From assembly GCF_001701025.1 (NCBI RefSeq), contig NZ_CP016793.1:6014001-6078000 (forward strand): a DNA stretch of 64,000 nucleotides, read 5' to 3'. The notes beneath the pieces were generated by a model that saw nothing but the letters and a program-made list of their open reading frames with translations, did not search any database and was not told the DNA's origin. Below are positions 1 to 64,000 of this stretch, piece by piece; positions within the stretch are counted from its first letter, which is position 1; every line of letters starts with the position of its first letter. A program made the translations under genes and the position numbers. Source of the DNA: Lentzea guizhouensis (GTDB lineage: Bacteria; Actinomycetota; Actinomycetes; Mycobacteriales; Pseudonocardiaceae).

Positions 1-191
1 GCGTGGTCGTCGGAGTAGCTGAACAACGCGATCGGCAGCTCGTGGCCCAGCAGCAGCTCGTCGATGCGCTCGTTGAAGTCGGCGGGACCCTCGATCAGCA
101 CGTACGCGGGCTGCTGCTCGGCGATGGTGGCGGCGACCAGCCGGGCACAGGCGGGACTGTGGTGGCGGACGCCGACGAACACGGCCCCCAT
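1..191 (-). CDS. DUF5682 family protein, N-terminal part (runs off window start)
   Basis: The first 63 codons of a minus-strand gene whose 3' end lies outside the window. The translation opens MGAVFVGVRHHSPACARL and continues with an EGPADFNERIDELL-type stretch and GHELPIALFSY, which I recognise as the conserved start of the DUF5682 family (YehM-like). The biochemical role is unknown. The ATG overlaps the TGA of the upstream MoxR gene by one base (TGATG), so translation is probably coupled. In related loci this protein sits with a MoxR ATPase, WGR/DUF4132 proteins and a VWA protein, and the same order is seen here as far as the window shows. Confidence 0.85.
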   Translation of the reverse strand, partial: MGAVFVGVRHHSPACARLVAATIAEQQPAYVLIEGPADFNERIDELLLGHELPIALFSYSDDH

Positions 192-1261
192 CAGCCGGGC
201 AGCAGGTGCCGGGCGCGGTGCAGCTCCTGCCACTGCTTGCCCTTCCTGCGCGGCGCGTGCTGCTCCAGGTACCGCCGCAACCGGGCCAGGTCGTCGGCGT
301 TGTCCTTGGCCGCCGTGCCCGCCAGGCACTCGACGACGTCGGCCGCGGACCCGTGCTCACCGCGCAGGAACCAGCCGCGCAGTCCGACCGCGTGCGCCAC
401 CGACACCGCCTCCGCCGTGCTCATCACGGTGGTGAGCCGGTCGGTGCCCTCGCGCAGGTCGCGGAACGTCCGCACCAGCACCTCCAGCACGTCCCGCTTC
501 GGCGCGAGCTGCACGCCGGAGCGCTCCAGCAGCTTCGCCGCCTCCTGCTCAACCAGCGCGAGCTCGGTGTCGAAGTCCGCGATCGGGAACACCGTCTCGA
601 AGTTGAACCGCCGCTTGAGCGCCGCGCTCATCTCGTTGACACCGCGGTCACGCGTGTTCGCGGTGGCGATCACGTTGAACCCGTCCTGCGCGAACACCAT
701 GCCGTCCGGGCCGTTCAGCTCACCGATCGCCATCACCCGGTCCGACAGCATCGACAGCATGCAGTCCTGCACCTCGAGCGGGCAGCGGGTGATCTCCTCG
801 AACCGCACGACCTTGCCCTCGGCCATGCCCCGCAGCATCGGCGCCGGCACCAGCGACCGCGGCGAAGGTCCCTCCGCCACCAGCAACGCGTAGTTCCACG
901 AGTACTTGATCTGGTCCTCGGTGGTCGCCGCGCCACCCTGGATCGTGAGCGTCGACTCGCCGCACACCGCCGCCGCGATCAGCTCGGACAGCAGCGACTT
1001 GGCCGTGCCCGGCTCACCGACGAGCATCAGCCCGCGGCTCGTCGCGAGCGTCACCAGTGCCCTGTCCACAAGGGACGGGTCGCCGACGAACTTCTTGGTG
1101 ATGCCGCGCTTCTCGTCGCCGACGACGAACCGGCGCGCCGACTCCAGGCTCAGCGCCCAGCCCGGTGGTTTCGGCGCGGTGTCGGAGTCGCGGAGCCGGG
1201 CCAGCTCACCCGCGTAGCGGACCTCGGCCGGCGGGCGCTGCATCGTCTGGGTGCTGGTCAT
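191..1261 (-). CDS. MoxR-type AAA+ ATPase (YehL-like)
   Basis: A 356-residue AAA+ ATPase. Walker A is GEPGTAKS at about residues 82-89. Walker B is VVRFEEIT at about 150, followed by a sensor-type ANTRDRGVNEMSAALKRRF segment. MoxR-family ATPases act as chaperone-like remodelers for partner proteins, usually with a VWA-domain protein encoded nearby. The ATG overlaps the stop of the upstream DUF4132 gene by four bases (ATGA), and its own stop overlaps the start of the DUF5682 gene, so the three are one translationally coupled unit. A longer open frame continues upstream of the ATG, but it only reads antisense-frame sequence of DUF4132. The substrate of the complex cannot be told from sequence. 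Confidence 0.9.
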   Translation of the reverse strand: MTSTQTMQRPPAEVRYAGELARLRDSDTAPKPPGWALSLESARRFVVGDEKRGITKKFVGDPSLVDRALVTLATSRGLMLVGEPGTAKSLLSELIAAAVCGESTLTIQGGAATTEDQIKYSWNYALLVAEGPSPRSLVPAPMLRGMAEGKVVRFEEITRCPLEVQDCMLSMLSDRVMAIGELNGPDGMVFAQDGFNVIATANTRDRGVNEMSAALKRRFNFETVFPIADFDTELALVEQEAAKLLERSGVQLAPKRDVLEVLVRTFRDLREGTDRLTTVMSTAEAVSVAHAVGLRGWFLRGEHGSAADVVECLAGTAAKDNADDLARLRRYLEQHAPRRKGKQWQELHRARHLLPG

Positions 1262-4200
1262 GGCTGCAGGGACTCCAGTTCGGCGAGGAGCTCGGAGGTC
1301 GTGATCGGGTCGACCGGGTAGGTGGAGGGTGCGTTCTTGGGGGCGGACCAGCTGCCATGACCGCTGGGCGAGAACCAGACGCCGCTGAACCCGACCTCGG
1401 GGAACACGTCCATCGCGCCGACCGCGATGCCAGGGTCGAGAGAGGCCACCAGCGCGCCGCCACCGGGGAACGGCCGGGTGATCCAGCACTCGACACCGGC
1501 GTCCTGCGGTTCGCCGCGGACCCAGCCCTTCTTGGTGAGGCCGAGGATCTTGCCGATCGGGTAGCGCACGTCGCAGTACTTCTTCAGCCGCGGCAACAGG
1601 TCCTCACCGCGGGCCAGCACGTGCAGCGGCCGGCCCAGCTGCGGGAACGGCTGCAGGATCTCGTAGTCGGCGAACACCTCGCCCCACGCCGCCAACGAGT
1701 CCCCGAGCGTGACCGGGTGGGCGACGCGGATGACCGCGTCCTCGGGCAGCGTGACCTCGTCGTCGTTCGAGTCGGCGAACGTGCGGTCCTCGGCCAGCCG
1801 GAACGACAGCCCGGCATCGGTGATCCACACCAGGCGCCGGACGATGTGCCACAGCAACGGGTGCGCGGCCAGCACCGTGTGGAACTCCTCGGCGGTCCAC
1901 GTGCGCTGGTCGACCATCGCCCGCTCCAACCGCTGGATCTGGTCGGAGGCGATCGTGCGGACGTCCTTCTTCAACGCCGAGAACCGCTTGTGCTCCAGCG
2001 GCGCCTTCTCCTGGTCGTCCTTCGCGCCCGGCTTCGGCAGGTCCTTGCGGCGCTTGCCGTCCGGGTCCAGCACGTAGGGCTTGAGCTGTTCGTCGAAGCC
2101 GACCCGGAACTGGCGCGGGCCGTAGTCGATCACCAACGTGGCCTCGTCGTCCAGGCCCAGGCGCGGCACCAGGCGGTCGGCGAGCTGGTCGCGGGACAGA
2201 CCCAGCTCGGCGGCGATCTGCGCGACCTTCTCCTGCGCACGGGTCTTGAGGCCCTTGAACGGCACCTTCTCCGCGATGCTGTTGAGGTGGGACAACGCCA
2301 CCTCGGTGCCGATCTCGGCGAGCACGTCGAGCCCGGCCACCGCCCTGGCGTGCTGGCTCGCCCCCGGCCAGCTGCGGATCAACGGCGACAGCGCGCGGAC
2401 CGTCGTGTCGTCACCGAACCAGCCGAGCGCGTGCAGCGCCCAGGCGTCCTTCGCCGGCGCGCCCGACCGGTACCACTGCTCGAACACCGCCCAGGCGAAC
2501 GCGGCCAGCGACGCGGGGTCGAGTGCCTCGCGGACGACCGGAAGACCGGCGTAGACCTCGCCCGGCTTGGACAGCGCGGCCGTCATCAGCAGGTGGTTCG
2601 CCGCCTCGGCGGACAGCGCGTGGGTGCGGTCGCGGAGCAGGACCTGGGGCAGCAGCCGGGTGTCGGCCCACTCGCCGATCACCGGCAGCTTCGCGGGCAG
2701 CACGTCGACCGGGTCGACCGACAGCATCGAATCGACCACCGCCTGCGCTCCGCACGACGCCGCCAGACCCGGCACGTCGACCCCGAGGCCGTGCAGGTGA
2801 CGCAGGGCGGCCTCGGCGTCGTGGCGCGGGGTGCCCGGTTTGCCGGCGGCCGCGGGGATGAGCAGCAGGGCAGCCTGCTCGCGGTGGCGGGCGAGCCACG
2901 CGAGGCCCCAGCGGCGGGGCAGCTTGGTCCTCGCGAACCAGCCCGCCATCACCACGGCCACCTCGGGCGTGGCGAACGGCACCAGCACCACACCGCCCTG
3001 GCCAGGACTCGACTGCACGAGCTTCATCAGCGGTGGCACGGCGTCCAGGCCGAACCGGGCGGCGATGCCCTTGCCCCACTCCTCGACGTCGTAGGTGTAG
3101 CTCGGATCCCAGTCCGCCAGCAGCGAGCGCACCTTCTCCTCGGGAGCGAGGAGGAACAGGTCGTTGTCCTTCCAGCCGATGGTGCCCGCCTGGTACTCCT
3201 TGAGGAGCTTGCGCCAGTCGTAGTGGTTGCCGTTCCACTCGAGAGCGGTCGTCAGCCACTGGTCGCGTTCGCCGTCCTCCCAGCGTTCCGACGCGGCCGG
3301 TGCGGGGAGGTCGGTCAGCACCACGGGCTTCGCGGCCGGTTTGCGGTTCACCCACGGCGGCGAGACCAGCAGCGGTGGCAGCTGGTCGGTGCTCGCGTCC
3401 GGCCAGACGTCCACCTCGTGCGCGTCGAGCACCGCGCGGACCTCGTCCGGCACCTCCAGGTCCGGGTACGACATCAGGTGCGCGGCCAGCAGCTTGCGCA
3501 GGTCGTCGTTGTCCACCCGCTCACCGAGGAGCCGGGCCGCCCGTCTCGGGAACGTCGCCATCGCCGACAGCACGGCGGGGCGCACGTGCTTCTTGTCCAG
3601 GCGATCGAGCAGGATCGTGAAGGCTTCGTCGGTCGGGAGCGCGGCGATCACCTTGACGGCCTGCTTAAGGCCGTCGGCGAACCCGTAATCGGCGTCGAGC
3701 TCCTGGGCGAGCAGGGGCGCGACGGCCGGGCCCAGGACGTTCACCGCGGTGTAGAGCACGAACGCCGAGTTGGTCAGCGTTGCTTCGGCGCGGACGAAGT
3801 CGTCGTAGCTGCGGGCCGTGCACGGCAGCATCCACCACTTGCTCGACGAGTACGGCAGGGCGCACACCTCGGCGAACCAGTCAGCGCGTTCGGGCAGCAG
3901 GAACGACCGCAGCTCCTTCACCCGGTCGATCGCACCCATGTCCTGCAGTGCGGTCTCGGCGGCCGTTCGGTCCGCTTCGTCGGCGTTGGCCAGCGCATAG
4001 CGGACCGCGGTGAGCATCTTGGCCTCGGCGGTGTCGGCAGCCACGTGGAAGCCGTTGGTCACGCGGTGCAGGCGGGTCTTGGCCCACGTCGCCTTCTGAT
4101 CGTCCCACTCCTGCGTGAACGTCAGGCCCATGAACTCGACGGTCGCCTCGGCGGCGAACGCCACGCCGTGGTCGGCGATCCACAGGTGTGCCAGCTGCGG

Positions 4201-4976
4201 GCCTGATGCCGCGACGGTTGCGATCGCGGCCGCGCCGAGCGGGTTCGGGTGCCCGGCCAGGTGCTGTCGCGCGGCTTCGACGAGGTCGGGGGCGGTGCCG
4301 GGGATGGCCAGCGCTTCCTCGATCAGGCCGATGTGCTCGGTGAGCTTGCCGCGTGCCTTGGCGGCCAGGGTGGGGTCGAGTGCGAACTCGGGTGCCGGGG
4401 TCAGGCCGCGGTGGCGGATCAGGTGGCGGTGCCAGGCGGTGGGCATCTCCCAGGCGTCTTCGTCGGAGGCCGGCGGGGGCGGTGGGCGGGTGTGTGGGAG
4501 GCCGGGTGGGGTGGGGTGCTGAGGTGGTGGGGGTGGGCAGGAGTGGGTGCCTGGCTGGAGCGTGCAGGAGGCGGGCTGGTTGGTGCTGGGGTGGCGCCGT
4601 CGCGGGTGGTTGGTGCCGGGGTGGTACTGGCCGGGTTGGTGGGTGCTGGGCTGGTGGGTGCCAGGCTGGCATTGGCCGAGCTGGCGGGGGCAGCGGTGGC
4701 GGGGATGGGGCCGGTTGCGGCGGCGAGAGGGGTGGGCGTGGTCGAGGTGACCGCCGTGTAGCCCTTCTTCTCCTTCTCCGCCACCAGCTTCGCGACGTGG
4801 GCGGTGGCCGCGTCGGTGTCGCCGAGGTCCTTGGTCTGGGTCTGGCCGGCGGTGCCGATGCGTCCGAAGCGGACGGTCACGGTGGTGCCATCTTGGGCGA
4901 CCTCCCAGAACTTCGCCGAGCTGCCGGCGACGAGCTCCCACCTGCGGGCTGCGGTGTCTCTCAGGTTCGTGGTCAC
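1258..4976 (-). CDS. WGR domain / DUF4132 protein, copy 1 (split by an apparent -1 frameshift)
   Basis: Large protein of about 1,240 residues. The N-terminal WGR domain (ARRWELVAGSSAKFWEV, then FGRIGTAGQTQTK) begins at a GTG at 4976 that overlaps the stop of copy 2 by four bases (GTGA). A Pro/Ala/Thr linker follows, then a long DUF4132 region (from ASDEDAWEMPTAW) read in a different frame. Moving between frames needs one extra base somewhere in about 4480-4560, where G-rich runs such as 4529-4533 lie. Copy 2 is intact across the same linker, so this is either a consensus error or a real frameshift. The C-terminal third is almost identical to copy 2, while the middle has diverged strongly. WGR domains bind nucleic acid or protein in other families; the function of DUF4132 is unknown. 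Confidence 0.8.
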
Positions 4977-7900
4977 GGGTGCAGGGACTCCAGTTCGGAC
5001 AGCAGTTCGGAGGTGGTGATGGCGTCGAGCTGGACGGTGGTGGGGGCGTTCTTCTGGGCTGACCAGTAGCCCCTGCCGTCGGGGGAGTACCAGATGTCGG
5101 TGAACTTGATCTCGGGGAAGACGTCGATGGCGCCGACCGCGATGCCGGGGTCGAGGGAGGCGACCAGTGCGCCGCCGGTGGAGAGCGGGCGGGTGATCCA
5201 GCACTCGACGCCGGCGTCCTGGGGTTCGCCGCGGACCCAGCCCTTCTTGGTGAGGCCGAGGATCTTGCCGACCGGGTAGGGCTGGTCGGTGTACTTGTTC
5301 AGGTGCGCCAGGGCGTCCTCGCCGGAGGCCAGGACGTGCAGCGGGCGGCCGAGCTGGGGGAACGGCTGGAGGATCTCGTAGTCGGCGAAGACCTCGCCCC
5401 ACGCCTGCAGCGTGTCCCGCAGGGCGACCGGGTGGGCGACGCGGACGGTGGCCGTCTCCGGGAGGGTGAGCTCGTCGTCGTTCGCGTCGGCGAGGGTGCG
5501 GTCCTCGGCCAGGCGGAACGAGACGCCGCCGTCAGTGATCCAGACCAGGCGGCGGACGATGTGCCACAGCAGCGGGTGGGCGGCCAGGACCGTGTGGAAC
5601 TCCTCGGCGGTCCAGGTGCGCTGGTCGCACATCGCGCGTTCGAGGCGGTGGATCTGGTCGGCCGCGACTGTGCGAACGTCCTTCTTCAGGGCCGCGTAGC
5701 GCTTGTGCTCCAGCGGGGCGAGGTCCTGGTCGTCCTTGGCGCCCGGCTTGGGGAGCTCCTTGCGGCGCTTGCCGTCGGGGTCGAGGACGTAGGGCTTGAG
5801 CTGTTCGTCGAAGCCGACGCGGAACTGGCGCGGGCCGTAGTCGATCACCAGCGAGGCCTCGTCGTCGAGGCCGAGCCTCGGGACCAGGCGGTCGGCGAGC
5901 TGGTCGCGGGACAGGCCGAGCTCGGCGGCGATCTGGGCGACCTTCTCCTGGGCGCGGGTCTTGAGGCCCTTGAACTTCACCTTCTCCGCGATGGCGTTGA
6001 GGTGGGACAGGGCGACCTCGGTGCCGATGTCGGCCAGGACGTCCAGGCCCGTCACGGCCCTGGTGTGCTGGCTCTCGCCGGGCCAGGCGCGGATCAACGG
6101 CGACAGCGCGCGGACCGTGCTGTCGTCGCCGAGCCAGCCGAGGCCGGTCAGCGCCCAGCCCTCCTTCGACGGGGCGCCGATCTCCTGCCAGCGCTGGAAG
6201 ACGGCCCACGCGAAGGTCGCCAGCGAGTCGCGGTCCAGTGCCTTGCGGGCGATCGGCAGGCCCGCGTAGACCTCGCCGGGCTTGGACAGCGCGGCCATCA
6301 TCAGCAGGTGGCCGGCGGCCTCCGCGGACAGCGCCGACCTGCGGTCGCGCAGCAGGACCTGGGGGAGCAGCCGGGCATCGGCCCACTCGCCGACCACCGG
6401 CAGCTTCGCGGGCAGCACGTCGACCGGGTCGACCGACAGCAGCGTCCGGATGCCCTCCTGCGCCGCTTCGGGTGCGGCCGCCACCACGTCCACGCCCATC
6501 GCGTGCAGCTGGCGGAGCGCTGCCTCGGCGCCGCGGCGTTCGGCACCGGGCTTGCCCAGGGCGGGAACGACGAGGAGGCTCGCCGCCGTCTCGCGGTGCC
6601 GGGCCAGCCACGCCAGCGCGACCTTGCGCACCTGCTTGAGCCGCACGAACCAGTCCGCCATCAGCGCGGCGACCTCCGGGGTGGCGAACGGGAGCACGAC
6701 CACGGCGGCGTTCGAGCTCGCCTCGACCGTCCGCAGCAGCGGTGGCAGGGCGTCCAGCTCGAACCGCGCGGCCAGCATCTTGCCGGTGAGCTCGGCGCTC
6801 CAGCCCGCGATCGGCCGCCAGCCGGCCAGCAGCGGGCGGACCACGTCCTCCGGTGCCAGCGCGAACAGGTTCCGCGTGCGGTACCCGATCTTGCCTGCCT
6901 GGAACTCGGCCAGGAGGTCCTGCCAGGTCGAGCGGATGTCCCAGTAGCCGTCGTTGAGCCACTCCTCGCGCTCGCCCGGTTCCCACCTGACCGACGGCTC
7001 CGGCACCGGCAGGTCGGTCACCACCACGGGTTTCACCGCCGGCTTGCGGTGCAGCCACGGCGGTGCGGCCAGCACGGCGGGCAGGTCCTCCGGCGGCGCC
7101 TGCGGCACCAGGTCGGCGTCGATCGAGGTGAACCCGGCGGGCGCCTCCAGGTGCGGGTGCTTCACCAGGTGCGCGCTGAGCAACTGGCGCGCGTTGTCGT
7201 CGGTGTCCGCCCGCTCGCCGAGCAGCCTGGCCGCCCGCGCCGGGAACGCCGCCATCATCGTCAGCAACGCCGGGCGCACGTACTTGGTGTCGATGCGGTC
7301 GAGCAGGATCGTGAACGCCTCGTCGGTGGGCAACGCGGTGAGCACCTTCAGCGCCTGCTTGCGCGAGTCGGCCCGCTGGTACGGCTTGTCGAGGGCCTCC
7401 GCGAGCAACGGTGCGATGGCAGGCCCGAGCACGTAGACCGCCGTGTGCAGGATGGTCGCCCCGCTGTTCACCGACACGGGGGACTGCCGGTACTCGTCGA
7501 CCGTGCTGGCGCTGCAGGCAAGCGTCCACCACCCGCCGCGCGAGGCGGTCTGGCACGCCGCGGCGAACCAGTCGGTCCGCGACGGCACGAGGAAGGGGCG
7601 CAGGAAGCCCGAGTTCGGCGTGTCCTGCCGCTCCAGAGCGGCTTCTGCCTCCGCGCGGTCGGCGTCGTCCGCCACCGCCAGTGCGTACCGGGCCACTGTC
7701 AGGACCTCGCCGGGTGTGCTGTCCAGCCGTGGCTGGGCGGGGATGCCGTAGCGGTACAGGTGCGGCTCGCTGCGGGTGTTCTGGTACGGGAGCCATCGTG
7801 AGCCGGCTTGGACGTCGATGCTCTCGACCAGAGCCTCCACCGCGAACGCCAGCCCGTGGTCGGTGATCCAGTGGTGGAGTGTGGCCACGTCCCTGGTCGT

Positions 7901-8608
7901 CATCATCGCGACCGCGGCGGCGCCGACGGGGTTCGGCTCGCCGGCGAGGTGGGCTCGGGCGGCGGTGACCAGGTCGGGGTCGGACCTCTCCGCGGAGAGG
8001 AAGCGGTCGAGGGTGGCGACCTGGTCGGTGGTCCTGGCGCGGGCCGTGGCGGCGAGGGCGGGGTCGAGGGTGAAGACCGGGGCCGGGTCGAAGCCGCGCT
8101 GGCGGATGACGTCGCGCAGCCACGTCTTGGGCATGGTCCAGGTGTCTTCGTCGACGGGTGGTGTGGTGGGGGAGGTCGGCTGCGAGCCGGGAGATGGGGT
8201 GGTTGTGGGAGGTTGGGCGCTGGGGGAGGGCTGGGTGGTCGCGCTGGTGGGCTGGGGTGCGGCGACGGTGGTGGCCGGTAGGGCGGTCGCGGAGTTGGTG
8301 GAGGCGGGCTGCCCGGTGGAAGCCGCAGCGGGCTGTGTGGAGGCGGTGGCCGGTTGCGCAGCGGGGCCGGCCGGTGCAGGCGGGGTGGCGGGAGTGGGCG
8401 CGGCCGTCGTGGCGCGGTAGCCCTTCTTCTCCTTGTCGGCCACCAGCTTCGCGACGTGGGCCGCTGCGGCCTCCGCCGAGGCGAGCTCCTTGGTCTGGGT
8501 CTGGCCGGCGGTGCCCAGCCGTCCGAACCGGACGGTCACCACCAGCTCTGTCCGCTCGACCTCCCAGAACTTCGCCGAGCTGCCGGAGACGAGCTCCCAC
8601 CTGCGCAC
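4973..8608 (-). CDS. WGR domain / DUF4132 protein, copy 2 (intact)
   Basis: A 1,211-residue protein starting at GTG 8608, preceded by a good ribosome site (AGGGGG, 6 bases upstream). Residues 1 to about 70 form a WGR domain (RRWELVSGSSAKFWEVE, FGRLGTAGQTQTKEL). A low-complexity Pro/Thr/Ala/Gln linker runs to about 165, and the remainder is DUF4132 with its typical C-terminal GVECWITRPL and DPGIAVGAIDVFPE segments. It heads the operon copy 2 - copy 1 - MoxR - DUF5682. YehI-like WGR/DUF4132 proteins accompany MoxR ATPases in many bacteria; proposed roles are in regulation or defence, none established here. The ribosome site lies inside one arm of an inverted repeat (see the separate entry). Confidence 0.88.
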   Translation of the reverse strand: MRRWELVSGSSAKFWEVERTELVVTVRFGRLGTAGQTQTKELASAEAAAAHVAKLVADKEKKGYRATTAAPTPATPPAPAGPAAQPATASTQPAAASTGQPASTNSATALPATTVAAPQPTSATTQPSPSAQPPTTTPSPGSQPTSPTTPPVDEDTWTMPKTWLRDVIRQRGFDPAPVFTLDPALAATARARTTDQVATLDRFLSAERSDPDLVTAARAHLAGEPNPVGAAAVAMMTTRDVATLHHWITDHGLAFAVEALVESIDVQAGSRWLPYQNTRSEPHLYRYGIPAQPRLDSTPGEVLTVARYALAVADDADRAEAEAALERQDTPNSGFLRPFLVPSRTDWFAAACQTASRGGWWTLACSASTVDEYRQSPVSVNSGATILHTAVYVLGPAIAPLLAEALDKPYQRADSRKQALKVLTALPTDEAFTILLDRIDTKYVRPALLTMMAAFPARAARLLGERADTDDNARQLLSAHLVKHPHLEAPAGFTSIDADLVPQAPPEDLPAVLAAPPWLHRKPAVKPVVVTDLPVPEPSVRWEPGEREEWLNDGYWDIRSTWQDLLAEFQAGKIGYRTRNLFALAPEDVVRPLLAGWRPIAGWSAELTGKMLAARFELDALPPLLRTVEASSNAAVVVLPFATPEVAALMADWFVRLKQVRKVALAWLARHRETAASLLVVPALGKPGAERRGAEAALRQLHAMGVDVVAAAPEAAQEGIRTLLSVDPVDVLPAKLPVVGEWADARLLPQVLLRDRRSALSAEAAGHLLMMAALSKPGEVYAGLPIARKALDRDSLATFAWAVFQRWQEIGAPSKEGWALTGLGWLGDDSTVRALSPLIRAWPGESQHTRAVTGLDVLADIGTEVALSHLNAIAEKVKFKGLKTRAQEKVAQIAAELGLSRDQLADRLVPRLGLDDEASLVIDYGPRQFRVGFDEQLKPYVLDPDGKRRKELPKPGAKDDQDLAPLEHKRYAALKKDVRTVAADQIHRLERAMCDQRTWTAEEFHTVLAAHPLLWHIVRRLVWITDGGVSFRLAEDRTLADANDDELTLPETATVRVAHPVALRDTLQAWGEVFADYEILQPFPQLGRPLHVLASGEDALAHLNKYTDQPYPVGKILGLTKKGWVRGEPQDAGVECWITRPLSTGGALVASLDPGIAVGAIDVFPEIKFTDIWYSPDGRGYWSAQKNAPTTVQLDAITTSELLSELESLHP

Positions 8609-8613
8609 GCCGT

Positions 8614-8663
8614 ACCCCCTGAGTCCAATCCGGAACTGATGACACGGACCGTACTCAGGGGGT
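8614..8663 (-). promoter_or_regulatory. Inverted repeat overlapping the ribosome site of the DUF4132 operon
   Basis: ACCCCCTGAGT (8614-8624) and ACTCAGGGGGT (8653-8663) are perfect 11-base inverted repeats 28 bases apart. On the minus strand the proximal arm contains the AGGGGG ribosome site of the gene starting at 8608. If transcription starts beyond 8663, the RNA could fold and hide the ribosome site. As DNA, the pair could also be a two-half-site operator. The sequence match is seen; either role is inference. Confidence 0.5.
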
Positions 8664-8697
8664 CTGACAATTTTGTGTGAACCGGTGAACCAGCTGG

Positions 8698-10251
8698 TCA
8701 GAACCAGATCGCGGTGTCCGGCGGGAGCAGCAGCGACCCGTCGCGGACGCCGTAGTAGGACGAGGCCAGCAGCACCGCGCCGGGGTCCGGCAGCGAGACC
8801 ACCTCACCGGACAGGTTCACGACGCAGGAGACCGAGCGGCCGTCGCGTTCGCGGGTGAACCACAGGACGTCCTCGGGGCCGTCCACCCACGTCACGCCGT
8901 CGCCCGCACCCAGGGCGGGGTGCTCGCGGCGAGCGCGCAAAGCGGTGCGGTAGAAGGACAACATCGAGTCCTGGTCGGCGGCCTGGGCCTCGACGCTGAG
9001 CTTCGCCCAGTCCGCGGGCTGCGGCAGCCACGACCCGCCGGTGCCGAACCCGAGCGACGGGCCGGTCGTGGTCCACGGCAGCGGCACGCGGCAGCCGTCA
9101 CGGCCGCGTTCGGTGTGCCCGGACCGTTCCCACATCGGGTCCTGCAGCACCTCGTCGGGCAGGTCGAGCACCTCGGGCAGGCCGAGTTCTTCGCCCTGAT
9201 AGAGGTACACGGAACCCGGTAGCGCCAACATCAATGCCAACGCAGCGCGCGCACGGCGCACACCGGTCTCGCCGCCGCCATAACGCGTCACGTGCCGCTG
9301 AACGTCGTGATTGGACAACACCCACGTGGTAGGCGCACCGACGGGAGCCACCGCCGCCAGCGACGAGTCGATCACCGACCGCAGTGACGGGAGGTCCCAC
9401 GACGCCGTCAGGTAGTGGAAGTTGAACGCCTGGTGCATCTCGTCGGGACGCAGGTACATCGCCGTGCGCTCGGCGGAAGGCGTCCACGCCTCGGCCACCA
9501 GCACCCGCTCGCCCGGATACGAGTCCACGACCGCACGCCACTCGCGGTGGATCTCGTGCACACCGTCCTGGTCGAAGAACGGCAACGGTTCCGTGCCCAG
9601 CAGCTTCAGCTGGTCGGTGTGCCCGATGTCCGGCAGCCCGGCCGCCTTGACCATCCCGTGCGCCACGTCCACGCGGAACCCGTCGACGCCCAGGTCCAGC
9701 CAGAACCGCAGGATCGACAGGAACTCCTCCCGCACCTCCGGCAGCTCCCAGTTCAGGTCCGGCTGCTCCGGCGCGAACAGGTGCAGGTACCAGGACCCGT
9801 CCTCGACGCGCGTCCAGGCGGGCCCGCCGAAGACGGACTCCCAGTCGTTGGGCGGCCGGTCGCCCACGCCCTCGCGGAAGACGTACCGCTCGCGGTTGCG
9901 GCCGGCCAGCGCCTCCTGGAACCAGACGTGCTGGTCGGAGCTGTGGTTCGGCACGATGTCGACGATCACGCGGAGGCCCAGCTCGTGCGCGTCCTCGATC
10001 AACGACCGGACGTCGTCGAGCTCGCCGAACGCCGGGTCCACCGCGCGGTAGTCGGCCACGTCGTAGCCGCCGTCGGCCATCGGCGAGGCGTAGAACGGCG
10101 TGATCCACACCGCGTCGACGCCCAGGTCGCGGAGGTGGGGCAGGCGTGAGCGGATGCCGGGCAGGTCACCGACGCCGTCACCGTTCGAGTCGGCGAAGCT
10201 GCGCACGTAGACCTGGTAGATGACGGCGTGTCGCCACCAGTCCTGGGACAT
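8698..10251 (-). CDS. GH13 alpha-glucosidase
   Basis: A 517-residue glycoside hydrolase family 13 enzyme, likely a cytoplasmic exo-alpha-glucosidase or oligo-1,6-glucosidase acting on maltose-type or isomaltose-type oligosaccharides. It has no signal peptide. The barrel starts WWRHAVIYQVYVRSFADSNGDGVGDL, typical of the oligo-1,6-glucosidase subgroup. Visible active-site residues are the nucleophile D195 (GFRVDVAHG), acid/base E254 (LVAEAW) and D316 (LSNHDV). Length is normal for the family. It is monocistronic, preceded by an AAGGAC-type ribosome site and two LacI-like operators, so sugar-responsive repression is likely. No transporter genes lie beside it. Confidence 0.92.
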   Translation of the reverse strand: MSQDWWRHAVIYQVYVRSFADSNGDGVGDLPGIRSRLPHLRDLGVDAVWITPFYASPMADGGYDVADYRAVDPAFGELDDVRSLIEDAHELGLRVIVDIVPNHSSDQHVWFQEALAGRNRERYVFREGVGDRPPNDWESVFGGPAWTRVEDGSWYLHLFAPEQPDLNWELPEVREEFLSILRFWLDLGVDGFRVDVAHGMVKAAGLPDIGHTDQLKLLGTEPLPFFDQDGVHEIHREWRAVVDSYPGERVLVAEAWTPSAERTAMYLRPDEMHQAFNFHYLTASWDLPSLRSVIDSSLAAVAPVGAPTTWVLSNHDVQRHVTRYGGGETGVRRARAALALMLALPGSVYLYQGEELGLPEVLDLPDEVLQDPMWERSGHTERGRDGCRVPLPWTTTGPSLGFGTGGSWLPQPADWAKLSVEAQAADQDSMLSFYRTALRARREHPALGAGDGVTWVDGPEDVLWFTRERDGRSVSCVVNLSGEVVSLPDPGAVLLASSYYGVRDGSLLLPPDTAIWF

Positions 10252-10294
10252 GTCCTTGCCTTCCGTGGGGTGTGTCAGCGGTCCAGGAAAGTCG

Positions 10295-10313
10295 TTGCAA
10301 AAGTTTTCCGCAA
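10295..10313. promoter_or_regulatory. LacI-family-type operator upstream of the GH13 gene (site 1)
   Basis: TTGCAAAAGTTTTCCGCAA lies 44 bases upstream of the alpha-glucosidase start. The TTGC...GCAA ends and the AAA-G-TTT core resemble the TTGCAA-NN-TTGCAA class of actinobacterial maltose-type LacI sites. The symmetry is imperfect. The cognate regulator is not identified; two LacI genes lie 9-11 kb away. Confidence 0.45.
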
Positions 10314-10348
10314 GTCCACAGAAGGATTACGTGAGAACGGCGGGCAAT

Positions 10349-10366
10349 CCTGCAAAGTTTTTCAGG
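10349..10366. promoter_or_regulatory. LacI-family-type operator upstream of the GH13 gene (site 2)
   Basis: CCTGCAAAGTTTTTCAGG is a near-perfect palindrome (CCTG...CAGG around AAAGTTT), 36 bases upstream of site 1. On the minus strand a weak promoter, TTGCAG - 18 bases - CGTAAT, would lie between the two sites, so a regulator bound at both could block it. It also lies just upstream of the divergent plus-strand tRNA promoter. Confidence 0.4.
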
Positions 10367-10381
10367 GGTCGCGTAAATGCG

Positions 10382-10411
10382 TTGACCCTGCGGCGGCACG
10401 CACGGCAGAGT
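10382..10411 (+). promoter_or_regulatory. Putative sigma-70 promoter of the leader-tRNA operon
   Basis: TTGACC (10382-10387) and CAGAGT (10406-10411) are separated by 18 bases. This fits the actinobacterial housekeeping consensus TTGAC - 16 to 18 - TANNNT, apart from C for T at the first -10 base. The start point would fall near 10418, about 23 bases before the leader start codon. Confidence 0.5.
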
Positions 10412-10440
10412 TGTGCCAACGAACCCGAGGGGAGGCAGTT

Positions 10441-10488
10441 GTGAGGCAACACCAGCACATGCAGCAGCTGCCGGAGCTCCCGTCATGA
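10441..10488 (+). CDS. Leader peptide ORF, MRQHQHMQQLPELPS (15 codons)
   Basis: GTG at 10441 is preceded five bases upstream by GGAGG (10431-10435) inside GAGGGGAGG, a strong ribosome site. Codons 3-9 are CAA CAC CAG CAC ATG CAG CAG, so the peptide reads Met-Arg-Gln-His-Gln-His-Met-Gln-Gln before Leu-Pro-Glu-Leu-Pro-Ser. That is four Gln, two His and one internal Met in seven codons. The three tRNA genes downstream have anticodons CTG, GTG and CAT, which read exactly Gln CAG, His and ATG. The last codons encode a seven-base segment that can pair with the 5' arm of the following terminator. I infer that this is a transcription-attenuation leader sensing translation of Gln, His and Met codons. 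It is too short for standard gene finders. Confidence 0.75.
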   Translation: MRQHQHMQQLPELPS

Positions 10489-10513
10489 CCTGAACCGTTA
10501 TGCAACCGGGAGC
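10476..10513 (+). promoter_or_regulatory. Putative antiterminator hairpin
   Basis: GCTCCCG (10476-10482, within the last leader codons) is perfectly complementary to CGGGAGC (10507-10513). Forming this helix uses three bases (10511-10513) of the terminator's 5' arm, so the two structures exclude each other. A ribosome finishing at the TGA (10486-10488) would cover the first strand and favour the terminator. A ribosome stalled early in the Gln/His/Met run would leave it free. A competing upstream pairing (GGCAG 10434-10438 with CTGCC 10468-10472) could hide the ribosome site when translation is absent. Confidence 0.6.
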
Positions 10514-10545
10514 CGCCCGTCGCCATCGCGACGAGCGGCTTTTTT
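10511..10545 (+). terminator. Rho-independent attenuator terminator before the tRNA genes
   Basis: AGCCGC (10511-10516) pairs with GCGGCT (10535-10540). Inside it CGTCGC (10518-10523) pairs with GCGACG (10528-10533) around a four-base loop, with one C/A mismatch between the two helices. Six T residues (10540-10545) follow. This is a textbook intrinsic terminator placed between the leader ORF and the first tRNA, three bases before tRNA-Gln begins, so it would stop transcription of the tRNAs when it forms. Confidence 0.85.
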
Positions 10546-10547
10546 GA

Positions 10548-10620
10548 TGCCCGTTGGTCCAATCGGCACGGACGCCGCGCTCTGGACGCGGAGATCGAGG
10601 TTCGAGTCCTCGACGGGCAG
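10548..10620 (+). tRNA. tRNA-Gln, anticodon CTG
   Basis: A 73-base cloverleaf. The acceptor stem TGCCCGT/ACGGGCA has seven pairs including T1-A72, a known tRNA-Gln identity element. The D stem is GTCC/GGAC with GG in its loop. The anticodon stem CCGCG/CGCGG carries loop CTCTGGA (anticodon CTG at 10582-10584). The T arm CGAGG/CCTCG has loop TTCGAGT. CCA is not encoded. It is the first of three tightly packed tRNAs behind the attenuator. Confidence 0.88.
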
Positions 10621-10622
10621 CT

Positions 10623-10699
10623 GTGACCGAAGCCGAAGCAGTCGAGGCGCCAGGTTGTGGTCCTGGTCGAAGCCGGTGCGAGTCCGGTCGGTCACCCCA
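10623..10699 (+). tRNA. tRNA-His, anticodon GTG
   Basis: The acceptor stem GTGACCG/CGGTCAC is followed by C73 and an encoded CCA (10697-10699). The anticodon stem CCAGG/CCTGG holds loop TTGTGGT (anticodon GTG at 10657-10659). The T stem GCCGG/CCGGT has loop TGCGAGT, where the usual TTC starts TGC. The D arm is weak (three pairs, no GG in the loop), and position 8 is A rather than T. The base before G1 is T, so the usual encoded G-1 is not evident. It starts two bases after tRNA-Gln. The anticodon and C73 support His, but the body is divergent from a housekeeping tRNA-His. Confidence 0.8.
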
Positions 10700-10700
10700 C

Positions 10701-10769
10701 CGCGCGGGATCCGGTGATCACTCAGGCCTCATGAGCCCGAGGTGCCTGGTTCGACACCAGGACGCGCGA
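10701..10769 (+). tRNA. tRNA-like gene with anticodon CAT (probable Met), D arm reduced
   Basis: The acceptor CGCGCGG/ACGCGCG gives six of seven pairs. The anticodon stem CAGGC/GCCCG (four of five pairs) has loop CTCATGA with CAT at 10730-10732. The T arm CCTGG/CCAGG has the canonical loop TTCGACA, and the variable region is AGGTG. Only about 13 bases replace the D arm and I can draw no proper D stem, so the molecule resembles a D-armless tRNA. CAT could mean Met, initiator Met or Ile2; the ATG in the leader and lack of Ile codons favours Met. It starts one base after the CCA of tRNA-His. Standard scanners may miss it. Confidence 0.6.
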
Positions 10770-10770
10770 C

Positions 10771-11442
10771 TCACTTCAACGGCGTGCGCAGCTCGGCCGC
10801 GCGAGCCGCGCCGAACCGGGTGGCGAGCACCTGGTCGACCATCTGCGCCGAGGACAGGCTCTTGCTCGCGGCGAGCTGGTCGAGCGCGTCGCTCAGCGCT
10901 TCGACCAGCGCGGGGTAGTCCAGGGCCCAGCTGCCGGCCGTGTTGTGCGCGAACGTCACGACGATCGAGTCGGTGCCCGGCTGGGCGGCGGTCGCCGTCG
11001 CACCGTCACCGATGACTTTCAACCCGGTCAGGTCGACCGGCGCGACGAAGTCGGTGAACACCGTCAGCACGGCCTCCAGCGCCCCGGCCTCGCCCTCCGC
11101 GAACAGCGTCGGCGGCTGCGCGTGCCGCAGCGCGTAGACCAGCAGGTGCTGCAGGGTCGGCAACTGCGCCAGCCGGCTCTCGGTGCTGCGCAACGCGTGT
11201 TGCTGCAGCTGCTCGGCGAAGGTGAAGGAGGCGGGCGTGCACGCGGCCATCGCGGCCTTGCCGTCGCCGCTGTTCACCCGCTCGACGAAGTTCTTGAACA
11301 ACGTCCGGATGAACTCGTCGTCGGTGAGCGTCTCGCTGACGGTGGTGATCGGGGTCGGCCCTGACCGCAGGGGGATCTCCGCCGCGGGGGTGGCGGAACA
11401 CGCACTGAGCACCACGGCCAAAGCGGCCACCAGCCATCGCAT
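10771..11442 (-). CDS. Lipoprotein of unknown function
   Basis: A 223-residue protein starting MRWLVAALAVVLSACSATPA, a lipoprotein signal peptide with lipobox LSAC and the lipidated Cys at residue 16. The mature part has no domain I recognise. It contains a helical segment beginning LTDDEFIRTLFKNFVERVNSGDGKAAMAACTP, reminiscent of SnoaL/NTF2-like lumazine-binding folds seen in secreted actinobacterial proteins, but that is only a hint. The start is chosen for the signal peptide; there is no clear ribosome site. It ends two bases after the CAT tRNA on the opposite strand, so tRNA readthrough would be antisense to it. Confidence 0.75.
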   Translation of the reverse strand: MRWLVAALAVVLSACSATPAAEIPLRSGPTPITTVSETLTDDEFIRTLFKNFVERVNSGDGKAAMAACTPASFTFAEQLQQHALRSTESRLAQLPTLQHLLVYALRHAQPPTLFAEGEAGALEAVLTVFTDFVAPVDLTGLKVIGDGATATAAQPGTDSIVVTFAHNTAGSWALDYPALVEALSDALDQLAASKSLSSAQMVDQVLATRFGAARAAELRTPLK

Positions 11443-11499
11443 GTGGGGCACACTAGGGCGTTCGCAGTCGCTGGAACAGCGAAGTCGATGATCTCGTCG

Positions 11500-11817
11500 A
11501 TCGTTCTTCCGGACACGAGCGGCTTCGCGGAAGAGTGGCAGGCGTGGAAGACGGAACGGGAACGCGGCCCGGCCGATCCGTGCGGATGGCTGGCGCTGGT
11601 GTGTCGCTCGATTGGCTGGAGACGAACGGGTCCGGGCCGGTGACGTCGAGATCGAGATCGCCGGGCGCGGTGGCTGTAGGTCGTGCTCGACTTCAACCGG
11701 GCCGCGAACCTGCCCTGCGCGTTCACGACCTACGCCACCTGCCCGTTGCCGCCCGCGGGCAACCACCTGGCGTTCCAGGTCGAGGCCGGCGAGAAGACGC
11801 CGTACGAGCAGGGCTAG
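11500..11817 (+). pseudogene. DUF1684 family protein remnant
   Basis: Two separated pieces of a DUF1684 protein remain on the plus strand. The N-terminal piece reads SGFAEEWQAWKTERE...GWLALV (about 11520-11600). The reading then changes frame (VSLDWLE). After a deletion the C-terminal piece [25 protein letters not shown]...VEAGEK follows to TAG at 11815-11817, and an in-frame TAG at 11677-11679 precedes it. Intact members are about 200-270 residues and keep a glycine-rich middle that is absent here. The middle deletion makes a sequencing error an insufficient explanation. Its stop overlaps that of the convergent APH-like gene. Confidence 0.7.
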
Positions 11818-12515
11818 AAGAACTCGTCGAGCAGGCGGTACCAGTACAGCTTCGCCGGATCGGGGACGAGGCCGTAGGCGCGGTCGAACGCGGCTGCGGC
11901 CTCCTCGCCCAGCTCCCGGTGGACCAGCGCGAGGTCGTGGTGCCGGTCGGCCACCCCGAGCCGGCCCACGTCGATCACCACGGTCGACCCGTCCGGCCGC
12001 ACCAGCACGTTCGGCGGGCAGAAGTCGCCGTGCACCACCACGAGGTCCTCGTCGGCGGGTGCCGCCGCGACCAGCTTCTCGAAGAGCTCCTCAGGTGACG
12101 TGCCGAGGTGTTCGTCGTCGAAGTCGTCCGGGTCCACCAGGCCCGCCTCGACGTTGTGCCGAGCCTTCTCCACCGCCACCGCGACCCGTGAGTCGAACGG
12201 GCACTCCTGCCACGGCACGGAATGCAGCTCCCGCAGCACCGTGCCCAGGACCGTGCCTGCCCGCACCGGCTCCACGGCGGCCAGCGACGGCGCCCCGACG
12301 TCCTGCAGCACCAGCCAGCCGTCCTCGAACGCCAGGACCGCCGGCACCTCGAACCGGCTGCCGAGCCACCGCAACCGCGCGTGCTCGTCGGTCGCGGCGC
12401 GCTTCACGTAACACCCGTCAGCCCGCCAGATCTGACCTGACAAGCCTTCGGTGTCAGCCGACCACGCGTCGCCCGCCACCCGCAGAACCGCCCCGGGAAC
12501 CTCCACGGGGCACAT
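11814..12515 (-). CDS. Aminoglycoside 3'-phosphotransferase-like kinase
   Basis: A 233-residue APH-fold enzyme. The Brenner motif HGDFCPPN is at 162-169 with catalytic D164. The metal-binding Asp is in [16 protein letters not shown] (D182). The ending YRLLDEFF matches the C-terminus of APH(3') enzymes. These enzymes use ATP to phosphorylate a sugar hydroxyl of aminoglycosides such as kanamycin. This copy is somewhat shorter than the usual 260-270 residues, and the N-terminal lobe is reduced, so substrate and resistance activity are uncertain. It is convergent with the DUF1684 remnant and followed upstream by the Excalibur protein gene with a 6-base gap. Confidence 0.85.
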
Positions 12516-12521
12516 TCTGGC

Positions 12522-13421
12522 TCACTCGCAGGCGGTGCCGTCCTTGTCGTGGTCCAAGCCGTAGATGTCGTTGCCGATGACGGGGATGGGCCCGCGCACG
12601 TAAGCCGGTCCGTTTCCGGAGCCACCCGCGCAGTCCACATCGGACGCGATCGGCACGCAGCCGCCGTAGTTCGGGTCGCACTTCGGCGCAGGCGCAGGCG
12701 CGGGTGCGGGCACCGGAGCGGGTGCGGGCTGCGGGTTGGGCTGCGGCTTCGGCTGAGGCTGAGGTTGCGGAGCCGGCTGCGGCTTCGGCTGCGCCACCGC
12801 CGGAGGAGCGGTGGTCGTCGTGGTCGTGGTCGTGGTGGTAGTGGTCGTCGGTGCAGTCGTCGTCGTGGTGCTCGTCGACGGAGGCACGGTCGTCGTCACC
12901 GGTGCCGCAGCCGCCGGAGAAGGCTTTTCCTGCGGCGGGTCCAGCGCCGCCCCGATCGCCCCGATCGCGAAGAAGAACGCCAGCACGCTCGCCACCCCGA
13001 TCGCCACCGGCGCGCCCCACGACTTCTTCCGCCCGACCGGCACGACCGCACCCCGCGGCACCTCGCGCGGCAACCGCAGCACGACCTGCAGCAACCCGTT
13101 CGTCCCGAGCTGCACCGTGGCGGCGCACCCGACCGCGCCACCGCCCGACTCCACCTGCATGAGCAACGGCGCGTACCGCTGCGACATCAGGAAGGTCAGC
13201 TCGCCGACCCGATGCCCGTCCAGCCGCACCTCGACGGCGCGCTGCCCGCGGTACTTGCCCGCGCCGATCGCGCACCACGTCAGGTGCACGGCCACGTACC
13301 GCACCACGTCGGCCGGCACGGCGTAGCGGGCCAGCGCCTGCTGGTGGTGCTCCTCGCGGGTGACGGTCACCGCCACCTCGCCGGGCACCATCACCAGGCC
13401 GGCGGCCGAGTTCTCGATCAC
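12522..13421 (-). CDS. Membrane-anchored Excalibur calcium-binding domain protein
   Basis: A 299-residue protein. The N-terminal about 145 residues form a cytoplasmic domain (EHHQQALARY...VRLDGHRVGELTF...) I cannot assign. One transmembrane segment follows (APVAIGVASVLAFFFAIGAIGAALD, about 147-171). Then come a Thr-rich tract and an alternating Pro/Lys/Gln/Ala tract that probably span the wall. The C-terminal domain CDPNYGGCVPIASDVDC...GLDHDKDGTACE matches the Excalibur calcium-binding motif DxDxDGxxCE. Topology suggests an intracellular module coupled to an extracellular Ca-binding tip. The low-complexity DNA at 12680-12870 is a simple-sequence region. Confidence 0.8.
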   Translation of the reverse strand: MIENSAAGLVMVPGEVAVTVTREEHHQQALARYAVPADVVRYVAVHLTWCAIGAGKYRGQRAVEVRLDGHRVGELTFLMSQRYAPLLMQVESGGGAVGCAATVQLGTNGLLQVVLRLPREVPRGAVVPVGRKKSWGAPVAIGVASVLAFFFAIGAIGAALDPPQEKPSPAAAAPVTTTVPPSTSTTTTTAPTTTTTTTTTTTTTAPPAVAQPKPQPAPQPQPQPKPQPNPQPAPAPVPAPAPAPAPKCDPNYGGCVPIASDVDCAGGSGNGPAYVRGPIPVIGNDIYGLDHDKDGTACE

Positions 13422-13603
13422 TGCGGGCTCCTCGGGGGCAGGGAGTCGGTACGCCTGACCATCGACGGTGGCAGCGCAGCGTTACTCAAGTCCGGGCGAG
13501 ATTGGGCCAAGCGGGTGTTAATCGCGAGTACGTGTCACGCCCAGTGCCGGACGGACGATGAAAGCCCTTCCCCAGGGCACCTGCTGAGACGCAGACCTGT
13601 CGG

Positions 13604-13615
13604 GAGAGCGCTTTC
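13604..13615. promoter_or_regulatory. LacI-type operator-like palindrome before the GT/radical SAM cluster
   Basis: GAGAGCGCTTTC, followed by ACA, differs by one base from the perfect palindrome GAGAGCGCTCTC seen at 63203-63214. It lies 42 bases upstream of the glycosyltransferase start and may be an operator for that operon. No -10 or -35 is clear. Confidence 0.35.
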
Positions 13616-13656
13616 ACATTAGGTTCGGCGGTGGAGGGGATGTCGACTCGAAGCGG

Positions 13657-16200
13657 GTGTTCATGGCCGTCCTGTGGGGAGTGTCCTTCGACGCCACGGC
13701 GATGTCGGGCGTGGTGGTCGAGTTCGTCAAGACCGCCGAGCTGTTCGCCGGGCGCGGTCTGCGGATCCACCTCGACCTCGGCTACGACGTCAAAGCGGAC
13801 AAAGGACCGTTCTTCCGGCCCTACCACGGCGAACAGGTACCGCCCTGGGTCACGCTCGACCGGGTCGACGGCCTCGACCGGATCAGCGGCTACGACCAGG
13901 ACTTCGTCACCGGGACGCTGGAAGCCGTCCAGCGTGACGAAATTCCACGTGTGGGGGAAATCGCCGACCAGATCGCCAGGCAGATCGAGCAGACCTGGGA
14001 GGACCGCGGCGTCACGATGGTCATGGTCGAGAACGGCACGCTGCCGGAGAACGTCGCCTACACCACCGCGCTCTACCAGGCGATCGAACGTTACGGCGCC
14101 CGCCATGCGCTGGGCCGCTTCGTGTTCTGGCGCGACCACGACATGATGTGGCAGAGCGAACCGGGCAAGTACGGCACCTTTCCGTTCCCCGGCACGCCGA
14201 ACATGCGCAACTCACCGCACATCCACTACTTCGCGCTGCACGAGGAAGCCCGCAGGCGCACCCTCGAATGGCAGCCCCACCTGCGCAACCTCGACGTCCT
14301 GCCGAACACCTTCCGGCCGCCACAACGCAGTGGCCGCAAGGACTTCAAACGCCACCACGGCATCCCCGACGACGCCAAGCTCATCGCCAGGTTCACCCGG
14401 ATCATCCCGCAGAAGCGCATCGACCGGGACCTGCACCTGCTCAGGCTGCTGCCCGACGACGTGCACCTGTTCATCGCGGGCGACACCGGCGAGCACCCCG
14501 CGGAGACGCTGAAGCTGCGCAGGCTCACCGACGAGCTCGGCCTGACCAGACGCGTGGTCTTCGGCGGCACCCTGGCCCAGGCCGAGTCCACCAGCGCCGC
14601 GTTCTCCGTGCGGGACCTGTTGGCGCACGCGGACATCGTGTCGTTCCTGACCTCGTACGACTACGAGAGCTACGGCAACCCGATCAGCGAGGCCGTCGCC
14701 GCCGGCGTGCCGTACCTGACCAGCCGCTACGCCCTGTACGACACGGTCTACCCCGGTTTCCGGGCCCCGGTGCTCGACATCCTGACCCACGACCTGCCGA
14801 CCGAGGAGTTCGCAAGAGACGTGCACGAGCTGATGACCGACGCGGAGAGGAGGGCGGAAGTGGTGGCGCACAACCAGGAGCTTGGAGTGCACAGCAGGAC
14901 CGCGGCGAACGACCTGGTTGAGAGACTGTTCCCGCCTGCCATGGGCGCGGGCGTCAAGCTGAGCGTCGTGCTGCCCGTGTTCAACGAGGCGGCCAACCTC
15001 GACGCCGTGCTCACCAGCCTGCGCGAGCAGGACGGCATCGAGCCGGACCAGTACGAGATCGTGCTGGTGGACAACAACTCCACCGACGACACGGTCGCCA
15101 TCGCCCACCGCTTCGCCGCCGAGCACCCCGAGATCGCCCTGCACGTGATCGCCGAGCCGGAACAGGGCGTCGCGTGCGCGCGCAAGGCGGGCATGGACTT
15201 CGCCGCCCAACGCAGCCGCGCCCGGCAGGACCCCGGTGAGCGCTTCTACCTGGTCTCCGCCGACGCCGACTGCCGCGTCGACCGGCGGTGGCTGGCCGAG
15301 CTGTTCGCCGCGATGGAGCACGACAAGGCCGCGATCGGCGTGTGCGACTACTACTACAACGCCGAACACTTCGTCGGCAGGCCACGGTTGTGGGACGCCA
15401 TCCAGCGCACACTGCGGTGCCGCGCGGTCACGTTCGCGTTGTTCGGCGGCTTCCCCGACGGCAAGGGCTTCGCGGTCGAACGCGAAGCCTACGAACGGGT
15501 CGGCGGCATCGAGATCTGCTACCAGCTGCACAACGGCCGGTTCGTGAACCACCTGTCCGACGACTGGGACTTCGGCATCAAGGTCCGCGGCTCCGGCTAC
15601 GACATCACCTACGCGCCGCTGTCCAAGGTCGAGATCAACCCGCGCCGGGTCAACCACGCGATCGACGAGGTGATCACGGGCCGCGCTTACGGCTCCGACG
15701 GCATCATCGTGATGCGCGACATCAGGCCCCAAAATGATGAGACACAGACCGAGGCGCAGACCGCTGATCTCACCGAGGAAGAAGCGCTGCAGGCGTGGGA
15801 GTTCTCCATCAAGGACTTCACGCCGAAGAACACCGTCCTGCCCGTCCTGCTCACCCCGTCGCTGCTCGACGACGACGCAGTGATCGCGTTCTTCGGCGCC
15901 GACCTGGCCGAACGGCTGGGCCGCCGGATCGCGGAGATCAAGGACGAGATGCGGGTGGTGGACTTCACCCCGATCCACTCCTACAAGACGCCGTCCTACC
16001 GGCTGTACCTGGAGTTCCGGCACGAGCTCTTCGCCAGGCTGCGCGCGACGGTGGGGGAGGACATCGGCTACCCGCCGCCGCTGCCCGAGTGCTTCGCCGA
16101 CGTGCCGGAAGAGCGGTTCGCGGAGTTCGTGAAGTACTACTGCGAGGACCGCGAGTCCGGCGAGGCGCACAACCACTTCGGCAACGGAGGTGTGTTCTGA
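13657..16200 (+). CDS. Two-domain glycosyltransferase (GT4-like plus GT2)
   Basis: An 847-residue fusion. Residues about 1-425 are a GT-B fold transferase of the GT4 type, with RFTRIIPQKRID, the ESYGNPISEAVAAG donor-site motif (E...E) and an unusual N-terminal half. Residues about 430-720 are a GT-A fold GT2 transferase starting LSVVLPVFNEAANLDAVL, with VDNNSTDDT and the metal-binding SADADCRVD. A C-terminal helical extension completes it. It probably adds two sugars in sequence to one acceptor. Its stop overlaps the radical SAM start (TGATG). The start is GTG at 13657; ATG 13663 is possible and no strong ribosome site favours either. The acceptor is unknown. Confidence 0.85.
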   Translation: MFMAVLWGVSFDATAMSGVVVEFVKTAELFAGRGLRIHLDLGYDVKADKGPFFRPYHGEQVPPWVTLDRVDGLDRISGYDQDFVTGTLEAVQRDEIPRVGEIADQIARQIEQTWEDRGVTMVMVENGTLPENVAYTTALYQAIERYGARHALGRFVFWRDHDMMWQSEPGKYGTFPFPGTPNMRNSPHIHYFALHEEARRRTLEWQPHLRNLDVLPNTFRPPQRSGRKDFKRHHGIPDDAKLIARFTRIIPQKRIDRDLHLLRLLPDDVHLFIAGDTGEHPAETLKLRRLTDELGLTRRVVFGGTLAQAESTSAAFSVRDLLAHADIVSFLTSYDYESYGNPISEAVAAGVPYLTSRYALYDTVYPGFRAPVLDILTHDLPTEEFARDVHELMTDAERRAEVVAHNQELGVHSRTAANDLVERLFPPAMGAGVKLSVVLPVFNEAANLDAVLTSLREQDGIEPDQYEIVLVDNNSTDDTVAIAHRFAAEHPEIALHVIAEPEQGVACARKAGMDFAAQRSRARQDPGERFYLVSADADCRVDRRWLAELFAAMEHDKAAIGVCDYYYNAEHFVGRPRLWDAIQRTLRCRAVTFALFGGFPDGKGFAVEREAYERVGGIEICYQLHNGRFVNHLSDDWDFGIKVRGSGYDITYAPLSKVEINPRRVNHAIDEVITGRAYGSDGIIVMRDIRPQNDETQTEAQTADLTEEEALQAWEFSIKDFTPKNTVLPVLLTPSLLDDDAVIAFFGADLAERLGRRIAEIKDEMRVVDFTPIHSYKTPSYRLYLEFRHELFARLRATVGEDIGYPPPLPECFADVPEERFAEFVKYYCEDRESGEAHNHFGNGGVF

Positions 16201-17585
16201 TGGACCGCGAGCCCAGGGTGTGGCGGGCGCTGCAGGACCCCGCCAACGCGCACCTGCTGGAGTACGTCACCGAGGACCCGTTCGGGGCGCACGTGTTCCC
16301 CGGCAACGTGCCCGGCCACCCGGTCGACGCGTTCCTCGACGACCTGAGCGACCAGCTCGTCGGCACCGCGCCGATCCACCTCTGGTCCTACATCCCCACC
16401 TGTGCCTACAAGTGCCGCTTCTGCCAGTACCCGGTCGTGCTGGTCAAGGGCTCGAACGCGGCCGAGAAGCTGACGCGGTGGGTCGACTGGAACATCCGCG
16501 AGGCCCAGCTGTGGCTCGCCCGCGTGCCCGAGCTCGCCAAGGCGCCGGTCGGCGAGTTCAACGTCTTCGGTGGCACGCCGTCGTTGCTGCCGGTCGACGA
16601 GATCCGCCGCCTGCTCGGCTTCTACCGGGAGAACTTCGGGTTCACCGACGACACCACGATCCGCTTCGAGGGCGACCCCAGCACGTTCACGCCCGAGAAG
16701 CTCGACGCGTTGCGGGAACTGGGCTGCACCAAGCTCTCCAGCGGCGTGCAGTCGTTCGACGACCCGGTGCTGCGCGAGTGCGGCCGCGAGCACACCTCGC
16801 AGATGTGCGTGGACTTCGTGCGCAACGCCAAGAAGGCCGGCTTCGAGTGGATCAGCATCGACCTGATGTACGGCCTGCTCGACCAGACCGTCGACAGCGT
16901 CCGGCGTGACCTCGACGTCGTGCTGGAGGAGGAGATCACCGCCGTCGTCTGCACCAAGCTGCACCTGAAGTCCTATTCGGACACCCGGACCGGTGTCGCC
17001 GGCGAGCAGCCGGCGCCGTGGCAGCTGCCCGCCTACCGCGACAAGCTGGTGCGCGACGGCCACTTCTGGCCGGCGCTGGTCGAGCAGTACCGGATGCGCG
17101 AGGTGCTGACCGACGGCCTGCGCGCCGCCGGGTACACCGAGCACCCCACGATGTACTTCGCCCGCAACGGCCTCGGGCCGGAGAAGTGGAAGTCCATCAT
17201 GGTCGACCAGGACAAGCAGGAGGCCGAGGTCGCGATCGGCCTGGGCGGCAGCTCGAGCTGCCGGGCGTCGGAGGCGATCACCGACGTGCAGTGGAAGTCG
17301 TACGCCCAAGCCGTCGACGCCGGTCGGGTGCCGCTCGGCTCCGCGACGCGTTTCACCGAGGAAGCGCAGGAAGCCAGGAGCGTGAAGATGGCGCTGTCCA
17401 CGTTGCAACCGGTGCGCGACGACCTGCACCGCGCCCGGTTCGGCCGGTCGGTGTTCGACTCGCCCTGGCGGGAGAAGTTCGACTCGCTGGCCGAACGCGG
17501 GCTGCTCACCCTCGACCAGGACGGTGTGACGCTGACCGACGACGGCGAGGTGCTGGTCGAGGCCATCATCAACACCGAGCTGTAG
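16200..17585 (+). CDS. Radical SAM enzyme (HemN/coproporphyrinogen oxidase-like)
   Basis: A 461-residue radical SAM protein with the 4Fe-4S motif CAYKCRFC (C68, C72, C75), an FNVFGGTPSLLP strand-2 motif and RFEGDPSTFTPEKLDALRELGCTKLSSGVQSF, typical of the HemN superfamily. The N-terminal PTCAYKC context is unlike true HemN (normally HIPFC), so heme synthesis is unlikely. Related HemN-like enzymes include class C methyltransferases and cyclopropanases in natural product pathways. It is translationally coupled to the two-domain glycosyltransferase and followed by a PLP decarboxylase, which suggests modification of a glycosylated small molecule or polymer. Confidence 0.85.
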   Translation: MDREPRVWRALQDPANAHLLEYVTEDPFGAHVFPGNVPGHPVDAFLDDLSDQLVGTAPIHLWSYIPTCAYKCRFCQYPVVLVKGSNAAEKLTRWVDWNIREAQLWLARVPELAKAPVGEFNVFGGTPSLLPVDEIRRLLGFYRENFGFTDDTTIRFEGDPSTFTPEKLDALRELGCTKLSSGVQSFDDPVLRECGREHTSQMCVDFVRNAKKAGFEWISIDLMYGLLDQTVDSVRRDLDVVLEEEITAVVCTKLHLKSYSDTRTGVAGEQPAPWQLPAYRDKLVRDGHFWPALVEQYRMREVLTDGLRAAGYTEHPTMYFARNGLGPEKWKSIMVDQDKQEAEVAIGLGGSSSCRASEAITDVQWKSYAQAVDAGRVPLGSATRFTEEAQEARSVKMALSTLQPVRDDLHRARFGRSVFDSPWREKFDSLAERGLLTLDQDGVTLTDDGEVLVEAIINTEL

Positions 17586-17622
17586 GACCGAATCCCGCGA
17601 GCACGCGGTCACGGGCGGTTCG

Positions 17623-17628
17623 TACCGT
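17623..17628 (+). promoter_or_regulatory. -10 element for a leaderless decarboxylase transcript
   Basis: TACCGT fits the TANNNT -10 consensus and ends six bases before the ATG at 17635, so the transcript would begin at the start codon. The same spacing is seen before the genes at 45177 (GACGAT) and 45688 (TACGAT), and with seven bases before 57652 (CATACT). Confidence 0.4.
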
Positions 17629-17634
17629 GTGCTC

Positions 17635-18981
17635 ATGCTGCAGCCCGACCGCGAGACCAGAGCCGAGTGGACGAAGGCCGTCACCGCCTTCGTCGAGGAG
17701 TTCGTCGAGGGCCTGGAGGCCGCGCCCGCGTCCGCACCGGGCACGGCCCTCCTGCCCCCGCCGCCCGCCGAGACCCCGGGTGAGCTCGCCGACCTGCTCG
17801 CGCAGTTCGGACAGGCCGCCCACGAGGCCGTCGAGACCGCCGGTCCGCGCTACCTCGCGTACTTCCCGGCAGGCGGGCTGTACAGCTCGGTGCTCGCCGA
17901 GCTGCTCGCCCAGGTCACCAACCGCTACACCGGCGTCGCCTCGACCGCGCCCTCGCTCGTGGCGCTGGAACACAGCGTCATCCGCTGGTTCTGCACCGAG
18001 TTCGGCCTGCCGGAGGGGTCCGGCGGCGTGTTCACGACCGGCGCGTCGCTCGCCACCCTCTCCGCGGTCCACACCGCCCGCGAACACCACGACGTGGGCC
18101 GCGAAGGCGTCATCTACGTCACCGCGCACACCCACCACTGCGTCGCCAAGGCCGCCCGCATCACCGGCTTCCCGGCCGAACGCGTCCGCGTCGTCCCCGG
18201 TCTGCGCATGGACGTGGCCACCGGCCGGTCGATGATCGCCGAGGACCGGGCAGCAGGCCTCAAGCCGTTCCTCGTCGTCGGCACGGCCGGCGCCACCAGC
18301 ACCGGCATCGTCGACCCGCTGGACGACATCGCCGCCCTGGCCGCGGCGGAGGGGTTGTGGTTCCACGTCGACGCGGCGTACGGCGGCGCGTTCCAGCTCA
18401 CCACCCGCGGCCGCGCGGTCCTGCACGGCATCTCCCGCGCCGACTCCATCGCCTGGGACCCGCACAAGAGCCTGTTCCTGCCCTACGGCACCGGTGTCCT
18501 GCTCGTCCGCGACGAGGCCCGGCTGCGGGCCGCCCACGTGGCCGACGGTGACTACCTGCAGGACCTCGACCACGGCACCGGCCTGCCGGACTACTCCGAC
18601 CTCGGCCCGGAGCTCACCCGCGAGTTCCGCGGCCTGCGCGTGTGGCTGCCGCTGCACCTGCACGGCGTGGCGGCGTTCCGCGAGGCGCTCGACGAGAAGC
18701 TCGACCTGGCCCGGTACGTCCGGGACGCGCTGGCCGACGTCGACGGCCTGGAGGTGCTGCCGTCCGAGCTGAGCGTGGTCGTGTTCCGCGCGGCCGACGA
18801 CGAGATGAGTGAACGCCTGCTGACCGCGATCAACGACTCGCGCCGGTTCTTCCTGTCCAGCACCCGGCTCGACGGCCGGTACGCGCTGCGGTTGTGCGTG
18901 CTCAGCCACCGCACGCACCGCGAGCACGTCGAGGAGCTCGTCGACCTGGTCAGGCGCTTGTCCGCAGCACCAGCGAGGTAG
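17635..18981 (+). CDS. PLP-dependent group II decarboxylase
   Basis: A 448-residue fold-type I PLP enzyme of the aromatic-L-amino-acid/glutamate/diaminobutyrate decarboxylase family. It shows ALEHSVIRWF, the PLP-ring His in VTAHTHHCVAKA, the FHVDAAYGG aspartate and the Schiff-base Lys in AWDPHKSLFLP (about residue 278). Such enzymes decarboxylate Asp, Glu, diaminobutyrate, Trp or Tyr; the substrate is not evident. A GTG six bases upstream (17629) is an alternative start, but the -10 spacing favours a leaderless ATG. Its last 32 bases overlap the 3' end of the convergent LacI gene. Confidence 0.88.
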   Translation: MLQPDRETRAEWTKAVTAFVEEFVEGLEAAPASAPGTALLPPPPAETPGELADLLAQFGQAAHEAVETAGPRYLAYFPAGGLYSSVLAELLAQVTNRYTGVASTAPSLVALEHSVIRWFCTEFGLPEGSGGVFTTGASLATLSAVHTAREHHDVGREGVIYVTAHTHHCVAKAARITGFPAERVRVVPGLRMDVATGRSMIAEDRAAGLKPFLVVGTAGATSTGIVDPLDDIAALAAAEGLWFHVDAAYGGAFQLTTRGRAVLHGISRADSIAWDPHKSLFLPYGTGVLLVRDEARLRAAHVADGDYLQDLDHGTGLPDYSDLGPELTREFRGLRVWLPLHLHGVAAFREALDEKLDLARYVRDALADVDGLEVLPSELSVVVFRAADDEMSERLLTAINDSRRFFLSSTRLDGRYALRLCVLSHRTHREHVEELVDLVRRLSAAPAR

Positions 18982-19922
18982 GCAGGACGACCGACGGGGG
19001 CAGTCCCTCCTCGCCGTCGATCTCGGCGAGGAGGCGCCACGTCAGCATGCGGCCGAACTTCTCGACGTCCTGCCGCACGGTCGACAGGCGGCACCGCGGG
19101 CACCGAGTCGTCGAAGCCCATCACCGCCACGTCGCCGGGGATCTCGCGGCCGGCCGCGTGCAGCACCTGCAGCGCGCCGAGGGCCATGATGTCCGCTGCC
19201 ACGAACACCGCGTCCAGGTCAGGGTCGCGCTGCAGCAACGACCTCATCGCCGCCGCGCCACCGGCGGAGGTGAAGTCGCCGTGCGCCACCAGGTCGGCCG
19301 GGCGTCCGGCCATCGCGCGCCGCCACCCGGCCAGCCGGTCGAGCCCGACCGCCATGTCGGTCGGGCCGGCGATGGTGGCGATCCGGCGGCGTCCCGACGA
19401 GATCAGGTACCGGGTCGCCTCCACCGCGCCGGTGAAGTTGTCCGAGTCGACGTACGGCACCGAGCCGCCGGCGAGCGGGCGGCCGCCGACCACGATCGGC
19501 AGCCCGTTCTCCTGCAGCACCGACAGCAGCGGGTCGGTGCCGTGCAGGCTGAGGATCAGCGCGCCGTCGACGTGGCCGCCGGTGAGGTACGCGGAGACGT
19601 CGCCGGGTTCGCTCATCATCAGCACGAGCTGGGTGCGGCCGGCGAGCTCGGCGTGCACGCCGCGCATGACACCGGCGAAGAACGGGTCGGCCAGCACGCG
19701 GCCGCTGGGTTCGGAGAGCACGAGCGCGATGGCGTTCGCCCGATGGCCGGCCAACGACCGTGCGGCCTGGTTCGGCGTGTAGTCCAGTTGCACCACGGCG
19801 CGTTTGACCGCGTCTTTTGCCCGTTCGCTCACGTGCTGGGCGTCGTTGAGCACGCGGGAGACGGTGGACTTGGAGACGCCGGCCAGGCGGGCGACCTCGT
19901 CGATGCCGGCACGTCTGCTCAT
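18950..19922 (-). pseudogene. LacI-family regulator, copy 1, with frameshift near its C-terminus
   Basis: The N-terminal HTH (IDEVARLAGVSKSTVSRVLNDAQHVS) and periplasmic-binding-protein-like sensor are intact to MGFDDSVPAVPP. At about 19085-19100 the frame changes. The true C-terminus (STVRQDVEKFGRMLTWRLLAE...VLPTSLVLRTSA) continues in another frame to TGA at 18950. If unshifted the protein would instead read into the antisense of the decarboxylase gene and reach 443 residues, an implausible tail. Copy 2 (20079-21098) is intact with the same C-terminal signature. The change needs one extra base or two lost bases. Probably about 324 residues and functional if this is a consensus error. A CebR-like operator lies 62 bases upstream of its start, which suggests autoregulation. 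Confidence 0.75.
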
Positions 19923-19983
19923 CGGGTGCCCGAAGTGGTGGCTGAGAACACGGTGGACTCCATCGGTTGCGGCGGCGGTTGCC

Positions 19984-19997
19984 TGGGAACGCTCCCA
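19984..19997. promoter_or_regulatory. CebR-like LacI operator upstream of LacI copy 1
   Basis: TGGGAACGCTCCCA differs by one base from TGGGAGCGCTCCCA, the operator known for the cellobiose regulator CebR of Streptomyces. A partial second site, GTGAACGCTCCC, lies at 20061-20072. Its position between the two LacI genes suggests autoregulation or cross-regulation. Confidence 0.55.
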
Positions 19998-20078
19998 CAG
20001 GCAAGTTCCCAGTCTTTACCGCGCCACTTGAGAGGGTCAAGGCGTGCGGGTTGCAGTCCCGTGAACGCTCCCGGTCCG

Positions 20079-21098
20079 TTATGCGCTGGCGCGGCGCACG
20101 AGCGAGGTCGGCAGCAGCAGCGACGGCGGCAACCCGCTCTCACCGGCCAGTTCGGCGAGCAGCCGCCACGTCATCGTGCGGCCGAGCTCCTCGACGTCCT
20201 GCCGGACCGTGGTGAGCGGCGGCGTGGCGGTCGAGGCGAGCACCGAGTCGTCGAACCCGATCACCGCGACGTCGTCGGGCACCCGCTTGCCGCGCAGGTG
20301 CAACGTCTGCAGCGCGCCCACCGCCATGATGTCCGCGGCCACGAACACGGCGTCGAGGTCAGGTGCCTGGTCGAGCAGCTCGGCCATCGCCCGCGCACCG
20401 CTCTCCGGCGTGAAGTCGGCGTGCGCCACCAGGTCGGCGCCGATCTTCGCCTCACCCAGCCCGCGCCGGAACCCGCTGAGCCGGTCCGCGCCCACGGCCA
20501 TGTCCTTCGGGCCGGCGACCGTGCCGATCCGCTTGCGCCCCAGTGACACCAGGTGCCGCGCCGCCTCCAGGCCGCCGGTGAAGTTGTCCGCGTCCACGAA
20601 CGGCACGCTGGTGCTCCCCAGCGGCCGCCCGCCGACCACGACCGGCAACCCGATCTCGTGCAGCATCGCCACCAGCGGGTCCTCGCCGTGCAGGCTGACC
20701 AGCAGCGCGCCGTCCACGTGCCCGCTCGACAGGTAGGCGACCAGGTCGCCGGTGTCCGCGGGCTGGCTCATCATCAGCAACAGCTGCACGTGCCGCCCGG
20801 CGAGCTCGGAGTGCACCCCGCGCAGCACACCCGCGAAGAACGGGTCGCTCAGCACCCGCCCGGTCGGTTCGGACACGACGAGCGCGATCGCGTTCGCCCG
20901 GTGCCCCGCCAACGCGCGCGCGGCCTGGTTGGGGGAGTAACCCAGCTCCGCGATCGCGGCGTGCACGGCCTCACGGGCCTTCGCGCTGACGTAGGGCTCC
21001 TGGTTGATCACGCGCGAGACGGTCGACTTCGACACCCCGGCGACTCGCGCGACCTCCTCGATGCGCGGTCCAGGCCGTCGTTTCGCCGTCTCCGTCAT
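20079..21098 (-). CDS. LacI-family transcriptional regulator, copy 2
   Basis: A 339-residue repressor with N-terminal HTH (IEEVARVAGVSKSTVSRVINQEPYVS) and hinge (YSPNQAARALAGHRANAIAL), then a sugar-binding domain ending VIGFDDSVLASTATPPLTTVRQDVEELG...LPTSLVRRASA. It is close to copy 1 along its whole length, so the pair is a recent tandem duplication. No sugar transporter or hydrolase gene is adjacent, so the targets are elsewhere. Candidates in this window are the sites at 19984-19997, 13604-13615 and 63203-63214. Confidence 0.92.
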   Translation of the reverse strand: MTETAKRRPGPRIEEVARVAGVSKSTVSRVINQEPYVSAKAREAVHAAIAELGYSPNQAARALAGHRANAIALVVSEPTGRVLSDPFFAGVLRGVHSELAGRHVQLLLMMSQPADTGDLVAYLSSGHVDGALLVSLHGEDPLVAMLHEIGLPVVVGGRPLGSTSVPFVDADNFTGGLEAARHLVSLGRKRIGTVAGPKDMAVGADRLSGFRRGLGEAKIGADLVAHADFTPESGARAMAELLDQAPDLDAVFVAADIMAVGALQTLHLRGKRVPDDVAVIGFDDSVLASTATPPLTTVRQDVEELGRTMTWRLLAELAGESGLPPSLLLPTSLVRRASA

Positions 21099-21349
21099 GA
21101 CGTCATCCTAGGGCTTTCCCGGATTCCGGCGGGAGCGCGCCGCGCGGATGGCAAGAACCGGACAAATCGCTGCGGAGTGTGGTTGCGTTCCGCCGTTCGC
21201 GATTCGTCGCCGCAGAATTCGCGGGGGTGGCTGCCTCGTCGATGCGCTGATCAGACGCCGGTTGCTGCCGCTGACGCGTTTGTTCGTGCCGGGAATGGTG
21301 GGGCAGTCGGGTCGCGAAAGTATCCGCTGGCCGTCGGTTTCCCCGCCGC
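21099..21349. other. Intergenic stretch, no gene seen
   Basis: About 250 bases between the LacI copy 2 start and the 3' end of the hypothetical gene at 21350. I see no convincing ORF, RNA or clear operator. Any promoter of LacI copy 2 would lie in its first 60 bases. Confidence 0.4.
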
Positions 21350-21793
21350 TCAGGAAAGCACGGCGCCGCGCGGCAACCCGTCTTTCAGCAACGGCAGCAA
21401 CTTCGGGTGCTTGCTCATCAACACCGCGGCCGTTCCGTTGCGCTGCTGGATTCTGCGGCAGAAGTGCGGCGCCAGCGGCACACCCAGGTACGCGCCCGCT
21501 TCCGGCCCGTAGACGACCTGGTCGCCGACACCGCACCACGCGGCCGGCTCGGCGTGGCCGTCCACCCACACGTACCCCTCCACGTACAGGCCGCCGGTGA
21601 TCCTGGCGGCCTCGCTCGCGGCGACGCTGAAGGTGAGCTGCGGGGTGAGGCGGGTCGTGGCGGTGGGGGCGAACCACCGGCCGAGGTCGAGGACCAGGCC
21701 CTCCATGCTCGCGTGCGCCCACCCCGAGTCGTCCACGAGCGTCCGGAAGGGCGCTTCGAGGGCTCGGAGGGCGGCGGTGAGCTGGTCGTGCAC
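21350..21793 (-). CDS. Conserved hypothetical protein
   Basis: A 147-residue protein starting at GTG 21793 (MHDQLTAALRALEAPFRTLVDDSGW). It contains a beta-rich middle (LYVEGYVWVDGHAEPAAWCGVGDQVVYGPEAGAYLGVPL) and ends FCRRIQQRNGTAAVLMSKHPKLLPLLKDGLP. No signal peptide or membrane segment is visible. I do not recognise the family. Codon use looks genuinely coding for this genome, and the reverse-strand frames are less convincing. Confidence 0.55.
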   Translation of the reverse strand: MHDQLTAALRALEAPFRTLVDDSGWAHASMEGLVLDLGRWFAPTATTRLTPQLTFSVAASEAARITGGLYVEGYVWVDGHAEPAAWCGVGDQVVYGPEAGAYLGVPLAPHFCRRIQQRNGTAAVLMSKHPKLLPLLKDGLPRGAVLS

Positions 21794-21845
21794 CAGGACA
21801 TGGTGCGGCCGTTCGGGTGATCCCGCTGTCCGACGCGGAACACCG

Positions 21846-23410
21846 CTACTTCGGCGTGACCGTCACCTGGAACCGCACCCGCAGCCCGGTGTCCGTCACC
21901 CCGGTGATCACGCCGCTCGCCGCCTTCGGCCCCGCGTTCAACCGGAGCACGAACCGCACCGACTCGCCGGCGCCCAGTTCGCCCGCCGAGCACGTCACCT
22001 GCCCCTTGCCCGCCGGGCACCCGGCCTCACCGGCTCCGGTCGAGCCGGCGCCGACGGTCTTGATGTCGTCGGGCAGCGTCAGCGTCAGCCTCGGGGGTGG
22101 TGCGGGCGCTGAGCCGATGTTGCTCATCGTGACGGTGACGGTCTGCGGTGGGCCGTTGCTGGCCATGGTGACGTCGGGCGGGTTGTTCATCACCAGTGCC
22201 GGGGCCGCGGTGGAGGGGCCCTCGCCGGTGGTCGGGGCGCCGGGGGCGGCCGGGTTCGTGCCGCCGGCGGGTTGTGAGGTGCCGGTCGTGGTGGTGGTCG
22301 TCGTGGTCGGCGTGGTGTTGCCGGAGGGGGCGGTGCCGGAGGAGCCGGGTGGGAGGACGCCGGTGGGCGGGGTGGTCGAGGACGAGGAGGTCGCGGGCGG
22401 TGCGGTCGCGGCGTCGGGGTGGCCGGGTTGAGCGGGGTGCTGACGCCCGCGGTGACGATGACGACGACGGCGGTGGAGGCGGCGGCCACGTGGAGCCACG
22501 AGGAGGTGCCGACGGAGGCCATCGCGCTCGCCTTGCTGAACGTCAGGTAGCCGGCCGCGGCGCCGCCGAGGACGAGCGGGGCGACGACGGCGCGCAGGGC
22601 ACCGTTGACGTCGGCGAGCTCGCCGGCGATCGCGCGGCACTCGGCGCACCGGTCCAGGTGGTTGTCGAGCTGCATCGACTCCCTGGCGGACAGGCCGCCG
22701 CGGGTCCACGCGCCGAGCTTCGCGACGGTGGCGCGGCAGCGTTCCGAGGGGTCGCGGGCCACGTGGGCCTGCAGGTAGGCGCGGCGCAGGCCCTCGCGGG
22801 CGCGGTGGGCCATCGCGGAGACGCCGTTGGGGGACAGGCCCAGGATCGGGGCGACCTCGCCGGGGGACTGGCCCTCGATCGCGGTGTGCCACAGCACGGT
22901 CTGCCAGCGTTCCGGCAGGGAGGCGAACGCCGTGGCCGCGAGCGTCTGGTTCAGCGAGGCCACCGCGGTGTCGCTGAACTGCACGCTCATCGACCGGGCC
23001 GCGCCGGGCACCTCCTCGACGTCACCGGCGAACTCCAGGCGTTTGTCGCGCCGTGACTTGTCGTAGGCGGTGTGCCGGACCGCCGTGAGCAGGTACGGCC
23101 GGAACGACGCGTCGGGACCACCGCCCGTGCGCAACGCCGAGAGCACCTTCGCGAACGCGTCCGAGACCAGGTCGTCCGCGTCGGCGGACGAGCCCGTGAG
23201 CTGCAGGGCGAGGTTCAGAGCCGCCCGCACGTGCCGTTCGTAGAGCCGGCCGTAGGCCTCGACCGTGCCACCGCGCACGGCGTCGATCAGCTCCGCGTCC
23301 GAAGGCGGCCGAGGGGCGCCTTCCTCGTCGATCAAACTCGCCGCCCATCTTCGTGCCGTGGGTAATAGGCGGACCTTATCGAGACACGTCAACGCGAACA
23401 ATCCACGCAT
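21846..23410 (-). CDS. ECF sigma factor fused to a zinc-finger anti-sigma-like and secreted domain (frameshifted)
   Basis: The N-terminal about 190 residues form an ECF sigma factor. Region 2 includes DADDLVSDAFAKVLSAL and SFRPYLLTAVRHTAYD; region 4 is SLPERWQTVLWHTAIEGQSPGEVAPILGLS. A zinc-finger-like HLDRCAECRAIAGELADV follows, then a membrane segment (WLHVAAASTAVVVIVTAG). After a Thr-rich stalk comes an extracellular DUF11-like beta domain ending RVRFQVTVTPK. Sigma and anti-sigma functions in one chain are known in some actinobacterial ECF groups. The frame changes by one lost base at about 22416-22419 (GGGG run), after NPAT, so the tail is in a different frame. This is either a consensus error or a truncated protein. 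The start is ATG 23410; later starts are possible. Confidence 0.7.
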
Positions 23411-23579
23411 CCGAACCAAATGCATTGTTGGTCCACAGTGGACGGTGTTTGGGCTGGTCGTCCGGTGCCGTGGTGGCCTCTGCCACGATCCACACCGCAG
23501 GACGCGGGTCCCACCCGGATGGCGCAACGGTGCGGCCATCGGTGCCGAAGACGGGCCTTGTGCCTCTGGTGGTGCCTGC

Positions 23580-25903
23580 TCAACCGAGAGCAACGGCCAG
23601 CTTGGCCGCCATCCCACGCACGGCAGGCGTGTCGTAACGATCGCACTCGGCCAACGCGCGCACGCGCAACTCACGGGCCTGAGCGGTGTCACCGGCCACG
23701 TCGGCGAGGTCGGCCAGTCGCACCAGGATCTCGATCCGGTGGTCGGACAGCCTCGCCTCGTCCAACGCGGACAACAGTTGCTCACGCGCCTCGACGAGCC
23801 GACCCGCGTCCATCAGCACAAGACCGCGGTTGTGCCGTACGCGCGCAACGCCGGCCGTCGTGCCGTGCTTGGCGAACAGCGACTCCGCCTCGTCCAGCAA
23901 CGTGAGCGCGCCACACACGTCACCGGTCGCGGCCAGGCTGGTCGCGAGCCGGATCAGCATCATCGACAGCAGCTCCTCGCCGCCATCCGCCGCCCGGTGC
24001 TGCGCGACGCTGCGCCGTTGCACCTCCACGGCCTCGTCGAGCTGGCCCGCGCTGTGCAGCATGAGGCCCAGCAATGACAACGCCAGGTTCTCACCGATCG
24101 CGTAGCCGGCCTTCTCGAACAACGCGACCGAGCGCCTGCCCAGCTCCACGGCCCGGTGCGGCTCACCGTTGCGGCGCAGGATCGCCGAGCCGTAGTACCA
24201 CGTCCACGCCTGCGTGATCGTGTCATCGACCTCGATAGCCGCCGCCTGTTCGTGAGACACCAACGCCTCTCGCGGCTGGCCGCACAACGCGTACTGCGCC
24301 CACGCCAGATAGTTCAGCTGCTCCACCGTGTCCCGTGCGTTGCCCAACGCGCGCGCCGCGTCCGCACCGGCACGGAACACCTCACGCCACAGCTCGCCGA
24401 CACCGTGCATGTCGGAGTACCAGTGCATCGCCTGCGCGAGTTCGAGCACGCGTTCGTGCTCGCCGAGCCGCACCGCCGAACGCAGTGCGCCACGCCAGTG
24501 CTCCAGCTCCATGCTCAGCCACCGGCCGGCGGACTCCTTGTCCGGCAACGGGTCCGTGTGCGCCGGCGGGGTGTCGTGGTCGAAGGAGCGGGCCGCGGCC
24601 GTGGCGACGGCGAGCAGCGAGTGCCTCAGCCGGGTGCTTAGCTCCCGCACCACGGCGGGGTCCTCGTCGAGCTCCAGCCGTTCGGCGGCGAACACCCGCA
24701 GCAGGTCGTGCCGCCGGTACCGGCCCGGCGTCCCGCTGACCCCGAGCAGGCTCGCGTCGGCCAGCTCCTCCAGCGCCTCCTCGGCGTGCTCGCCGGCCAC
24801 CACCGCGGCCAGCTCGACGCTCGTGTCCGGTCCCGGCACCAGCGCCAGCCGGCGGAACAACGTCGCCGCGCTCGGGCTGAGCTGGTGGTAGGAGGTCTCG
24901 AACGCCGTGCGCACCTGCAGGTCACCGGCCTTGAGCAGGGAGAGCCGCCGTCGTTCGTCGGCGAGCTGGGTGGCGAGGTGCTCGACCGTCCACTGTGGTC
25001 TGCTCGCCAGCCGGTTGCCCGCGATCAGCAACGCCAGCGGCATCCCGCCGCACAGCTCCGCCACCCGCGACGCCGCCTCCGGCTCGGCCGCGACCCGCTC
25101 GCCGGCCACCGCGCGCAGCAACGCGACGGACTCCCGGGGCGGCAGCAGGTCCAACGCGAGCCGGTGCCGCGCGTCCAGTCCCGCAAGCGTGTTCCGGCTG
25201 GTCACCAGCACCATCGTGCCGGGGCTGGAGGCGAGCAGCGGACGCACCTGCGCCTCGCTGGAGGCGTTGTCCAGCACCAGCAGCACCGTCCGGTCGCGCA
25301 GCAGCGAGTGGTACAGCGACAGCTTGTCGTCCGCGTCGGCGGGGATCTGGCGTTCGTCGACGTTGAACGAGCGCAGCAACCGGTGCGCCGCGCGGCCGGG
25401 CGTCAGCGGCTCGGCGTCCATCCCGCGCAGGTCGAGGAACACACAACCGTGGGGGAACCGCTGGCCCAGCCGGTGCGCCGCGTCGACCGCCAGCGCCGTC
25501 TTCCCCGCACCGGGCGGCCCGTGGACCACCGCGATCTGCAGCAGGGACGACGACTCCGCCTCGGCCGCGAACCCGTCCACGGCGCGTTGCTCGGCCGCGC
25601 GCCCGGTGAGCTCCAGCAGCACCGGCGCAGGCTCGCCGCCGCAGGACCGCGGGGCGCCTCCGGCCGTTCCTCACCTCCGGCACCCGCCGGCCGCGCCAGT
25701 GCCGCGAAGTCCGCGGCCTCCTCGCCGCCCAGCCCGAGCCCGCGCACGAGCAGCTGCACGGTGCGCGACTGCGGGGTGAGCGTCCGGCCGCGTTCCACGT
25801 CGCTGATCGCCCGCATGCTGAGCCCGGTGCGGTCCGCGAGCTCCTCCTGGGTCAGCGGAACGCGGGATCGGTAGAAGCGCAGGAAGTCCCCGAACGTGCT
25901 CAC
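23580..25903 (-). CDS. HTH-NB-ARC-TPR regulator (frameshifted between HTH and NB-ARC)
   Basis: GTG 25903 starts an XRE-type HTH (FGDFLRFYRSRVPLTQEELADRTGLSMRAISDVERG). After a linker the frame changes by one lost base at about 25625-25660. The rest reads LLELTGRAAEQRAVDGF, a P-loop GPPGAGKTALAV, VLLVLDNASS (Walker B), CGGMPLALLIAGNRLA (GxP) and about eight helical TPR-like repeats to the C-terminus. This STAND architecture matches transcriptional regulators in which NTP hydrolysis and TPRs gate an HTH. It resembles the AfsR-like regulator at 30889, with an XRE instead of a SARP head. The regulated genes are unknown. A divergent GT87 gene begins 160 bases away. Confidence 0.78.
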
Positions 25904-26062
25904 CCGGCCATGTTGCCACGGCCCGGCAGTTCTCGTTCGGCCCTCCGGCAGTTCGGTGAGCATTTCCTCCGGTGGTTCTGCCGGTGAATCGTCAAGGTGG
26001 CCCGTGCATTCCGCGGATAACGTCGGAGTAATCGCTGCGGCAGTTCGAACCGGGGGCCAGAC

Positions 26063-27202
26063 GTGTCAGACATCAATAGGTTGCTCCAGCATGCAGAAAA
26101 TCACCGAATTCGTCCAGTGGTCGGGCTCGTGTGGGCGTTGGCGCTGGTCGGGCTGCTGATCCGCTGGCACGGGCACTATCCGATCGACCTGGACGTGTAC
26201 CGTCTGGGTGGCCTTGCGTGGCTCACGGGCAATCCGCTCTACACGGGGTTCACCGGCCCGCCGCTCGACCCCGGTCTGCCATTCACCTATCCACCGATGG
26301 CGGCCGTGTCGTTCAGTGCGTTGAGCTTTGTGCCGGGGTGGCTGTTGAACCCCTTGCTGCTGATCGCGGGCTTCACCGCGATGACCGCCGTGTGCGTCAC
26401 CGTGGCCGGCCGGGTGCGCCCTGGTCTGAAGTGGACACTCGGCCCGCTGGTCCCGGTCGTCGGGCTCGCCCTGGACCCGGTGGAGTCGACCTTCGGCTAC
26501 GGCCAGATCAACCTCCTGCTGCTGGGCCTGGTCGTCGTCGACTGCCTGCTGGTCACCGACCGGCGCTGGCGCGGCGTGCTCGTCGGCGTGGCGGCGGCGG
26601 TCAAGCTGACCCCGCTGATCTTCGTGCTGTACTTCCTGGTCAGGCGCGACTGGAGGGCGGCGGTCACCTCGGTGGCCGCGTTCGCCGGCGTGGCGGTGGC
26701 GGGCTTCCTCGTCGCCTTCCGGGACTCGGCGCAGTTCTGGTTCCACGCGATGGTCAACCCGGAGCGGATCGGTGGCGTGGCGCTGCCGACGAACCAGTCG
26801 TTCCAGGGGATCCTGCGCGGTTCTGGCCTGGAGCCGGGTGCGCAGACCCTGCTGTGGGTGGTGCTCGCCGGTCTCGCGGTGGCTGCCGGGGCGTTCGTGG
26901 CGTGGCGGACCGAGGACGACGCGGTGGCGCTGTTCGCCATCGCGACCGCCGGTTTGCTGGCGTCGCCGGTGTCGTGGCTGCACCACTGGGTGTGGTGCGT
27001 GCCGGTGCTGTTGTTCCTGGCGCTGCGCGGTTTCTGGCCCGCGTTCGTGGTCGTCGGCGCGGTGTTCGTGACGCCTGTGCACGAGGTCGACGGGTACGTG
27101 TTGCTGGGCGTGGTGGCGTTGGGGGTGCAGGTGCACCGGTCGCGGACCGCCGCCGCCGCGGGCTCTACGGTGATGCCGTGGCCGACACCCGACAACGCCT
27201 GA
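26063..27202 (+). CDS. GT87/DUF2029 membrane mannosyltransferase
   Basis: A 379-residue integral membrane protein with about ten hydrophobic segments. The first extracytoplasmic loop holds HGHYPIDLDVYRLGG with the catalytic-type Asp, followed by FTYPPMAAVSF, both typical of GT87 polyprenyl-phosphate-mannose-dependent alpha-mannosyltransferases of actinobacterial cell-envelope glycolipids. It starts at GTG 26063. Its last 25 bases overlap the start of the TetR gene in another frame. Acceptor specificity cannot be told. Confidence 0.85.
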   Translation: MSDINRLLQHAENHRIRPVVGLVWALALVGLLIRWHGHYPIDLDVYRLGGLAWLTGNPLYTGFTGPPLDPGLPFTYPPMAAVSFSALSFVPGWLLNPLLLIAGFTAMTAVCVTVAGRVRPGLKWTLGPLVPVVGLALDPVESTFGYGQINLLLLGLVVVDCLLVTDRRWRGVLVGVAAAVKLTPLIFVLYFLVRRDWRAAVTSVAAFAGVAVAGFLVAFRDSAQFWFHAMVNPERIGGVALPTNQSFQGILRGSGLEPGAQTLLWVVLAGLAVAAGAFVAWRTEDDAVALFAIATAGLLASPVSWLHHWVWCVPVLLFLALRGFWPAFVVVGAVFVTPVHEVDGYVLLGVVALGVQVHRSRTAAAAGSTVMPWPTPDNA

Positions 27203-27813
27203 TCGACGGCGCCATCGAGACCATCCGCACGCAGGGGCTGACCGGCACCACGGCGCGGAGCATCGCGGCCACCGCCGGGGTCAACCAGGCGCTGGTCTTC
27301 TACCACTTCGGCACCGTGCACGACCTGCTCCAGGCCGCGTGCCTGGCCGCCACGCGGGCGAGGGTCGAGCTGTTCGCCGAACGCCTCGAGCAGATCACCG
27401 ACCTGCGGCAGCTGCTCGCGCTCGGGCGAACCCTGCACACCGAGGAACGCGCTGAGGGCAACGTCATGGTGCTCGCGCAGCTGCTGGCCGGCGCTCAGAC
27501 CGACCCGAAGCTCGCCGACGCCACCGCGGCGTCCCTGCAGCTGTGGATCGGCCCGATCGAGCGTGCGCTGACCAGGTTGCTGGCCGGCTCGCCGGTGTCC
27601 GGGCTGGTCGACACGGCGGGGCTCGCGCGGGCGGTGAGTGCCGGGTTCATCGGGCTGGAGCTGTACGAGGGCGTCGACCCGGACGGGGCGGCGGCGGCTC
27701 TGGACGCGCTCGACCGGCTGGCCGTGCTCATCGAGGTGGTGGACGACCTCGGTCCCGTCGCGGTCCGCGCACTGCGCGCCAAGCTCCGCAAGATGGCCAA
27801 GAAGTCGAGGTAG
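27178..27813 (+). CDS. TetR-family regulator
   Basis: A 211-residue regulator with N-terminal HTH (LIDGAIETIRTQGLTGTTARSIAATAGVNQALVFYHFGTVHDLLQAA) and an all-helical ligand domain. The start is GTG 27178 inside the end of the GT87 gene. Two near-identical palindromes (27833-27850, 27863-27888) bracket a promoter immediately downstream, so it most likely represses the SRPBCC/DUF4166 pair that follows. The inducer is unknown. Confidence 0.88.
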   Translation: MADTRQRLIDGAIETIRTQGLTGTTARSIAATAGVNQALVFYHFGTVHDLLQAACLAATRARVELFAERLEQITDLRQLLALGRTLHTEERAEGNVMVLAQLLAGAQTDPKLADATAASLQLWIGPIERALTRLLAGSPVSGLVDTAGLARAVSAGFIGLELYEGVDPDGAAAALDALDRLAVLIEVVDDLGPVAVRALRAKLRKMAKKSR

Positions 27814-27832
27814 CAGCAAGTCGGACACAAGG

Positions 27833-27850
27833 TTTGAGCATCTGCTCAAA
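27833..27850. promoter_or_regulatory. TetR operator, copy 1
   Basis: TTTGAGCA-TC-TGCTCAAA, perfect 8-base arms around two bases. It covers the -35 element TTGAGC (27834-27839) of the promoter for the gene at 27899. The centre-to-centre distance to copy 2 is 34 bases, about three helical turns. Confidence 0.8.
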
Positions 27851-27862
27851 TCCGGCTACCCT
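27834..27862 (+). promoter_or_regulatory. Promoter of the SRPBCC/DUF4166 pair
   Basis: TTGAGC (27834-27839), 17 bases, TACCCT (27857-27862). This is a good match to TTGACN-N17-TANNNT. Operator copy 1 covers the -35 and operator copy 2 covers the region just after the -10, the classical repression layout for a TetR protein. Confidence 0.65.
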
Positions 27863-27888
27863 CTCGTTTGAGCAGATGCTCAAACGAG
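27863..27888. promoter_or_regulatory. TetR operator, copy 2
   Basis: The same core as copy 1 (TTTGAGCA-GA-TGCTCAAA, 27867-27884), extended on both sides by CTCG/CGAG to give 12-base perfect arms. It runs into the ribosome site of the gene at 27899. Confidence 0.8.
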
Positions 27889-27898
27889 AGGTGGTCGC

Positions 27899-28609
27899 AT
27901 GGCGCACCGGCGAGCGCTGTACGTGGAGACGGTGGTCCGGGCCGATCTCGGCGAGCTGTGGCAGCGGACGCAGGAGCCGGGCCCGCATCAGCGGTGGGAC
28001 CTCCGGTTCACCAGGATCGACTACCTGCCGAAGGCGGAACCGGACGCCGAGCAGCACTTCCGGTACGCGGTGCGCGTGCTGCCCTGGCTCGAGGTGGACG
28101 GGACCGGTGTCAGCGTCGGTGAGCGGACCAGGCCGGACGGGTCGCGGACCTCGGCGCTGCGGTTCAGCTCGGCGCACCCGTTGTCGCTGATCCGCTCCGG
28201 GGCCGGCTACTGGCGGTACGTGCCGACCGGCGAGGGCGTCCGGTTCCTCACCGGCTACGACTACCAGCCCGGCTGGGGCCGGCTGGGCGCGCTGGCCGAC
28301 CGCCCGTTCCGGCTCCTGATGGGGTGGGGCACGGCCTGGTCGTTCGACCGGCTGCGGTTGTGGCTCGAGCACGGCACCCCGCCGGAGGTGTCACTGCGGC
28401 GGGCGCTGCTGGACGTGGCGGCGAGAGCCGCCGTGTGTGCCGCCGCCTGGTGGGCCGGTCCGGTCGTGCTCGCCGCGGCCCTCACCCTCGGCGCGCTGCT
28501 GGCCCCGCCGCTGCCCACCACCCCGGCGGCCAGGCGGTGCCGGCGGACTCCACCGGACCGCCGCTCCGCAACGGCGCCATCGTCCCTGCACACCTTGGAG
28601 CACCCGTGA
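27899..28609 (+). CDS. SRPBCC-family protein
   Basis: A 236-residue protein. Residues 1 to about 150 form a START/SRPBCC-like lipid- or ligand-binding fold (YVETVVRADLGELWQRTQEPGPHQRWDLRFTRIDYL). A hydrophobic segment near the C-terminus (AAVCAAAWWAGPVVLAAALTLGALLAPPLP) suggests a membrane anchor. It is first in a two-gene operon controlled by twin TetR operators. Its stop overlaps the GTG of the DUF4166 gene by four bases (GTGA). Function unknown. Confidence 0.78.
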   Translation: MAHRRALYVETVVRADLGELWQRTQEPGPHQRWDLRFTRIDYLPKAEPDAEQHFRYAVRVLPWLEVDGTGVSVGERTRPDGSRTSALRFSSAHPLSLIRSGAGYWRYVPTGEGVRFLTGYDYQPGWGRLGALADRPFRLLMGWGTAWSFDRLRLWLEHGTPPEVSLRRALLDVAARAAVCAAAWWAGPVVLAAALTLGALLAPPLPTTPAARRCRRTPPDRRSATAPSSLHTLEHP

Positions 28610-29277
28610 CCTCGATCTTCCAGCGCGCCCTCGGCGACGACTTCGCCCGACTGCACCCGCAGCTGCAACGCCGGTTCGGCTTCGCCAGCGACGACGGCAT
28701 CGCCTGCGTCGGCACCGGCACGATGGACCGGGTGTGGCACGGACGCGGGTTCACCCGGCCGTTCCTCCGGCTCGGGGCCAAGCGCCACATCCTGCTGCCC
28801 GGCCACGGCACCGACGTCCCCTTCACCATCGAGAACTACCCCTACCGCGACTCGCGGGGCCGGGAGACGATGACGTTCGTCCGCACCTTCGCCTTCGACC
28901 GGCCCCGGCGCTGGGACGCCACGATGATCTACAGCCCCGAGCGCGCCTCCGTCGTCGACTACCTGGGCACGCACCAGCACGTCTCGGTCGACCTGGACCT
29001 GTCCGTCGACGACCGCGGCGGGCTGGTGATCCGCAGCGGGGAGCAGCGCTTCCACGAAGGCCCGCTGCACTTCCGCGTCCCCCGCCTGGTGACCGGCAGC
29101 GCGCAGGTCCGCGAGTCCTACGACGACGCGATCGGCCGGTTCCGCATCGACGTCGAGGTCACCAACCACCGGTTCGGGCCGCTGTTCGGCTACCACGGCA
29201 CCTTCACCTGCGCCTATCCCGAAGGCGACCGCGTGCCGGACGCGATCAGGCCGGTCCGGGAGCAGGCACGGGTGTGA
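28606..29277 (+). CDS. DUF4166 domain protein
   Basis: A 223-residue protein starting at GTG 28606. The sequence IFQRALGDDFARLHPQLQRRFGFAS followed by VPFTIENYPYRDSRGRETMTFVRTFAF and the ending FGYHGTFTCAYPEG are typical of DUF4166, often found fused to or beside saccharopine-dehydrogenase-like and SRPBCC proteins. Function is unknown. Coupling to the SRPBCC gene suggests the two act together, perhaps on a lipid. Confidence 0.82.
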   Translation: MTSIFQRALGDDFARLHPQLQRRFGFASDDGIACVGTGTMDRVWHGRGFTRPFLRLGAKRHILLPGHGTDVPFTIENYPYRDSRGRETMTFVRTFAFDRPRRWDATMIYSPERASVVDYLGTHQHVSVDLDLSVDDRGGLVIRSGEQRFHEGPLHFRVPRLVTGSAQVRESYDDAIGRFRIDVEVTNHRFGPLFGYHGTFTCAYPEGDRVPDAIRPVREQARV

Positions 29278-29288
29278 CGTGAGCGGGC

Positions 29289-30710
29289 TCAGCGGCTCGG
29301 CTGGGCGCGGGTGTAGCGGTGCTTCACGCCGGCCGGGAAGTGCTCCGGGTCACCGGCCGGCCGCAGCACCACCTCGGGCAGCTGCCGTTCGGCCGGCACA
29401 TAGTGCGCGAACTCGCTGTTGAGCCGAACCAGCTGCGCCCGCACCGACTCCGCGATCGCCGCGGCGTCCGCCACCGCTCCCGGCGCCACCTCGACGGTGA
29501 TCCGCAACGTCCGGTCGCGGTCGGCGTCCTCCACCGACTCGACCACGAACTTGCCGGTCACCGTCGCGCTGATCTCCGGCTGTTCCAGGCCGACCGCCAC
29601 GTTCTCCGGGTACACGTTCGCCCCGAAGTACGACACGGTGAACAGCGACCGCCCGAACACGTACACGAACGGCAGCTGCGGCCCGTCCGGTGGCGTGAAG
29701 CCGTGTTCGGCGCACAACGCGAGCATGTCGGCGTGGGAGACCAGGCCGCCTTCGTCGCCGATGGCGTAGCGCACCAACGGGATCCCACCGTCCGCGGTGA
29801 ACACCAGCCTGCCGTCGACGACCTCGAAGAACCGGCTGCCGGGGTCGTACTACACGAGCGTCGGCAGCCGTGAGTCGCCGAACACCTCGCGGGCCAGGTC
29901 CGGGCGGTGGGCGAAGAAGCGGCGGATGCCCACCGACTGGGCGGTTTCGTTGCCGAGCACGCCCGCGTCGGCCGTGCCGTACAGAGAAGCGATGTGGCGC
30001 ACCGGGTTCTCGACGCCGGCCCGCGCCGCCACCAGGTCGCGCCACTGTTCGCTGAACACCTCGCCGGCCAGGACGAGCTTGACGTCGAATGACCAGCCGG
30101 TGCCGGAGTCGATGACGTCCTTGAGGAACGGGGGGTAGCCGAGCAGCACCACCTGGGAGAAGTGCGGGGCGAGCTCGGGCAGGACGCGCAGGATCTCGGT
30201 CTTGTTGTTGCCCGGCGCGACAACGGTGATCGGGCAGCCCTTCGCGGCGAGGTGGCGGACGCAGGCCTGGGTGAACAGGCCGCCGACCCACGTGCCGAGC
30301 GGGAAGCAGACCACGGCCAGGGTGCTGCGGGTGTCCGCGCCGAAGCCGTCGACGAGCACCTGTTCGAACCGGCGGGCCACGTGCAGCTCGTCCTCCAGGG
30401 AACGCGGCCAGATCGTGGGCTGACCGCTGGAACCGGAGGAGACGGCGATCATGTCGCAGCCGGCCAGGGTGCCGTCGCGGCAGAGCTCGGGCAGCGGGTA
30501 CCGCTGGTGGTAGGTCGCCTTGCCGGTGAGCGGCAGGTCCTGGAAGCCCGAGGAAGGGGAGACGCCGTGCTCCTGCAGGAACTTCCGGTACGCGGGCACG
30601 GTGGCGGCGGTGCGCTGGACCAGGTCGGACACCCACGACGGCGACGGGGCGGCAGGCGGGGCGAAGAACGACTCGAACGCCCGCAGGACGCGGGTCTGCC
30701 GATCACTCAT
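29289..30710 (-). pseudogene. Phenylacetate-CoA ligase-like adenylate-forming enzyme with an internal amber codon
   Basis: About 473 codons. The N-terminal part has the P-loop-like MIAVSSGSSGQPTIWPRS. The middle has the adenylate-binding region ending LYGTADAGVLGNE. The C-terminal part has GGIPLVRYAIGDEG and YVFGRSLFTVSYFGANVYPENV, as in PaaK/coenzyme F390 synthetase relatives. An in-frame TAG (29850-29852) splits it after RLPTLV and before YDPGSRFFE; relatives usually have Gln there (CAG to TAG). Both halves stay in the same frame and look otherwise intact, so this is a recent nonsense mutation, a base error or suppressed amber. It starts at ATG 30710 and is divergent from the SARP regulator. 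Confidence 0.8.
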
Positions 30711-30888
30711 GGTCCGACCCTGCCAGCCTGCCCGGAGCCGCGCCAGCACCGGGCCCGCTGCACCGTCAGGAGGTATCTCCGATGAGAGGAACCGCAATCC
30801 GGGCAACGGCTGGCATCATGGCGAACGGCGTTGCTACCGCTGGGGGGCGCGGTCAGGAGGCGCAGGGCAACGAACTGGGGAGTCTGGC

Positions 30889-33800
30889 GTGCGCGTTTTG
30901 CTGTTGGGCCCGGTCGATCTCCGCGACGGGGAGAGATCGATCGGGTTGGGGGGAACGAAACCGAAGACGATGCTCGCGGCGTTGACGCTGCAACCGCGTC
31001 AGGTCGTGCCGATCGAGCAGCTCATCAACCACCTGTGGGACGGGGAACCGCCGCGGTCGGCGACCGCGCTCATCCACACCTACGTGTCGACGTTGCGGCG
31101 GGCGTTCGCGTCGATCGGGCGGCCGGACGTGCTGCTCACCCGTGCTCCCGGCTACGAGCTGGTGGTGCAGGAGGGCGAGAGCGACCTGGAGGCGTTCGGC
31201 GCGCTGGCCGACCGGGCCAGGACGCTGGAGCGGTCCGGGCAGCACGCCGAGGCGGCCGGTCACTACCGGCGGGCGCTCGACCTGTGGCGCGGTCCGGCGC
31301 TGAGCGGGATCGAGGTGCGGTTCGCCCGTGCCAAGGCGGTGACGCTCGACGAGGACCGGGCGGGTGCCGAGGAGGGCCTCGCGCGGTGCGACCTGGCCCA
31401 GCGGCACTTCAGCGAGGTCATCTCGCGGATGTCGCGGCTCACCGCGCAGAACCCGGCGCGCGAGGAGGCTCACGGGTTGTTGATGCGGGCGCTCTACGAG
31501 AACGAACGCCAGGCCGACGCGTTGGCCGTCTATCAGAACGTGCGGCGTTATCTGGACGATGAGCTCGGTGTCGAGCCGGGCGAGAAACTGCAGCAGCTGC
31601 ACATCAACGTGCTCAACGGAACGCTCGAACCCGTCGCGGCACCCGTGGTGATGACGTCCAGGCCGGTGGAGGCCGTGGCCGACGCGGCACACCCGGTTGC
31701 GGCGCAGGCGGTGGCGGTCGCCCTCGACCAGTACACGGTCCCCCGGCACCTGCCACCGGACATCGGCGACTTCACCGGCCGCGCCGACCAGCTGGAGCTC
31801 ATGCGCAGGCTGTCGGAGAAGACGGCGGCGGCGGACCGGACCGCGACGGCGACCGTGGTGGTGTCGGGGTTCGGTGGCGCCGGCAAGTCCGCGCTGGCCG
31901 TGCACACCGCGCACATGCTGCGTGACCGGTACCCGGACGGGCAGCTGTTCGCCGACCTGCGCGAAGCCGACCCGGACCTCGGCGTGCGGGACGCGTTGCG
32001 GCGGTTCCTCAACGCGCTGGGCGTCGCGAACACCGACCTGCCGGACGACCTGGCCGACCGGGTCGAGCTGTACCGGCGGAAGGTGGCGGGCCGCAGCCTG
32101 GTCGTGGTGCTCGACAACGTGAGCCACGAGCACCAGGTGCGCAGGCTGCTGCCAGGATCGCCGCACTGCCTGGTGATCATCACGAGCCGGTCGCGGCTGA
32201 CCGGGCTCGAGGGTGCCGAGTTCGTCGAGCTCGACTTCTTCGATGCCGAGGCGTCCGTGCAGATGCTCAGCCGGATCGTCGGCGAGCAGCGGGTGGCGGG
32301 CGAACCCGAGGCGGCGCGCACGATCGCGCGGTTGTGCGGCGGCATCCCGCTGGCGATCCGAGCGGCGGCGGCGAAGCTGCTGGCCCGCCCGCACTGGCCG
32401 TTGCGGGTGCTGGCGGGGCGGCTGTCCGACGAACGCAGGCGCCTCGACGAGCTGGCCGCGGGCGACCTGGCGATCCGGTCCAGCCTCCAGCTCAACTACA
32501 CCGAGCTGGACGAGCCGCACCGGCGGGCGTTCCACCTGCTCACCCTGCTCGACCTGCCGGACTTCGGCGCGTGGCTCGCGGCGCCGCTGCTGGAGGTGTC
32601 CGCCGACGACGCCGAGGACGTCGTCGAGCACTTGGTCGACCTGCGGCTGCTCGACGTGGTCGGCGTCGACCCGCTCGGCCGGGTCCGCTACCGGTTCCAC
32701 GACCTGATCCGGCTCTTCGGCGCCGAGCAGGCGGCGGGCGAGCCGACCGGGGAGGCGTTGCTGCGGTTGATGACCGCGTGGATGCACCTGGTGGAGATCG
32801 GTGCGCGGACGCTGCCGCGGGTCACGCTCGGGCTGCGGCCGCCCGGCCTGTGCACGGGGTCGGTCGACCGGCGGCTGAGCGTGGACGTCGAGGACAACCC
32901 GACGGAGTGGCTCAAGGCGGAGACCGCGGCGGTGGTGCGCAGCATCGAACGCGCCCACGAGCTCGGTGTCACGGGGTCCACGACAACGCTCATCGTCTCG
33001 TTGCTGGCGTCACCGTTCGCGGTGCGCAACGAGTTCGACGGCTGGCAACGGGTCTTGGACGTCGCACTGACCAGTGCGCGCACGTCAGGTGACAGGGGCG
33101 CGCTCGCGACCGTGCACGCCGGGCTGGGACAGCTGAAGTACGAGCAGGACGACTTCACCGCGGCGCTGGAGCACTTCGGCCAGGCGCGCGAACACGCGGA
33201 GGCCGTCGGCGAGGTGCACACGCTGGCCGTGGCACAGATCGGGCTCGGCACGGTGCTGCGCGAGCTCGGCGAGACCGGCCGGGCGGTGGAGCACCTCGTG
33301 CGGGCCGACGAGCTGGCCGGGACCGCCGGTGACGCGGACGTCGCCGCGGCCGCGCAGTACGGGCTGGGAGCGATCAGCCGCGAGCACGGCGACATCGACG
33401 CCGCGGTGACGTCGTTCGGCAGGTGCGTCGACCTCTACCGGGAGAGGGGCGACCAGCGCGGCGAGGCGCTGGCGTTGCGCGGGCTGAGCCTGTGCCACCG
33501 GGCGCGCGACGAGCACGCCGACGCCGCCGAGCTGAGCAGGCAGGCCGAGGTGGTGCTGACCGGGGCCGGTGACGCGCTCGGGGCCGCCTACGCACGCCAG
33601 TCACTGGCGAAAGCGTTGGTGCGGCAGGGCAAGACGGTCGAGGCGGGTGCGTTGCTCGACTCCTGCCACGAGGTGTTCGTGCAGCACCGCGACCGGTTCG
33701 GCATCGCGCTCGCCGTGCGCACCATGGGCGAGGCCGCGCTGGCCGGCGGCGACGACACCCGAGCACGTGAGCTGCTCGAAGACGCACTGGTGCGGTGGGA

Positions 33801-33987
33801 ACAGCTCGGCCTGCCCCAGTGGCAGGCCCGCACGCTGCGCGATCTCGCTGCCACGGCACCCGGTGACGCGGCCGAGCTGTGGGGCCGGGCGCGGGAGCTG
33901 ACGGCGGCTGTAGGCGGTCGGGAGGTCGCTGAGCTGCGCGAACTCACCCCTTCGGCGTGGCGGGACCACGTCCGCAAGCACCTCTAG
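30889..33987 (+). CDS. AfsR/SARP-type regulator (SARP-NB-ARC-TPR)
   Basis: A 1,032-residue activator starting at GTG 30889 after GGGGAG. Residues 1 to about 95 form an OmpR-like winged helix (VRVLLLGPVDLRDGERSIGLGGTKPKTMLAALTLQ). A bacterial transcriptional activation domain runs to about 250 (ending LGVEPGEKLQQLH). The NB-ARC ATPase has P-loop GFGGAGKSALAV at about 328 and VVVLDNVSHEHQ. The C-terminal half has six to eight TPRs. AfsR-type SARPs bind heptameric direct repeats with 11-base spacing near -35 and recruit RNA polymerase. Exactly such arrays occur just downstream at 33998-34069 and at 36021-36081, so the cell-wall enzyme genes following it are probable targets. Confidence 0.92.
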   Translation: MRVLLLGPVDLRDGERSIGLGGTKPKTMLAALTLQPRQVVPIEQLINHLWDGEPPRSATALIHTYVSTLRRAFASIGRPDVLLTRAPGYELVVQEGESDLEAFGALADRARTLERSGQHAEAAGHYRRALDLWRGPALSGIEVRFARAKAVTLDEDRAGAEEGLARCDLAQRHFSEVISRMSRLTAQNPAREEAHGLLMRALYENERQADALAVYQNVRRYLDDELGVEPGEKLQQLHINVLNGTLEPVAAPVVMTSRPVEAVADAAHPVAAQAVAVALDQYTVPRHLPPDIGDFTGRADQLELMRRLSEKTAAADRTATATVVVSGFGGAGKSALAVHTAHMLRDRYPDGQLFADLREADPDLGVRDALRRFLNALGVANTDLPDDLADRVELYRRKVAGRSLVVVLDNVSHEHQVRRLLPGSPHCLVIITSRSRLTGLEGAEFVELDFFDAEASVQMLSRIVGEQRVAGEPEAARTIARLCGGIPLAIRAAAAKLLARPHWPLRVLAGRLSDERRRLDELAAGDLAIRSSLQLNYTELDEPHRRAFHLLTLLDLPDFGAWLAAPLLEVSADDAEDVVEHLVDLRLLDVVGVDPLGRVRYRFHDLIRLFGAEQAAGEPTGEALLRLMTAWMHLVEIGARTLPRVTLGLRPPGLCTGSVDRRLSVDVEDNPTEWLKAETAAVVRSIERAHELGVTGSTTTLIVSLLASPFAVRNEFDGWQRVLDVALTSARTSGDRGALATVHAGLGQLKYEQDDFTAALEHFGQAREHAEAVGEVHTLAVAQIGLGTVLRELGETGRAVEHLVRADELAGTAGDADVAAAAQYGLGAISREHGDIDAAVTSFGRCVDLYRERGDQRGEALALRGLSLCHRARDEHADAAELSRQAEVVLTGAGDALGAAYARQSLAKALVRQGKTVEAGALLDSCHEVFVQHRDRFGIALAVRTMGEAALAGGDDTRARELLEDALVRWEQLGLPQWQARTLRDLAATAPGDAAELWGRARELTAAVGGREVAELRELTPSAWRDHVRKHL

Positions 33988-33997
33988 AGGGCTTCTT

Positions 33998-34082
33998 CTA
34001 GGACTTTTGTAGGCGACGCCCCGAGGACGGGCCGGGACCTGTAGGCGGCGTGGAGGCCGCGTGCAGACCGGCCCGTCATTCT
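33998..34082 (+). promoter_or_regulatory. SARP-type heptamer array and promoter of the NlpC/P60 operon
   Basis: The main array is GTAGGCG (34041-34047), GGAGGCC (34052-34058) and GCAGACC (34063-34069), each separated by the same four bases GCGT, an exact 11-base period. A -10 CATTCT (34077-34082) follows seven bases later, which is the SARP promoter layout. An upstream pair, CTAGGAC (33998-34004) and GTAGGCG (34009-34015), has the same period. There is no separate -35. Confidence 0.7.
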
Positions 34083-34122
34083 TTTCGTGTCAGGAAATCA
34101 CCGACACGAAGGGAAGAACCAG

Positions 34123-34575
34123 ATGGGCGTTCCGACCGCCGGACCGATTCTGCCGGGTCCCCCGATCGCCCGCGACGAGGTGATCGGCCGGGCGAAGAGC
34201 TGGCTCCGGCCGTCGGTTTCCTTCAGCACCGACCGGCGGTTCGAGAACGAACACGGCCGGTATCGCACCGACAGCTCCGGATTCGTCTGCATGGCGCTCG
34301 CGGCACCGGAGATGAGCACCGAGGAGCTCACCTCGATCTGCTCGCTCGTGCCCCGTGCGGAACTGCTCGCGGGCGATCTGCTCATCTGCGCCTATTACGC
34401 GAACACCACCCGGCACGCGGTCATCTTCGAACGCTGGACCGACCGGTTCCGCCACGCCTACCTGGGAATGGAACAGGTGCACGGGATCGGGACCGTTCGC
34501 CGGACCGTGCCCTACCCGTACGAAAGGGAGCAGGACTCCTTCCTGCCCCGCCGTTATCCGATGATCCAAGACTGA
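34123..34575 (+). CDS. NlpC/P60-like protein lacking the catalytic Cys and signal peptide
   Basis: A 150-residue paralogue of the N-terminal enzyme domain of the next gene (ARDEVIGRAKSWL aligns with TRDQVLARAKAWV; RTDSSGFVCMAL aligns with RQDCSGFVSYAW). The active-site Cys position is Ser51 here, although a Cys occurs five residues later. The His-containing segment RHAVIFERW is kept. No signal peptide is visible. It starts at ATG 34123 after GAAGGGAAG and is followed 15 bases later by the secreted paralogue. It may be an inactive partner, chaperone or immunity-like protein; that is inference. It is expressed from the SARP-type promoter. Confidence 0.7.
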   Translation: MGVPTAGPILPGPPIARDEVIGRAKSWLRPSVSFSTDRRFENEHGRYRTDSSGFVCMALAAPEMSTEELTSICSLVPRAELLAGDLLICAYYANTTRHAVIFERWTDRFRHAYLGMEQVHGIGTVRRTVPYPYEREQDSFLPRRYPMIQD

Positions 34576-34590
34576 GAAGAGGGAACCGAA

Positions 34591-35955
34591 ATGAGCATCA
34601 AGACCACGCTGCGCAACGTCCTGCTCGCCACCACCGCCGTCGCCTCGCTGTTCTCCGGCACCGCGCTCGTCTCGACGCCCGCGATCGCCGCGGACCAGGC
34701 CTCCGGCGGGTTCACCGCCCAGGCCGAGAACCGCCCGATCACCCGCGACCAGGTGCTCGCCCGTGCCAAAGCGTGGGTCGACGCCAAGGTGCCGTACTCG
34801 AACACCGCCTACCGCGACGGCTACCGCCAGGACTGCTCCGGCTTCGTCTCCTACGCCTGGACGGCCAGCACGAGCTTCACCACCAGAACGTTGCAGAGCA
34901 TCAGCCAACGCATCACCAAGGACGACCTGAAGCCCGGCGACATTCTGCTGTGGAAGAACCCGGACCCCAACAAGATGGGCCACGTGCGGATCTTCACCGG
35001 CTGGACGGATGATTCGAGGACGAGGCTCACCACCTACGAGCAGACGCCGCCACACGCGATCGCCGCGACCTACACGTGGAACGAGACCGCGGCCGACGGC
35101 TACCTGCCCTACCGCTACAACCACATCATCGAGACCGGCACGCGCGCTCCCGGCGCGTCGCTGTCCGGTGACGCCCGTGCCGAGATCGTGAAGATCGAGA
35201 CCAACGGCGAGGCGCGCTCCTGGTACAACAACCTGGGCTTCGCCGCGATGCCGTGGGGTGGCGACAGCGAGATCATCGCGACCGGTGCGACCGACCCGGC
35301 CCGCGTGCGGTTCGCCGACCTCTCCGGTGACGGCAAGAAGGAGTACATCTACATCCAGGAGAACGGCGAGGTCCGCGCCTGGTACAACCAGCTCGGCTTC
35401 GACAGCATGCCCTGGGGCGGCGACAGCCAGGTCATCGTGACCGGTGCGACGGACCCGTCCCGCGTGCACTTCGCGGACCTGTCCGGTGACGGCAAGGCGG
35501 AGTACCTCTACGTGCAGGAGAACGGCGAGGTGCGGTCCTGGTACAACGCGCTCGGCTTCGCCGCGATGCCGTGGGGTGGCGACAGCCAGGTCGTGGTGAC
35601 CGGTGCGACCGAGCCCGCCCGTGTGCGGTTCGCGGACCTCTCAGGTGACGGCAAGGCGGAGTACTCCTACGTCCAGACCAACGGCGAGGTGCGTTCCTGG
35701 TACAACGCCAAGGGATTCGCCGCAATGCCGTGGGGTGGCGACTCGCAGGTCATCGTGACCGGCGCGACCGACCCGGCCCGTGTTCGCCTGATGGACCTCT
35801 CCGGTGACGGCAAGGCCGAGTACGCCTACGTGCAGGAGAACGGTGAGGTGCGTGCGTGGTACAACGCCAAGGGATTCGCGGCCATGCCGTGGGGTGGCGA
35901 CAGCCAGGTCATCGCGACCGGTTTCACCGAGCCCGCTCGCACCCTGTTCGCCTGA
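34591..35955 (+). CDS. Secreted NlpC/P60-type peptidase with five C-terminal FG-GAP-like repeats
   Basis: A 454-residue protein. The signal peptide is about 1-34 (ending STPAIAADQ). The NlpC/P60-like domain (about 50-185) has DCSGFVSYAW (Cys82), DLKPGDILLW and a GHVRIFTGW His motif. The C-terminal about 265 residues are five units of about 53 residues, each with a Ca-binding-like DLSGDGK loop and SWYN..GFAAMPWGGDSQV. The enzyme probably cleaves peptidoglycan peptide cross-links outside the cell, with the repeats giving wall or surface binding. It starts at ATG 34591 (AAGAGGGA). A strong hairpin terminator follows. Confidence 0.85.
   Translation: MSIKTTLRNVLLATTAVASLFSGTALVSTPAIAADQASGGFTAQAENRPITRDQVLARAKAWVDAKVPYSNTAYRDGYRQDCSGFVSYAWTASTSFTTRTLQSISQRITKDDLKPGDILLWKNPDPNKMGHVRIFTGWTDDSRTRLTTYEQTPPHAIAATYTWNETAADGYLPYRYNHIIETGTRAPGASLSGDARAEIVKIETNGEARSWYNNLGFAAMPWGGDSEIIATGATDPARVRFADLSGDGKKEYIYIQENGEVRAWYNQLGFDSMPWGGDSQVIVTGATDPSRVHFADLSGDGKAEYLYVQENGEVRSWYNALGFAAMPWGGDSQVVVTGATEPARVRFADLSGDGKAEYSYVQTNGEVRSWYNAKGFAAMPWGGDSQVIVTGATDPARVRLMDLSGDGKAEYAYVQENGEVRAWYNAKGFAAMPWGGDSQVIATGFTEPARTLFA
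35153..35942 (+). repeat. Five tandem about 159-bp coding repeats (FG-GAP-like), first block
   Basis: Each unit encodes about 53 residues built around ADLSGDGK(A/K)EY and a WYN-GF-MPWGGDS core. The matching units of the second block (36739-37528) are more alike than neighbouring units within a block. For example both fourth units carry EYSYVQTNGEVRSWYNAKG. The whole five-repeat block was therefore duplicated or is kept alike by gene conversion. Confidence 0.85.
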
Positions 35956-35966
35956 CAGTCGAACAA

Positions 35967-36003
35967 CGAGAAACCCCGCAGCGACTCGCTGCGGGGTTTC
36001 TCG
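35967..36003 (+). terminator. Hairpin terminator after the NlpC/P60 gene
   Basis: A 16-base perfect stem (35967-35982 with 35988-36003) around loop GACTC. The stem includes AAACCCC/GGGGTTT. There is no long T run after it, as is common in actinobacteria. Confidence 0.75.
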
Positions 36004-36020
36004 CGTCTCCAGAACGTTCT

Positions 36021-36094
36021 CCAGAACTCTTATAGGCGCGGTCTTCCTCCCGGCAGACGACGTGGAGGACTCCTGTAGGCGGGCCTGACAATGT
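36021..36094 (+). promoter_or_regulatory. SARP-type heptamer array and promoter of the transglycosylase gene
   Basis: GCAGACG (36053-36059), GGAGGAC (36064-36070) and GTAGGCG (36075-36081) are spaced by four bases (11-base period). They are the same three heptamer types as at 34041-34069 but in reverse order. -10 CAATGT (36089-36094) follows seven bases later, identical spacing to the first promoter. An upstream pair CCAGAAC (36021-36027) and ATAGGCG (36032-36038) mirrors the upstream pair there, with the gap shortened by exactly 11 bases. Confidence 0.7.
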
Positions 36095-36134
36095 TTCTCC
36101 TGTCAGCGAAGAACATCGAAGAGGGAGAAAGAAA

Positions 36135-37541
36135 ATGCGCACGTTCATCAAGAAGGCAGCGGCCACCGGTGTCATCTCCACCGCTCTGCTCACCGCCGGC
36201 TTCACCGCCAACGCCGCCCCGCTCGGCGACCGGTTCTCCGCCGCCTACAACCTGCACGAGTGCGTCCCCGGCGGCCCGACCGCCGCCGACCACGCCGCCG
36301 TCACCGCGCTCAAGCCACAGCTGCAGAACACGTTGAAGACCTCGCTCGACGCCTACCGCGTGTCGTGCGCCCGCGCGGTCGTGCAGCAGGTGAAGGCGCA
36401 GGGCTACAACCCGTACGCCGGTGCCATCGCGGTCTCGACCATCATCGTCGAGACGGGCGCCCGCAACCTCGACGGCGGTGACCGCGACTCGGTCGGCCTG
36501 TTCCAGCAGCGCGACAGCTGGGGCTCGTTCCAGGAACGCATGCACCCGCCCACCGCCACCGGCCTGTTCCTCAAGGTGATGGCAGCGCGATGGCCAGACG
36601 GCCGCTGGACCAAGGCCTCCATCGGCGACGTGGCCGCGGACGTACAGCGCCCAGCTGCCGAGTACCGCTACCGCTACGGCGTCGAAGCCGCCGACGCCGT
36701 GGTGATCACGAACTACCTGTGGGGCGGCACCACGCCCGGCGCGTCGCTGTCCGGCGACACCCGCGCGGAGATCGTGAAGATCGAGACCACCGGTGAGGCC
36801 CGGTCCTGGTACAACAACCTGGGTTTCGCCCCGATGCCGTGGGGTGGCGACAACCAGGTCGTCGCGACCGGTGCGACGGACCCGGCCCGCGTCCGCTTCG
36901 CCGACCTGTCCGGTGACGGCAAGAAGGAGTACATCTACATCCAGGAGAACGGCGAGATCCGCGCTTGGTACAACGCCCAGGGCTTCGCCCCGATGCCGTG
37001 GGGCGGCGACTCGCAGGTCATCGTGACCGGCGCGACCGACCCGGCCCGTGTCCGCTTCGCCGACCTCTCCGGTGACGGCAAGGCGGAGTACCTCTACGTG
37101 CAGGAGAACGGCGAGGTGCGTTCTTGGTACAACGCCAAGGGTTTCGCCGCGATGCCGTGGGGCGGGGACAGCCAGGTCGTGGTGACCGGTGCGACCGAGC
37201 CGGCGCGGGTGCACTTCGCGGACCTGTCGGGTGACGGCAAGGCGGAGTACTCCTACGTCCAGACGAACGGCGAGGTGCGTTCCTGGTACAACGCCAAGGG
37301 TTTCGCGGCCATGCCGTGGGGCGGGGAGTCGCGGGTCATCGTGACCGGCGCGACCGACCCGGCGCGGGTGCGGCTGACCGACCTCTCCGGTGACGGCAAG
37401 GCCGAGTACGCCTACGTGCAGGACAACGGCGAGATCCGCGCCTGGTACAACAACCTCGGGTTCGCGGCGATGCCGTGGGGCGGCGACAGCCAGGTCATCG
37501 GCACCGGTTTCACCGAACCGCACCGCGTCCTCTTCGCCTGA
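36135..37541 (+). CDS. Secreted lytic transglycosylase-like protein with five FG-GAP-like repeats
   Basis: A 468-residue protein. The signal peptide is about 1-27 (ending TAGFTANA). The catalytic-like domain (about 70-195) contains AIAVSTIIVETGARNLDGGDRDSVGLFQQRDSWGS, the ES/ET and GLFQQR pattern of transglycosylase-fold peptidoglycan hydrolases in actinobacteria. After ITNYLWGGTTPG come five about-53-residue repeats nearly identical to those of the previous secreted peptidase. The two enzymes likely act together on the wall, one on glycan strands and one on peptides, with a shared targeting module and shared SARP-type control. A hairpin terminator follows. Confidence 0.82.
   Translation: MRTFIKKAAATGVISTALLTAGFTANAAPLGDRFSAAYNLHECVPGGPTAADHAAVTALKPQLQNTLKTSLDAYRVSCARAVVQQVKAQGYNPYAGAIAVSTIIVETGARNLDGGDRDSVGLFQQRDSWGSFQERMHPPTATGLFLKVMAARWPDGRWTKASIGDVAADVQRPAAEYRYRYGVEAADAVVITNYLWGGTTPGASLSGDTRAEIVKIETTGEARSWYNNLGFAPMPWGGDNQVVATGATDPARVRFADLSGDGKKEYIYIQENGEIRAWYNAQGFAPMPWGGDSQVIVTGATDPARVRFADLSGDGKAEYLYVQENGEVRSWYNAKGFAAMPWGGDSQVVVTGATEPARVHFADLSGDGKAEYSYVQTNGEVRSWYNAKGFAAMPWGGESRVIVTGATDPARVRLTDLSGDGKAEYAYVQDNGEIRAWYNNLGFAAMPWGGDSQVIGTGFTEPHRVLFA
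36739..37528 (+). repeat. Five tandem about 159-bp coding repeats (FG-GAP-like), second block
   Basis: A paralogous copy of the 35153-35942 block, opening with the same GASLSGD sequence and keeping unit order. DNA identity is high across nearly 800 bases, so misassembly or recombination between the blocks is possible. Confidence 0.85.
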
Positions 37542-37557
37542 CACCGCCGGAACCACC

Positions 37558-37588
37558 GGGCCCGCCGAGTCACTCGGCGGGCCCGTTT
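37558..37588. terminator. Bidirectional hairpin terminator
   Basis: GGGCCCGCCGAG (37558-37569) pairs with CTCGGCGGGCCC (37573-37584), followed by GTTT. It separates the transglycosylase gene from the convergent acyl-CoA synthetase fragment. Confidence 0.7.
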
Positions 37589-37609
37589 CGCGTGCACGGG
37601 TCCTACCGA

Positions 37610-38155
37610 TCACTCATCGTCCTGATCGGACAGTCCGAGCATTCCGCCGTAGCACTCGAACGGCGACCACAACGCGGCACGTTGCGTCGACACCGCGGCT
37701 TTCGGCGCGCCGGTCGTGCCCGAGGTGTAGATCAGCCAGGCGGGTTCGTCCAGGCCGAGGTCGTCGCGCGGCTGCCGTTCGCCCGCCTCGATCTCGTCGA
37801 GCAGCACCACCGGCGGACCGTTCGTGATCTTCGGCAGGTGCCGCTCGCTCGTGATCAGCAGGTCCGGCGCGGAGTCTTCCAGCAGGTGCTCGAGCTCGGC
37901 CGCCGTGCTGTGCGGGCTCAGCAGCACCCCGACCGCGGCGGCCCTGGTGGTCGCCAGCACCGCCTCCACCACGCCCGCGCCGTCGTCGAGCAGGATTGCC
38001 ACTCTCGCGCCACGATCGACGTTCAGCCCGCTGGCGAGCCGGGCGGTCCGGTCCTCCAGCTCGGCCCACGTGACCGTGCGCCGGTCGTCGGTGTAGGCGG
38101 GCCGGTCACCGCGGCGCCCGGCGTTGTCGGCGAGCAGCTCCGCGACCGCCTTCAC
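37610..38155 (-). pseudogene. AMP-binding acyl-CoA synthetase, N-terminal fragment
   Basis: 181 codons from GTG 38155. The sequence reads VKAVAELLADNAGRRGDRPAYTDD, then the A3 motif LIYTSGTTGAPKAA. It stops shortly after (GLSDQDDE, TGA at 37610). Intact enzymes are about 500 residues and need the later adenylate-binding and C-terminal Lys regions, which are absent. The gene is therefore truncated at its 3' end, close to the terminator of the neighbouring gene. Its start overlaps the permease stop by four bases (GTGA), so the original operon was permease then synthetase. Confidence 0.75.
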
Positions 38156-39567
38156 CGCTGGAACGCCTTGCTGAGCCCCGCGTACAGCAGGCCGCCGACC
38201 AGGAACGCCACCACGACCCCGATGTTGGCCGCGCCGATGCTGCCGGCCCTGGCCGCGTCGGTCAGCAGGTAGCCGAGCAGGGGTTGCAGGTAGGGATCGT
38301 GCGACGTGACCAGCCCCCACCCGACCACGACCGCGACGACCAGCGACACGACGCCGGCGACGTTGTACCGCCCGTGCACGCCGCGCGGGTCGAACAACTC
38401 CTCGGGCGCGTAACCCTTGCGGCGGAACAGGAACATGTCCACCACGAACACGCTCGACCAGCCCGCCGTGACCACGCCTATGAGAATCAGGAACGCCTGC
38501 AACGGCGCGAAGAAGCTCGGCGCCACGAACACCAGGTAGGCGCCGCCGATCACCATCACCACACCGTCGACCGCCACCGCCGCCCACCGCGGCAGCCGCA
38601 CGCCCAGCGCCTGCAGGGTGAGCCCGCTGCTGTAGAGGTTGAACACCGCGCCCGCCACCACGCTCAGCATCGTCGCGAGCAGGAACGGCACCAGGAACCA
38701 CGTCGGCAACGCCGCCGCGAACGCCCCCACCGGATCCGCCGCCGTCGCCGCCGCCAACGCCGGATCACCCGCCGTCAGCAGCACCCCGAACAGCATCAGC
38801 AGCAACGGCGCACTCCCGGCCCCGACCGCCGTCCACGCGGCCACCGCACCGGGTTTCGAGGTGCGCGGCAGGTACCGGCTGTAGTCGGCCCCGCCCGCCG
38901 TCCAGCCGATGCCGTTGGCGATCACCAGGCTCACCCCACCGGCGAACAACGCGAGCCCACCACCGGCGCTGGTCTTGGTGAAGTCCAGCGATGGCACGAT
39001 CAGCACGAAGTACACGACCGTCGTCGCCATCACCGCGAAGGTGATGTACTTCTGCACCCGCAGGATCAGGTTGTACCCGTAGATCCCGACCACGATGACC
39101 AGCACCACCGTGAGCCCGAACCCGGCCGCCACCATCGGCGTCGTCGCCAGCCCCTCGTCGACCCGCGCCAGCACGGTCCGCACCGCCAGCGCCCCGATCG
39201 CCACGCTGACCGTCTCCCACCCCAGCAAGCTCACGTAGACGAACAACGTCGGCAACCGGTTGCCGCACACCCCGAACGCCGCCCGGCTGAGCGCCATCGT
39301 CGGCGCGCCGCCGCGCATCCCCGCGAGCGCCACCGCCCCGACCACCGGGTACGCCAGCCCGAGCCCGACCACCACGGCCAGCGCCCCCTGCCACGGACTG
39401 AGCCCCAACCCCACCACGAACACCCCGTAGGCGACGGTGAAGAAGCTCGCGTTGGCGGCGAACCAGGGCCAGAACAGCCTGCTCGGCGTCCCGTGCCGCT
39501 CCTCGTCGGTGATCCAGTCGATGCCCTTGCGCTCGACCTCGAACGCGTTGTCGACGTCTGTGGCCAC
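38152..39567 (-). CDS. NCS1-family nucleobase/cytosine permease-like transporter
   Basis: About 471 residues with twelve predicted membrane segments. Early motifs are FEVERKGIDWITDEERHGTPSRLFWPWFAANASFF and a conserved VVGAVALAGMRGGAPTMALSRAAFGVCGN, typical of NCS1 (CodB-like) symporters for cytosine, purines, thiamine or allantoin. It starts at GTG 39567, five bases after AGGGGG. An in-frame ATG at 39594 lacks a ribosome site and lies in a small hairpin, so it is less likely. It shares an operon with a truncated acyl-CoA synthetase. The substrate is unknown. Confidence 0.85.
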   Translation of the reverse strand: MATDVDNAFEVERKGIDWITDEERHGTPSRLFWPWFAANASFFTVAYGVFVVGLGLSPWQGALAVVVGLGLAYPVVGAVALAGMRGGAPTMALSRAAFGVCGNRLPTLFVYVSLLGWETVSVAIGALAVRTVLARVDEGLATTPMVAAGFGLTVVLVIVVGIYGYNLILRVQKYITFAVMATTVVYFVLIVPSLDFTKTSAGGGLALFAGGVSLVIANGIGWTAGGADYSRYLPRTSKPGAVAAWTAVGAGSAPLLLMLFGVLLTAGDPALAAATAADPVGAFAAALPTWFLVPFLLATMLSVVAGAVFNLYSSGLTLQALGVRLPRWAAVAVDGVVMVIGGAYLVFVAPSFFAPLQAFLILIGVVTAGWSSVFVVDMFLFRRKGYAPEELFDPRGVHGRYNVAGVVSLVVAVVVGWGLVTSHDPYLQPLLGYLLTDAARAGSIGAANIGVVVAFLVGGLLYAGLSKAFQR

Positions 39568-39733
39568 GTCGTCCCCCTGATGCTCCTGGTGCATCGATCA
39601 CGCTATTCGGGCGCGCAAGGGGTTGTGCCGTTCGGCGCAAGTGTTCGGGTGAGCGGAACGGCTGGGAGCTGGGCCGGGTGATGCGTGCTTCCCTGAGATC
39701 GATCCGTCTCAACACGTTGACACTGGGGGATAC

Positions 39734-40432
39734 GTGAGAAAACGATCTGTCTTTGCCATGTTCTCGATTGCGACCGCGATGGTCTTGTCGCTGGTCGCTG
39801 TGCCGTCCGCGCAGGCGATCTACGGCGGCGCCTGGTTCTTGGAGGTCAACGGCAACAATGAACGGGTGCTGTGGGCCCGCAGCGGCAACACCTACGTTCG
39901 CGTGGACGCGGTTCCCGGCGGCGATGACCGCCTGATCACCGGGATGGGGTTCGAACGATCGGCGATCGTCAAGACGAACAACGACCTCTACTACTGCACT
40001 CCGGGCTGCGCGTTCGTCAGCGGGAACTGGCAGGCTCGGCTCATCACCGGCATCAACGCCATCATCTTCTTGGAAGTCACGCACGGCGGCCACCTCGTGC
40101 AGTGGGATCGCCAGGTCAACGGCAGCTGGGCGCCCACCGAGATCGGCCAGGGCTGGCAGAACGCCCGGCTCATCGCCGGCCTCGACAGCAACACATTCGT
40201 CGAGGTGAAGTTCGACGGCAGGCTGGCGAAGTGGACCCGGAACGGCCGTGAGTGGAGCCAGCTGATCATCGGCGCAGGCTGGAGCGACGCGCGCCTGCTC
40301 GCCGGCGTCAACGGCACCCGCTTCGTGCAGGTGCGCAGCGACGGCGTGCTGATCGAGTGGAACGCGTCCGGCAACACCTACGTGCCGACCACGATTGGTC
40401 CGGGCTGGGGCGCGACCAAGCTGCTCGGCTAG
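39734..40432 (+). CDS. Secreted tachylectin-like beta-propeller protein
   Basis: A 232-residue protein starting at GTG 39734 after GGGGGA. The signal peptide is MRKRSVFAMFSIATAMVLSLVAVPSAQA. The mature part has about five repeats of 40-47 residues with the pattern GxxWxxxRLIxGxxxxxFxEVxxxGxLxxW (WQARLITGINAIIFLEV, WQNARLIAGLDSNTFVEV, WSDARLLAGVNGTRFVQV), as in tachylectin-2-like lectins. Carbohydrate binding outside the cell is likely; the ligand is unknown. A strong bidirectional hairpin follows. Confidence 0.75.
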   Translation: MRKRSVFAMFSIATAMVLSLVAVPSAQAIYGGAWFLEVNGNNERVLWARSGNTYVRVDAVPGGDDRLITGMGFERSAIVKTNNDLYYCTPGCAFVSGNWQARLITGINAIIFLEVTHGGHLVQWDRQVNGSWAPTEIGQGWQNARLIAGLDSNTFVEVKFDGRLAKWTRNGREWSQLIIGAGWSDARLLAGVNGTRFVQVRSDGVLIEWNASGNTYVPTTIGPGWGATKLLG

Positions 40433-40442
40433 TGAGCGCGGG

Positions 40443-40477
40443 CCAGGGGGAGCCGCGAAGGGCGCGGCTCCCCCTGG
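40443..40477. terminator. Bidirectional hairpin terminator
   Basis: A 15-base perfect stem (40443-40457 with 40463-40477, around AAGGG) between the convergent tachylectin-like and CU044_5270 genes. Confidence 0.75.
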
Positions 40478-40480
40478 TGA

Positions 40481-41575
40481 TCAGCCGATGCTGTCGACCA
40501 CCGTCGTCGTGATCGTCGTCGACGTCAGCACCGTGCCTTCCTTGAGCCACGTGTACTCGCTCTTCGGCCCGGTGAGCCGCCGGTCCCCGATGAAGTCACC
40601 GGTGTCCGGCGAGATCACCAGTTCGGTGCGCTCCAGGTCGTCCGCGAGGCTGAAACCGACACCGGTGCGGCCGTCCATCGTGACCTGGCGCGCCGAGACC
40701 TCGACGCCCTCGATCTTCGCGATGGCCCGGTACCAGTCGTCGCGCAGGTCGGCGGGCATGAGGCCGGCCCGCAGGATCTCGGTCGCGTGGGCGAACATCG
40801 CCTTCGGGGTCGAGCCGCGGCCGGCCGTGGCGCGCTTCAGCCACTCGTACAGCGCAGCCGGGTCGCGGGGGAGCGTGGCGTAGAACTCGGGCGAGTCCCA
40901 GTCGGTCGCGCTGCCGCACACCTTGCGGGGCTGGGACTTCGGGAAGAAGTCGCCGCACCTGCCGCGGCGTTCACCGGTGTCGGTGTCGGCGTTCTGGTAC
41001 GGCGCCTGCGACTGGGGGACGTTGCCGCCCAGCCACTTCGCGTCGCCGATCTGGGTACGGCGGTTCAGCCACTCCTGCGTCACGTCCGCGGGGATCCACG
41101 TCTGGTACTTCAGTTCGACCGCGTAGGTCGCGCCCTTCAGCGGCTGCGGGTCGTCCACAGAGGACCCGAACATCATGCCGCGCGAGTACGTGCCGTGCTC
41201 GGTGATGAGGCGGTACTGGCCGGGCGCGAGGGGCTGGTCGATCGTCTTGATGTTGTTCGCCGCGTTGTCGAGCAGCTCGGCCGCGGACAGCAGCTGCACC
41301 TCCTGCTCCGTGACGGACGGTGGTGCGGAGGCAGGCGGTGCGGCGGCGGGTGGTGCCTGGGGCGGGGCGTCGTTGGCCTTGACCACGACGATCCCCGCCG
41401 CCACCAGACCGACCGCCGCGGCGGCGACGGTCACCGGTACCAGCCGGCGGCGGCGCATCGGGATCACGTTCGTGGCAGCGGCTTCGATCACCTTGGCGCG
41501 CACGGAGTCGAGCGGCCGCGTGCTCGTGCGGTCCTCCCGGTGCAGCAGGTCCAGTGCTTCGTCCAAATTGGTCAT
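40481..41575 (-). CDS. CU044_5270 family membrane protein (probable anti-sigma partner)
   Basis: A 364-residue protein. The cytoplasmic N-terminus (MTNLDEALDLLHREDRTSTRPLDSVRAKV) is followed by one membrane segment (LVPVTVAAAAVGLVAAGIVVV, about 46-66), an Ala/Pro stalk and an extracellular domain with LKYQTWIPADVTQEWLNRRTQIGDAKW. This layout is the CU044_5270 family, regularly encoded after ECF sigma factors. The ATG overlaps the stop of the sigma gene by four bases (ATGA), so an anti-sigma or signal-sensing role is likely. Confidence 0.85.
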   Translation of the reverse strand: MTNLDEALDLLHREDRTSTRPLDSVRAKVIEAAATNVIPMRRRRLVPVTVAAAAVGLVAAGIVVVKANDAPPQAPPAAAPPASAPPSVTEQEVQLLSAAELLDNAANNIKTIDQPLAPGQYRLITEHGTYSRGMMFGSSVDDPQPLKGATYAVELKYQTWIPADVTQEWLNRRTQIGDAKWLGGNVPQSQAPYQNADTDTGERRGRCGDFFPKSQPRKVCGSATDWDSPEFYATLPRDPAALYEWLKRATAGRGSTPKAMFAHATEILRAGLMPADLRDDWYRAIAKIEGVEVSARQVTMDGRTGVGFSLADDLERTELVISPDTGDFIGDRRLTGPKSEYTWLKEGTVLTSTTITTTVVDSIG

Positions 41576-42126
41576 GACGACTCTCCTGAGAGCAGTGCCT
41601 GCAGCTTTGCGCGCACGCGGTGCAGCCGTGAGCGGACCGTGCTGGCAGGCAGGTTCAGCGCGGTCGCGACCTCCGCCGGGTCCAGCCCCGCCCACGACGT
41701 GAGCAGCAAGAGGTCTCGCTCCTGCGCGGACAACTTCGGCAACGCACGCGCCAACTGCCGTTGGGCGTCGACCTGAGCGGCCACCTGCGCGTCGTGGGAG
41801 TGCGCGGTTTCGCGGTGCAACCGTTCGGTCGCCCGGTAGCCGCGCACCTCCGCACGCACGTGGTTGCGCAACAGGTTCGTCGCGATGCCGTACAGCCAGC
41901 CGCGCACCGGCGCCTGGGCCGGGTCGTAGGCCTTCCGCTTGCGCAGTGCGACGAGGAACGTCTCCGCGACCAGGTCGTCGGCCGTGTCGATGCCGACACG
42001 GCCCGCCAGGTAGCCGCGCAGAGCCGGGGCATGGGTGTCGAAGAGCGCGGCGAAGGCGATGGCCGGGTCCTCACCGTCGAGGTCCGGCCGGGTGCCGTCC
42101 ACGGCGCGCTCTTTGGGCTTGGTCAC
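41572..42126 (-). CDS. ECF RNA polymerase sigma factor
   Basis: A 184-residue sigma factor starting at GTG 42126. Region 2 includes TADDLVAETFLVALRKRKAYDPAQAPVRGWLYGIATNLLRNHVRAE. Region 4 is LSAQERDLLLLTSWAGLDPAEVATALNLPASTVRSRLHRVRAKL. It is coupled to the CU044_5270 gene. Its promoter targets are unknown. Confidence 0.92.
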   Translation of the reverse strand: MTKPKERAVDGTRPDLDGEDPAIAFAALFDTHAPALRGYLAGRVGIDTADDLVAETFLVALRKRKAYDPAQAPVRGWLYGIATNLLRNHVRAEVRGYRATERLHRETAHSHDAQVAAQVDAQRQLARALPKLSAQERDLLLLTSWAGLDPAEVATALNLPASTVRSRLHRVRAKLQALLSGESS

Positions 42127-42176
42127 GCTGGTACTTGTCCGCTCCGCCCGTCAGCGTCCCCGCGTTGTGACCGTCG

Positions 42177-42968
42177 TCACTTCGCGGCCACCCACGCCTC
42201 GACGCCGTCGAGGAACCGGTCCACGCCGAAGCCGAGCTCGAACGGCAACGCGTCCCCGCCGGCCCGCTCCGGCGCGGTGAGCTCGGCGGCGTGGACCGCG
42301 GTCAGCGCCGGGTACTGCTCCGGGTCGAGGAACTCGGCCACGAGGTGGGTCAGGTCGGCGTCGGTGCGCGGGATGCCGTTGGCGCGCTTGTGCTCGCCGG
42401 CGATGGACGCGCTGATCTGCGCGGTACCGCGCACGAGAGCGGTCAGGTGCAGGGCCGCCGCCCTGGCCTCACCGCCGGCCAGGCCGGCCGCCAGCAGCGG
42501 GCGCAGCAGGCGGTCGAGCCAGGCGAGCTGGTTCGGACCGACGGGGGTGTGGTCGAGCGGGACGCGCAGGATCCACGGGCGGGCCTGGAAACCCGCCCAC
42601 AGCGCGGCGACCCAGAGCCGGACCGCCTCCCGGAAGTCCGCGGCGCCGCCGAGGTCGGGCGGAGTGCCCGCCGCGACGTCGGCGACCACCTCCAGCAGCA
42701 GGTCCTTGCTCGGGACGTGGTTGTAGAGCGACATCGTCGAGTAGCCGAGCTCGGTGGCGATCCGCTGCATCGACAACGCCTCGAGCCCGTCGGCGTCGGC
42801 GACCCTCACCGCGGCCTGGGCGATCAGCTCCACGCTGAGCCGGGACCGCGGGCCGCGCTTGCCCCTGCGGTGTCCCGACCACAGCAGCGTGAGGCTGCGC
42901 TGCAGGTCGAGGTCCTCGTCGTCACGCGTCGTCATCCGCTGTCCCGCTTCCGTTGGCTCCGGTCCCAT
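42177..42968 (-). CDS. TetR-family regulator (TetR_C-like)
   Basis: About 263 residues from ATG 42968 (ATG 42935 is also possible). After a 30-residue lead comes the HTH (LIAQAAVRVADADGLEALSMQRIATELGYSTMSLYNHVPSKDLLLEV) and a C-terminal domain with PVGPNQLAWLDRLLRPL. It is divergent from a DUF2306 membrane protein gene, with a compound palindrome in the 72-base gap. It probably represses both. Confidence 0.88.
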   Translation of the reverse strand: MGPEPTEAGQRMTTRDDEDLDLQRSLTLLWSGHRRGKRGPRSRLSVELIAQAAVRVADADGLEALSMQRIATELGYSTMSLYNHVPSKDLLLEVVADVAAGTPPDLGGAADFREAVRLWVAALWAGFQARPWILRVPLDHTPVGPNQLAWLDRLLRPLLAAGLAGGEARAAALHLTALVRGTAQISASIAGEHKRANGIPRTDADLTHLVAEFLDPEQYPALTAVHAAELTAPERAGGDALPFELGFGVDRFLDGVEAWVAAK

Positions 42969-42971
42969 CCT

Positions 42972-43017
42972 AAAACTCTGTATGACGTACGTCTTTATGT
43001 ATGGTGTACGTAGTTTT
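42972..43017. promoter_or_regulatory. Operator region between the TetR and DUF2306 genes
   Basis: Contains the perfect palindrome GACGTACGTC (42984-42993), a repeated element GTATGACGTACG (42980-42991) and GTATGGTGTACG (42999-43010), and flanking AAAACT/AGTTTT inverted ends (42972-42977, 43012-43017). It is AT-rich for this genome and lies directly at both gene starts. Confidence 0.6.
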
Positions 43018-43040
43018 GCTCCGACCACGAACGGACTGAC

Positions 43041-43781
43041 ATGACCTCGACGACGACCCGAACGGCCGCACCCCGGCAGGAGGTCCGCTGGTGGCGGCGA
43101 CCGTGGATCGTGCCGCTGATGCTGGTGGCGGCGGCGTTCCTGGTGTTCTCCGTGCCGCCCTACCTGACCCTCGACCCCGCTCACTCCCGGTTGACCCCAC
43201 CGGAGGGCAACGACCTCTACTACCCGCTGCTCGTCGCGCACGTCCTCTTCGGCGCCGTGGCGATGGCGACCGCCTGCTTCCAGGTGTGGCCCGCGTTCCG
43301 CGCGCGGCACCGGGTCGGGCACCGGATCACCGGGCGCGTCTACGTCTACGCCGGCGCGCTGCCCGCGAGCGTGCTCGGGCTCTACATCGGCTGGCACACG
43401 ACGGCGGGCCCGTCCGTGCTGGTGGCCAACCTCGTGGGGTCGGCGCTGTGGCTGGCCTTCACGGTCGCCGGGCTGTACTTCGCCCGCAAGCGGCGCTACG
43501 ACGAGCACCGCAGGTGGATGTCACGCAGCTTCGCGCTCGCGATGTCGATCGTGCTGAGCCGGGTCATCAACATCCCGGCCGTGATCGTGTTGTCCTCTCA
43601 GGTCGACACCGCGTTCGCCGGCAGTGAGGTGTTGATGCGCAACACCGCGACGAGCATCGGGGTCTGGCTGAGCCCGTTGCTCCTGCTGCTGGTCACCGAC
43701 TGGGTCCTGGAACGCCGCAAGGGGCGCGCCCGCCGTCAGGGGCAGGCGGGGAACAACCTGCGGGTGCCGGCTCCGGCGTAG
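43041..43781 (+). CDS. DUF2306 membrane protein
   Basis: A 246-residue protein with six to seven hydrophobic segments. Motifs include LLVAHVLFGAVAMATACFQVWPAFRARHRVGHRITGRVYVYAGALPASVLGLYIGW and RRYDEHRRWMSRSFALAMS, characteristic of DUF2306, whose conserved His residues resemble those of heme-binding membrane proteins. It is controlled by the divergent TetR. Its last 46 bases overlap the 3' end of the convergent hydrolase gene. Confidence 0.85.
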   Translation: MTSTTTRTAAPRQEVRWWRRPWIVPLMLVAAAFLVFSVPPYLTLDPAHSRLTPPEGNDLYYPLLVAHVLFGAVAMATACFQVWPAFRARHRVGHRITGRVYVYAGALPASVLGLYIGWHTTAGPSVLVANLVGSALWLAFTVAGLYFARKRRYDEHRRWMSRSFALAMSIVLSRVINIPAVIVLSSQVDTAFAGSEVLMRNTATSIGVWLSPLLLLLVTDWVLERRKGRARRQGQAGNNLRVPAPA

Positions 43782-45067
43782 GCGGCCCGGTCGCTGAACC
43801 GGCAGCCGAAGGTGGTCGCGGCAACGGCGCCGCGGTCACCGATCGCGTCACCGGCCGGCTTGCGGCCCCGGTCGGCCCACGCGACCAGGTCGTTCCACGC
43901 CGTGCCCACCTCGGCAGGCGAGAACTCGCAGTGGTCCACCGTGCGGATCGCCCGCTGCACCAGCCACCTCGACTGGCCGTTGCGGGCGACGTCGGCCCGG
44001 TAGTCCTGCTCCATCGAGAACGGCACGAACAGGTCACCCAGGCCGTGCAGCGAGAGCACCGGAACCCGTGGCCTGCCCGCGATCTTCGGGATCTCGGTGA
44101 GCGCGGGGGACAGCCGCGACCGCCAGTCGCGCGGCGCGACCCGTTGCGTCTCGCGGTTCAGGTCGACCGGGGTGTTCGGCTGGTAGCGGGTGCCGAGGTT
44201 GGTCGCCAGGCGGCCGGGGTCGAGCGAGAGCGGGGCGCTGTCGGCCGGCGGGGTGGCCAGGCCGAAGAGGAAGTCCTTCCAGAACGCGAACGCGGGCGTG
44301 GCGCCGGGGCGGGGGCCGCCGCTGCGCTCGACGGTGACCGCGCGGAACTGGGCGCCGCGGTCGGTCACGGTGTCAGGGCCGCCGGGGACGAGGGTGGTCA
44401 GGCCGAGCTCGTCCTGGATCTGCGGCACCACTCTCGTCAGGTAGTCGGCGGGCACCGGGTAGGTGCCGACACCGGCCAGCGCCTGGGCGGTGACCTGGTA
44501 GTCGAGGAAGAAGTCGAACAGCTCGTGGTCGCCCATCACACCGCACATGGGCAGCGCCCCGTCGTAGAAGCCGGGGTACTGCTCCAGCGAGCGGCCGATG
44601 ACGTGGCCGCCCATCGAGACACCGGCGATGAAGACCTTCTCCGGTCGCGAGACCAGCTTGGCGAAGTGCTGCGCCAGGTCGTGCGTGGCCGTGACGCCCG
44701 CACGCACGTCGTAGCCGTTGGCGTAGTACGAGGACGCGGCCCAGGCGTAGCCCTGGTTGAGCATCTGGGTGCGCAGGCCGTAGGCGGGCGGGTCGACGGT
44801 GAGCACGGTGCCGGTGCCGCGGTACCCGTGCGCCCACATGGCGAGCCGGCCGTTCCACTTCGCGGGCACCTCGACGGTGTACGCCGAGTGCCGGTGGACG
44901 CCCTGCAACACCCTGGTCGGCTTGCCGTCGACGACCGCCGGCGTGAGCGGCGGGTTGTTGACGGTGTAGCCGGGCAACGGCTGGTTGCCGGGCGGTGCGG
45001 CGAGTGCGGGGGTGCTGCCGGTGACGAGCACCAGCCCCAGCAACGACACCACGAGCCGTGTACGCAT
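43736..45067 (-). CDS. Secreted alpha/beta-hydrolase
   Basis: A 443-residue protein starting at ATG 45067 after a strong GGAGGTG site. The signal peptide is MRTRLVVSLLGLVLVTGSTPALA. The nucleophile elbow is GVSMGGH. A late region VPVLSLHGLGDLFVPFSMEQDYRADV carries the likely Asp, and VDHCEFSPAEVGTAWNDLVAW the likely His. Related to secreted actinobacterial lipase/esterase-like hydrolases. The substrate is unknown. Confidence 0.82.
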   Translation of the reverse strand: MRTRLVVSLLGLVLVTGSTPALAAPPGNQPLPGYTVNNPPLTPAVVDGKPTRVLQGVHRHSAYTVEVPAKWNGRLAMWAHGYRGTGTVLTVDPPAYGLRTQMLNQGYAWAASSYYANGYDVRAGVTATHDLAQHFAKLVSRPEKVFIAGVSMGGHVIGRSLEQYPGFYDGALPMCGVMGDHELFDFFLDYQVTAQALAGVGTYPVPADYLTRVVPQIQDELGLTTLVPGGPDTVTDRGAQFRAVTVERSGGPRPGATPAFAFWKDFLFGLATPPADSAPLSLDPGRLATNLGTRYQPNTPVDLNRETQRVAPRDWRSRLSPALTEIPKIAGRPRVPVLSLHGLGDLFVPFSMEQDYRADVARNGQSRWLVQRAIRTVDHCEFSPAEVGTAWNDLVAWADRGRKPAGDAIGDRGAVAATTFGCRFSDRAAYAGAGTRRLFPACP

Positions 45068-45176
45068 GCCCCACCTCCGTCGGCCGCACCGTGCCACTCC
45101 ATTCCACCCCGGCGGAGGCCTGTTCGGTCACCTCCCAACGGCGGATTCCTCCGCCGGTCGATGAGACGATCGGTCA

Positions 45177-45659
45177 GTGGAACGAGAGATCGCCGTCGAG
45201 CCGGGGGTGCGCCTCCCGGACATGGCACCCGGCGAGGTGTGGGTGGTCGGCGCGGTGGTCCTCGACCCGGCAGGACGCGCGTTCGCCCAGTTCCGCGGTG
45301 CCCGGCGGCGGTTGTTCCCCAGCACGTGGGACATCGTCGGCGGTCACGTGGAACCCGGCGAGACCGTGCTGGGGGCCTTGCACCGGGAGATCGCCGAGGA
45401 GACGGGCTGGACGTTGCGCCGCGTGGTCCGCGACCTGGGCGTCAGCCGGTGGGACGCGGGCGACGGCGCCGTCCGGCACGGGGCCGACTTCGTGGTGGAG
45501 GTCGACGGCGACCTGAGCCGGCCGGAGCTGGAGTGGGACAAGCACCCGCGCTTCGCCTGGGTCGGTCCCGCCGACCTGCCGCTGCTGCTGGAGAACCGCG
45601 CGCCCGGCGACACGGCGATCCACGACGTCGTCGCCAAGGCGCTGGGAAGCTCCGGTTGA
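45177..45659 (+). CDS. NUDIX hydrolase
   Basis: A 160-residue enzyme with a complete Nudix box, GGHVEPGETVLGALHREIAEETGW (GX5EX7REUXEEXGU). These hydrolyse nucleoside diphosphates linked to another moiety with Mg or Mn. It starts at GTG 45177, six bases after GACGAT, so the transcript may be leaderless. Substrate unknown. Confidence 0.88.
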   Translation: MEREIAVEPGVRLPDMAPGEVWVVGAVVLDPAGRAFAQFRGARRRLFPSTWDIVGGHVEPGETVLGALHREIAEETGWTLRRVVRDLGVSRWDAGDGAVRHGADFVVEVDGDLSRPELEWDKHPRFAWVGPADLPLLLENRAPGDTAIHDVVAKALGSSG

Positions 45660-45687
45660 TCGAGCCGGGGCGATCTACGATCGTTTC

Positions 45688-46251
45688 GTGCTGACTGCCG
45701 CGCTTGTGGTCGACGAGCTGCGCTCCCACGCCTCGGACGCCGAGCGGACGAGGATCCGCGGTCGGTACTCGAGCGACGCACCCGGTGATCGGCGTGCGGA
45801 TGGGCACGGTGTTCGAGATCGCGAAGACGGCCACGGCGATGCCGCTCGCTCGCCACGACCGCATCGACTCGTGGGACATGGTCGACCGCGCCGCACCCCA
45901 CGTCGTGGGCCGCTACCTGCTCGACAAGCCGCGCGATCCGCTGTTCGAGCTCGGCAGGTCCGCCAACGTGTACGAACGCCGGACCTCGATCACCGCACCG
46001 CTCTACTGGGCGCGGTATGGCCAACCGGCACAGCTCGCCGACCTGTTCGCGCTGGCCGAGCAGTTGGTGCCTGATGGGGACGAGCTGGTGTCGAAGCCGG
46101 TCGGGATCGCGTTGAAGCACGCGGGAACGCTCGATCAGGACGCGCTGCTGTCCTTTTGGACGCGCATGCCGGGCGGATGCGGAGGCCGGCGCTCCGGTAT
46201 GCCGTGGAGAAGCTGCCGGCGGTGGTGCGGGAGCGGTACTTGCGGCGATAG
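45688..46251 (+). pseudogene. DNA alkylation repair (AlkD-like) pseudogene
   Basis: Three frames hold one AlkD/HEAT-like gene. The N-terminus is LTAALVVDELRSHASDAERTRIRGRY (GTG 45688). A shift at about 45780 then gives VIGVRMGTVFEIAKTATAMPL. After a deletion of roughly 60-70 residues comes RHDRIDSWDMVDRAAPHVVGRYLLDKPRDPLFEL. A further shift near 46180 gives RPALRYAVEKLPAVVRERYLRR to TAG at 46249-46251. The internal deletion means this is genuine decay. A leaderless-type -10 (TACGAT, 45676-45681) is kept. Confidence 0.75.
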
Positions 46252-46651
46252 GCCGAGATCCCGAAGCTCAGGCGTGACTGGGCAAGGGGTTCGTGCGCGA
46301 TGCCCACCCAATCGGGTGATCCATGACCTTGGCGGGTGAGCGTGATGCGCCGAGGACGGAGGAAGCTGGTTGCCACTACAGCAACCACGTGCTTGCTGGC
46401 GCGGCCAAGTCAGCTGCCCGGAGATGAGCTGTCGGTCTCTCTTGATTCGAGCTATTGCTTGGTTGTGTGTTGCTCTAGCCCTGGTGTCCAGGAAAATCGG
46501 GCGGCCTTGTTTGGAGAGAGAACATCAGCTCCGGCACGCAGTGCCCGTCTCCCGAAGTCCGGCGGTTCCAAGGTATGGTGCCTGTAGAGTTGTCTACAGG
46601 TGATCCGTCACCTGACCTGCGGAACTCGGAGCGAGAGGATGTGGTGTAGCT
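46252..46651. other. Intergenic stretch of lower GC; no gene assigned
   Basis: About 400 bases between the AlkD remnant and the Panacea gene. Short open frames exist but none has convincing coding character. The last 70 bases hold the palindrome at 46581-46600 and the presumed promoter of the toxin-antitoxin pair. Base composition is less GC-rich than the neighbours, consistent with acquired DNA. Confidence 0.45.
46581..46600. promoter_or_regulatory. Palindrome upstream of the Panacea/Fic operon
   Basis: CCTGTAGA-GTTG-TCTACAGG, perfect 8-base arms, 52 bases upstream of the antitoxin start. Its position suits an autoregulatory operator of a toxin-antitoxin operon. Confidence 0.55.
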
Positions 46652-47242
46652 GTGGCTGATGTTCACGATGTGGCGGCTGCACTGCTGACCGAGACCGGGC
46701 CAGTGACGACCATGAAGCTTCAGAAACTGGTCTACTACTCGCAGGCGTGGCATCTCGTCTTTCATGGCGAGCCTCTGTTCGACGATCTAGTCGAGGCGTG
46801 GCCGCAAGGTCCGGTCACGCGGTCGTTGTACGACAAGCACCGTCGGCAGCGTCAGGTCGCGAGCTGGCCCAGTGGGGACTCCTCAGCGCTGACCGCTGCG
46901 GAGAGCCAGACGGTGAGCTGGGTGCTGGCCAAGTACGGTGCGTTCTCCGCGGAGTCGCTGTCGCAGATGACGCACATGGAGGCACCCTGGAGGATTGCCA
47001 GGGGTCTTCACGGTCCGGACGAGCGGTCCTCCACGCCGATTGATCGACAACAGATGAAGCACTTCTACGCCCGTCAGCGCGCGGCGGTCGATGTTGCGGT
47101 CTCGCAGGCCGCAGCGAGCGCAGCGATCGAGGGCATCGAGCTGGACGACGAGTGGCAGCAGACTCTGCGCTCCGTCGCGAGCGGCACCTTGTCGGCTGAT
47201 GAAGCGGTCGCAGAAGAAATTCGGCGGGCCACTCGCTCGTGA
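46652..47242 (+). CDS. Panacea-domain (DUF4065, SocA-like) antitoxin
   Basis: A 196-residue protein with the DUF4065/Panacea pattern: VAAALLTETGPVTTMKLQKLVYYSQAWHLVFHGEPLFDDLVEAWPQGPV, then FSAESLSQMTHMEAPWRIARG. Panacea proteins are known antitoxins for many unrelated toxins, including Fic proteins. It starts at GTG 46652. Its stop overlaps the GTG of the Fic gene by four bases (GTGA). It appears intact although the toxin is not. Confidence 0.85.
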   Translation: MADVHDVAAALLTETGPVTTMKLQKLVYYSQAWHLVFHGEPLFDDLVEAWPQGPVTRSLYDKHRRQRQVASWPSGDSSALTAAESQTVSWVLAKYGAFSAESLSQMTHMEAPWRIARGLHGPDERSSTPIDRQQMKHFYARQRAAVDVAVSQAAASAAIEGIELDDEWQQTLRSVASGTLSADEAVAEEIRRATRS

Positions 47243-47737
47243 CCGACCCGTACCTGATTCCGGGCACACAATGCCTCGCAAACAAAATCGGAATCGATGA
47301 TCCCTCGAAGCTTCGCGATGTCGAGTCGCGGCTTGTGAGTATCCGGGATGTGCAGCTCGCGCGCGAGACGTTGCCCGGCGAATACAACTTGACGCATCTG
47401 CAGTCCTTTCACCGAGCGTTGTTCCGCGATGTTTACGACTGGGCCGGTGAGATCCGGACTGTCAACATCGGCAAAGGTCGATCGATGTTTGCGGCGTGGC
47501 AATTTGGAGCGGCTTTCCCACTGCTACGGGGAACTGAACGTATGCCATCCGTTCAGGGAAGGCAACGGACGTACTCTGCGCGCATTTCTGCGGCAACTGT
47601 CGGCCGCGGCGGGCTGGAGACTGGATTGGTCTGCGCTTGACCAAGCTGGCAACGTTGCCGCGTCCGAGAGGGCGCTGCTGGCGGTAGACTTCCAGCTGAT
47701 GCGGCAGGTGCTGGAGCCTGTAGTAGTGCGCATGTAG
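47239..47737 (+). pseudogene. Fic/Doc-family toxin, inactivated by deletion and frameshift
   Basis: The N-terminus (PGTQCLANKIGIDDPSKLRDVESRLVSIRDVQL and LQSFHRALFRDVYDWAGEIRTVNIGKGRSMFAAWQF) is in one frame. The catalytic core LERLSHCYGELNVCHPFREGNGRTLRAFLRQL, with the Fic motif HPFREGNGR, lies in another frame. About 30 residues normally between QF and LERL are missing. Fic enzymes AMPylate target proteins; this reading would stop at about residue 133 without the active site. The deletion argues for real inactivation rather than a base error. The second frame ends at 47737. Confidence 0.78.
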
Positions 47738-47885
47738 ACCTGCGCAGTGCCGAGGCTCACCAGTGGAACGGCCACGCTGGAAAGCAGCGCTGAGTGATGC
47801 CACCCGAGTGGTAACCCTGTCCGGAACCAGCCAATCGGGGTGGACAACGTTGACAGCGCCCCCGTTCTCCGGAAAGTTCCGATCT

Positions 47886-50800
47886 GTGCGCTGTAGCAGA
47901 GTGGTGGTGATGGCGGCCGCGCTCGTGCTCGCGGCCCCGCTGGTCGCGTCCGCACAACCGGCTGCGGCACCACCGCCGCTGGTCGCGGACCCGACCGGGT
48001 ACGTGGACACGTTGATCGGTACGGGAAAGGCCAACGCGGCGGTCGGTGAGATCAACAACTTCCCCGGTCCCGCGGCGCCGTTCGGCATGATGCAGTTCTC
48101 GCCGGACACGCTCGGCTCGTATGCCGGTTACCAGTACCACAGCGAAAAGATCCGAGGTTTCAGCCTGACGCACGCCAGTGTCGGGTGCAGTGCGTTCGGC
48201 GATGTGCCGATCTTGCCGGTCACCGGTGAGCTGGGGGAGAAGCCGTGGGACCGGGTCGAGCGGTACGAGCACGGCAGTGAGCGGGGCGAGCCCGGCTACT
48301 ACGCGGTGACGTTGGAGGACTCGAAGGTTCGTGCTGAGCTGACGGCGACGACGCGTACCGGGCTCGCGACGTTCACGTTGCCCGCGGACGGGCATGTGCT
48401 CGTGAAGGGCGGGGCGAGTCTGCCGGGGAACTCCGCGGCCGAGGTGACGATCGAGGACGACACCACGATCACCGGGTCGGCGAGCACCGGCGGGTTCTGC
48501 GGCAAGCCCAACAAGTACACCGTCTACTACGCCATCACCTTCGACCGGCCGTTCACCGCCAAGGGGACCTGGGACGGGACTGCGGTCACGCCGGGCAGTG
48601 GCAGTGTGAAGTCGCCGAAAGCCGGTGCTTACCTGAGCTTCGGCGCCGGGCAGGTGAAGGCCAAGGTGGCGCTGTCGTTCGTCGGTGTGGACGGCGCGAA
48701 GGAGAACCTGGCGCAGGAGATCCCGCATTGGGACGCGGAGCGGGTGCGCGCGGACACCAGGGCGAGGTGGCGCACCGAGCTGAGCAAGATCCGGGTCGCG
48801 GGCACCGACGTCGGTGAGCTGAAGACGTTCTACACGGCGCTTTATCACTCGTTGATGCATCCCAACACGTTCAACGACGTGGACGGCCGCTACATCGGGT
48901 TCGACGACAAGATTCACACACTGCCGGCGGGGCGCACTCAGTACGCCAACTTCTCCGACTGGGACACCTACCGCAGCCTGGCGCCGTTGCACGGGATGCT
49001 GTGGCCGCGCGAGGCCAGTGACATGGCGCAGTCGCTCGTCAACGACGCCGTGCAGGGCGGGTGGTGGCCGCGCTGGCCGTTGGCCAACGACTACACCGGG
49101 CAGATGACGGGCGACAGTTCGGTGCCGCTCATCGCCGCCTTGTACGCGTACGGTGCCAGGGACTTCGACCTGTCCACCGCGCTGAAGTACCTCGTCAAGG
49201 GTGCCACCAGCGTCGACACCACGCCTGGGGCCTACCAGGAACGGCCGGGCATCGCCGAGTACGTCAAGCTCGGCTACCTGCCCAACACCGACGTCGCGCG
49301 CGGTGACCACGCCAGGGTCGGGGCGTCGATCACGCTGGAGTGGTCGGTCGACGACTTCGCCATCGCCCAGCTCGCCAGGGCCGCGGGCGACCACCGGACG
49401 GCCGCCGAGTTCGCGCGGCGCGGGCAGCACTGGCAGAACCTGTTCAACCCGGCCACCCGGCACGTCCAGCCGCGCGACGGCAGCGGCAGGTTCCCCGACG
49501 GTCCCGCGTGGCCGCCGGCGACCGGTGGGTTCGGGCAGGACGGGTTCGACGAGGGCAACGCGGTGCAGTACAGCTGGATGGTGCCGCACAACCCGGCCGG
49601 TCTGATCACCGCGATGGGTGGCCGCGATGCCGCTGCGGCGCGGCTGGACACGTTCACCACCAAGCTCAACGCCGGCCCGTCCGAGCCGTACATGTGGGCG
49701 GGCAACGAGCCGGCGTTCGGGATTCCGTGGCTCTACAACCACACCGGGCGGCCGTGGCGCACGCAGCAGGTGGTCCGGGAGATCATGACCACCCTGTTCA
49801 GCCCCACGCCCGACGGCGAGCCCGGCAACGACGACCTCGGTGCCCAGTCCTCCTGGTACGTGTGGGCGGCGCTGGGGCTCTACCCCGCCACGCCCGGCAC
49901 GTCGGACCTGGCCGTGCACAGCCCGTTGTTCCCGCGGATCGTGCTCGACCTGCCCGGTCGCGACCTGACGATCAACGCGCCCAAGGCTTCTGCGACCGCG
50001 AGGTACGTGCAGGACCTGAACCTCAACGGCCGCGACCACGAACGCACCGGCCTGCCGCGCAGCCTGGTCAGCACCGGTGGTGTCCTCGACTTCGAGCTCG
50101 GTGCGACGCCGGACCGTTCGTGGGCCGCCGACCCCGACGAGGCCCCACCGTCCTATCGCGACGGTGAGCACGACTTCCTGGCCAGTGCGGACACGATGAT
50201 CACCGTCCAGCCGGGTGGTTCCGCCGAGCTGACCGTGTCCGCCCTGCGGCTGGCGGGCCGGGACCGCAGTCTCACGGTCACCAGCGCTCCGCCCGCCGGC
50301 ATCACCGTCAGCGGCCCGCAGCGGTTCCGGCTGGACGACGGGGTGGCGCGGTTCCAGGTGAGCGCCACGGCTCCCGAGGGGTACTACGACATCCCGCTGA
50401 CCATCACCGGTGATCGTCGTACCGTCACCCACACGGTCACCGTGCTCGTCGCTCCGGAAGGCAGTCTCGTCACCCGTTACAACAACACCGGGATCTCCGA
50501 CGACAACGACAAGTCGCAGGCGAACCTCGACGGCGCCGCCAACAGCTACTCGCGGCAGGCGCTCGCCGAGGCGGGGCTGACCGGTGGGCGGGAGGTCGAG
50601 GTGGCCGGGACCAGGTTCACCTGGCCCGCGGCGCCGGCCGGGCGACCCGACAACGTGGCTGCGGACGGGCAGACCGTGGCCTTGTCCGGGCAGGCCACCC
50701 GGCTGGTGTTCGTGGGGGCTGCCAGCAACGGGGACCACCGCGCAACGGCGACCGTGACGTTCACCGACGGCACCACGGCCGAGGCGGACATGTCGTTCGG

Positions 50801-51017
50801 CGACTGGGTCCTGCCCGGCGGGAGTGCTGCTGATCCGGTGTTCGGCAACACGGTGGTGGTGCACCCGCGGTACCGCAACGTGCGGTCGGGCGGGGCCGGG
50901 CCGGCGTTCGTCTTCGCGACCGCGCCGTTCGACGCGCCCGCCGGCAAGACGATCGCCGGCGTGACCTTGGCGAAGGACAAGCAGATCCACGTGTTCGCGA
51001 TCGGTACCAACGGGTGA
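47886..51017 (+). CDS. Secreted GH92 alpha-mannosidase with C-terminal beta domains
   Basis: About 1,043 residues from GTG 47886, chosen for the signal peptide (RVVVMAAALVLAAPLVASAQPA); an upstream in-frame GTG at 47763 would hide it. Residues about 35-750 are GH92: DPTGYVDTLIGTG, PFGMMQFSPDT, HLSLTH-like FSLTHASVGC, NTFNDVDGRYIGFDDK, DYTGQMTGDSSVPLIAALYAYGARDFD and GNEPAFGIPWLYN. GH92 enzymes are Ca-dependent exo-alpha-mannosidases. The C-terminus adds an NEW3-like beta sandwich and another beta module. It probably trims mannose from glycans outside the cell. No transport genes are adjacent. Confidence 0.9.
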   Translation: MRCSRVVVMAAALVLAAPLVASAQPAAAPPPLVADPTGYVDTLIGTGKANAAVGEINNFPGPAAPFGMMQFSPDTLGSYAGYQYHSEKIRGFSLTHASVGCSAFGDVPILPVTGELGEKPWDRVERYEHGSERGEPGYYAVTLEDSKVRAELTATTRTGLATFTLPADGHVLVKGGASLPGNSAAEVTIEDDTTITGSASTGGFCGKPNKYTVYYAITFDRPFTAKGTWDGTAVTPGSGSVKSPKAGAYLSFGAGQVKAKVALSFVGVDGAKENLAQEIPHWDAERVRADTRARWRTELSKIRVAGTDVGELKTFYTALYHSLMHPNTFNDVDGRYIGFDDKIHTLPAGRTQYANFSDWDTYRSLAPLHGMLWPREASDMAQSLVNDAVQGGWWPRWPLANDYTGQMTGDSSVPLIAALYAYGARDFDLSTALKYLVKGATSVDTTPGAYQERPGIAEYVKLGYLPNTDVARGDHARVGASITLEWSVDDFAIAQLARAAGDHRTAAEFARRGQHWQNLFNPATRHVQPRDGSGRFPDGPAWPPATGGFGQDGFDEGNAVQYSWMVPHNPAGLITAMGGRDAAAARLDTFTTKLNAGPSEPYMWAGNEPAFGIPWLYNHTGRPWRTQQVVREIMTTLFSPTPDGEPGNDDLGAQSSWYVWAALGLYPATPGTSDLAVHSPLFPRIVLDLPGRDLTINAPKASATARYVQDLNLNGRDHERTGLPRSLVSTGGVLDFELGATPDRSWAADPDEAPPSYRDGEHDFLASADTMITVQPGGSAELTVSALRLAGRDRSLTVTSAPPAGITVSGPQRFRLDDGVARFQVSATAPEGYYDIPLTITGDRRTVTHTVTVLVAPEGSLVTRYNNTGISDDNDKSQANLDGAANSYSRQALAEAGLTGGREVEVAGTRFTWPAAPAGRPDNVAADGQTVALSGQATRLVFVGAASNGDHRATATVTFTDGTTAEADMSFGDWVLPGGSAADPVFGNTVVVHPRYRNVRSGGAGPAFVFATAPFDAPAGKTIAGVTLAKDKQIHVFAIGTNG

Positions 51018-51038
51018 GCAGGACTGCTTGCCGGTCCT

Positions 51039-51827
51039 CTAGGTCCGGGCGGGCGTCACGTGCATCTCGGCGTCGTTGAGGAGCAACGGCTGCCAGCTCG
51101 TGGCGCCCGTACGGCCGTGACCCGGATCGACCCCGATGAACACCCGTCCGCCGACGCGCACCCTCACGTGCCGTGCGTGCCAGTCGACCGTGGCGCGCTG
51201 ACGAACACGTCCGTCGCAACGCCAGCGTTGCTGGCCGAAGTGCACGACCGTCGAATGGCCGTGGATCTGGCCGAACGGGACGATGCCGGTGAACCGCATC
51301 CACGGTTCGTGCAGCGCGGCACCGGATTCTGCCCACAACGGTCCGGCTTGCGCGTCACGGGCGTGCGCGCCGGTGTGCCAGATGAGGTCGGGGCGTTCGT
51401 TGAGCAGGTCAGCGGCTTGTGCGGCTGATGCCGGCTCGCCGAGCTGGTGCCAGGCGTCGAGGGTGAGGCCCGCGTGGGTGAGCAGGTGGTCGTCGCCGTT
51501 GACCGAGACGGCTGCGGCGACCTGCATGCGGCCGTCGGACCACCAGGCGCGCAACGTGTCGACGCCGGGCTGGGGGAGGGGGTCCGGCCAGAAGACGGTG
51601 GCGCCGGGCAGGTACTGCGACTCGTGGTTGCCCGCGAGTTGCACCCAGCGGCCGGTGGTGATGAGCGGGGCGACGACGTCGAGCACGCCGAGGCTGTCCG
51701 GGCCGCGGTCGACGAGGTCGCCCACCTGGATCACGACCAGGTCGGGTGCGGGGCCGAGGTCCCGCAGCGCCCGGCGCAGCTGGTCCGGATGTCCGCCGAC
51801 GTCGCCGATGACGGCAACCCTGGTCAT
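51039..51827 (-). CDS. Calcineurin-like metallophosphoesterase
   Basis: A 262-residue phosphoesterase. Motifs are VAVIGDVGGH, QVGDLVDRGPDS, LAGNHE, LLTHAGL and a late GQIHGHS, giving the five blocks that bind two metals. It resembles PP1-like or ApaH-like phosphatases. No signal peptide; cytoplasmic. It is convergent with the GH92 gene. Substrate unknown. Confidence 0.88.
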   Translation of the reverse strand: MTRVAVIGDVGGHPDQLRRALRDLGPAPDLVVIQVGDLVDRGPDSLGVLDVVAPLITTGRWVQLAGNHESQYLPGATVFWPDPLPQPGVDTLRAWWSDGRMQVAAAVSVNGDDHLLTHAGLTLDAWHQLGEPASAAQAADLLNERPDLIWHTGAHARDAQAGPLWAESGAALHEPWMRFTGIVPFGQIHGHSTVVHFGQQRWRCDGRVRQRATVDWHARHVRVRVGGRVFIGVDPGHGRTGATSWQPLLLNDAEMHVTPART

Positions 51828-51993
51828 GTCCCCACCTCTCGCGTCACATGCTCACCACACTACGGAAGGGATGGCGGTGGTGATCGGAGGCGGTCGAGGG
51901 CACGGCCTGGCCGGAAGTGGCGTTGCCGGATGGAGGCGGGCACGCGGTGGGCGTGCGGTGTGACCACCCACCGGGTGCTCCTCGGACAGGGGA

Positions 51994-52407
51994 CTAGAAC
52001 TGGATCCGCCAGCCCTGCACGGTGATGCTCGCCCGGTCCAGCGCCGTGTGGAGGTCGACGTTGAGCTGGACCGCGTTGCCGTACCAGCGTTGCACGGCCG
52101 AGGAGGGGCGGTCGAAGTAGACGTGGCCGTCGGTCCCGCTCCCGCTCTCGCTGAGGTCCACCGCGAAGGTGAAGTACGTGTCCGCGATGTTGCCCGCGGT
52201 CACGGTCAGGCCGGTCCGGTCGATGCGGCTCAGGTAGATGGACGCCATCACCCCCGGCTCACCGACCTCCGCGACGGCGGTGGAGAGCTGGTCCCGCACG
52301 CCCGCGTACACGACGCCGAGCACCTGCTCCACCTGGTACGGCGTGTGGAAACGGCCGACGGTCGCGGTCTTCGGGGTCTTGGTGGCGCGTTTGCCGAACA
52401 GGCCCAT
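51994..52407 (-). CDS. Hypothetical small protein
   Basis: 137 residues from ATG 52407, preceded by GGGAAG. The sequence (GRFHTPYQVEQVLGVVYAGVRDQLSTAVAEVGEPGVMASIYLSRIDRTGLTVTAGN) is soluble and beta-rich, with no family I recognise. It lies downstream of a sensor kinase gene on the same strand with an 86-base gap. Confidence 0.6.
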   Translation of the reverse strand: MGLFGKRATKTPKTATVGRFHTPYQVEQVLGVVYAGVRDQLSTAVAEVGEPGVMASIYLSRIDRTGLTVTAGNIADTYFTFAVDLSESGSGTDGHVYFDRPSSAVQRWYGNAVQLNVDLHTALDRASITVQGWRIQF

Positions 52408-52493
52408 CGCCGTCACTTCCCTTTCAGCGGGGTCGGTGTGTGACCATCGTGGCAACGCGGCAGCGGCCCGGTCTGTACCCGAAATCCGGTACG

Positions 52494-54646
52494 TCAGAGG
52501 ATGAGCTCGACGATCGTCGCCTCGGTGTCGTCCTCGACGGCGAGACCGGGGCCGGGCAACGAGGTGCGGAGCCGGTCCGCGCGGGCAGGGTCACCGGGGA
52601 CCGCGACCAACGACACCAGCACGCCCGTCCGCCGGCGGTAGAGGCTGAGGTTCAGCTGGGCGGGCAGCACGGTCAGGGCGGCGCGGAGCAGGGCGTTCAC
52701 CTGTCCTGGAACGGTGATGGTGTCGGTGTCGGCGTAGAGGTCGATCACGCAGCCGGACGCCCGTGCCCCGGCGATGACCGTTTTCGTTGCCGTGTCGAGG
52801 ACTCCGGGCAGGTGCAGCTCGTCGCGGCTCACCTGTTCGAGCTCGCGGGCGCGGGAGGTGGTGGCCGGGTCGTGCACCGGCAGGGTGCCGTCGGCGACGG
52901 CGTCCAGGAACGGCACGAAGTCGGCGGCCAGCGCCTCCGCGCGTTCCGTGCGCAGCGCTTCCGCGGCCGCTCGGCGGGCCTGGAGTGCCTGCACGGCAAC
53001 CCGTTCGGTTCGCGACCGGTGGACGACACGGCCGTACTTCCGTGCTGTGACAGCGACAACGGCGCCCATCGCCGCGCCGAAGACCGGTGCCAGGAACACG
53101 GGGACCAGGGTGGGAAGCGGTTGCGGGTCGAGGACCGAGACCTGGATCAGCACCACCACCGACGCGGCTTCCAGCAGGCAGAACAGGAACACCTGCCACA
53201 CCGGGACCATGACCGCGAGCACCATCAACGCGGTGCCCGCCGCACCGACCGGCCACGACTCGTACCCGCTGAGGCTGTCCGCCGGCATCAGCACCAACCC
53301 GATCCAGGTGAAGGCGAACAACCCGCCCAGCACCGCGACTCCCCGTCCCGCCGGCAACGCCCGGTCCGCGCGCGCCAGCAGCGCCACCGTCACGAGCACC
53401 ATCACCAGCCCCCACCACACCAGTCGCGGGTCGTGGACGTTCAACCCGGCGGCGATCGCGTTGCCCACCAGGTACGACACGACGACACCGAGCAGCGGGC
53501 GGCGGATGTCGCCGACGGCCAGGGCCAGCAGGTCCGGTGGGGCCGCCGAGGCCGGCGTCCAGCGCAGCGTCACCGTGGTCCCGGTGCCCGCGGCACCCGT
53601 GACCGTGGCCGTGCCGCCCACCTCGGCGACCCGTTGTGCGATCGACCGCCGCAGACCCGTCGCTCCAGGCCTGGTCCGCCGGACCGGGCCCACGCCGTTG
53701 TCGCTCACCGACACCGCGAACCCGCGCGACGACGACGTCAGCTCCACCACCGCACGGGACGCCCGCGCGTGGTCGTCGACGTTGCGCAAGGCCTCTTCGA
53801 CGGCGAGCGCCACCGCCTGCGCCACCTCGGCCGGCGGAGACGGCCCGGCGAGGTCGAGGTCGACGGGCGTCCGCGCGACGGGCCGCCCGCCGCAGCACCG
53901 GGCCCACCTCGACCAGGTCCACTCCCGGCGCCGGCGGTTCCGCGCGCAACGCGCGGCTCCCCTGGCCGCGGCGCGCCTGATCTCCTCCCCGGTGGCCAAC
54001 GCGGCGGCCACGGCGTGCAAAGCGGCCGTGACGTGGTCGTGCAGCAGCCGTTGGAACTCGGAGTGCGCCTTCCACCGGCTGGCCGCGACGACCTCCTGTG
54101 CCCGCAGGTCGTCGAGTTCGCGTTGCGCGTCCTCCGCGGCGCTCGCGGCCCGGCGCAACGCCGGGAACGCGGCACTGGCGGCACCGACCGCCGACAACAC
54201 CGGCCACAGCTCGCCGAGCGCGAGCCACCCGCCGGACGGGACCGCACCGGCGAGGTAGGCGGCGACGGCGGCAGGACCGTGCCGACGACCGCGGGAGCGG
54301 GGACCACGTTCGCGGCCAGCACGGCGAGCACCACGATGAACTGGATGCGCGTGGCGGGAGGGACGACCGTGATGCCGGCGAACGCCAGCGCGCCGAGCAC
54401 CGCGGTCGTGATGACGCAGGTGCGCACCGCGTCGGCGGGCCGCAGCCGGGTGCGCCAGCCCCGCACGCACACCACGGCCCAGTCGGCCAGCTGCACGGCG
54501 CTGGTGGCGACCACGACCGGGAGGTGCAGCTCCGGCGTGCCGGCCAGCGTCCAGCACCAGGCGAGCGCGAACAGCACCACCAGCGCGACGAACGCGCGTT
54601 GCAGCGCGCGTTCCACGCTGCGGCGGTGGCCGCGGGCCTCAGCCAC
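52494..54646 (-). pseudogene. NarL-type sensor histidine kinase, broken by several frame changes
   Basis: GTG 54646 starts a membrane segment region (ALQRAFVALVVLFALAWCW and more). At about 54266-54276 the frame changes by one lost base. The HisKA_3-like region follows (RWKAHSEFQRLLHDHVTAALHAVAAAL with the phospho-His). Around 53880-53960 a short segment (EPPAPGVDLVEVGPVLRRAA) is in a third frame. The HATPase part EALRNVDDHARA and VSDNGVGP is then intact, followed by a second set of membrane segments and a C-terminal cytoplasmic domain. Clustered indels in very GC-rich DNA could be consensus errors or decay. It overlaps the response regulator gene by eight bases. Confidence 0.72.
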
Positions 54647-55295
54647 GCGGTTCCGGACCGAGCTCGATGTGCCCGTCCACCAACGCGTGCGCGGCCAGCT
54701 CGGTGGAGGTCAACCCGGTGACACCGGCTCGCACGTAGCTGTCGGCGATCCTGCGCAGGTGCGAGGGCACGGTCTCCGGGCTGATGTCGAGCCTGCGGGC
54801 GATCACCTTGTGCGGCACGCCGCGCGCGACCAGGGTCAGCACCTCGCGTTGGCGCGGAGTCAGGCGGACCTGCGCACGCGGGTCGTTCACCACGGCGTAC
54901 GCCATCGCACTGGACACGGTGAACTCGCCGGCCCTCGCCGCGAGCACCGCCTCCACCAGCCGTTGCTCGGAGTCGCCCTTGAGCACGACGCCGAGCGCTC
55001 CGGCGGTGACGGCCCGGGAGACGACCGCGGGCCGGGTGTCCTGCGTGTGCACGACCACCCGCGGACCCGCCTCCCGGATGCGCCGCACGTTCGTGGCGAC
55101 GTCGGGCTCGTCGGGCAGCACCAGGTCCAGCAGGACGACGTCGGCGTGGCGCCCCGGCCCGTCGAGCAACGCCCGCACGCTGGTCTCGACCGCACCGAGC
55201 TCGATGCGACCCCCGGACGCGGCCAGCAGGTGGGTGATCCCCAGCAGGACGATCCGGTGGTCGTCCACCGCCGCGACGAGGCACCGGTCTTCCAC
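54639..55295 (-). CDS. NarL/LuxR-family response regulator
   Basis: 218 residues from GTG 55295 after TAGGGA. The receiver domain has AVDDHR, VVLLDLVLPDEP (phospho-Asp) and a KGDS near its end. The C-terminal LuxR HTH is LTPRQREVLTLVARGVPHKVIARRLDISPETVPSHLRRIADSYVRAG. It pairs with the kinase encoded just after it. Targets unknown. Confidence 0.9.
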   Translation of the reverse strand: MEDRCLVAAVDDHRIVLLGITHLLAASGGRIELGAVETSVRALLDGPGRHADVVLLDLVLPDEPDVATNVRRIREAGPRVVVHTQDTRPAVVSRAVTAGALGVVLKGDSEQRLVEAVLAARAGEFTVSSAMAYAVVNDPRAQVRLTPRQREVLTLVARGVPHKVIARRLDISPETVPSHLRRIADSYVRAGVTGLTSTELAAHALVDGHIELGPEPRG

Positions 55296-55551
55296 GTCCC
55301 TACCGTCGTCGCGTCGTCGCGGCCCGTTACCCCGCGCTGGCGCCGGGTGTTGGGTCACCTGAAAGGGTGAAGTGCGCGGGTGTGCCGATCCGGTGCCGTC
55401 GCCGGTGCGGATGTCGGGTGTGTGGATCCGCCAGATGCGGTTCAGCCGGCTCGGGACGGCGCCACGCGGTGCCCCCCGTGCGTCCGGAATCCTCGGCGCA
55501 CGGGGGGACGTCACCACCAATCCGCTGAGCAGCCCGCTCCGAACCACTCGT

Positions 55552-57054
55552 GTGAAGGCAACCCGAACCGTCCTCATCGGACTGGTGTCGGTGGCCGCGG
55601 CACTCGCCGCCGGTCACCTCGTCGCCGCGCTGGTCAACCCGCTGGCCTCGCCGTTCCTCGCGGTCGGCAACACCGCCATCGACCTGACCCCGCACCCGGT
55701 CAAGGACTTCGCGATCCGCACCTTCGGCGAGAACGACAAGCTGGTGCTGCTGGCCGGCATGGCGGTCGTGCTCGCCGGCCTCGGTGTGCTGGCCGGCCTC
55801 CTGTCGAGGAGGAGTCCCTGGCCGGGCATGGCGCTCGCCGCGCTCCTGGGACTGCTCGGGGTCGCGGCAGTGCTCGCGAGGCCGACCACGACCGCATGGG
55901 CGGTGATCGCGCCACTGGCGAGCCTCCTCGTCGGCGTGGCGGCGTTCCGCTGGCTGTGGTCGCAGGCACCGGTCGAAGTGCCAGGCAGGAGGAGGTTCCT
56001 GGTCTCGACCGCGGCGATCGCGGCCGGGGCAGGGGTGGCGGCGGTGGGCGGGCAGCTGCTCGCCGGGCGGGTGGACGTCGAGGCCTCCCGGCGGGGCATC
56101 CGGTTGCAGCCGCAGGAGACCGCGCCGGAGATCCCGGTCAACGCCGACTTCGCCCGCGAGGGCACGCCGACGTTCATGACGCGCAACGAGAACTTCTACC
56201 GCATCGACACCGCGCTCAGCGTGCCGAGGTTGCGGGCGGAGGACTGGCGGTTGCGCATCCACGGCATGGTGGACAACGAGATGGTGCTGACCTACGACGA
56301 CCTGCTCCGCAGGCCGTTGGTGGAGAAGACCATCACGCTGGTGTGCGTGTCGAACGAGGTCGGCGGGCCGTACATCTCCACGTCGAACTTCATCGGCGTG
56401 TCCCTGCCGGACCTGTTGCGGGAGGCGGGTGTGCGGGAGGGCTCCGACCAGCTCGCCACGCGCAGTGCGGACGGGTGGACGTGCGGCACGCCGGTCGCGT
56501 CGATCATGGCGCCGGACTCGAACGCGTTGCTGGCCATCGGGATGAACGGCGAGCCGTTGCCGCTGGAGCACGGTTTCCCGGTGCGCATGGTGGTTCCCGG
56601 GCTCTACGGGTACGTGTCGGCGACGAAGTGGCTGGTGGACGCGGAGCTCACGACGTTCGACGCGTTCGACCCGTACTGGGCGCAGCGCGGGTGGGGGAAG
56701 AAGGCCCCGGTCAAGACCATGTCGAGGGTGGACCGGCCGAAGCCCTTCGAACGGGTGCCGCCCGGCAAGTTCGTCGCCGCCGGCATCGCCTGGGCGCAGC
56801 ACACCGGCGTCGACCGCGTCGAGGTGCGGGTCGACGGCGGGCCGTGGCAGCAGGCGACGCTCAGCACGGAGGTCAACATCGACACCTGGCGGATGTGGCG
56901 GGTCGAGCTGGATCTCAACGAGGGCAACCACACCGTCGAGTGCCGCGCCACGGACCGCAAGGGCTACACGCAGACCGCCGACCGCGCCGCCCCCGTCCCG
57001 GACGGCGCCACCGGCATTCACGCGATCGTGTTCACCGCCGTGAAGAACCCCTGA
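55552..57054 (+). CDS. Membrane-anchored molybdopterin-dependent oxidoreductase (sulfite oxidase fold)
   Basis: About 500 residues from GTG 55552. Four N-terminal membrane segments (VLIGLVSVAAALAAGHLVAALV and following) precede GRRRFLVSTAAIAAGAGVAAVGG, a Tat-like or membrane-linked segment. The molybdopterin domain has LRIHGMVDNEMVLTYDDLLRRP and LVCVSNEVGGPYISTSNFIGVSL, with the Mo-ligand Cys region. A C-terminal dimerisation domain includes RVEVRVDGGPWQQATL and NHTVECRATDRKGYTQT. The substrate could be sulfite or oxidised protein/sulfoxide. Upstream in-frame starts (55372, 55411, 55432) exist but add an atypical tail. It overlaps the convergent SRPBCC gene by 23 bases. Confidence 0.85.
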   Translation: MKATRTVLIGLVSVAAALAAGHLVAALVNPLASPFLAVGNTAIDLTPHPVKDFAIRTFGENDKLVLLAGMAVVLAGLGVLAGLLSRRSPWPGMALAALLGLLGVAAVLARPTTTAWAVIAPLASLLVGVAAFRWLWSQAPVEVPGRRRFLVSTAAIAAGAGVAAVGGQLLAGRVDVEASRRGIRLQPQETAPEIPVNADFAREGTPTFMTRNENFYRIDTALSVPRLRAEDWRLRIHGMVDNEMVLTYDDLLRRPLVEKTITLVCVSNEVGGPYISTSNFIGVSLPDLLREAGVREGSDQLATRSADGWTCGTPVASIMAPDSNALLAIGMNGEPLPLEHGFPVRMVVPGLYGYVSATKWLVDAELTTFDAFDPYWAQRGWGKKAPVKTMSRVDRPKPFERVPPGKFVAAGIAWAQHTGVDRVEVRVDGGPWQQATLSTEVNIDTWRMWRVELDLNEGNHTVECRATDRKGYTQTADRAAPVPDGATGIHAIVFTAVKNP

Positions 57055-57523
57055 CCGCGATCCACTCGGCGAGCGAGGTGAGCGTGGCCTCGGCGCTCGC
57101 GGCCATGTAGTCGCGCAACGCGGTCACCTCCGCCGCGTCACCGCCGAGCACCGGGTCCATGCGCAGCAGCCGCCACGACTGCTCCGCCACGCACCCGCGG
57201 CCGTGCGGGTGGAACGTCCAGCTCCACTCGACGATCCCGTCGTCGGCGCCACCGACGACGAACGCGAACGCGGCACCCGGCTCGGCGCGGACCACCTGCG
57301 AACGGGAGACCCACTCCTTCTCACCCCTGCGGTTGCGACCGCTGAACCACGCACCCACCACCGGCCCGGAATCCTCGTCGAACGCGACGTCGCTCGCGTT
57401 GGGACTCCACCGGCTGATCGACGACACGTCGCTGACCAGCCGGTAGACCTCCAACGGGCTCGCGTCGACCCACGCGCGGCGGGTGAACTGGAAATCGGCC
57501 GGGTCGAGCGTCAGAACGTTCAC
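57032..57523 (-). CDS. SRPBCC (polyketide cyclase-like) protein
   Basis: 163 residues from GTG 57523, preceded by a near-perfect AAGGAGG ribosome site. The sequence FTRRAWVDASPLEVYRLVSDVSSISRWSPNASDVAF and the middle VGAWFSGRNRRGEKEWVSRSQVVRAEPGAAFAF are typical of START-like ligand-binding proteins. Function unknown. It is divergent from an MmyB-like regulator. Confidence 0.82.
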   Translation of the reverse strand: MNVLTLDPADFQFTRRAWVDASPLEVYRLVSDVSSISRWSPNASDVAFDEDSGPVVGAWFSGRNRRGEKEWVSRSQVVRAEPGAAFAFVVGGADDGIVEWSWTFHPHGRGCVAEQSWRLLRMDPVLGGDAAEVTALRDYMAASAEATLTSLAEWIAVRGSSRR

Positions 57524-57651
57524 GGGGAACCTCCTTGTCAGATCGTTCAGCACCCAGCGAAGCGATAGACCGGACACCCGCACCACGCCCGGCTCTGCGT
57601 ATCCCCGGCCGGGACACGCTCCACACCCGGATCCGGCACATACTCGGACCC

Positions 57652-58515
57652 ATGACACGGCTCGGGGACTTCCTGCGGACGCGGCGCTCCCAGCTGCGGC
57701 CCGAGGACGTCGGCGTCCAGACCTATGACGACCGGCGCCGCGTGCCCGGCCTGCGCCGCGACGAGCTGGCACGCCTGGCCGGGGTGAGCAGCTCCTACTA
57801 CACCCGGCTGGAACAGGGCCACTCGTCCAGCGCGTCACCCGAGGTCCTGGACGCGCTCGCCACGGCCCTGCAGCTCGACGACGCCGAACGCCGCCACCTG
57901 CACGCACTGGCCAAGCCGGCGAGGCAGGTCACACCACGCCGACCAGCCCCGGAACACGTCTCCGAGCCCACCGCGCAACTGCTGGACGCGCTCGCCGACG
58001 TCCCCGCGATCGTCCTGGGCCGCCGCAGCGACGTGCTGGCGTGGAACCGGCTGGGACACGCGTTGTTCGCCGGACACCTGGACTTCACGGCCGTGCGGCA
58101 GGCCCGGCGCCCGAACATGGCCCGGCTGGTGTTCCTCGACCCGCACACCCGCGAGCTCTACGCGGACTGGACGGGCAAGGCCAGGGCGGTCGTGGGCAAC
58201 CTGCGCCTCATGACCGGGCAGCACCCCGACGACGCCCACCTGCACGAGCTGGTCGGGGAGCTGAGCGCGAAGAGCGACGAGTTCGCCTCGATGTGGGCCG
58301 ACCACCGCGTGAAGGTCTGCGACACGGCCGGCTACGAGATGCGGCACCCGCTGGTCGGTTCGCTGACGGTCGTCCAGCAAACCCTGAGCAACGGGACCGG
58401 CCCGCACGTCGTGGTCGCCACCGCACCCGCCGGTTCGCCCTCGCACACCGCGCTGAGCCTGCTCGCCCAGGCCATCCCCCCGGCCGGGGTCAGCGCGACT
58501 CCAGCACGCAGGTAG
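57652..58515 (+). CDS. XRE-family regulator with MmyB-like C-terminal domain
   Basis: A 287-residue protein. The HTH (TRLGDFLRTRRSQLRPEDVG...RVPGLRRDELARLAGVSSSYYTRLEQG) is followed by an MmyB-like ligand-binding domain (DVLAWNRLGHALFAGHLD...LVFLDPHTRELYADW). These often control a divergent neighbour, here the SRPBCC gene. CATACT at 57639-57644 ends seven bases before the ATG, so the mRNA is probably leaderless. Its 3' end overlaps the patatin gene by 26 bases. Confidence 0.88.
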   Translation: MTRLGDFLRTRRSQLRPEDVGVQTYDDRRRVPGLRRDELARLAGVSSSYYTRLEQGHSSSASPEVLDALATALQLDDAERRHLHALAKPARQVTPRRPAPEHVSEPTAQLLDALADVPAIVLGRRSDVLAWNRLGHALFAGHLDFTAVRQARRPNMARLVFLDPHTRELYADWTGKARAVVGNLRLMTGQHPDDAHLHELVGELSAKSDEFASMWADHRVKVCDTAGYEMRHPLVGSLTVVQQTLSNGTGPHVVVATAPAGSPSHTALSLLAQAIPPAGVSATPARR

Positions 58516-59425
58516 CCAGGGCGTTCACCGCCACCCGCGTGCCCGTCTCGACCACGGCCCGCAGCACCTCGGGACGGCGTTCGGTGCGCCCGACCTGCAG
58601 GCTGCCGAGCGGCGGGCGGATCTGCAGGCACGCGGGGTGCGAGGCGAGCAGGTCCTCCTCCTCGATCCTGCCTTCCCTGCGCCGCAACCAGGCCTCGACG
58701 ACACCCGGCGCGTGCCGGGCGATCCAGCGCGACAGCACGAGCCGTTCGCCGCGTGACGGCGACATCGGGACCTCGTCGCTGCGCACGGTCCGCAGCACGA
58801 CCAGGTGCGTGGCCTGCTGGGCGAGCGCCGACCGCACCGGCACCATCTCGCTCATCCCCGCGTCGACGTACGGCCGCCCGTCGATCATCACCGGCGGCCC
58901 GGCGAGCAGCGGCATCGCGGTCGACGCCCGCAGCGCGGCCTGCAGGCTCGGCACGTCGTGAATCCGCCCGTGCAGGTCGGCGGACTCGCCGGTGAGCGCG
59001 TCCGTGGCCATCGGGTGGAACTCGACCGGGTTGTCCAGGATGTCCTGGAACCCCATCGGGTGGACCTGTGTGTAGATGGTGTGCACGAGGTGCTGGGTGT
59101 CCACGACGGGCAACCGGCGCAGCGCGCGCATCGGGTTGATGGTCGTCCGCATGACGGCGGGGTCCCACCACGCGTGCTTGGTGCTGTCCGCCCGCCCGCA
59201 CAACAGCCACGCGGCGTTCAACGAGCCCGCCGAGCTGCCGTAGACCGCGTCGAACATCGGCAGCAGCCCGAGCTGTTCGATCGCGACGGTCATGCCGCTC
59301 GAGTAGGCCCCGCGCGAGCTGCCGCCTTCGACCAGCAGCACCAGGCGGGCGTCGTCGCTGCGGTTGCCCGGCGTGCTGTGCTGCCGCTTGCGCTCACGCA
59401 GCAGGTCGAGAACTGCGTCGGTCAC
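58490..59425 (-). CDS. Patatin-like phospholipase
   Basis: A 311-residue enzyme with oxyanion-hole motif GGSSRGAYSSG, nucleophile elbow GSSAG and the dyad Asp in YVDAGMSE. Patatin-like enzymes are Ser/Asp lipid acyl hydrolases. It starts at GTG 59425, only three bases after the stop of the PAS-PP2C phosphatase, so the two form an operon. No signal peptide is seen. Confidence 0.9.
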   Translation of the reverse strand: MTDAVLDLLRERKRQHSTPGNRSDDARLVLLVEGGSSRGAYSSGMTVAIEQLGLLPMFDAVYGSSAGSLNAAWLLCGRADSTKHAWWDPAVMRTTINPMRALRRLPVVDTQHLVHTIYTQVHPMGFQDILDNPVEFHPMATDALTGESADLHGRIHDVPSLQAALRASTAMPLLAGPPVMIDGRPYVDAGMSEMVPVRSALAQQATHLVVLRTVRSDEVPMSPSRGERLVLSRWIARHAPGVVEAWLRRREGRIEEEDLLASHPACLQIRPPLGSLQVGRTERRPEVLRAVVETGTRVAVNALATCVLESR

Positions 59426-59428
59426 CTG

Positions 59429-61027
59429 TCACCTCACTTCGTCCTGCCCCTGATCGTGCCACTGCCGTGCCCGGTGGCAGGTGCTGGCCGCACCGGTCCG
59501 GCGCAGCGCGAGCACGCAGATGTCGTCGCGGCCGGACTCGGGACCGACGGCCCTGATCACCGACGGGACGAGGTCGCCGAGACGATCGGGCAGGTGGGGT
59601 GACGTGACCGCCCGGCACAGCTTCTCCACACCCGCGTCGATGTCGATGCCGCCGTCGCAGTGCTCCACCAGTCCGTCGGTGTAGCAGAGCAGCAGGTCGT
59701 CCGGCTGCAACGAGGTCTCGAACGAGAGGTAGCGGGCGTCGCGGCTGACGCCCGTGATCACCCCGTGCCGGTGCGGCATCAGGCGTGCGGCACCGTCACG
59801 GACCAGGAGCGGGTGAGGATGGCCGGCGTTGGCGTAGCGAAAAGACCCGTTCCACGGGGTGTAGACGCCGTAGAACACGGTCGTCATGGACAGGTCGTCG
59901 GACAGGCACACGAGCCGGTTCAGCTTGCCCAGCACCCGGTCGGGCAGCGGGTCGTGCACCGCGTACGCGCGGATGGCGCTGCGGATCCTGCCCATCGTCA
60001 CCGCGGCTTCCAGGTCGTGCCCCACCACGTCACCGACCGCGACCGCGAGCCTGCCGTCCGGCAGGGTGAACGCGTCGTAGAAGTCGCCGCCGACCCCGGC
60101 CACGCCGTCCGCCGGCTGGTAGCCCGCGGCCAGTTCGACGCCGGCGACCTGGGGCATGGCCGGTGGCAGCATGGCCCGCTGCAGCCGCAGCACGACCCGC
60201 CGTTCGTCCTCGAGCTGCGACTGCACGGCGTTCGCCCGAACCACCGCGGCGCGCGCATCGGCCTCGGCGGCCCGGCGCGCCGTGCGGTCGACGTACATGC
60301 CGCGCAGCGCGACCACCGAGCCCGTGTCGTCCGTGACGGTCTCGCCGATCGACGCGACCACGGCCATCCGGCCGTCGGGCCGGCAGAGCCTGAACTCGAC
60401 CTCCGTCGCCGGCGTGTTCGTCCTGAGCGCCTCGAAGTGCGCCCGGACCACCTCGCGGTCGTCGTCGTGCACGAGGTCGAGCACGTCCTGCAGGTTCTCC
60501 GGCGACCGGCTCACCCCGGCGATCCGGCAGAGGTTCGCCGACCACGTGACCGTCCCGCCGCGCAGGTCGAGCTCCCACGACCCGGTACCGCCGGCCTGCT
60601 GTGCCCGGTCCAGCCGGTCGGTCCACCACGCCTGCAGCCGCAGGCCTTCGAGCTCGGCGCTCGCGTGCGTCCTCGTCAGGTCCTGCACGGTCACCACGGC
60701 CGCGACGACCTCGTCATCGTTGTCGCACAACGGAAACCGGTTGAGCAGGAGGTGCTTGGTGGTGTTGTCCGCCTGGACGCGCGTCTCGACGTCGCGGTGC
60801 ACGGTGCCGGTGCGCAGCACCTCGGCGATGCCGGGCTTGACCGCGGCCAGGTGGCCGGGCGGGAGGAGCTCGTCCACGGTGCGCCCGGTGTGGTCGTACG
60901 GCGGGAGGTCGTGCACGGTGGCGAACGCCGTGTTGGCGTAGAGGACCCGCATCCGCCTGTCGAACACCGCGAAGCCCACCGGCGCACCGTCGAGGAAGGC
61001 CGACTGCCTCATGTTCGTGATCCACAT
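59429..61027 (-). CDS. PAS-PAS-SpoIIE (PP2C-type) phosphatase
   Basis: A 532-residue protein. Two PAS domains (about 10-120, FLDGAPVGFAVFDRRMRVLYANTAF; about 140-255, GSWELDLRGGTVTWSANLCRIAGVS) precede a SpoIIE phosphatase domain (about 290-515) with LQRAMLPPAMPQVAGVELAAGYQPADGVAGVGGDFYDAF, AVGDVVGHDLEAA and GRDDICVLAL, the Asp residues of which bind Mn. Such proteins dephosphorylate anti-sigma-factor antagonists in response to a sensed signal. No partner anti-sigma gene is in the window. Confidence 0.9.
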   Translation of the reverse strand: MWITNMRQSAFLDGAPVGFAVFDRRMRVLYANTAFATVHDLPPYDHTGRTVDELLPPGHLAAVKPGIAEVLRTGTVHRDVETRVQADNTTKHLLLNRFPLCDNDDEVVAAVVTVQDLTRTHASAELEGLRLQAWWTDRLDRAQQAGGTGSWELDLRGGTVTWSANLCRIAGVSRSPENLQDVLDLVHDDDREVVRAHFEALRTNTPATEVEFRLCRPDGRMAVVASIGETVTDDTGSVVALRGMYVDRTARRAAEADARAAVVRANAVQSQLEDERRVVLRLQRAMLPPAMPQVAGVELAAGYQPADGVAGVGGDFYDAFTLPDGRLAVAVGDVVGHDLEAAVTMGRIRSAIRAYAVHDPLPDRVLGKLNRLVCLSDDLSMTTVFYGVYTPWNGSFRYANAGHPHPLLVRDGAARLMPHRHGVITGVSRDARYLSFETSLQPDDLLLCYTDGLVEHCDGGIDIDAGVEKLCRAVTSPHLPDRLGDLVPSVIRAVGPESGRDDICVLALRRTGAASTCHRARQWHDQGQDEVR

Positions 61028-61215
61028 CGTCAGTCGTTCCTCCCTGCTTCACCACACAGGTCCGAGCTCCAAGTCCTCGTCGTCCAGTGCTTCCGGACTC
61101 GTGCATACCCTGTTCGGTGCAAGGAAAAACATCGTCGGCACGGGTGGGTGACGAGGCGTTCCCGTCCGAGGCGCGCCGTCACCGCCGGCGAGCCGAGCTG
61201 AAGGCGAGCGCGGGC

Positions 61216-61247
61216 GTGCCGCCGAGGCCGGGTGACCTCGGCGGCAC
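61216..61247. terminator. Hairpin terminator
   Basis: GTGCCGCCGAGG (61216-61227) pairs perfectly with CCTCGGCGGCAC (61236-61247) around an eight-base loop. It lies 41 bases after the stop of the phosphoesterase gene and upstream of the PP2C gene, so it probably ends the former's transcript. Confidence 0.7.
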
Positions 61248-61287
61248 GGGATCAGCCGCCCTTGCGGCAACACGATCGGGGTGCTCG

Positions 61288-63096
61288 TCAGCCGCGGGTC
61301 AGGAACTGGTTCGGGCGCAGCGCACGGGCCACGATCCGGGTGTCGCCGATCGAGCCGTAGAACCCGTGCCCGTAGCGCAGGTTGAACTGGGTCGCGCCGA
61401 TCACGAACGGCTTGCCCTGCGTCGTGATGCCCCGCGACTCCTCCGAGGCGTTGCGGGCGATCTTGGCGCCGTCGACGTACATCGTGGTCCGCCGGCCGTC
61501 GTTGACCACCGCGACGTGCGTCCAGCGGCCGACCGGGATCGCGTGGCTCCACGAGGTGGGGTCGGCGTCGCCGGGCACCGGGTAGACGACGAACTGCAGG
61601 AAGCGCTCGCCGGACAGGTTCAGGCTGCAGGTCGGCTCGTCGTCGGACCAGCCGCTGTGCTTGCCCGCGTCACCGGCGCGGCCCTCCCAGCTCAGGATGC
61701 CCATGAACGCGTGGTCGCCCTCGAACGGGCTGGGCAGCTTGAGGAACGTCTCGATGGTGTAGCCGGACTCGAACTTCGCGCTGTTGAGCGGCGCGGTGGG
61801 GGAGGTGCGCAGGATCGTGGCGCGGTCGGGGTTCTTGCCACCGGCGAACGACAGGCTGGCGTGCGCGGGCTGGGCGTCGTGGTGGTCGCGCGACCAGGTC
61901 AGCACGTTGGTGCCGTTCGGCAGGTGCACGGTGAGGTCGTTGCCGTTGCCCGTCAGGTCGCGCGCGACGGTTCCCGCCGGCACCGTGCCCTCGGCCGCCG
62001 ACGGCAGGCCCTCGGTGTCGAACCGCCAGTACGCCACCGTGTCCTTGACCAGCACGGCACGGGCCGGGCGCGGGGCGGGCAGCACGGGCGGGGCGAACCC
62101 GGCGAAGCGGGCGCGGAAGTCGATCTCGACGGTGAACCTGTCGGTCTCGCCGCTGAGCTCCGCGGTCTCGGCCTCCGGCAGGGTGTCGCGGCGGTTGAGC
62201 AGCCACGGCGAGAACGTCTCGACGTCGATCACGTTGCGCTGCAGGTCGAACGAGTAGAACCGCACCATGCCGGCGCCGCCGTAGTAGCGCTCCTGGTAGT
62301 TCGTGATGTGCAGGTGCACGGGGTTGCCGTGGTCGTTGGTGAGCGTCGTGCGGCCCGACGGCCAGTAGTGGCCGTTGAGCGTCAGGAAGATCTGGTCGTT
62401 GCGGCGGATCAGGTTGTCCCACAGGTACTGCCCGTTCGGCGACAGCGCCGCCTGCGGGCTGCCGGCCACGAGGTCGTGCGTGGTCAGGATCGTCGGCAGC
62501 GTCCGGTGCTGGTCGAGGACTCCCTGCACCCACTTGAGGCCGTTGGCCGACACGCGCCAGTCGAGCGCGAGCAGCAGCCACCTGCGGCCGCCCGCGTCGA
62601 TCACGTGGTAGCTGTTGTAGCCGTCGGGTGCGAACCCGCCGAACGTCTTCATCCGCGCGAACCGCTGCGGCCCGAACGTCCGCGAGTACGGCGTGGGCCC
62701 GCGCTGGTCGTCGCCGCGCACGTCGTGGTTGCCCGCCAGCACGCTGTAGGGCAGCTGGGTGCCGATGGAGTCGAACACCTGGTCGGCGAGCTGCATCTCC
62801 TTCTCGGTGCCGTGCTCGGTGACGTCACCCAGGTGTGCCATGAACACGATGTTCGCCTCACGCCTGCGCCGCACCAACGACTTCAGCGTCTCGCGCACCG
62901 GCGTCGGGTCCGAGCCGCCCTCGTCGAGCAGGTACTGCGTGTCCGGCAGGACCGCGAGGGTGAACCGGGAGTCGGTGCTGCCGGAGGGCGTCGCGGAGGC
63001 CGTACCCGAGCCCTGGCCGAGCAGCACGCCCGCCGCCGGTGCCGCGAAGGCGGCCTGCAGCAACGTGCGACGCCCGATCTCCGACTGTTCCGCCAT
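61288..63096 (-). CDS. Secreted metallophosphoesterase with LamG-like domain
   Basis: 602 residues from ATG 63096. A Tat-type signal (IGRRTLLQAAFAAPAAGVLLG) is followed by a calcineurin-like domain with LAVLPDTQY, AHLGDVTEHG, VLAGNHDVRG, LTTHDLV and LTLNGHYW. The C-terminal about 220 residues form a concanavalin/LamG fold (VAYWRFDTEG, ETFLKLPSPFEGDHAFMGILSWEG, WTHVAVVNDGRRTTMYVDG). It probably acts on extracellular phosphoesters or glycan-linked phosphates. A LacI-type palindrome lies 107 bases upstream. Confidence 0.88.
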   Translation of the reverse strand: MAEQSEIGRRTLLQAAFAAPAAGVLLGQGSGTASATPSGSTDSRFTLAVLPDTQYLLDEGGSDPTPVRETLKSLVRRRREANIVFMAHLGDVTEHGTEKEMQLADQVFDSIGTQLPYSVLAGNHDVRGDDQRGPTPYSRTFGPQRFARMKTFGGFAPDGYNSYHVIDAGGRRWLLLALDWRVSANGLKWVQGVLDQHRTLPTILTTHDLVAGSPQAALSPNGQYLWDNLIRRNDQIFLTLNGHYWPSGRTTLTNDHGNPVHLHITNYQERYYGGAGMVRFYSFDLQRNVIDVETFSPWLLNRRDTLPEAETAELSGETDRFTVEIDFRARFAGFAPPVLPAPRPARAVLVKDTVAYWRFDTEGLPSAAEGTVPAGTVARDLTGNGNDLTVHLPNGTNVLTWSRDHHDAQPAHASLSFAGGKNPDRATILRTSPTAPLNSAKFESGYTIETFLKLPSPFEGDHAFMGILSWEGRAGDAGKHSGWSDDEPTCSLNLSGERFLQFVVYPVPGDADPTSWSHAIPVGRWTHVAVVNDGRRTTMYVDGAKIARNASEESRGITTQGKPFVIGATQFNLRYGHGFYGSIGDTRIVARALRPNQFLTRG

Positions 63097-63202
63097 GTCG
63101 CCGCCCTCGTTCGACTCCGGTGAGGGCGCCAGCATGTCCAACCGGGACGGTCGGGACGTTGACGATCGGCGGAACAACGTCCGCACTCTCGTTGAACGTT
63201 GT

Positions 63203-63214
63203 GAGAGCGCTCTC
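63203..63214. promoter_or_regulatory. LacI-type palindrome upstream of the secreted phosphoesterase
   Basis: GAGAGCGCTCTC, a perfect 12-base palindrome with TGT/GTG around it, matching the general NGAGAGCGCTCTCN form of actinobacterial LacI operators. It lies in the promoter region of the gene starting at 63096. Confidence 0.5.
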
Positions 63215-63225
63215 GTGTTTTTCGG

Positions 63226-63696
63226 TCAGGATCCGGCGCGGACGAGTCCCTCCACAGCGGCCACGACGGCCGCTTTCCGGTCACCGGGCTCGGTCTCCAG
63301 CGCCTTGAGCGACCAGGAGGCGGTGTCCCAGCTGATCACCAGTGCGACGACCATGGCCAGCAGGTCGACCGCGGGGATGTCGGCCCGGACCTCGCCCGCC
63401 TGCTGGGCCTGCTCGATCGCGGTGACGTTGCGCCGGTACTCCTCGACCTCGGCGTCGACCGGCTGCTGGCGTTCCAGCCCTGCCCACAGGTACAGCCGGC
63501 GCACGTGCGGGCGTTCCTCCAGCCGGTCGAACAACGCGCTGGCGTAGCGGGGGAGGTCGCTCGCGTCGACCGCGACCGCCTGCGCCAGCTCGGCCATGCA
63601 GTCGCCCACGACGCGGTCGAAGAGCTCCTCCTTGGCGCCGAAGTGCATGTAGATGGACCGCTTGTTGGCCGCGGCCTGCTCGGCGATGCGGTCCAC
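63226..63696 (-). pseudogene. TetR-family regulator lacking its N-terminal codons
   Basis: The readable frame from GTG 63696 gives VDRIAEQAAANKRSIYMHFGAKEELFDRVVG, the second half of a TetR HTH, and a ligand domain. The same frame continues upstream as LLKAAIDEFATHGLAGAR, the first HTH helix, to 63750. It then meets an in-frame TGA (63763-63765) without an ATG or GTG. The normal start and about ten residues are missing. The loss coincides with the loss of the start of the divergent SDR gene, so one deletion probably removed both. Confidence 0.75.
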
Positions 63697-63749
63697 GCGC
63701 GCCCCCGCGAGGCCGTGGGTGGCGAACTCGTCGATGGCGGCCTTCAGGA

Positions 63750-64000
63750 GTCGGCCGCCGGCTCACCGAGCAGCTGCTGGAACGCGGGGACACCGTCGCG
63801 GCCACCGCCCGCCGCCTGGACACCCTCGACGACCTGGCCGCCCGGCACGGCGACCGGCTGTGGCGCGCCCGGCTCGACGTCACCGACACCGGTTCGCTGC
63901 GGGAGGTGGTGGACCGCGCGTTCGCCGAGCTCGGCCGCATCGACGTCGTCGTCTCCAACGCCGGCTACGGCCTGTTCGGTGCCGCGGAGGAGCTCACCGA
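63750..64000 (+). pseudogene. Short-chain dehydrogenase (SDR), 5' end missing and cut by window end
   Basis: The plus strand reads VGRRLTEQLLERGDTVAATARRLDTLDDLA..., then LDVTDTGSLREVVDRAFAELGRIDVVVSNAGYGLFGAAEEL to the window end. This is a classical SDR: end of the TGxxxGxG coenzyme motif, D in LDVTD, NAG. The start (about eight residues up to TGAS) is absent and no start codon is in frame. The rest lies beyond the window. It is head-to-head with the TetR remnant, the usual TetR-SDR arrangement. Confidence 0.75.

What the first reader, a model, noticed from the sequence alone, without database searches (positions are those of the whole stretch)
10382..10769. Leader-peptide attenuator that appears to control a Gln-His-Met tRNA operon
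Seen: a promoter-like pair, a strong ribosome site, and a 15-codon ORF whose codons 3-9 are CAA CAC CAG CAC ATG CAG CAG. A seven-base antiterminator strand in its last codons (10476-10482) pairs with 10507-10513. An intrinsic terminator with six Ts (10511-10545) overlaps that pairing by three bases. Three tRNA genes with anticodons CTG, GTG and CAT start three bases later. The control codons match the three tRNAs exactly. Known: amino-acid operons such as trp and his use stalled leader ribosomes to prevent termination. Inference: when charged tRNA for Gln, His or Met runs short, stalling lets these tRNAs be transcribed, so the cell would sense missing decoding capacity and replace it. A plausible use is recovery from a tRNA-cleaving toxin or an aminoacyl-tRNA synthetase inhibitor. 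I know of no described system of this kind.
Basis: partly seen in the sequence, partly recalled or inferred. Interest (0 to 1): 0.95.

Follow-up and report, generated by a model that had tools for sequence, protein, structure and literature searches.

The report
Codon-list switch for backup tRNA genes
In the soil bacterium Lentzea and its relatives, extra, divergent tRNA genes sit behind a tiny leader gene whose codons match the very tRNAs downstream, plus a terminator hairpin and a competing antiterminator hairpin; this is predicted to work as a switch that turns the extra tRNAs on when ribosomes stall for lack of them, which would likely let the cell replace lost decoding capacity.

Summary
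Window 10382-10769 carries a 15-codon leader ORF (codons 3-9 CAA CAC CAG CAC ATG CAG CAG), an antiterminator overlapping an intrinsic terminator, and tRNA-Gln/His/Met genes. It is conserved in 23 of 24 genomes of its genus (Lentzea); there a Cys codon in the leader goes with a fourth gene, tRNA-Cys (8/0/1/14, p=1.8e-5). A covariance model of the two hairpins matched 70 of 200 genomes of the family Pseudonocardiaceae. Of 150 places read, 136 have same-strand tRNA genes downstream, and leader codons match those tRNAs far above chance (1136 of 3190 against 574 shuffled, 0 of 2000 shuffles; 0 of 5000 when swapped only within a genome). The window genome has three such clusters besides ordinary tRNA genes. 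The window's Gln and His genes are closer to actinophage tRNAs (86.5%, 81%) than to the genome's own (65%). One member carries RtcB RNA ligase, two an RNA-repair HAD gene. Best reading: ribosome-mediated attenuators that sense missing charged tRNA and switch on replacement tRNAs. The response itself, and tRNA cleavage as trigger, are untested. Ten searches of an open-access library found no description.

The parts
10382..10411 (+). promoter-like hexamers TTGACC (10382-10387) and CAGAGT (10406-10411), 18-base spacer
   Evidence: sequence; the TTG and the CAGAGT are invariant in 23 of 23 aligned Lentzea loci; not flagged by the consensus scan
10427..10435 (+). ribosome-binding site GAGGGGAGG
   Evidence: sequence
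10441..10488 (+). leader ORF VRQHQHMQQLPELPS and stop; control codons 10447-10467 (CAA CAC CAG CAC ATG CAG CAG)
   Evidence: homologous leaders with Gln, His and Met codons in 23 of 23 loci; codon-to-tRNA match of the family
10476..10482 (+). antiterminator 5' strand (strand 2), inside the last leader codons
   Evidence: covariation
10507..10513 (+). antiterminator 3' strand (strand 3)
   Evidence: covariation
10511..10545 (+). intrinsic terminator (3:4 hairpin and six T), overlapping strand 3 by three bases
   Evidence: -25.0 kcal/mol, z -4.5; model R1 match G000:C1:6024472-6024545, 70.1 bits (this locus trained the model)
10548..10621 (+). tRNA-Gln(CTG), divergent second copy
   Evidence: ARAGORN, Rfam 57.8 bits; 64.9% to the other Gln(ctg) gene of the genome, 86.5% to a phage tRNA-Gln
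10623..10699 (+). tRNA-His(GTG)-like gene with encoded CCA, no encoded G-1
   Evidence: Rfam 41.8 bits for 10623-10696; 65.3% to the other His gene, 81.1% to a phage tRNA-His
10701..10769 (+). tRNA-Met(CAT)-like gene
   Evidence: sequence; Met(cat) called by ARAGORN at this place in 14 of 23 homologous loci, not in the window itself

Best explanation
The element is a leader ORF with overlapping antiterminator and terminator hairpins in front of a tRNA-Gln/tRNA-His/tRNA-Met cluster, and it is predicted to let the cluster be transcribed only when a ribosome stalls at the leader's Gln, His or Met codons for want of the matching charged tRNA. Steps. (1) Shown by sequence: promoter-like hexamers, ribosome site, leader ORF whose codons match the downstream tRNAs, stop codon just after antiterminator strand 2, terminator just before the first tRNA. 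(2) Inferred from trp/his-type attenuators: a ribosome that reaches the stop codon covers strand 2, the 3:4 terminator forms, and the tRNAs stay off. (3) Inferred: a ribosome stalled on the control codons leaves strand 2 free, 2:3 forms first, and the cluster is read. (4) Shown in the family: most such clusters have their own leader, enriched in codons of their own tRNAs. (5) Inferred, weaker: the divergent, partly phage-like tRNAs serve as replacements when the ordinary ones are cleaved or cannot be charged; RNA-repair genes after a few clusters fit this.
For: Codon-to-tRNA match: 133 loci, 1136 of 3190 sensor codons encode an amino acid of the own cluster against 574.3 (sd 28.5) shuffled, 0 of 2000; 83 non-redundant leaders 705 of 2196 against 388.6, 0 of 2000; 118 loci after removing training loci and window orthologues 1036 of 2945 against 548.3, 0 of 2000; leaders swapped only within a genome (35 genomes, 108 loci) 973 of 2554 against 538.1, 0 of 5000; 354 of 371 cluster amino acids have a cognate codon in their leader. 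Frame control: z 18.5 in frame, 4.4 and 3.5 out of frame. tRNA-Cys against Cys codon in 23 Lentzea loci: 8 both, 0 gene only, 1 codon only, 14 neither, p=1.8e-5 (loci are related, so p is nominal). Isoacceptors: TTG is 11 of 31 Leu codons where Leu(caa) is in the cluster, 11 of 269 elsewhere (p=7.8e-7); CAA 9 of 19 where Gln(ttg) is present, 22 of 158 elsewhere (p=0.0014). Covariation of both hairpins. Stop codon at model position +15 in 84 of 133 loci; median 24 nt from model end to first tRNA. Nascent fold forms the antiterminator in 127 of 136 loci; full-leader fold shows the terminator in 107 of 136. Other copies of all three tRNAs exist in the genome. Gln and His genes nearer to phage tRNAs than to those copies. 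RtcB about 20 nt after tRNA-Gln in L028, whose leader region matches the model at 30.8 bits; HAD_SAK_2 gene 22 nt after the cluster in L153, and in L156 by motif.
Against: No expression data: leader translation, leader RNA and readthrough are not shown. 14 of 150 model hits have no ARAGORN tRNA downstream; two loci with tRNAs have no cognate codon (L106, L145); 17 of 371 cluster amino acids, 10 of them Asn, have no codon in the leader. Of 77 non-redundant loci the own cluster fits better than the mean of the others in 60, not in all. The out-of-frame controls are above chance too, though far less. Isoacceptor matching fails for CTG/Leu(cag), CTC+CTT/Leu(gag) and CGG/Arg(ccg); TCG/Ser(cga) (p=0.02) and GAG/Glu(ctc) (p=0.1) run the other way. 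L005 has a Cys codon without tRNA-Cys. Of 30 RtcB loci read, out of more than 150 matches listed, none has a tRNA cluster within the flank held (the one tRNA call, in L039, spans the two ends of the stretch), so the RtcB link rests on one genome. The full-leader fold shows 5' arm pairing to strand 3 in 36 of 136 and no terminator in 29 of 136. Whether these tRNAs are charged and functional is unknown. Amino-acid starvation instead of tRNA loss as the natural signal cannot be excluded from sequence.
Confidence: 0.84

Rival explanations
1. The attenuator is real, but it answers ordinary amino-acid starvation: uncharged tRNA for the listed amino acids stalls the ribosome, and the extra tRNAs are made to scavenge scarce amino acids or to change decoding in stationary phase or during secondary metabolism, with no tie to tRNA damage.
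For: The same stall signal arises from any lack of charged tRNA; in S. lividans leader peptides stand before biosynthesis and synthetase genes (passages of PMC8079986). For CTG, CTC+CTT, TCG and CGG the leader shows no preference for the codon of the own isoacceptor.
Against: More tRNA does not relieve a lack of amino acid (inference). Clusters mix amino acids with no shared pathway, up to 12 tRNAs in one contiguous cluster. TTG, CAA and CGH codons follow the isoacceptor in the cluster.
Confidence: 0.28
2. The clusters are phage- or element-derived tRNA cargo, and the leader and terminator mainly keep them silent; they are relics or decoys with little use to the cell.
For: The window's Gln and His genes resemble phage tRNAs; the tRNAs of the other two clusters of the genome match phage tRNAs too (30 and 427 phage records); several are degenerate, and L122 holds an interrupted tRNA gene. 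HNH genes follow the attenuator in L078, and HNH genes lie inside a phage tRNA array.
Against: 23 of 24 Lentzea genomes keep the unit with matching codons; the codon list follows tRNA content across clusters, which a silent relic would not need. A core pattern finds 0 viral contigs. Ordinary Gln and His tRNAs match phage records as well, so a phage match alone says little.
Confidence: 0.12
3. The leader ORF is an accident of a GC-rich terminator region; the hairpin is an ordinary terminator or processing signal upstream of tRNA genes.
For: The consensus scan does not flag the promoter or the terminator; the leader picker is mechanical; out-of-frame readings show a small excess too.
Against: 0 of 2000 and 0 of 5000 shuffles reach the codon match; the in-frame excess is four to five times the out-of-frame z; covariation of the competing helices; stop codon at a fixed place in 84 of 133 loci.
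Confidence: 0.02

Closest known systems
Ribosome-mediated transcription attenuators of amino-acid operons (trp, his, leu, ilv leaders; mechanism recalled)
   Same: Short leader ORF with control codons, competing 2:3 antiterminator and 3:4 terminator, stop codon beside strand 2.
   Different: The controlled genes are tRNA genes; the control codons are those read by the tRNAs made; one leader lists several unrelated amino acids.
Leader peptides before aminoacyl-tRNA synthetase genes (leuS, trpS, alaS, thrS in S. lividans; passages of PMC8079986)
   Same: Actinobacterial leader peptides that would sense charging and control a charging-related gene.
   Different: They control an enzyme for one amino acid; here the product is a set of tRNAs matching the leader codons.
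T-box riboswitches (recalled)
   Same: Sense uncharged tRNA and control transcription readthrough.
   Different: Direct tRNA binding without translation; no T-box match in the window.
tRNA array units of mycobacteria and their phages (PMC5966550, search listing and term search only)
   Same: Clusters of tRNA genes beside an ordinary tRNA set, in Actinobacteria.
   Different: That text does not use attenuat-, leader, terminator or promoter in its main text; most clusters here are short (84 of 133 have one to three ARAGORN tRNAs) and each stands behind its own attenuator.
Phage tRNAs proposed to escape host anticodon nucleases (PMC10264068, abstract)
   Same: Divergent extra tRNAs; the window's Gln and His genes resemble actinophage tRNAs.
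   Different: Chromosomal, conserved in a genus and placed behind a leader that lists their codons.

Membership tests
Ribosome-mediated transcription attenuator (trp/his type) | short leader ORF with ribosome site and cognate control codons | tested here: met
Ribosome-mediated transcription attenuator (trp/his type) | mutually exclusive antiterminator and intrinsic terminator, conserved with covariation | tested here: met
   overlap 10511-10513
Ribosome-mediated transcription attenuator (trp/his type) | stop codon placed so that a terminating ribosome covers strand 2 | tested here: met
   stop 10486-10488 starts 4 bases after strand 2 (10476-10482); +15 of the model in 84 of 133 loci
Ribosome-mediated transcription attenuator (trp/his type) | leader is translated, and readthrough rises when the cognate charged tRNA is short | not testable with these tools
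   needs reporter or RNA data
T-box riboswitch | T-box sequence and specifier structure | tested here: not met
   no T-box match over cut-off in the window, nor in the focused search to E 10
Prophage or plasmid tRNA cargo | unit lies in a phage or plasmid, or its leader and terminator occur there | tested here: not met
   only single tRNA genes match phage records and one plasmid record; core pattern 0 viral contigs; the flanks of the window element were not tested for phage genes beyond the two neighbouring ORFs read
Functional tRNA genes | tRNA fold with the stated anticodon | tested here: inconclusive
   Gln and His over the Rfam cut-off; Met only in homologues; charging not testable

The most novel reading that the evidence does not exclude
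Pseudonocardiaceae keep a partitioned emergency tRNA set of phage type, each cluster gated by a leader peptide that is a codon list of the tRNAs it makes: a translating ribosome reads the list, and any codon it cannot decode switches on replacements (and in some members RNA-repair enzymes), a self-sensing response to tRNA destruction by anticodon nucleases or to synthetase poisons.
Probability: 0.5. Interest if true: 0.97.

Novelty: new variant of a known kind. Interest (0 to 1): 0.92.

Why it matters
Leader-peptide attenuation is known for amino-acid biosynthesis, transport and synthetase genes; here the controlled product would be the tRNA itself, so the sensor codons and the product are two ends of one decoding event. 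That would be a simple feedback by which a cell measures its decoding capacity codon by codon. It offers a testable function for divergent tRNA clusters, whose purpose in bacteria and phages is debated, and a candidate host-side answer to tRNA-cleaving toxins. It also gives more than a hundred natural pairs of codon list and tRNA set for experiments.

Tried and rejected
Chance ORF: rejected by conservation and permutation. Phylogenetic artefact: non-redundant and within-genome shuffles still reject chance. T-box or other catalogued regulator: only tRNA passes the Rfam cut-off in the window. RtcB as a general partner: 30 RtcB loci were read (those with locus ids, out of more than 150 matches listed) and none shows a tRNA cluster within the flank held. 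Window element as phage cargo: 115 phage records match, each listed place covering 22-24% of the query, that is one tRNA gene; core pattern 0 viral contigs; one plasmid record has a 69-base match. The other two clusters of the genome match 30 and 427 phage records, from varied hosts and partly under other tRNA names. Control queries with the genome's other Gln and His tRNAs match 45 and 248 phage records, so a phage match alone says little; the comparison is what counts, and it was made for Gln and His only. Rest of the class: 2 of 394 genomes match, both in the same family; the model was trained inside the family and fewer candidates per genome were scored, so divergent analogues would be missed. 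Empty site in G023: the best protein match there to the neighbouring ORF (66%) lies among other genes, so the orthologous site was not established. The first alignment of the genus loci used the wrong strand for part of the loci and was replaced. The leader picker is mechanical and probably takes a wrong start in some loci; none was corrected by hand. Nine of the 150 loci belong to the 11 sequences that trained model R1; one search repeats the test without them.

Full report
What is there. The window (G000:C1:6014001-6078000) holds a compact unit on the + strand, between an ORF read the other way (8698-10251, a GH13-like glycosidase by eye) and another ORF read the other way (10771-11766): TTGACC 10382-10387 and CAGAGT 10406-10411, ribosome site GAGGGGAGG, a 15-codon ORF 10441-10488 with codons 3-9 CAA CAC CAG CAC ATG CAG CAG, strand 2 GCTCCCG 10476-10482, strand 3 CGGGAGC 10507-10513, terminator 10511-10545, tRNA-Gln(CTG) 10548-10621, tRNA-His(GTG) 10623-10696 and a tRNA-Met(CAT)-like gene about 10701-10769. 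ARAGORN and the whole-window Rfam search see only the Gln gene; the His gene reaches 41.8 bits in a focused search; the Met gene is called by ARAGORN only in homologues (14 of 23). The consensus scan flagged neither the promoter nor this terminator.

Conservation in the genus. Of the 24 genomes of the genus, 23 hold the element; G023 does not. The genus is Lentzea: a contig of G012 and the record NZ_VSRL01000329.1 (Lentzea indica) have the same length, 8537, and the same model match at 5850-5930. The 23 aligned loci keep the hexamers, ribosome site, leader, both hairpins and tRNAs; the usual leader core is M-Q-H-M-(R or C)-H-Q-H. In the eight loci with tRNA-Cys(GCA) as fourth gene the leader has a Cys codon at the variable place; of the 15 without it one (L005) has a Cys codon (Fisher p=1.8e-5, nominal because the loci are related). 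The leader thus follows the tRNA content.

A family-wide system. Loci of other genera found by weak DNA similarity proved to be tRNA clusters with their own leader, antiterminator and terminator: Leu-Leu-Gln behind MNTAQLLSPQQLPPAASPS, Asn-Met behind MTNRDRMHCGGSPP, Trp-Asp-Phe behind MAATWDRADRDWFPDF... (leaders). A covariance model (R1, 11 sequences) matched 70 of 200 genomes of the family and 17 of 46 genera at E 1e-3. I read all 150 places that one search lists (it says that more matches are not listed); the sequence comes. A mechanical picker gave a leader in 148 and a same-strand ARAGORN tRNA in 136; 133 had a leader plus a cluster starting within 400 nt. Nine of the 150 are training loci. 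Of the 14 without an ARAGORN tRNA, L122, L146 and L182 show tRNA remnants by eye and L078 an HNH gene. Named records with the core pattern (14 stretches) belong to Lentzea, Actinophytocola, Kibdelosporangium, Amycolatopsis, Actinokineospora, Pseudonocardia, Saccharothrix, Crossiella and Allokutzneria, plus one record titled Rhodococcus rhodnii; the nine genera are in Pseudonocardiaceae. In the class, 2 of 394 genomes match, both of this family.

The codon list is not chance. Sensor codons (after the start, before strand 2) encode an amino acid of the own cluster in 1136 of 3190 cases; shuffling leaders among clusters gives 574.3 (sd 28.5) and never reaches it in 2000 shuffles. The 83 non-redundant leaders give 705 of 2196 against 388.6, 0 of 2000. 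Swapping only among clusters of one genome gives 973 of 2554 against 538.1, 0 of 5000. Without training loci and window orthologues: 1036 of 2945 against 548.3, 0 of 2000. The signal is mainly in frame (z 18.5 against 4.4 and 3.5). Of 371 cluster amino acids 354 have a codon in their leader. Plain cases: MTQSRTQELLLLLLLLSCADSPP before Leu(gag) Leu(cag); MKRTDLHCCCPGSPP before Cys...ADDRDDLFFWHL... before Trp Asp Phe. Exceptions: L106 and L145 have no cognate codon; of 77 non-redundant loci 60 fit their own cluster better than the mean of the others.

Amino acid or tRNA species? For some isoacceptors the leader uses the very codon that the cluster tRNA reads: TTG with Leu(caa), CAA with Gln(ttg), CGT/CGC/CGA with Arg(acg), GAA with Glu(ttc), and weakly AGC/AGT with Ser(gct) and GGA/GGG with Gly(tcc). 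For Leu(cag), Leu(gag) and Arg(ccg) no preference is seen, and TCG with Ser(cga) and GAG with Glu(ctc) go the other way. In the non-redundant set the TTG, CAA and Arg results remain (p=0.0011, 0.016, 0.00013); the GAA, Ser(gct) and Gly results do not reach 0.05. This leans towards sensing of tRNA species but does not settle it.

Structure. On 104 aligned matches 94.5% of pair cells are standard pairs; slid partners give 25-53%; 11 of 15 pairs have changes on both sides against 4.9 in shuffles. The alignment was fitted to the model, which favours the structure. Without the upstream leader, as under a stalled ribosome, nascent RNA forms the antiterminator in 127 of 136 loci; the unmasked leader folds with the terminator in 107 of 136. 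The stop codon lies at +15 of the model in 84 of 133 loci, where a terminating ribosome would cover strand 2 (inference).

Second copies. G000 has 66 tRNA matches; ARAGORN genes in the stretches fetched, with Gln(ctg), His(gtg) and five Met(cat) genes elsewhere and genes for all 20 amino acids outside the three clusters. R1 finds three units in G000: the window; 3635236 (Arg, Pro, Lys; L135); 5640021 (a Trp-like gene read by eye, Leu, Ala, Ile; L172). The window's Gln gene is 64.9% identical to the other Gln(ctg) gene and 86.5% to that of Rhodococcus phage RGL3; its His gene 65.3% and 81.1% (Gordonia phage Sixama). These two tRNAs look phage-related, yet the attenuator core pattern was not found in viral contigs.

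Partners. L028 (another genus): leader, Gln gene, then RtcB starting about 20 nt later; its leader region matches R1 at 30.8 bits. Only one genome of that genus is held. L153: a gene with HAD_SAK_2, named by Pfam a domain of RNA-repair proteins (E 2e-7), 22 nt after an eight-tRNA cluster; of six clusters of this type searched two (L153, L156) show it. Seven of eight loci searched (six of seven Gly/Gln/Leu/Ser-type clusters, and L122) are followed by a gene with a shared motif; its copy in L276 matches NCBIfam NF041916 (SCO0854/MXAN_6230 family) at 332 bits, below that family's cut-off of 600, and nothing in Pfam.

Literature. Ten searches listed no paper whose title or abstract start describes attenuated tRNA operons; most subscription papers are not in this library. 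Passages of PMC8079986 list eight leader peptides in S. lividans, before biosynthesis, transport and synthetase genes. A term search of PMC5966550 on tRNA arrays shows no use of attenuat-, leader, terminator or promoter. [quoted passage not shown]

Verdict. The attenuator anatomy and the codon list are shown; control by charged tRNA is inferred from the anatomy with high confidence; the purpose, replacing tRNAs that are cleaved or cannot be charged, is a good but untested inference.

Noticed in passing
clusters of the 150 loci, e.g. L154, L065, L172 (G000:C1:5640202): Leu(cag) (33 genes) and Leu(gag) (26 genes) called in these stretches are 74-77 nt, without the long variable arm usual for bacterial tRNA-Leu, while Leu(caa), Ser and Tyr genes are mostly 83-93 nt; three Leu genes annotated in Gordonia phage Sixama are 74-76 nt too. 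What charges them is open.
   Followed up: partly
window 10622-10699: The His-like gene has T where the other His gene of the genome has an encoded G-1, carries an encoded CCA, and has the T-loop TGCGAGT.
   Followed up: no
L122 (G190:C18:25523), downstream of the match: A tRNA gene behind an attenuator seems to be interrupted by an insertion in the anticodon region; a gene with the motif seen after Gly/Gln/Leu/Ser clusters follows.
   Followed up: no
L062, L110, L122, L123, L131, L137, L157: A shared gene related to the SCO0854/MXAN_6230 family (NF041916, below cut-off in L276) follows tRNA clusters on the same strand.
   Followed up: partly
L078 (G226:C27) and L198 (G109:C9): An HNH endonuclease gene follows the attenuator directly in L078 (Pfam HNH); a similar protein follows the tRNA cluster in L198 (not scanned).
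   Followed up: partly
L106 (G023:C15:217556): The Lentzea genome that lacks the window element has another attenuator with one tRNA called Asn(att) and an R2K ATP-grasp gene 14 nt later; its leader has no Asn codon.
   Followed up: partly
   Followed up: no
G000:C1:3635236 (L135) and G000:C1:5640021 (L172): Two further attenuated tRNA clusters lie in the window's own genome; in L135 the leader has a Lys codon and the cluster a Lys(ctt) gene.
   Followed up: partly
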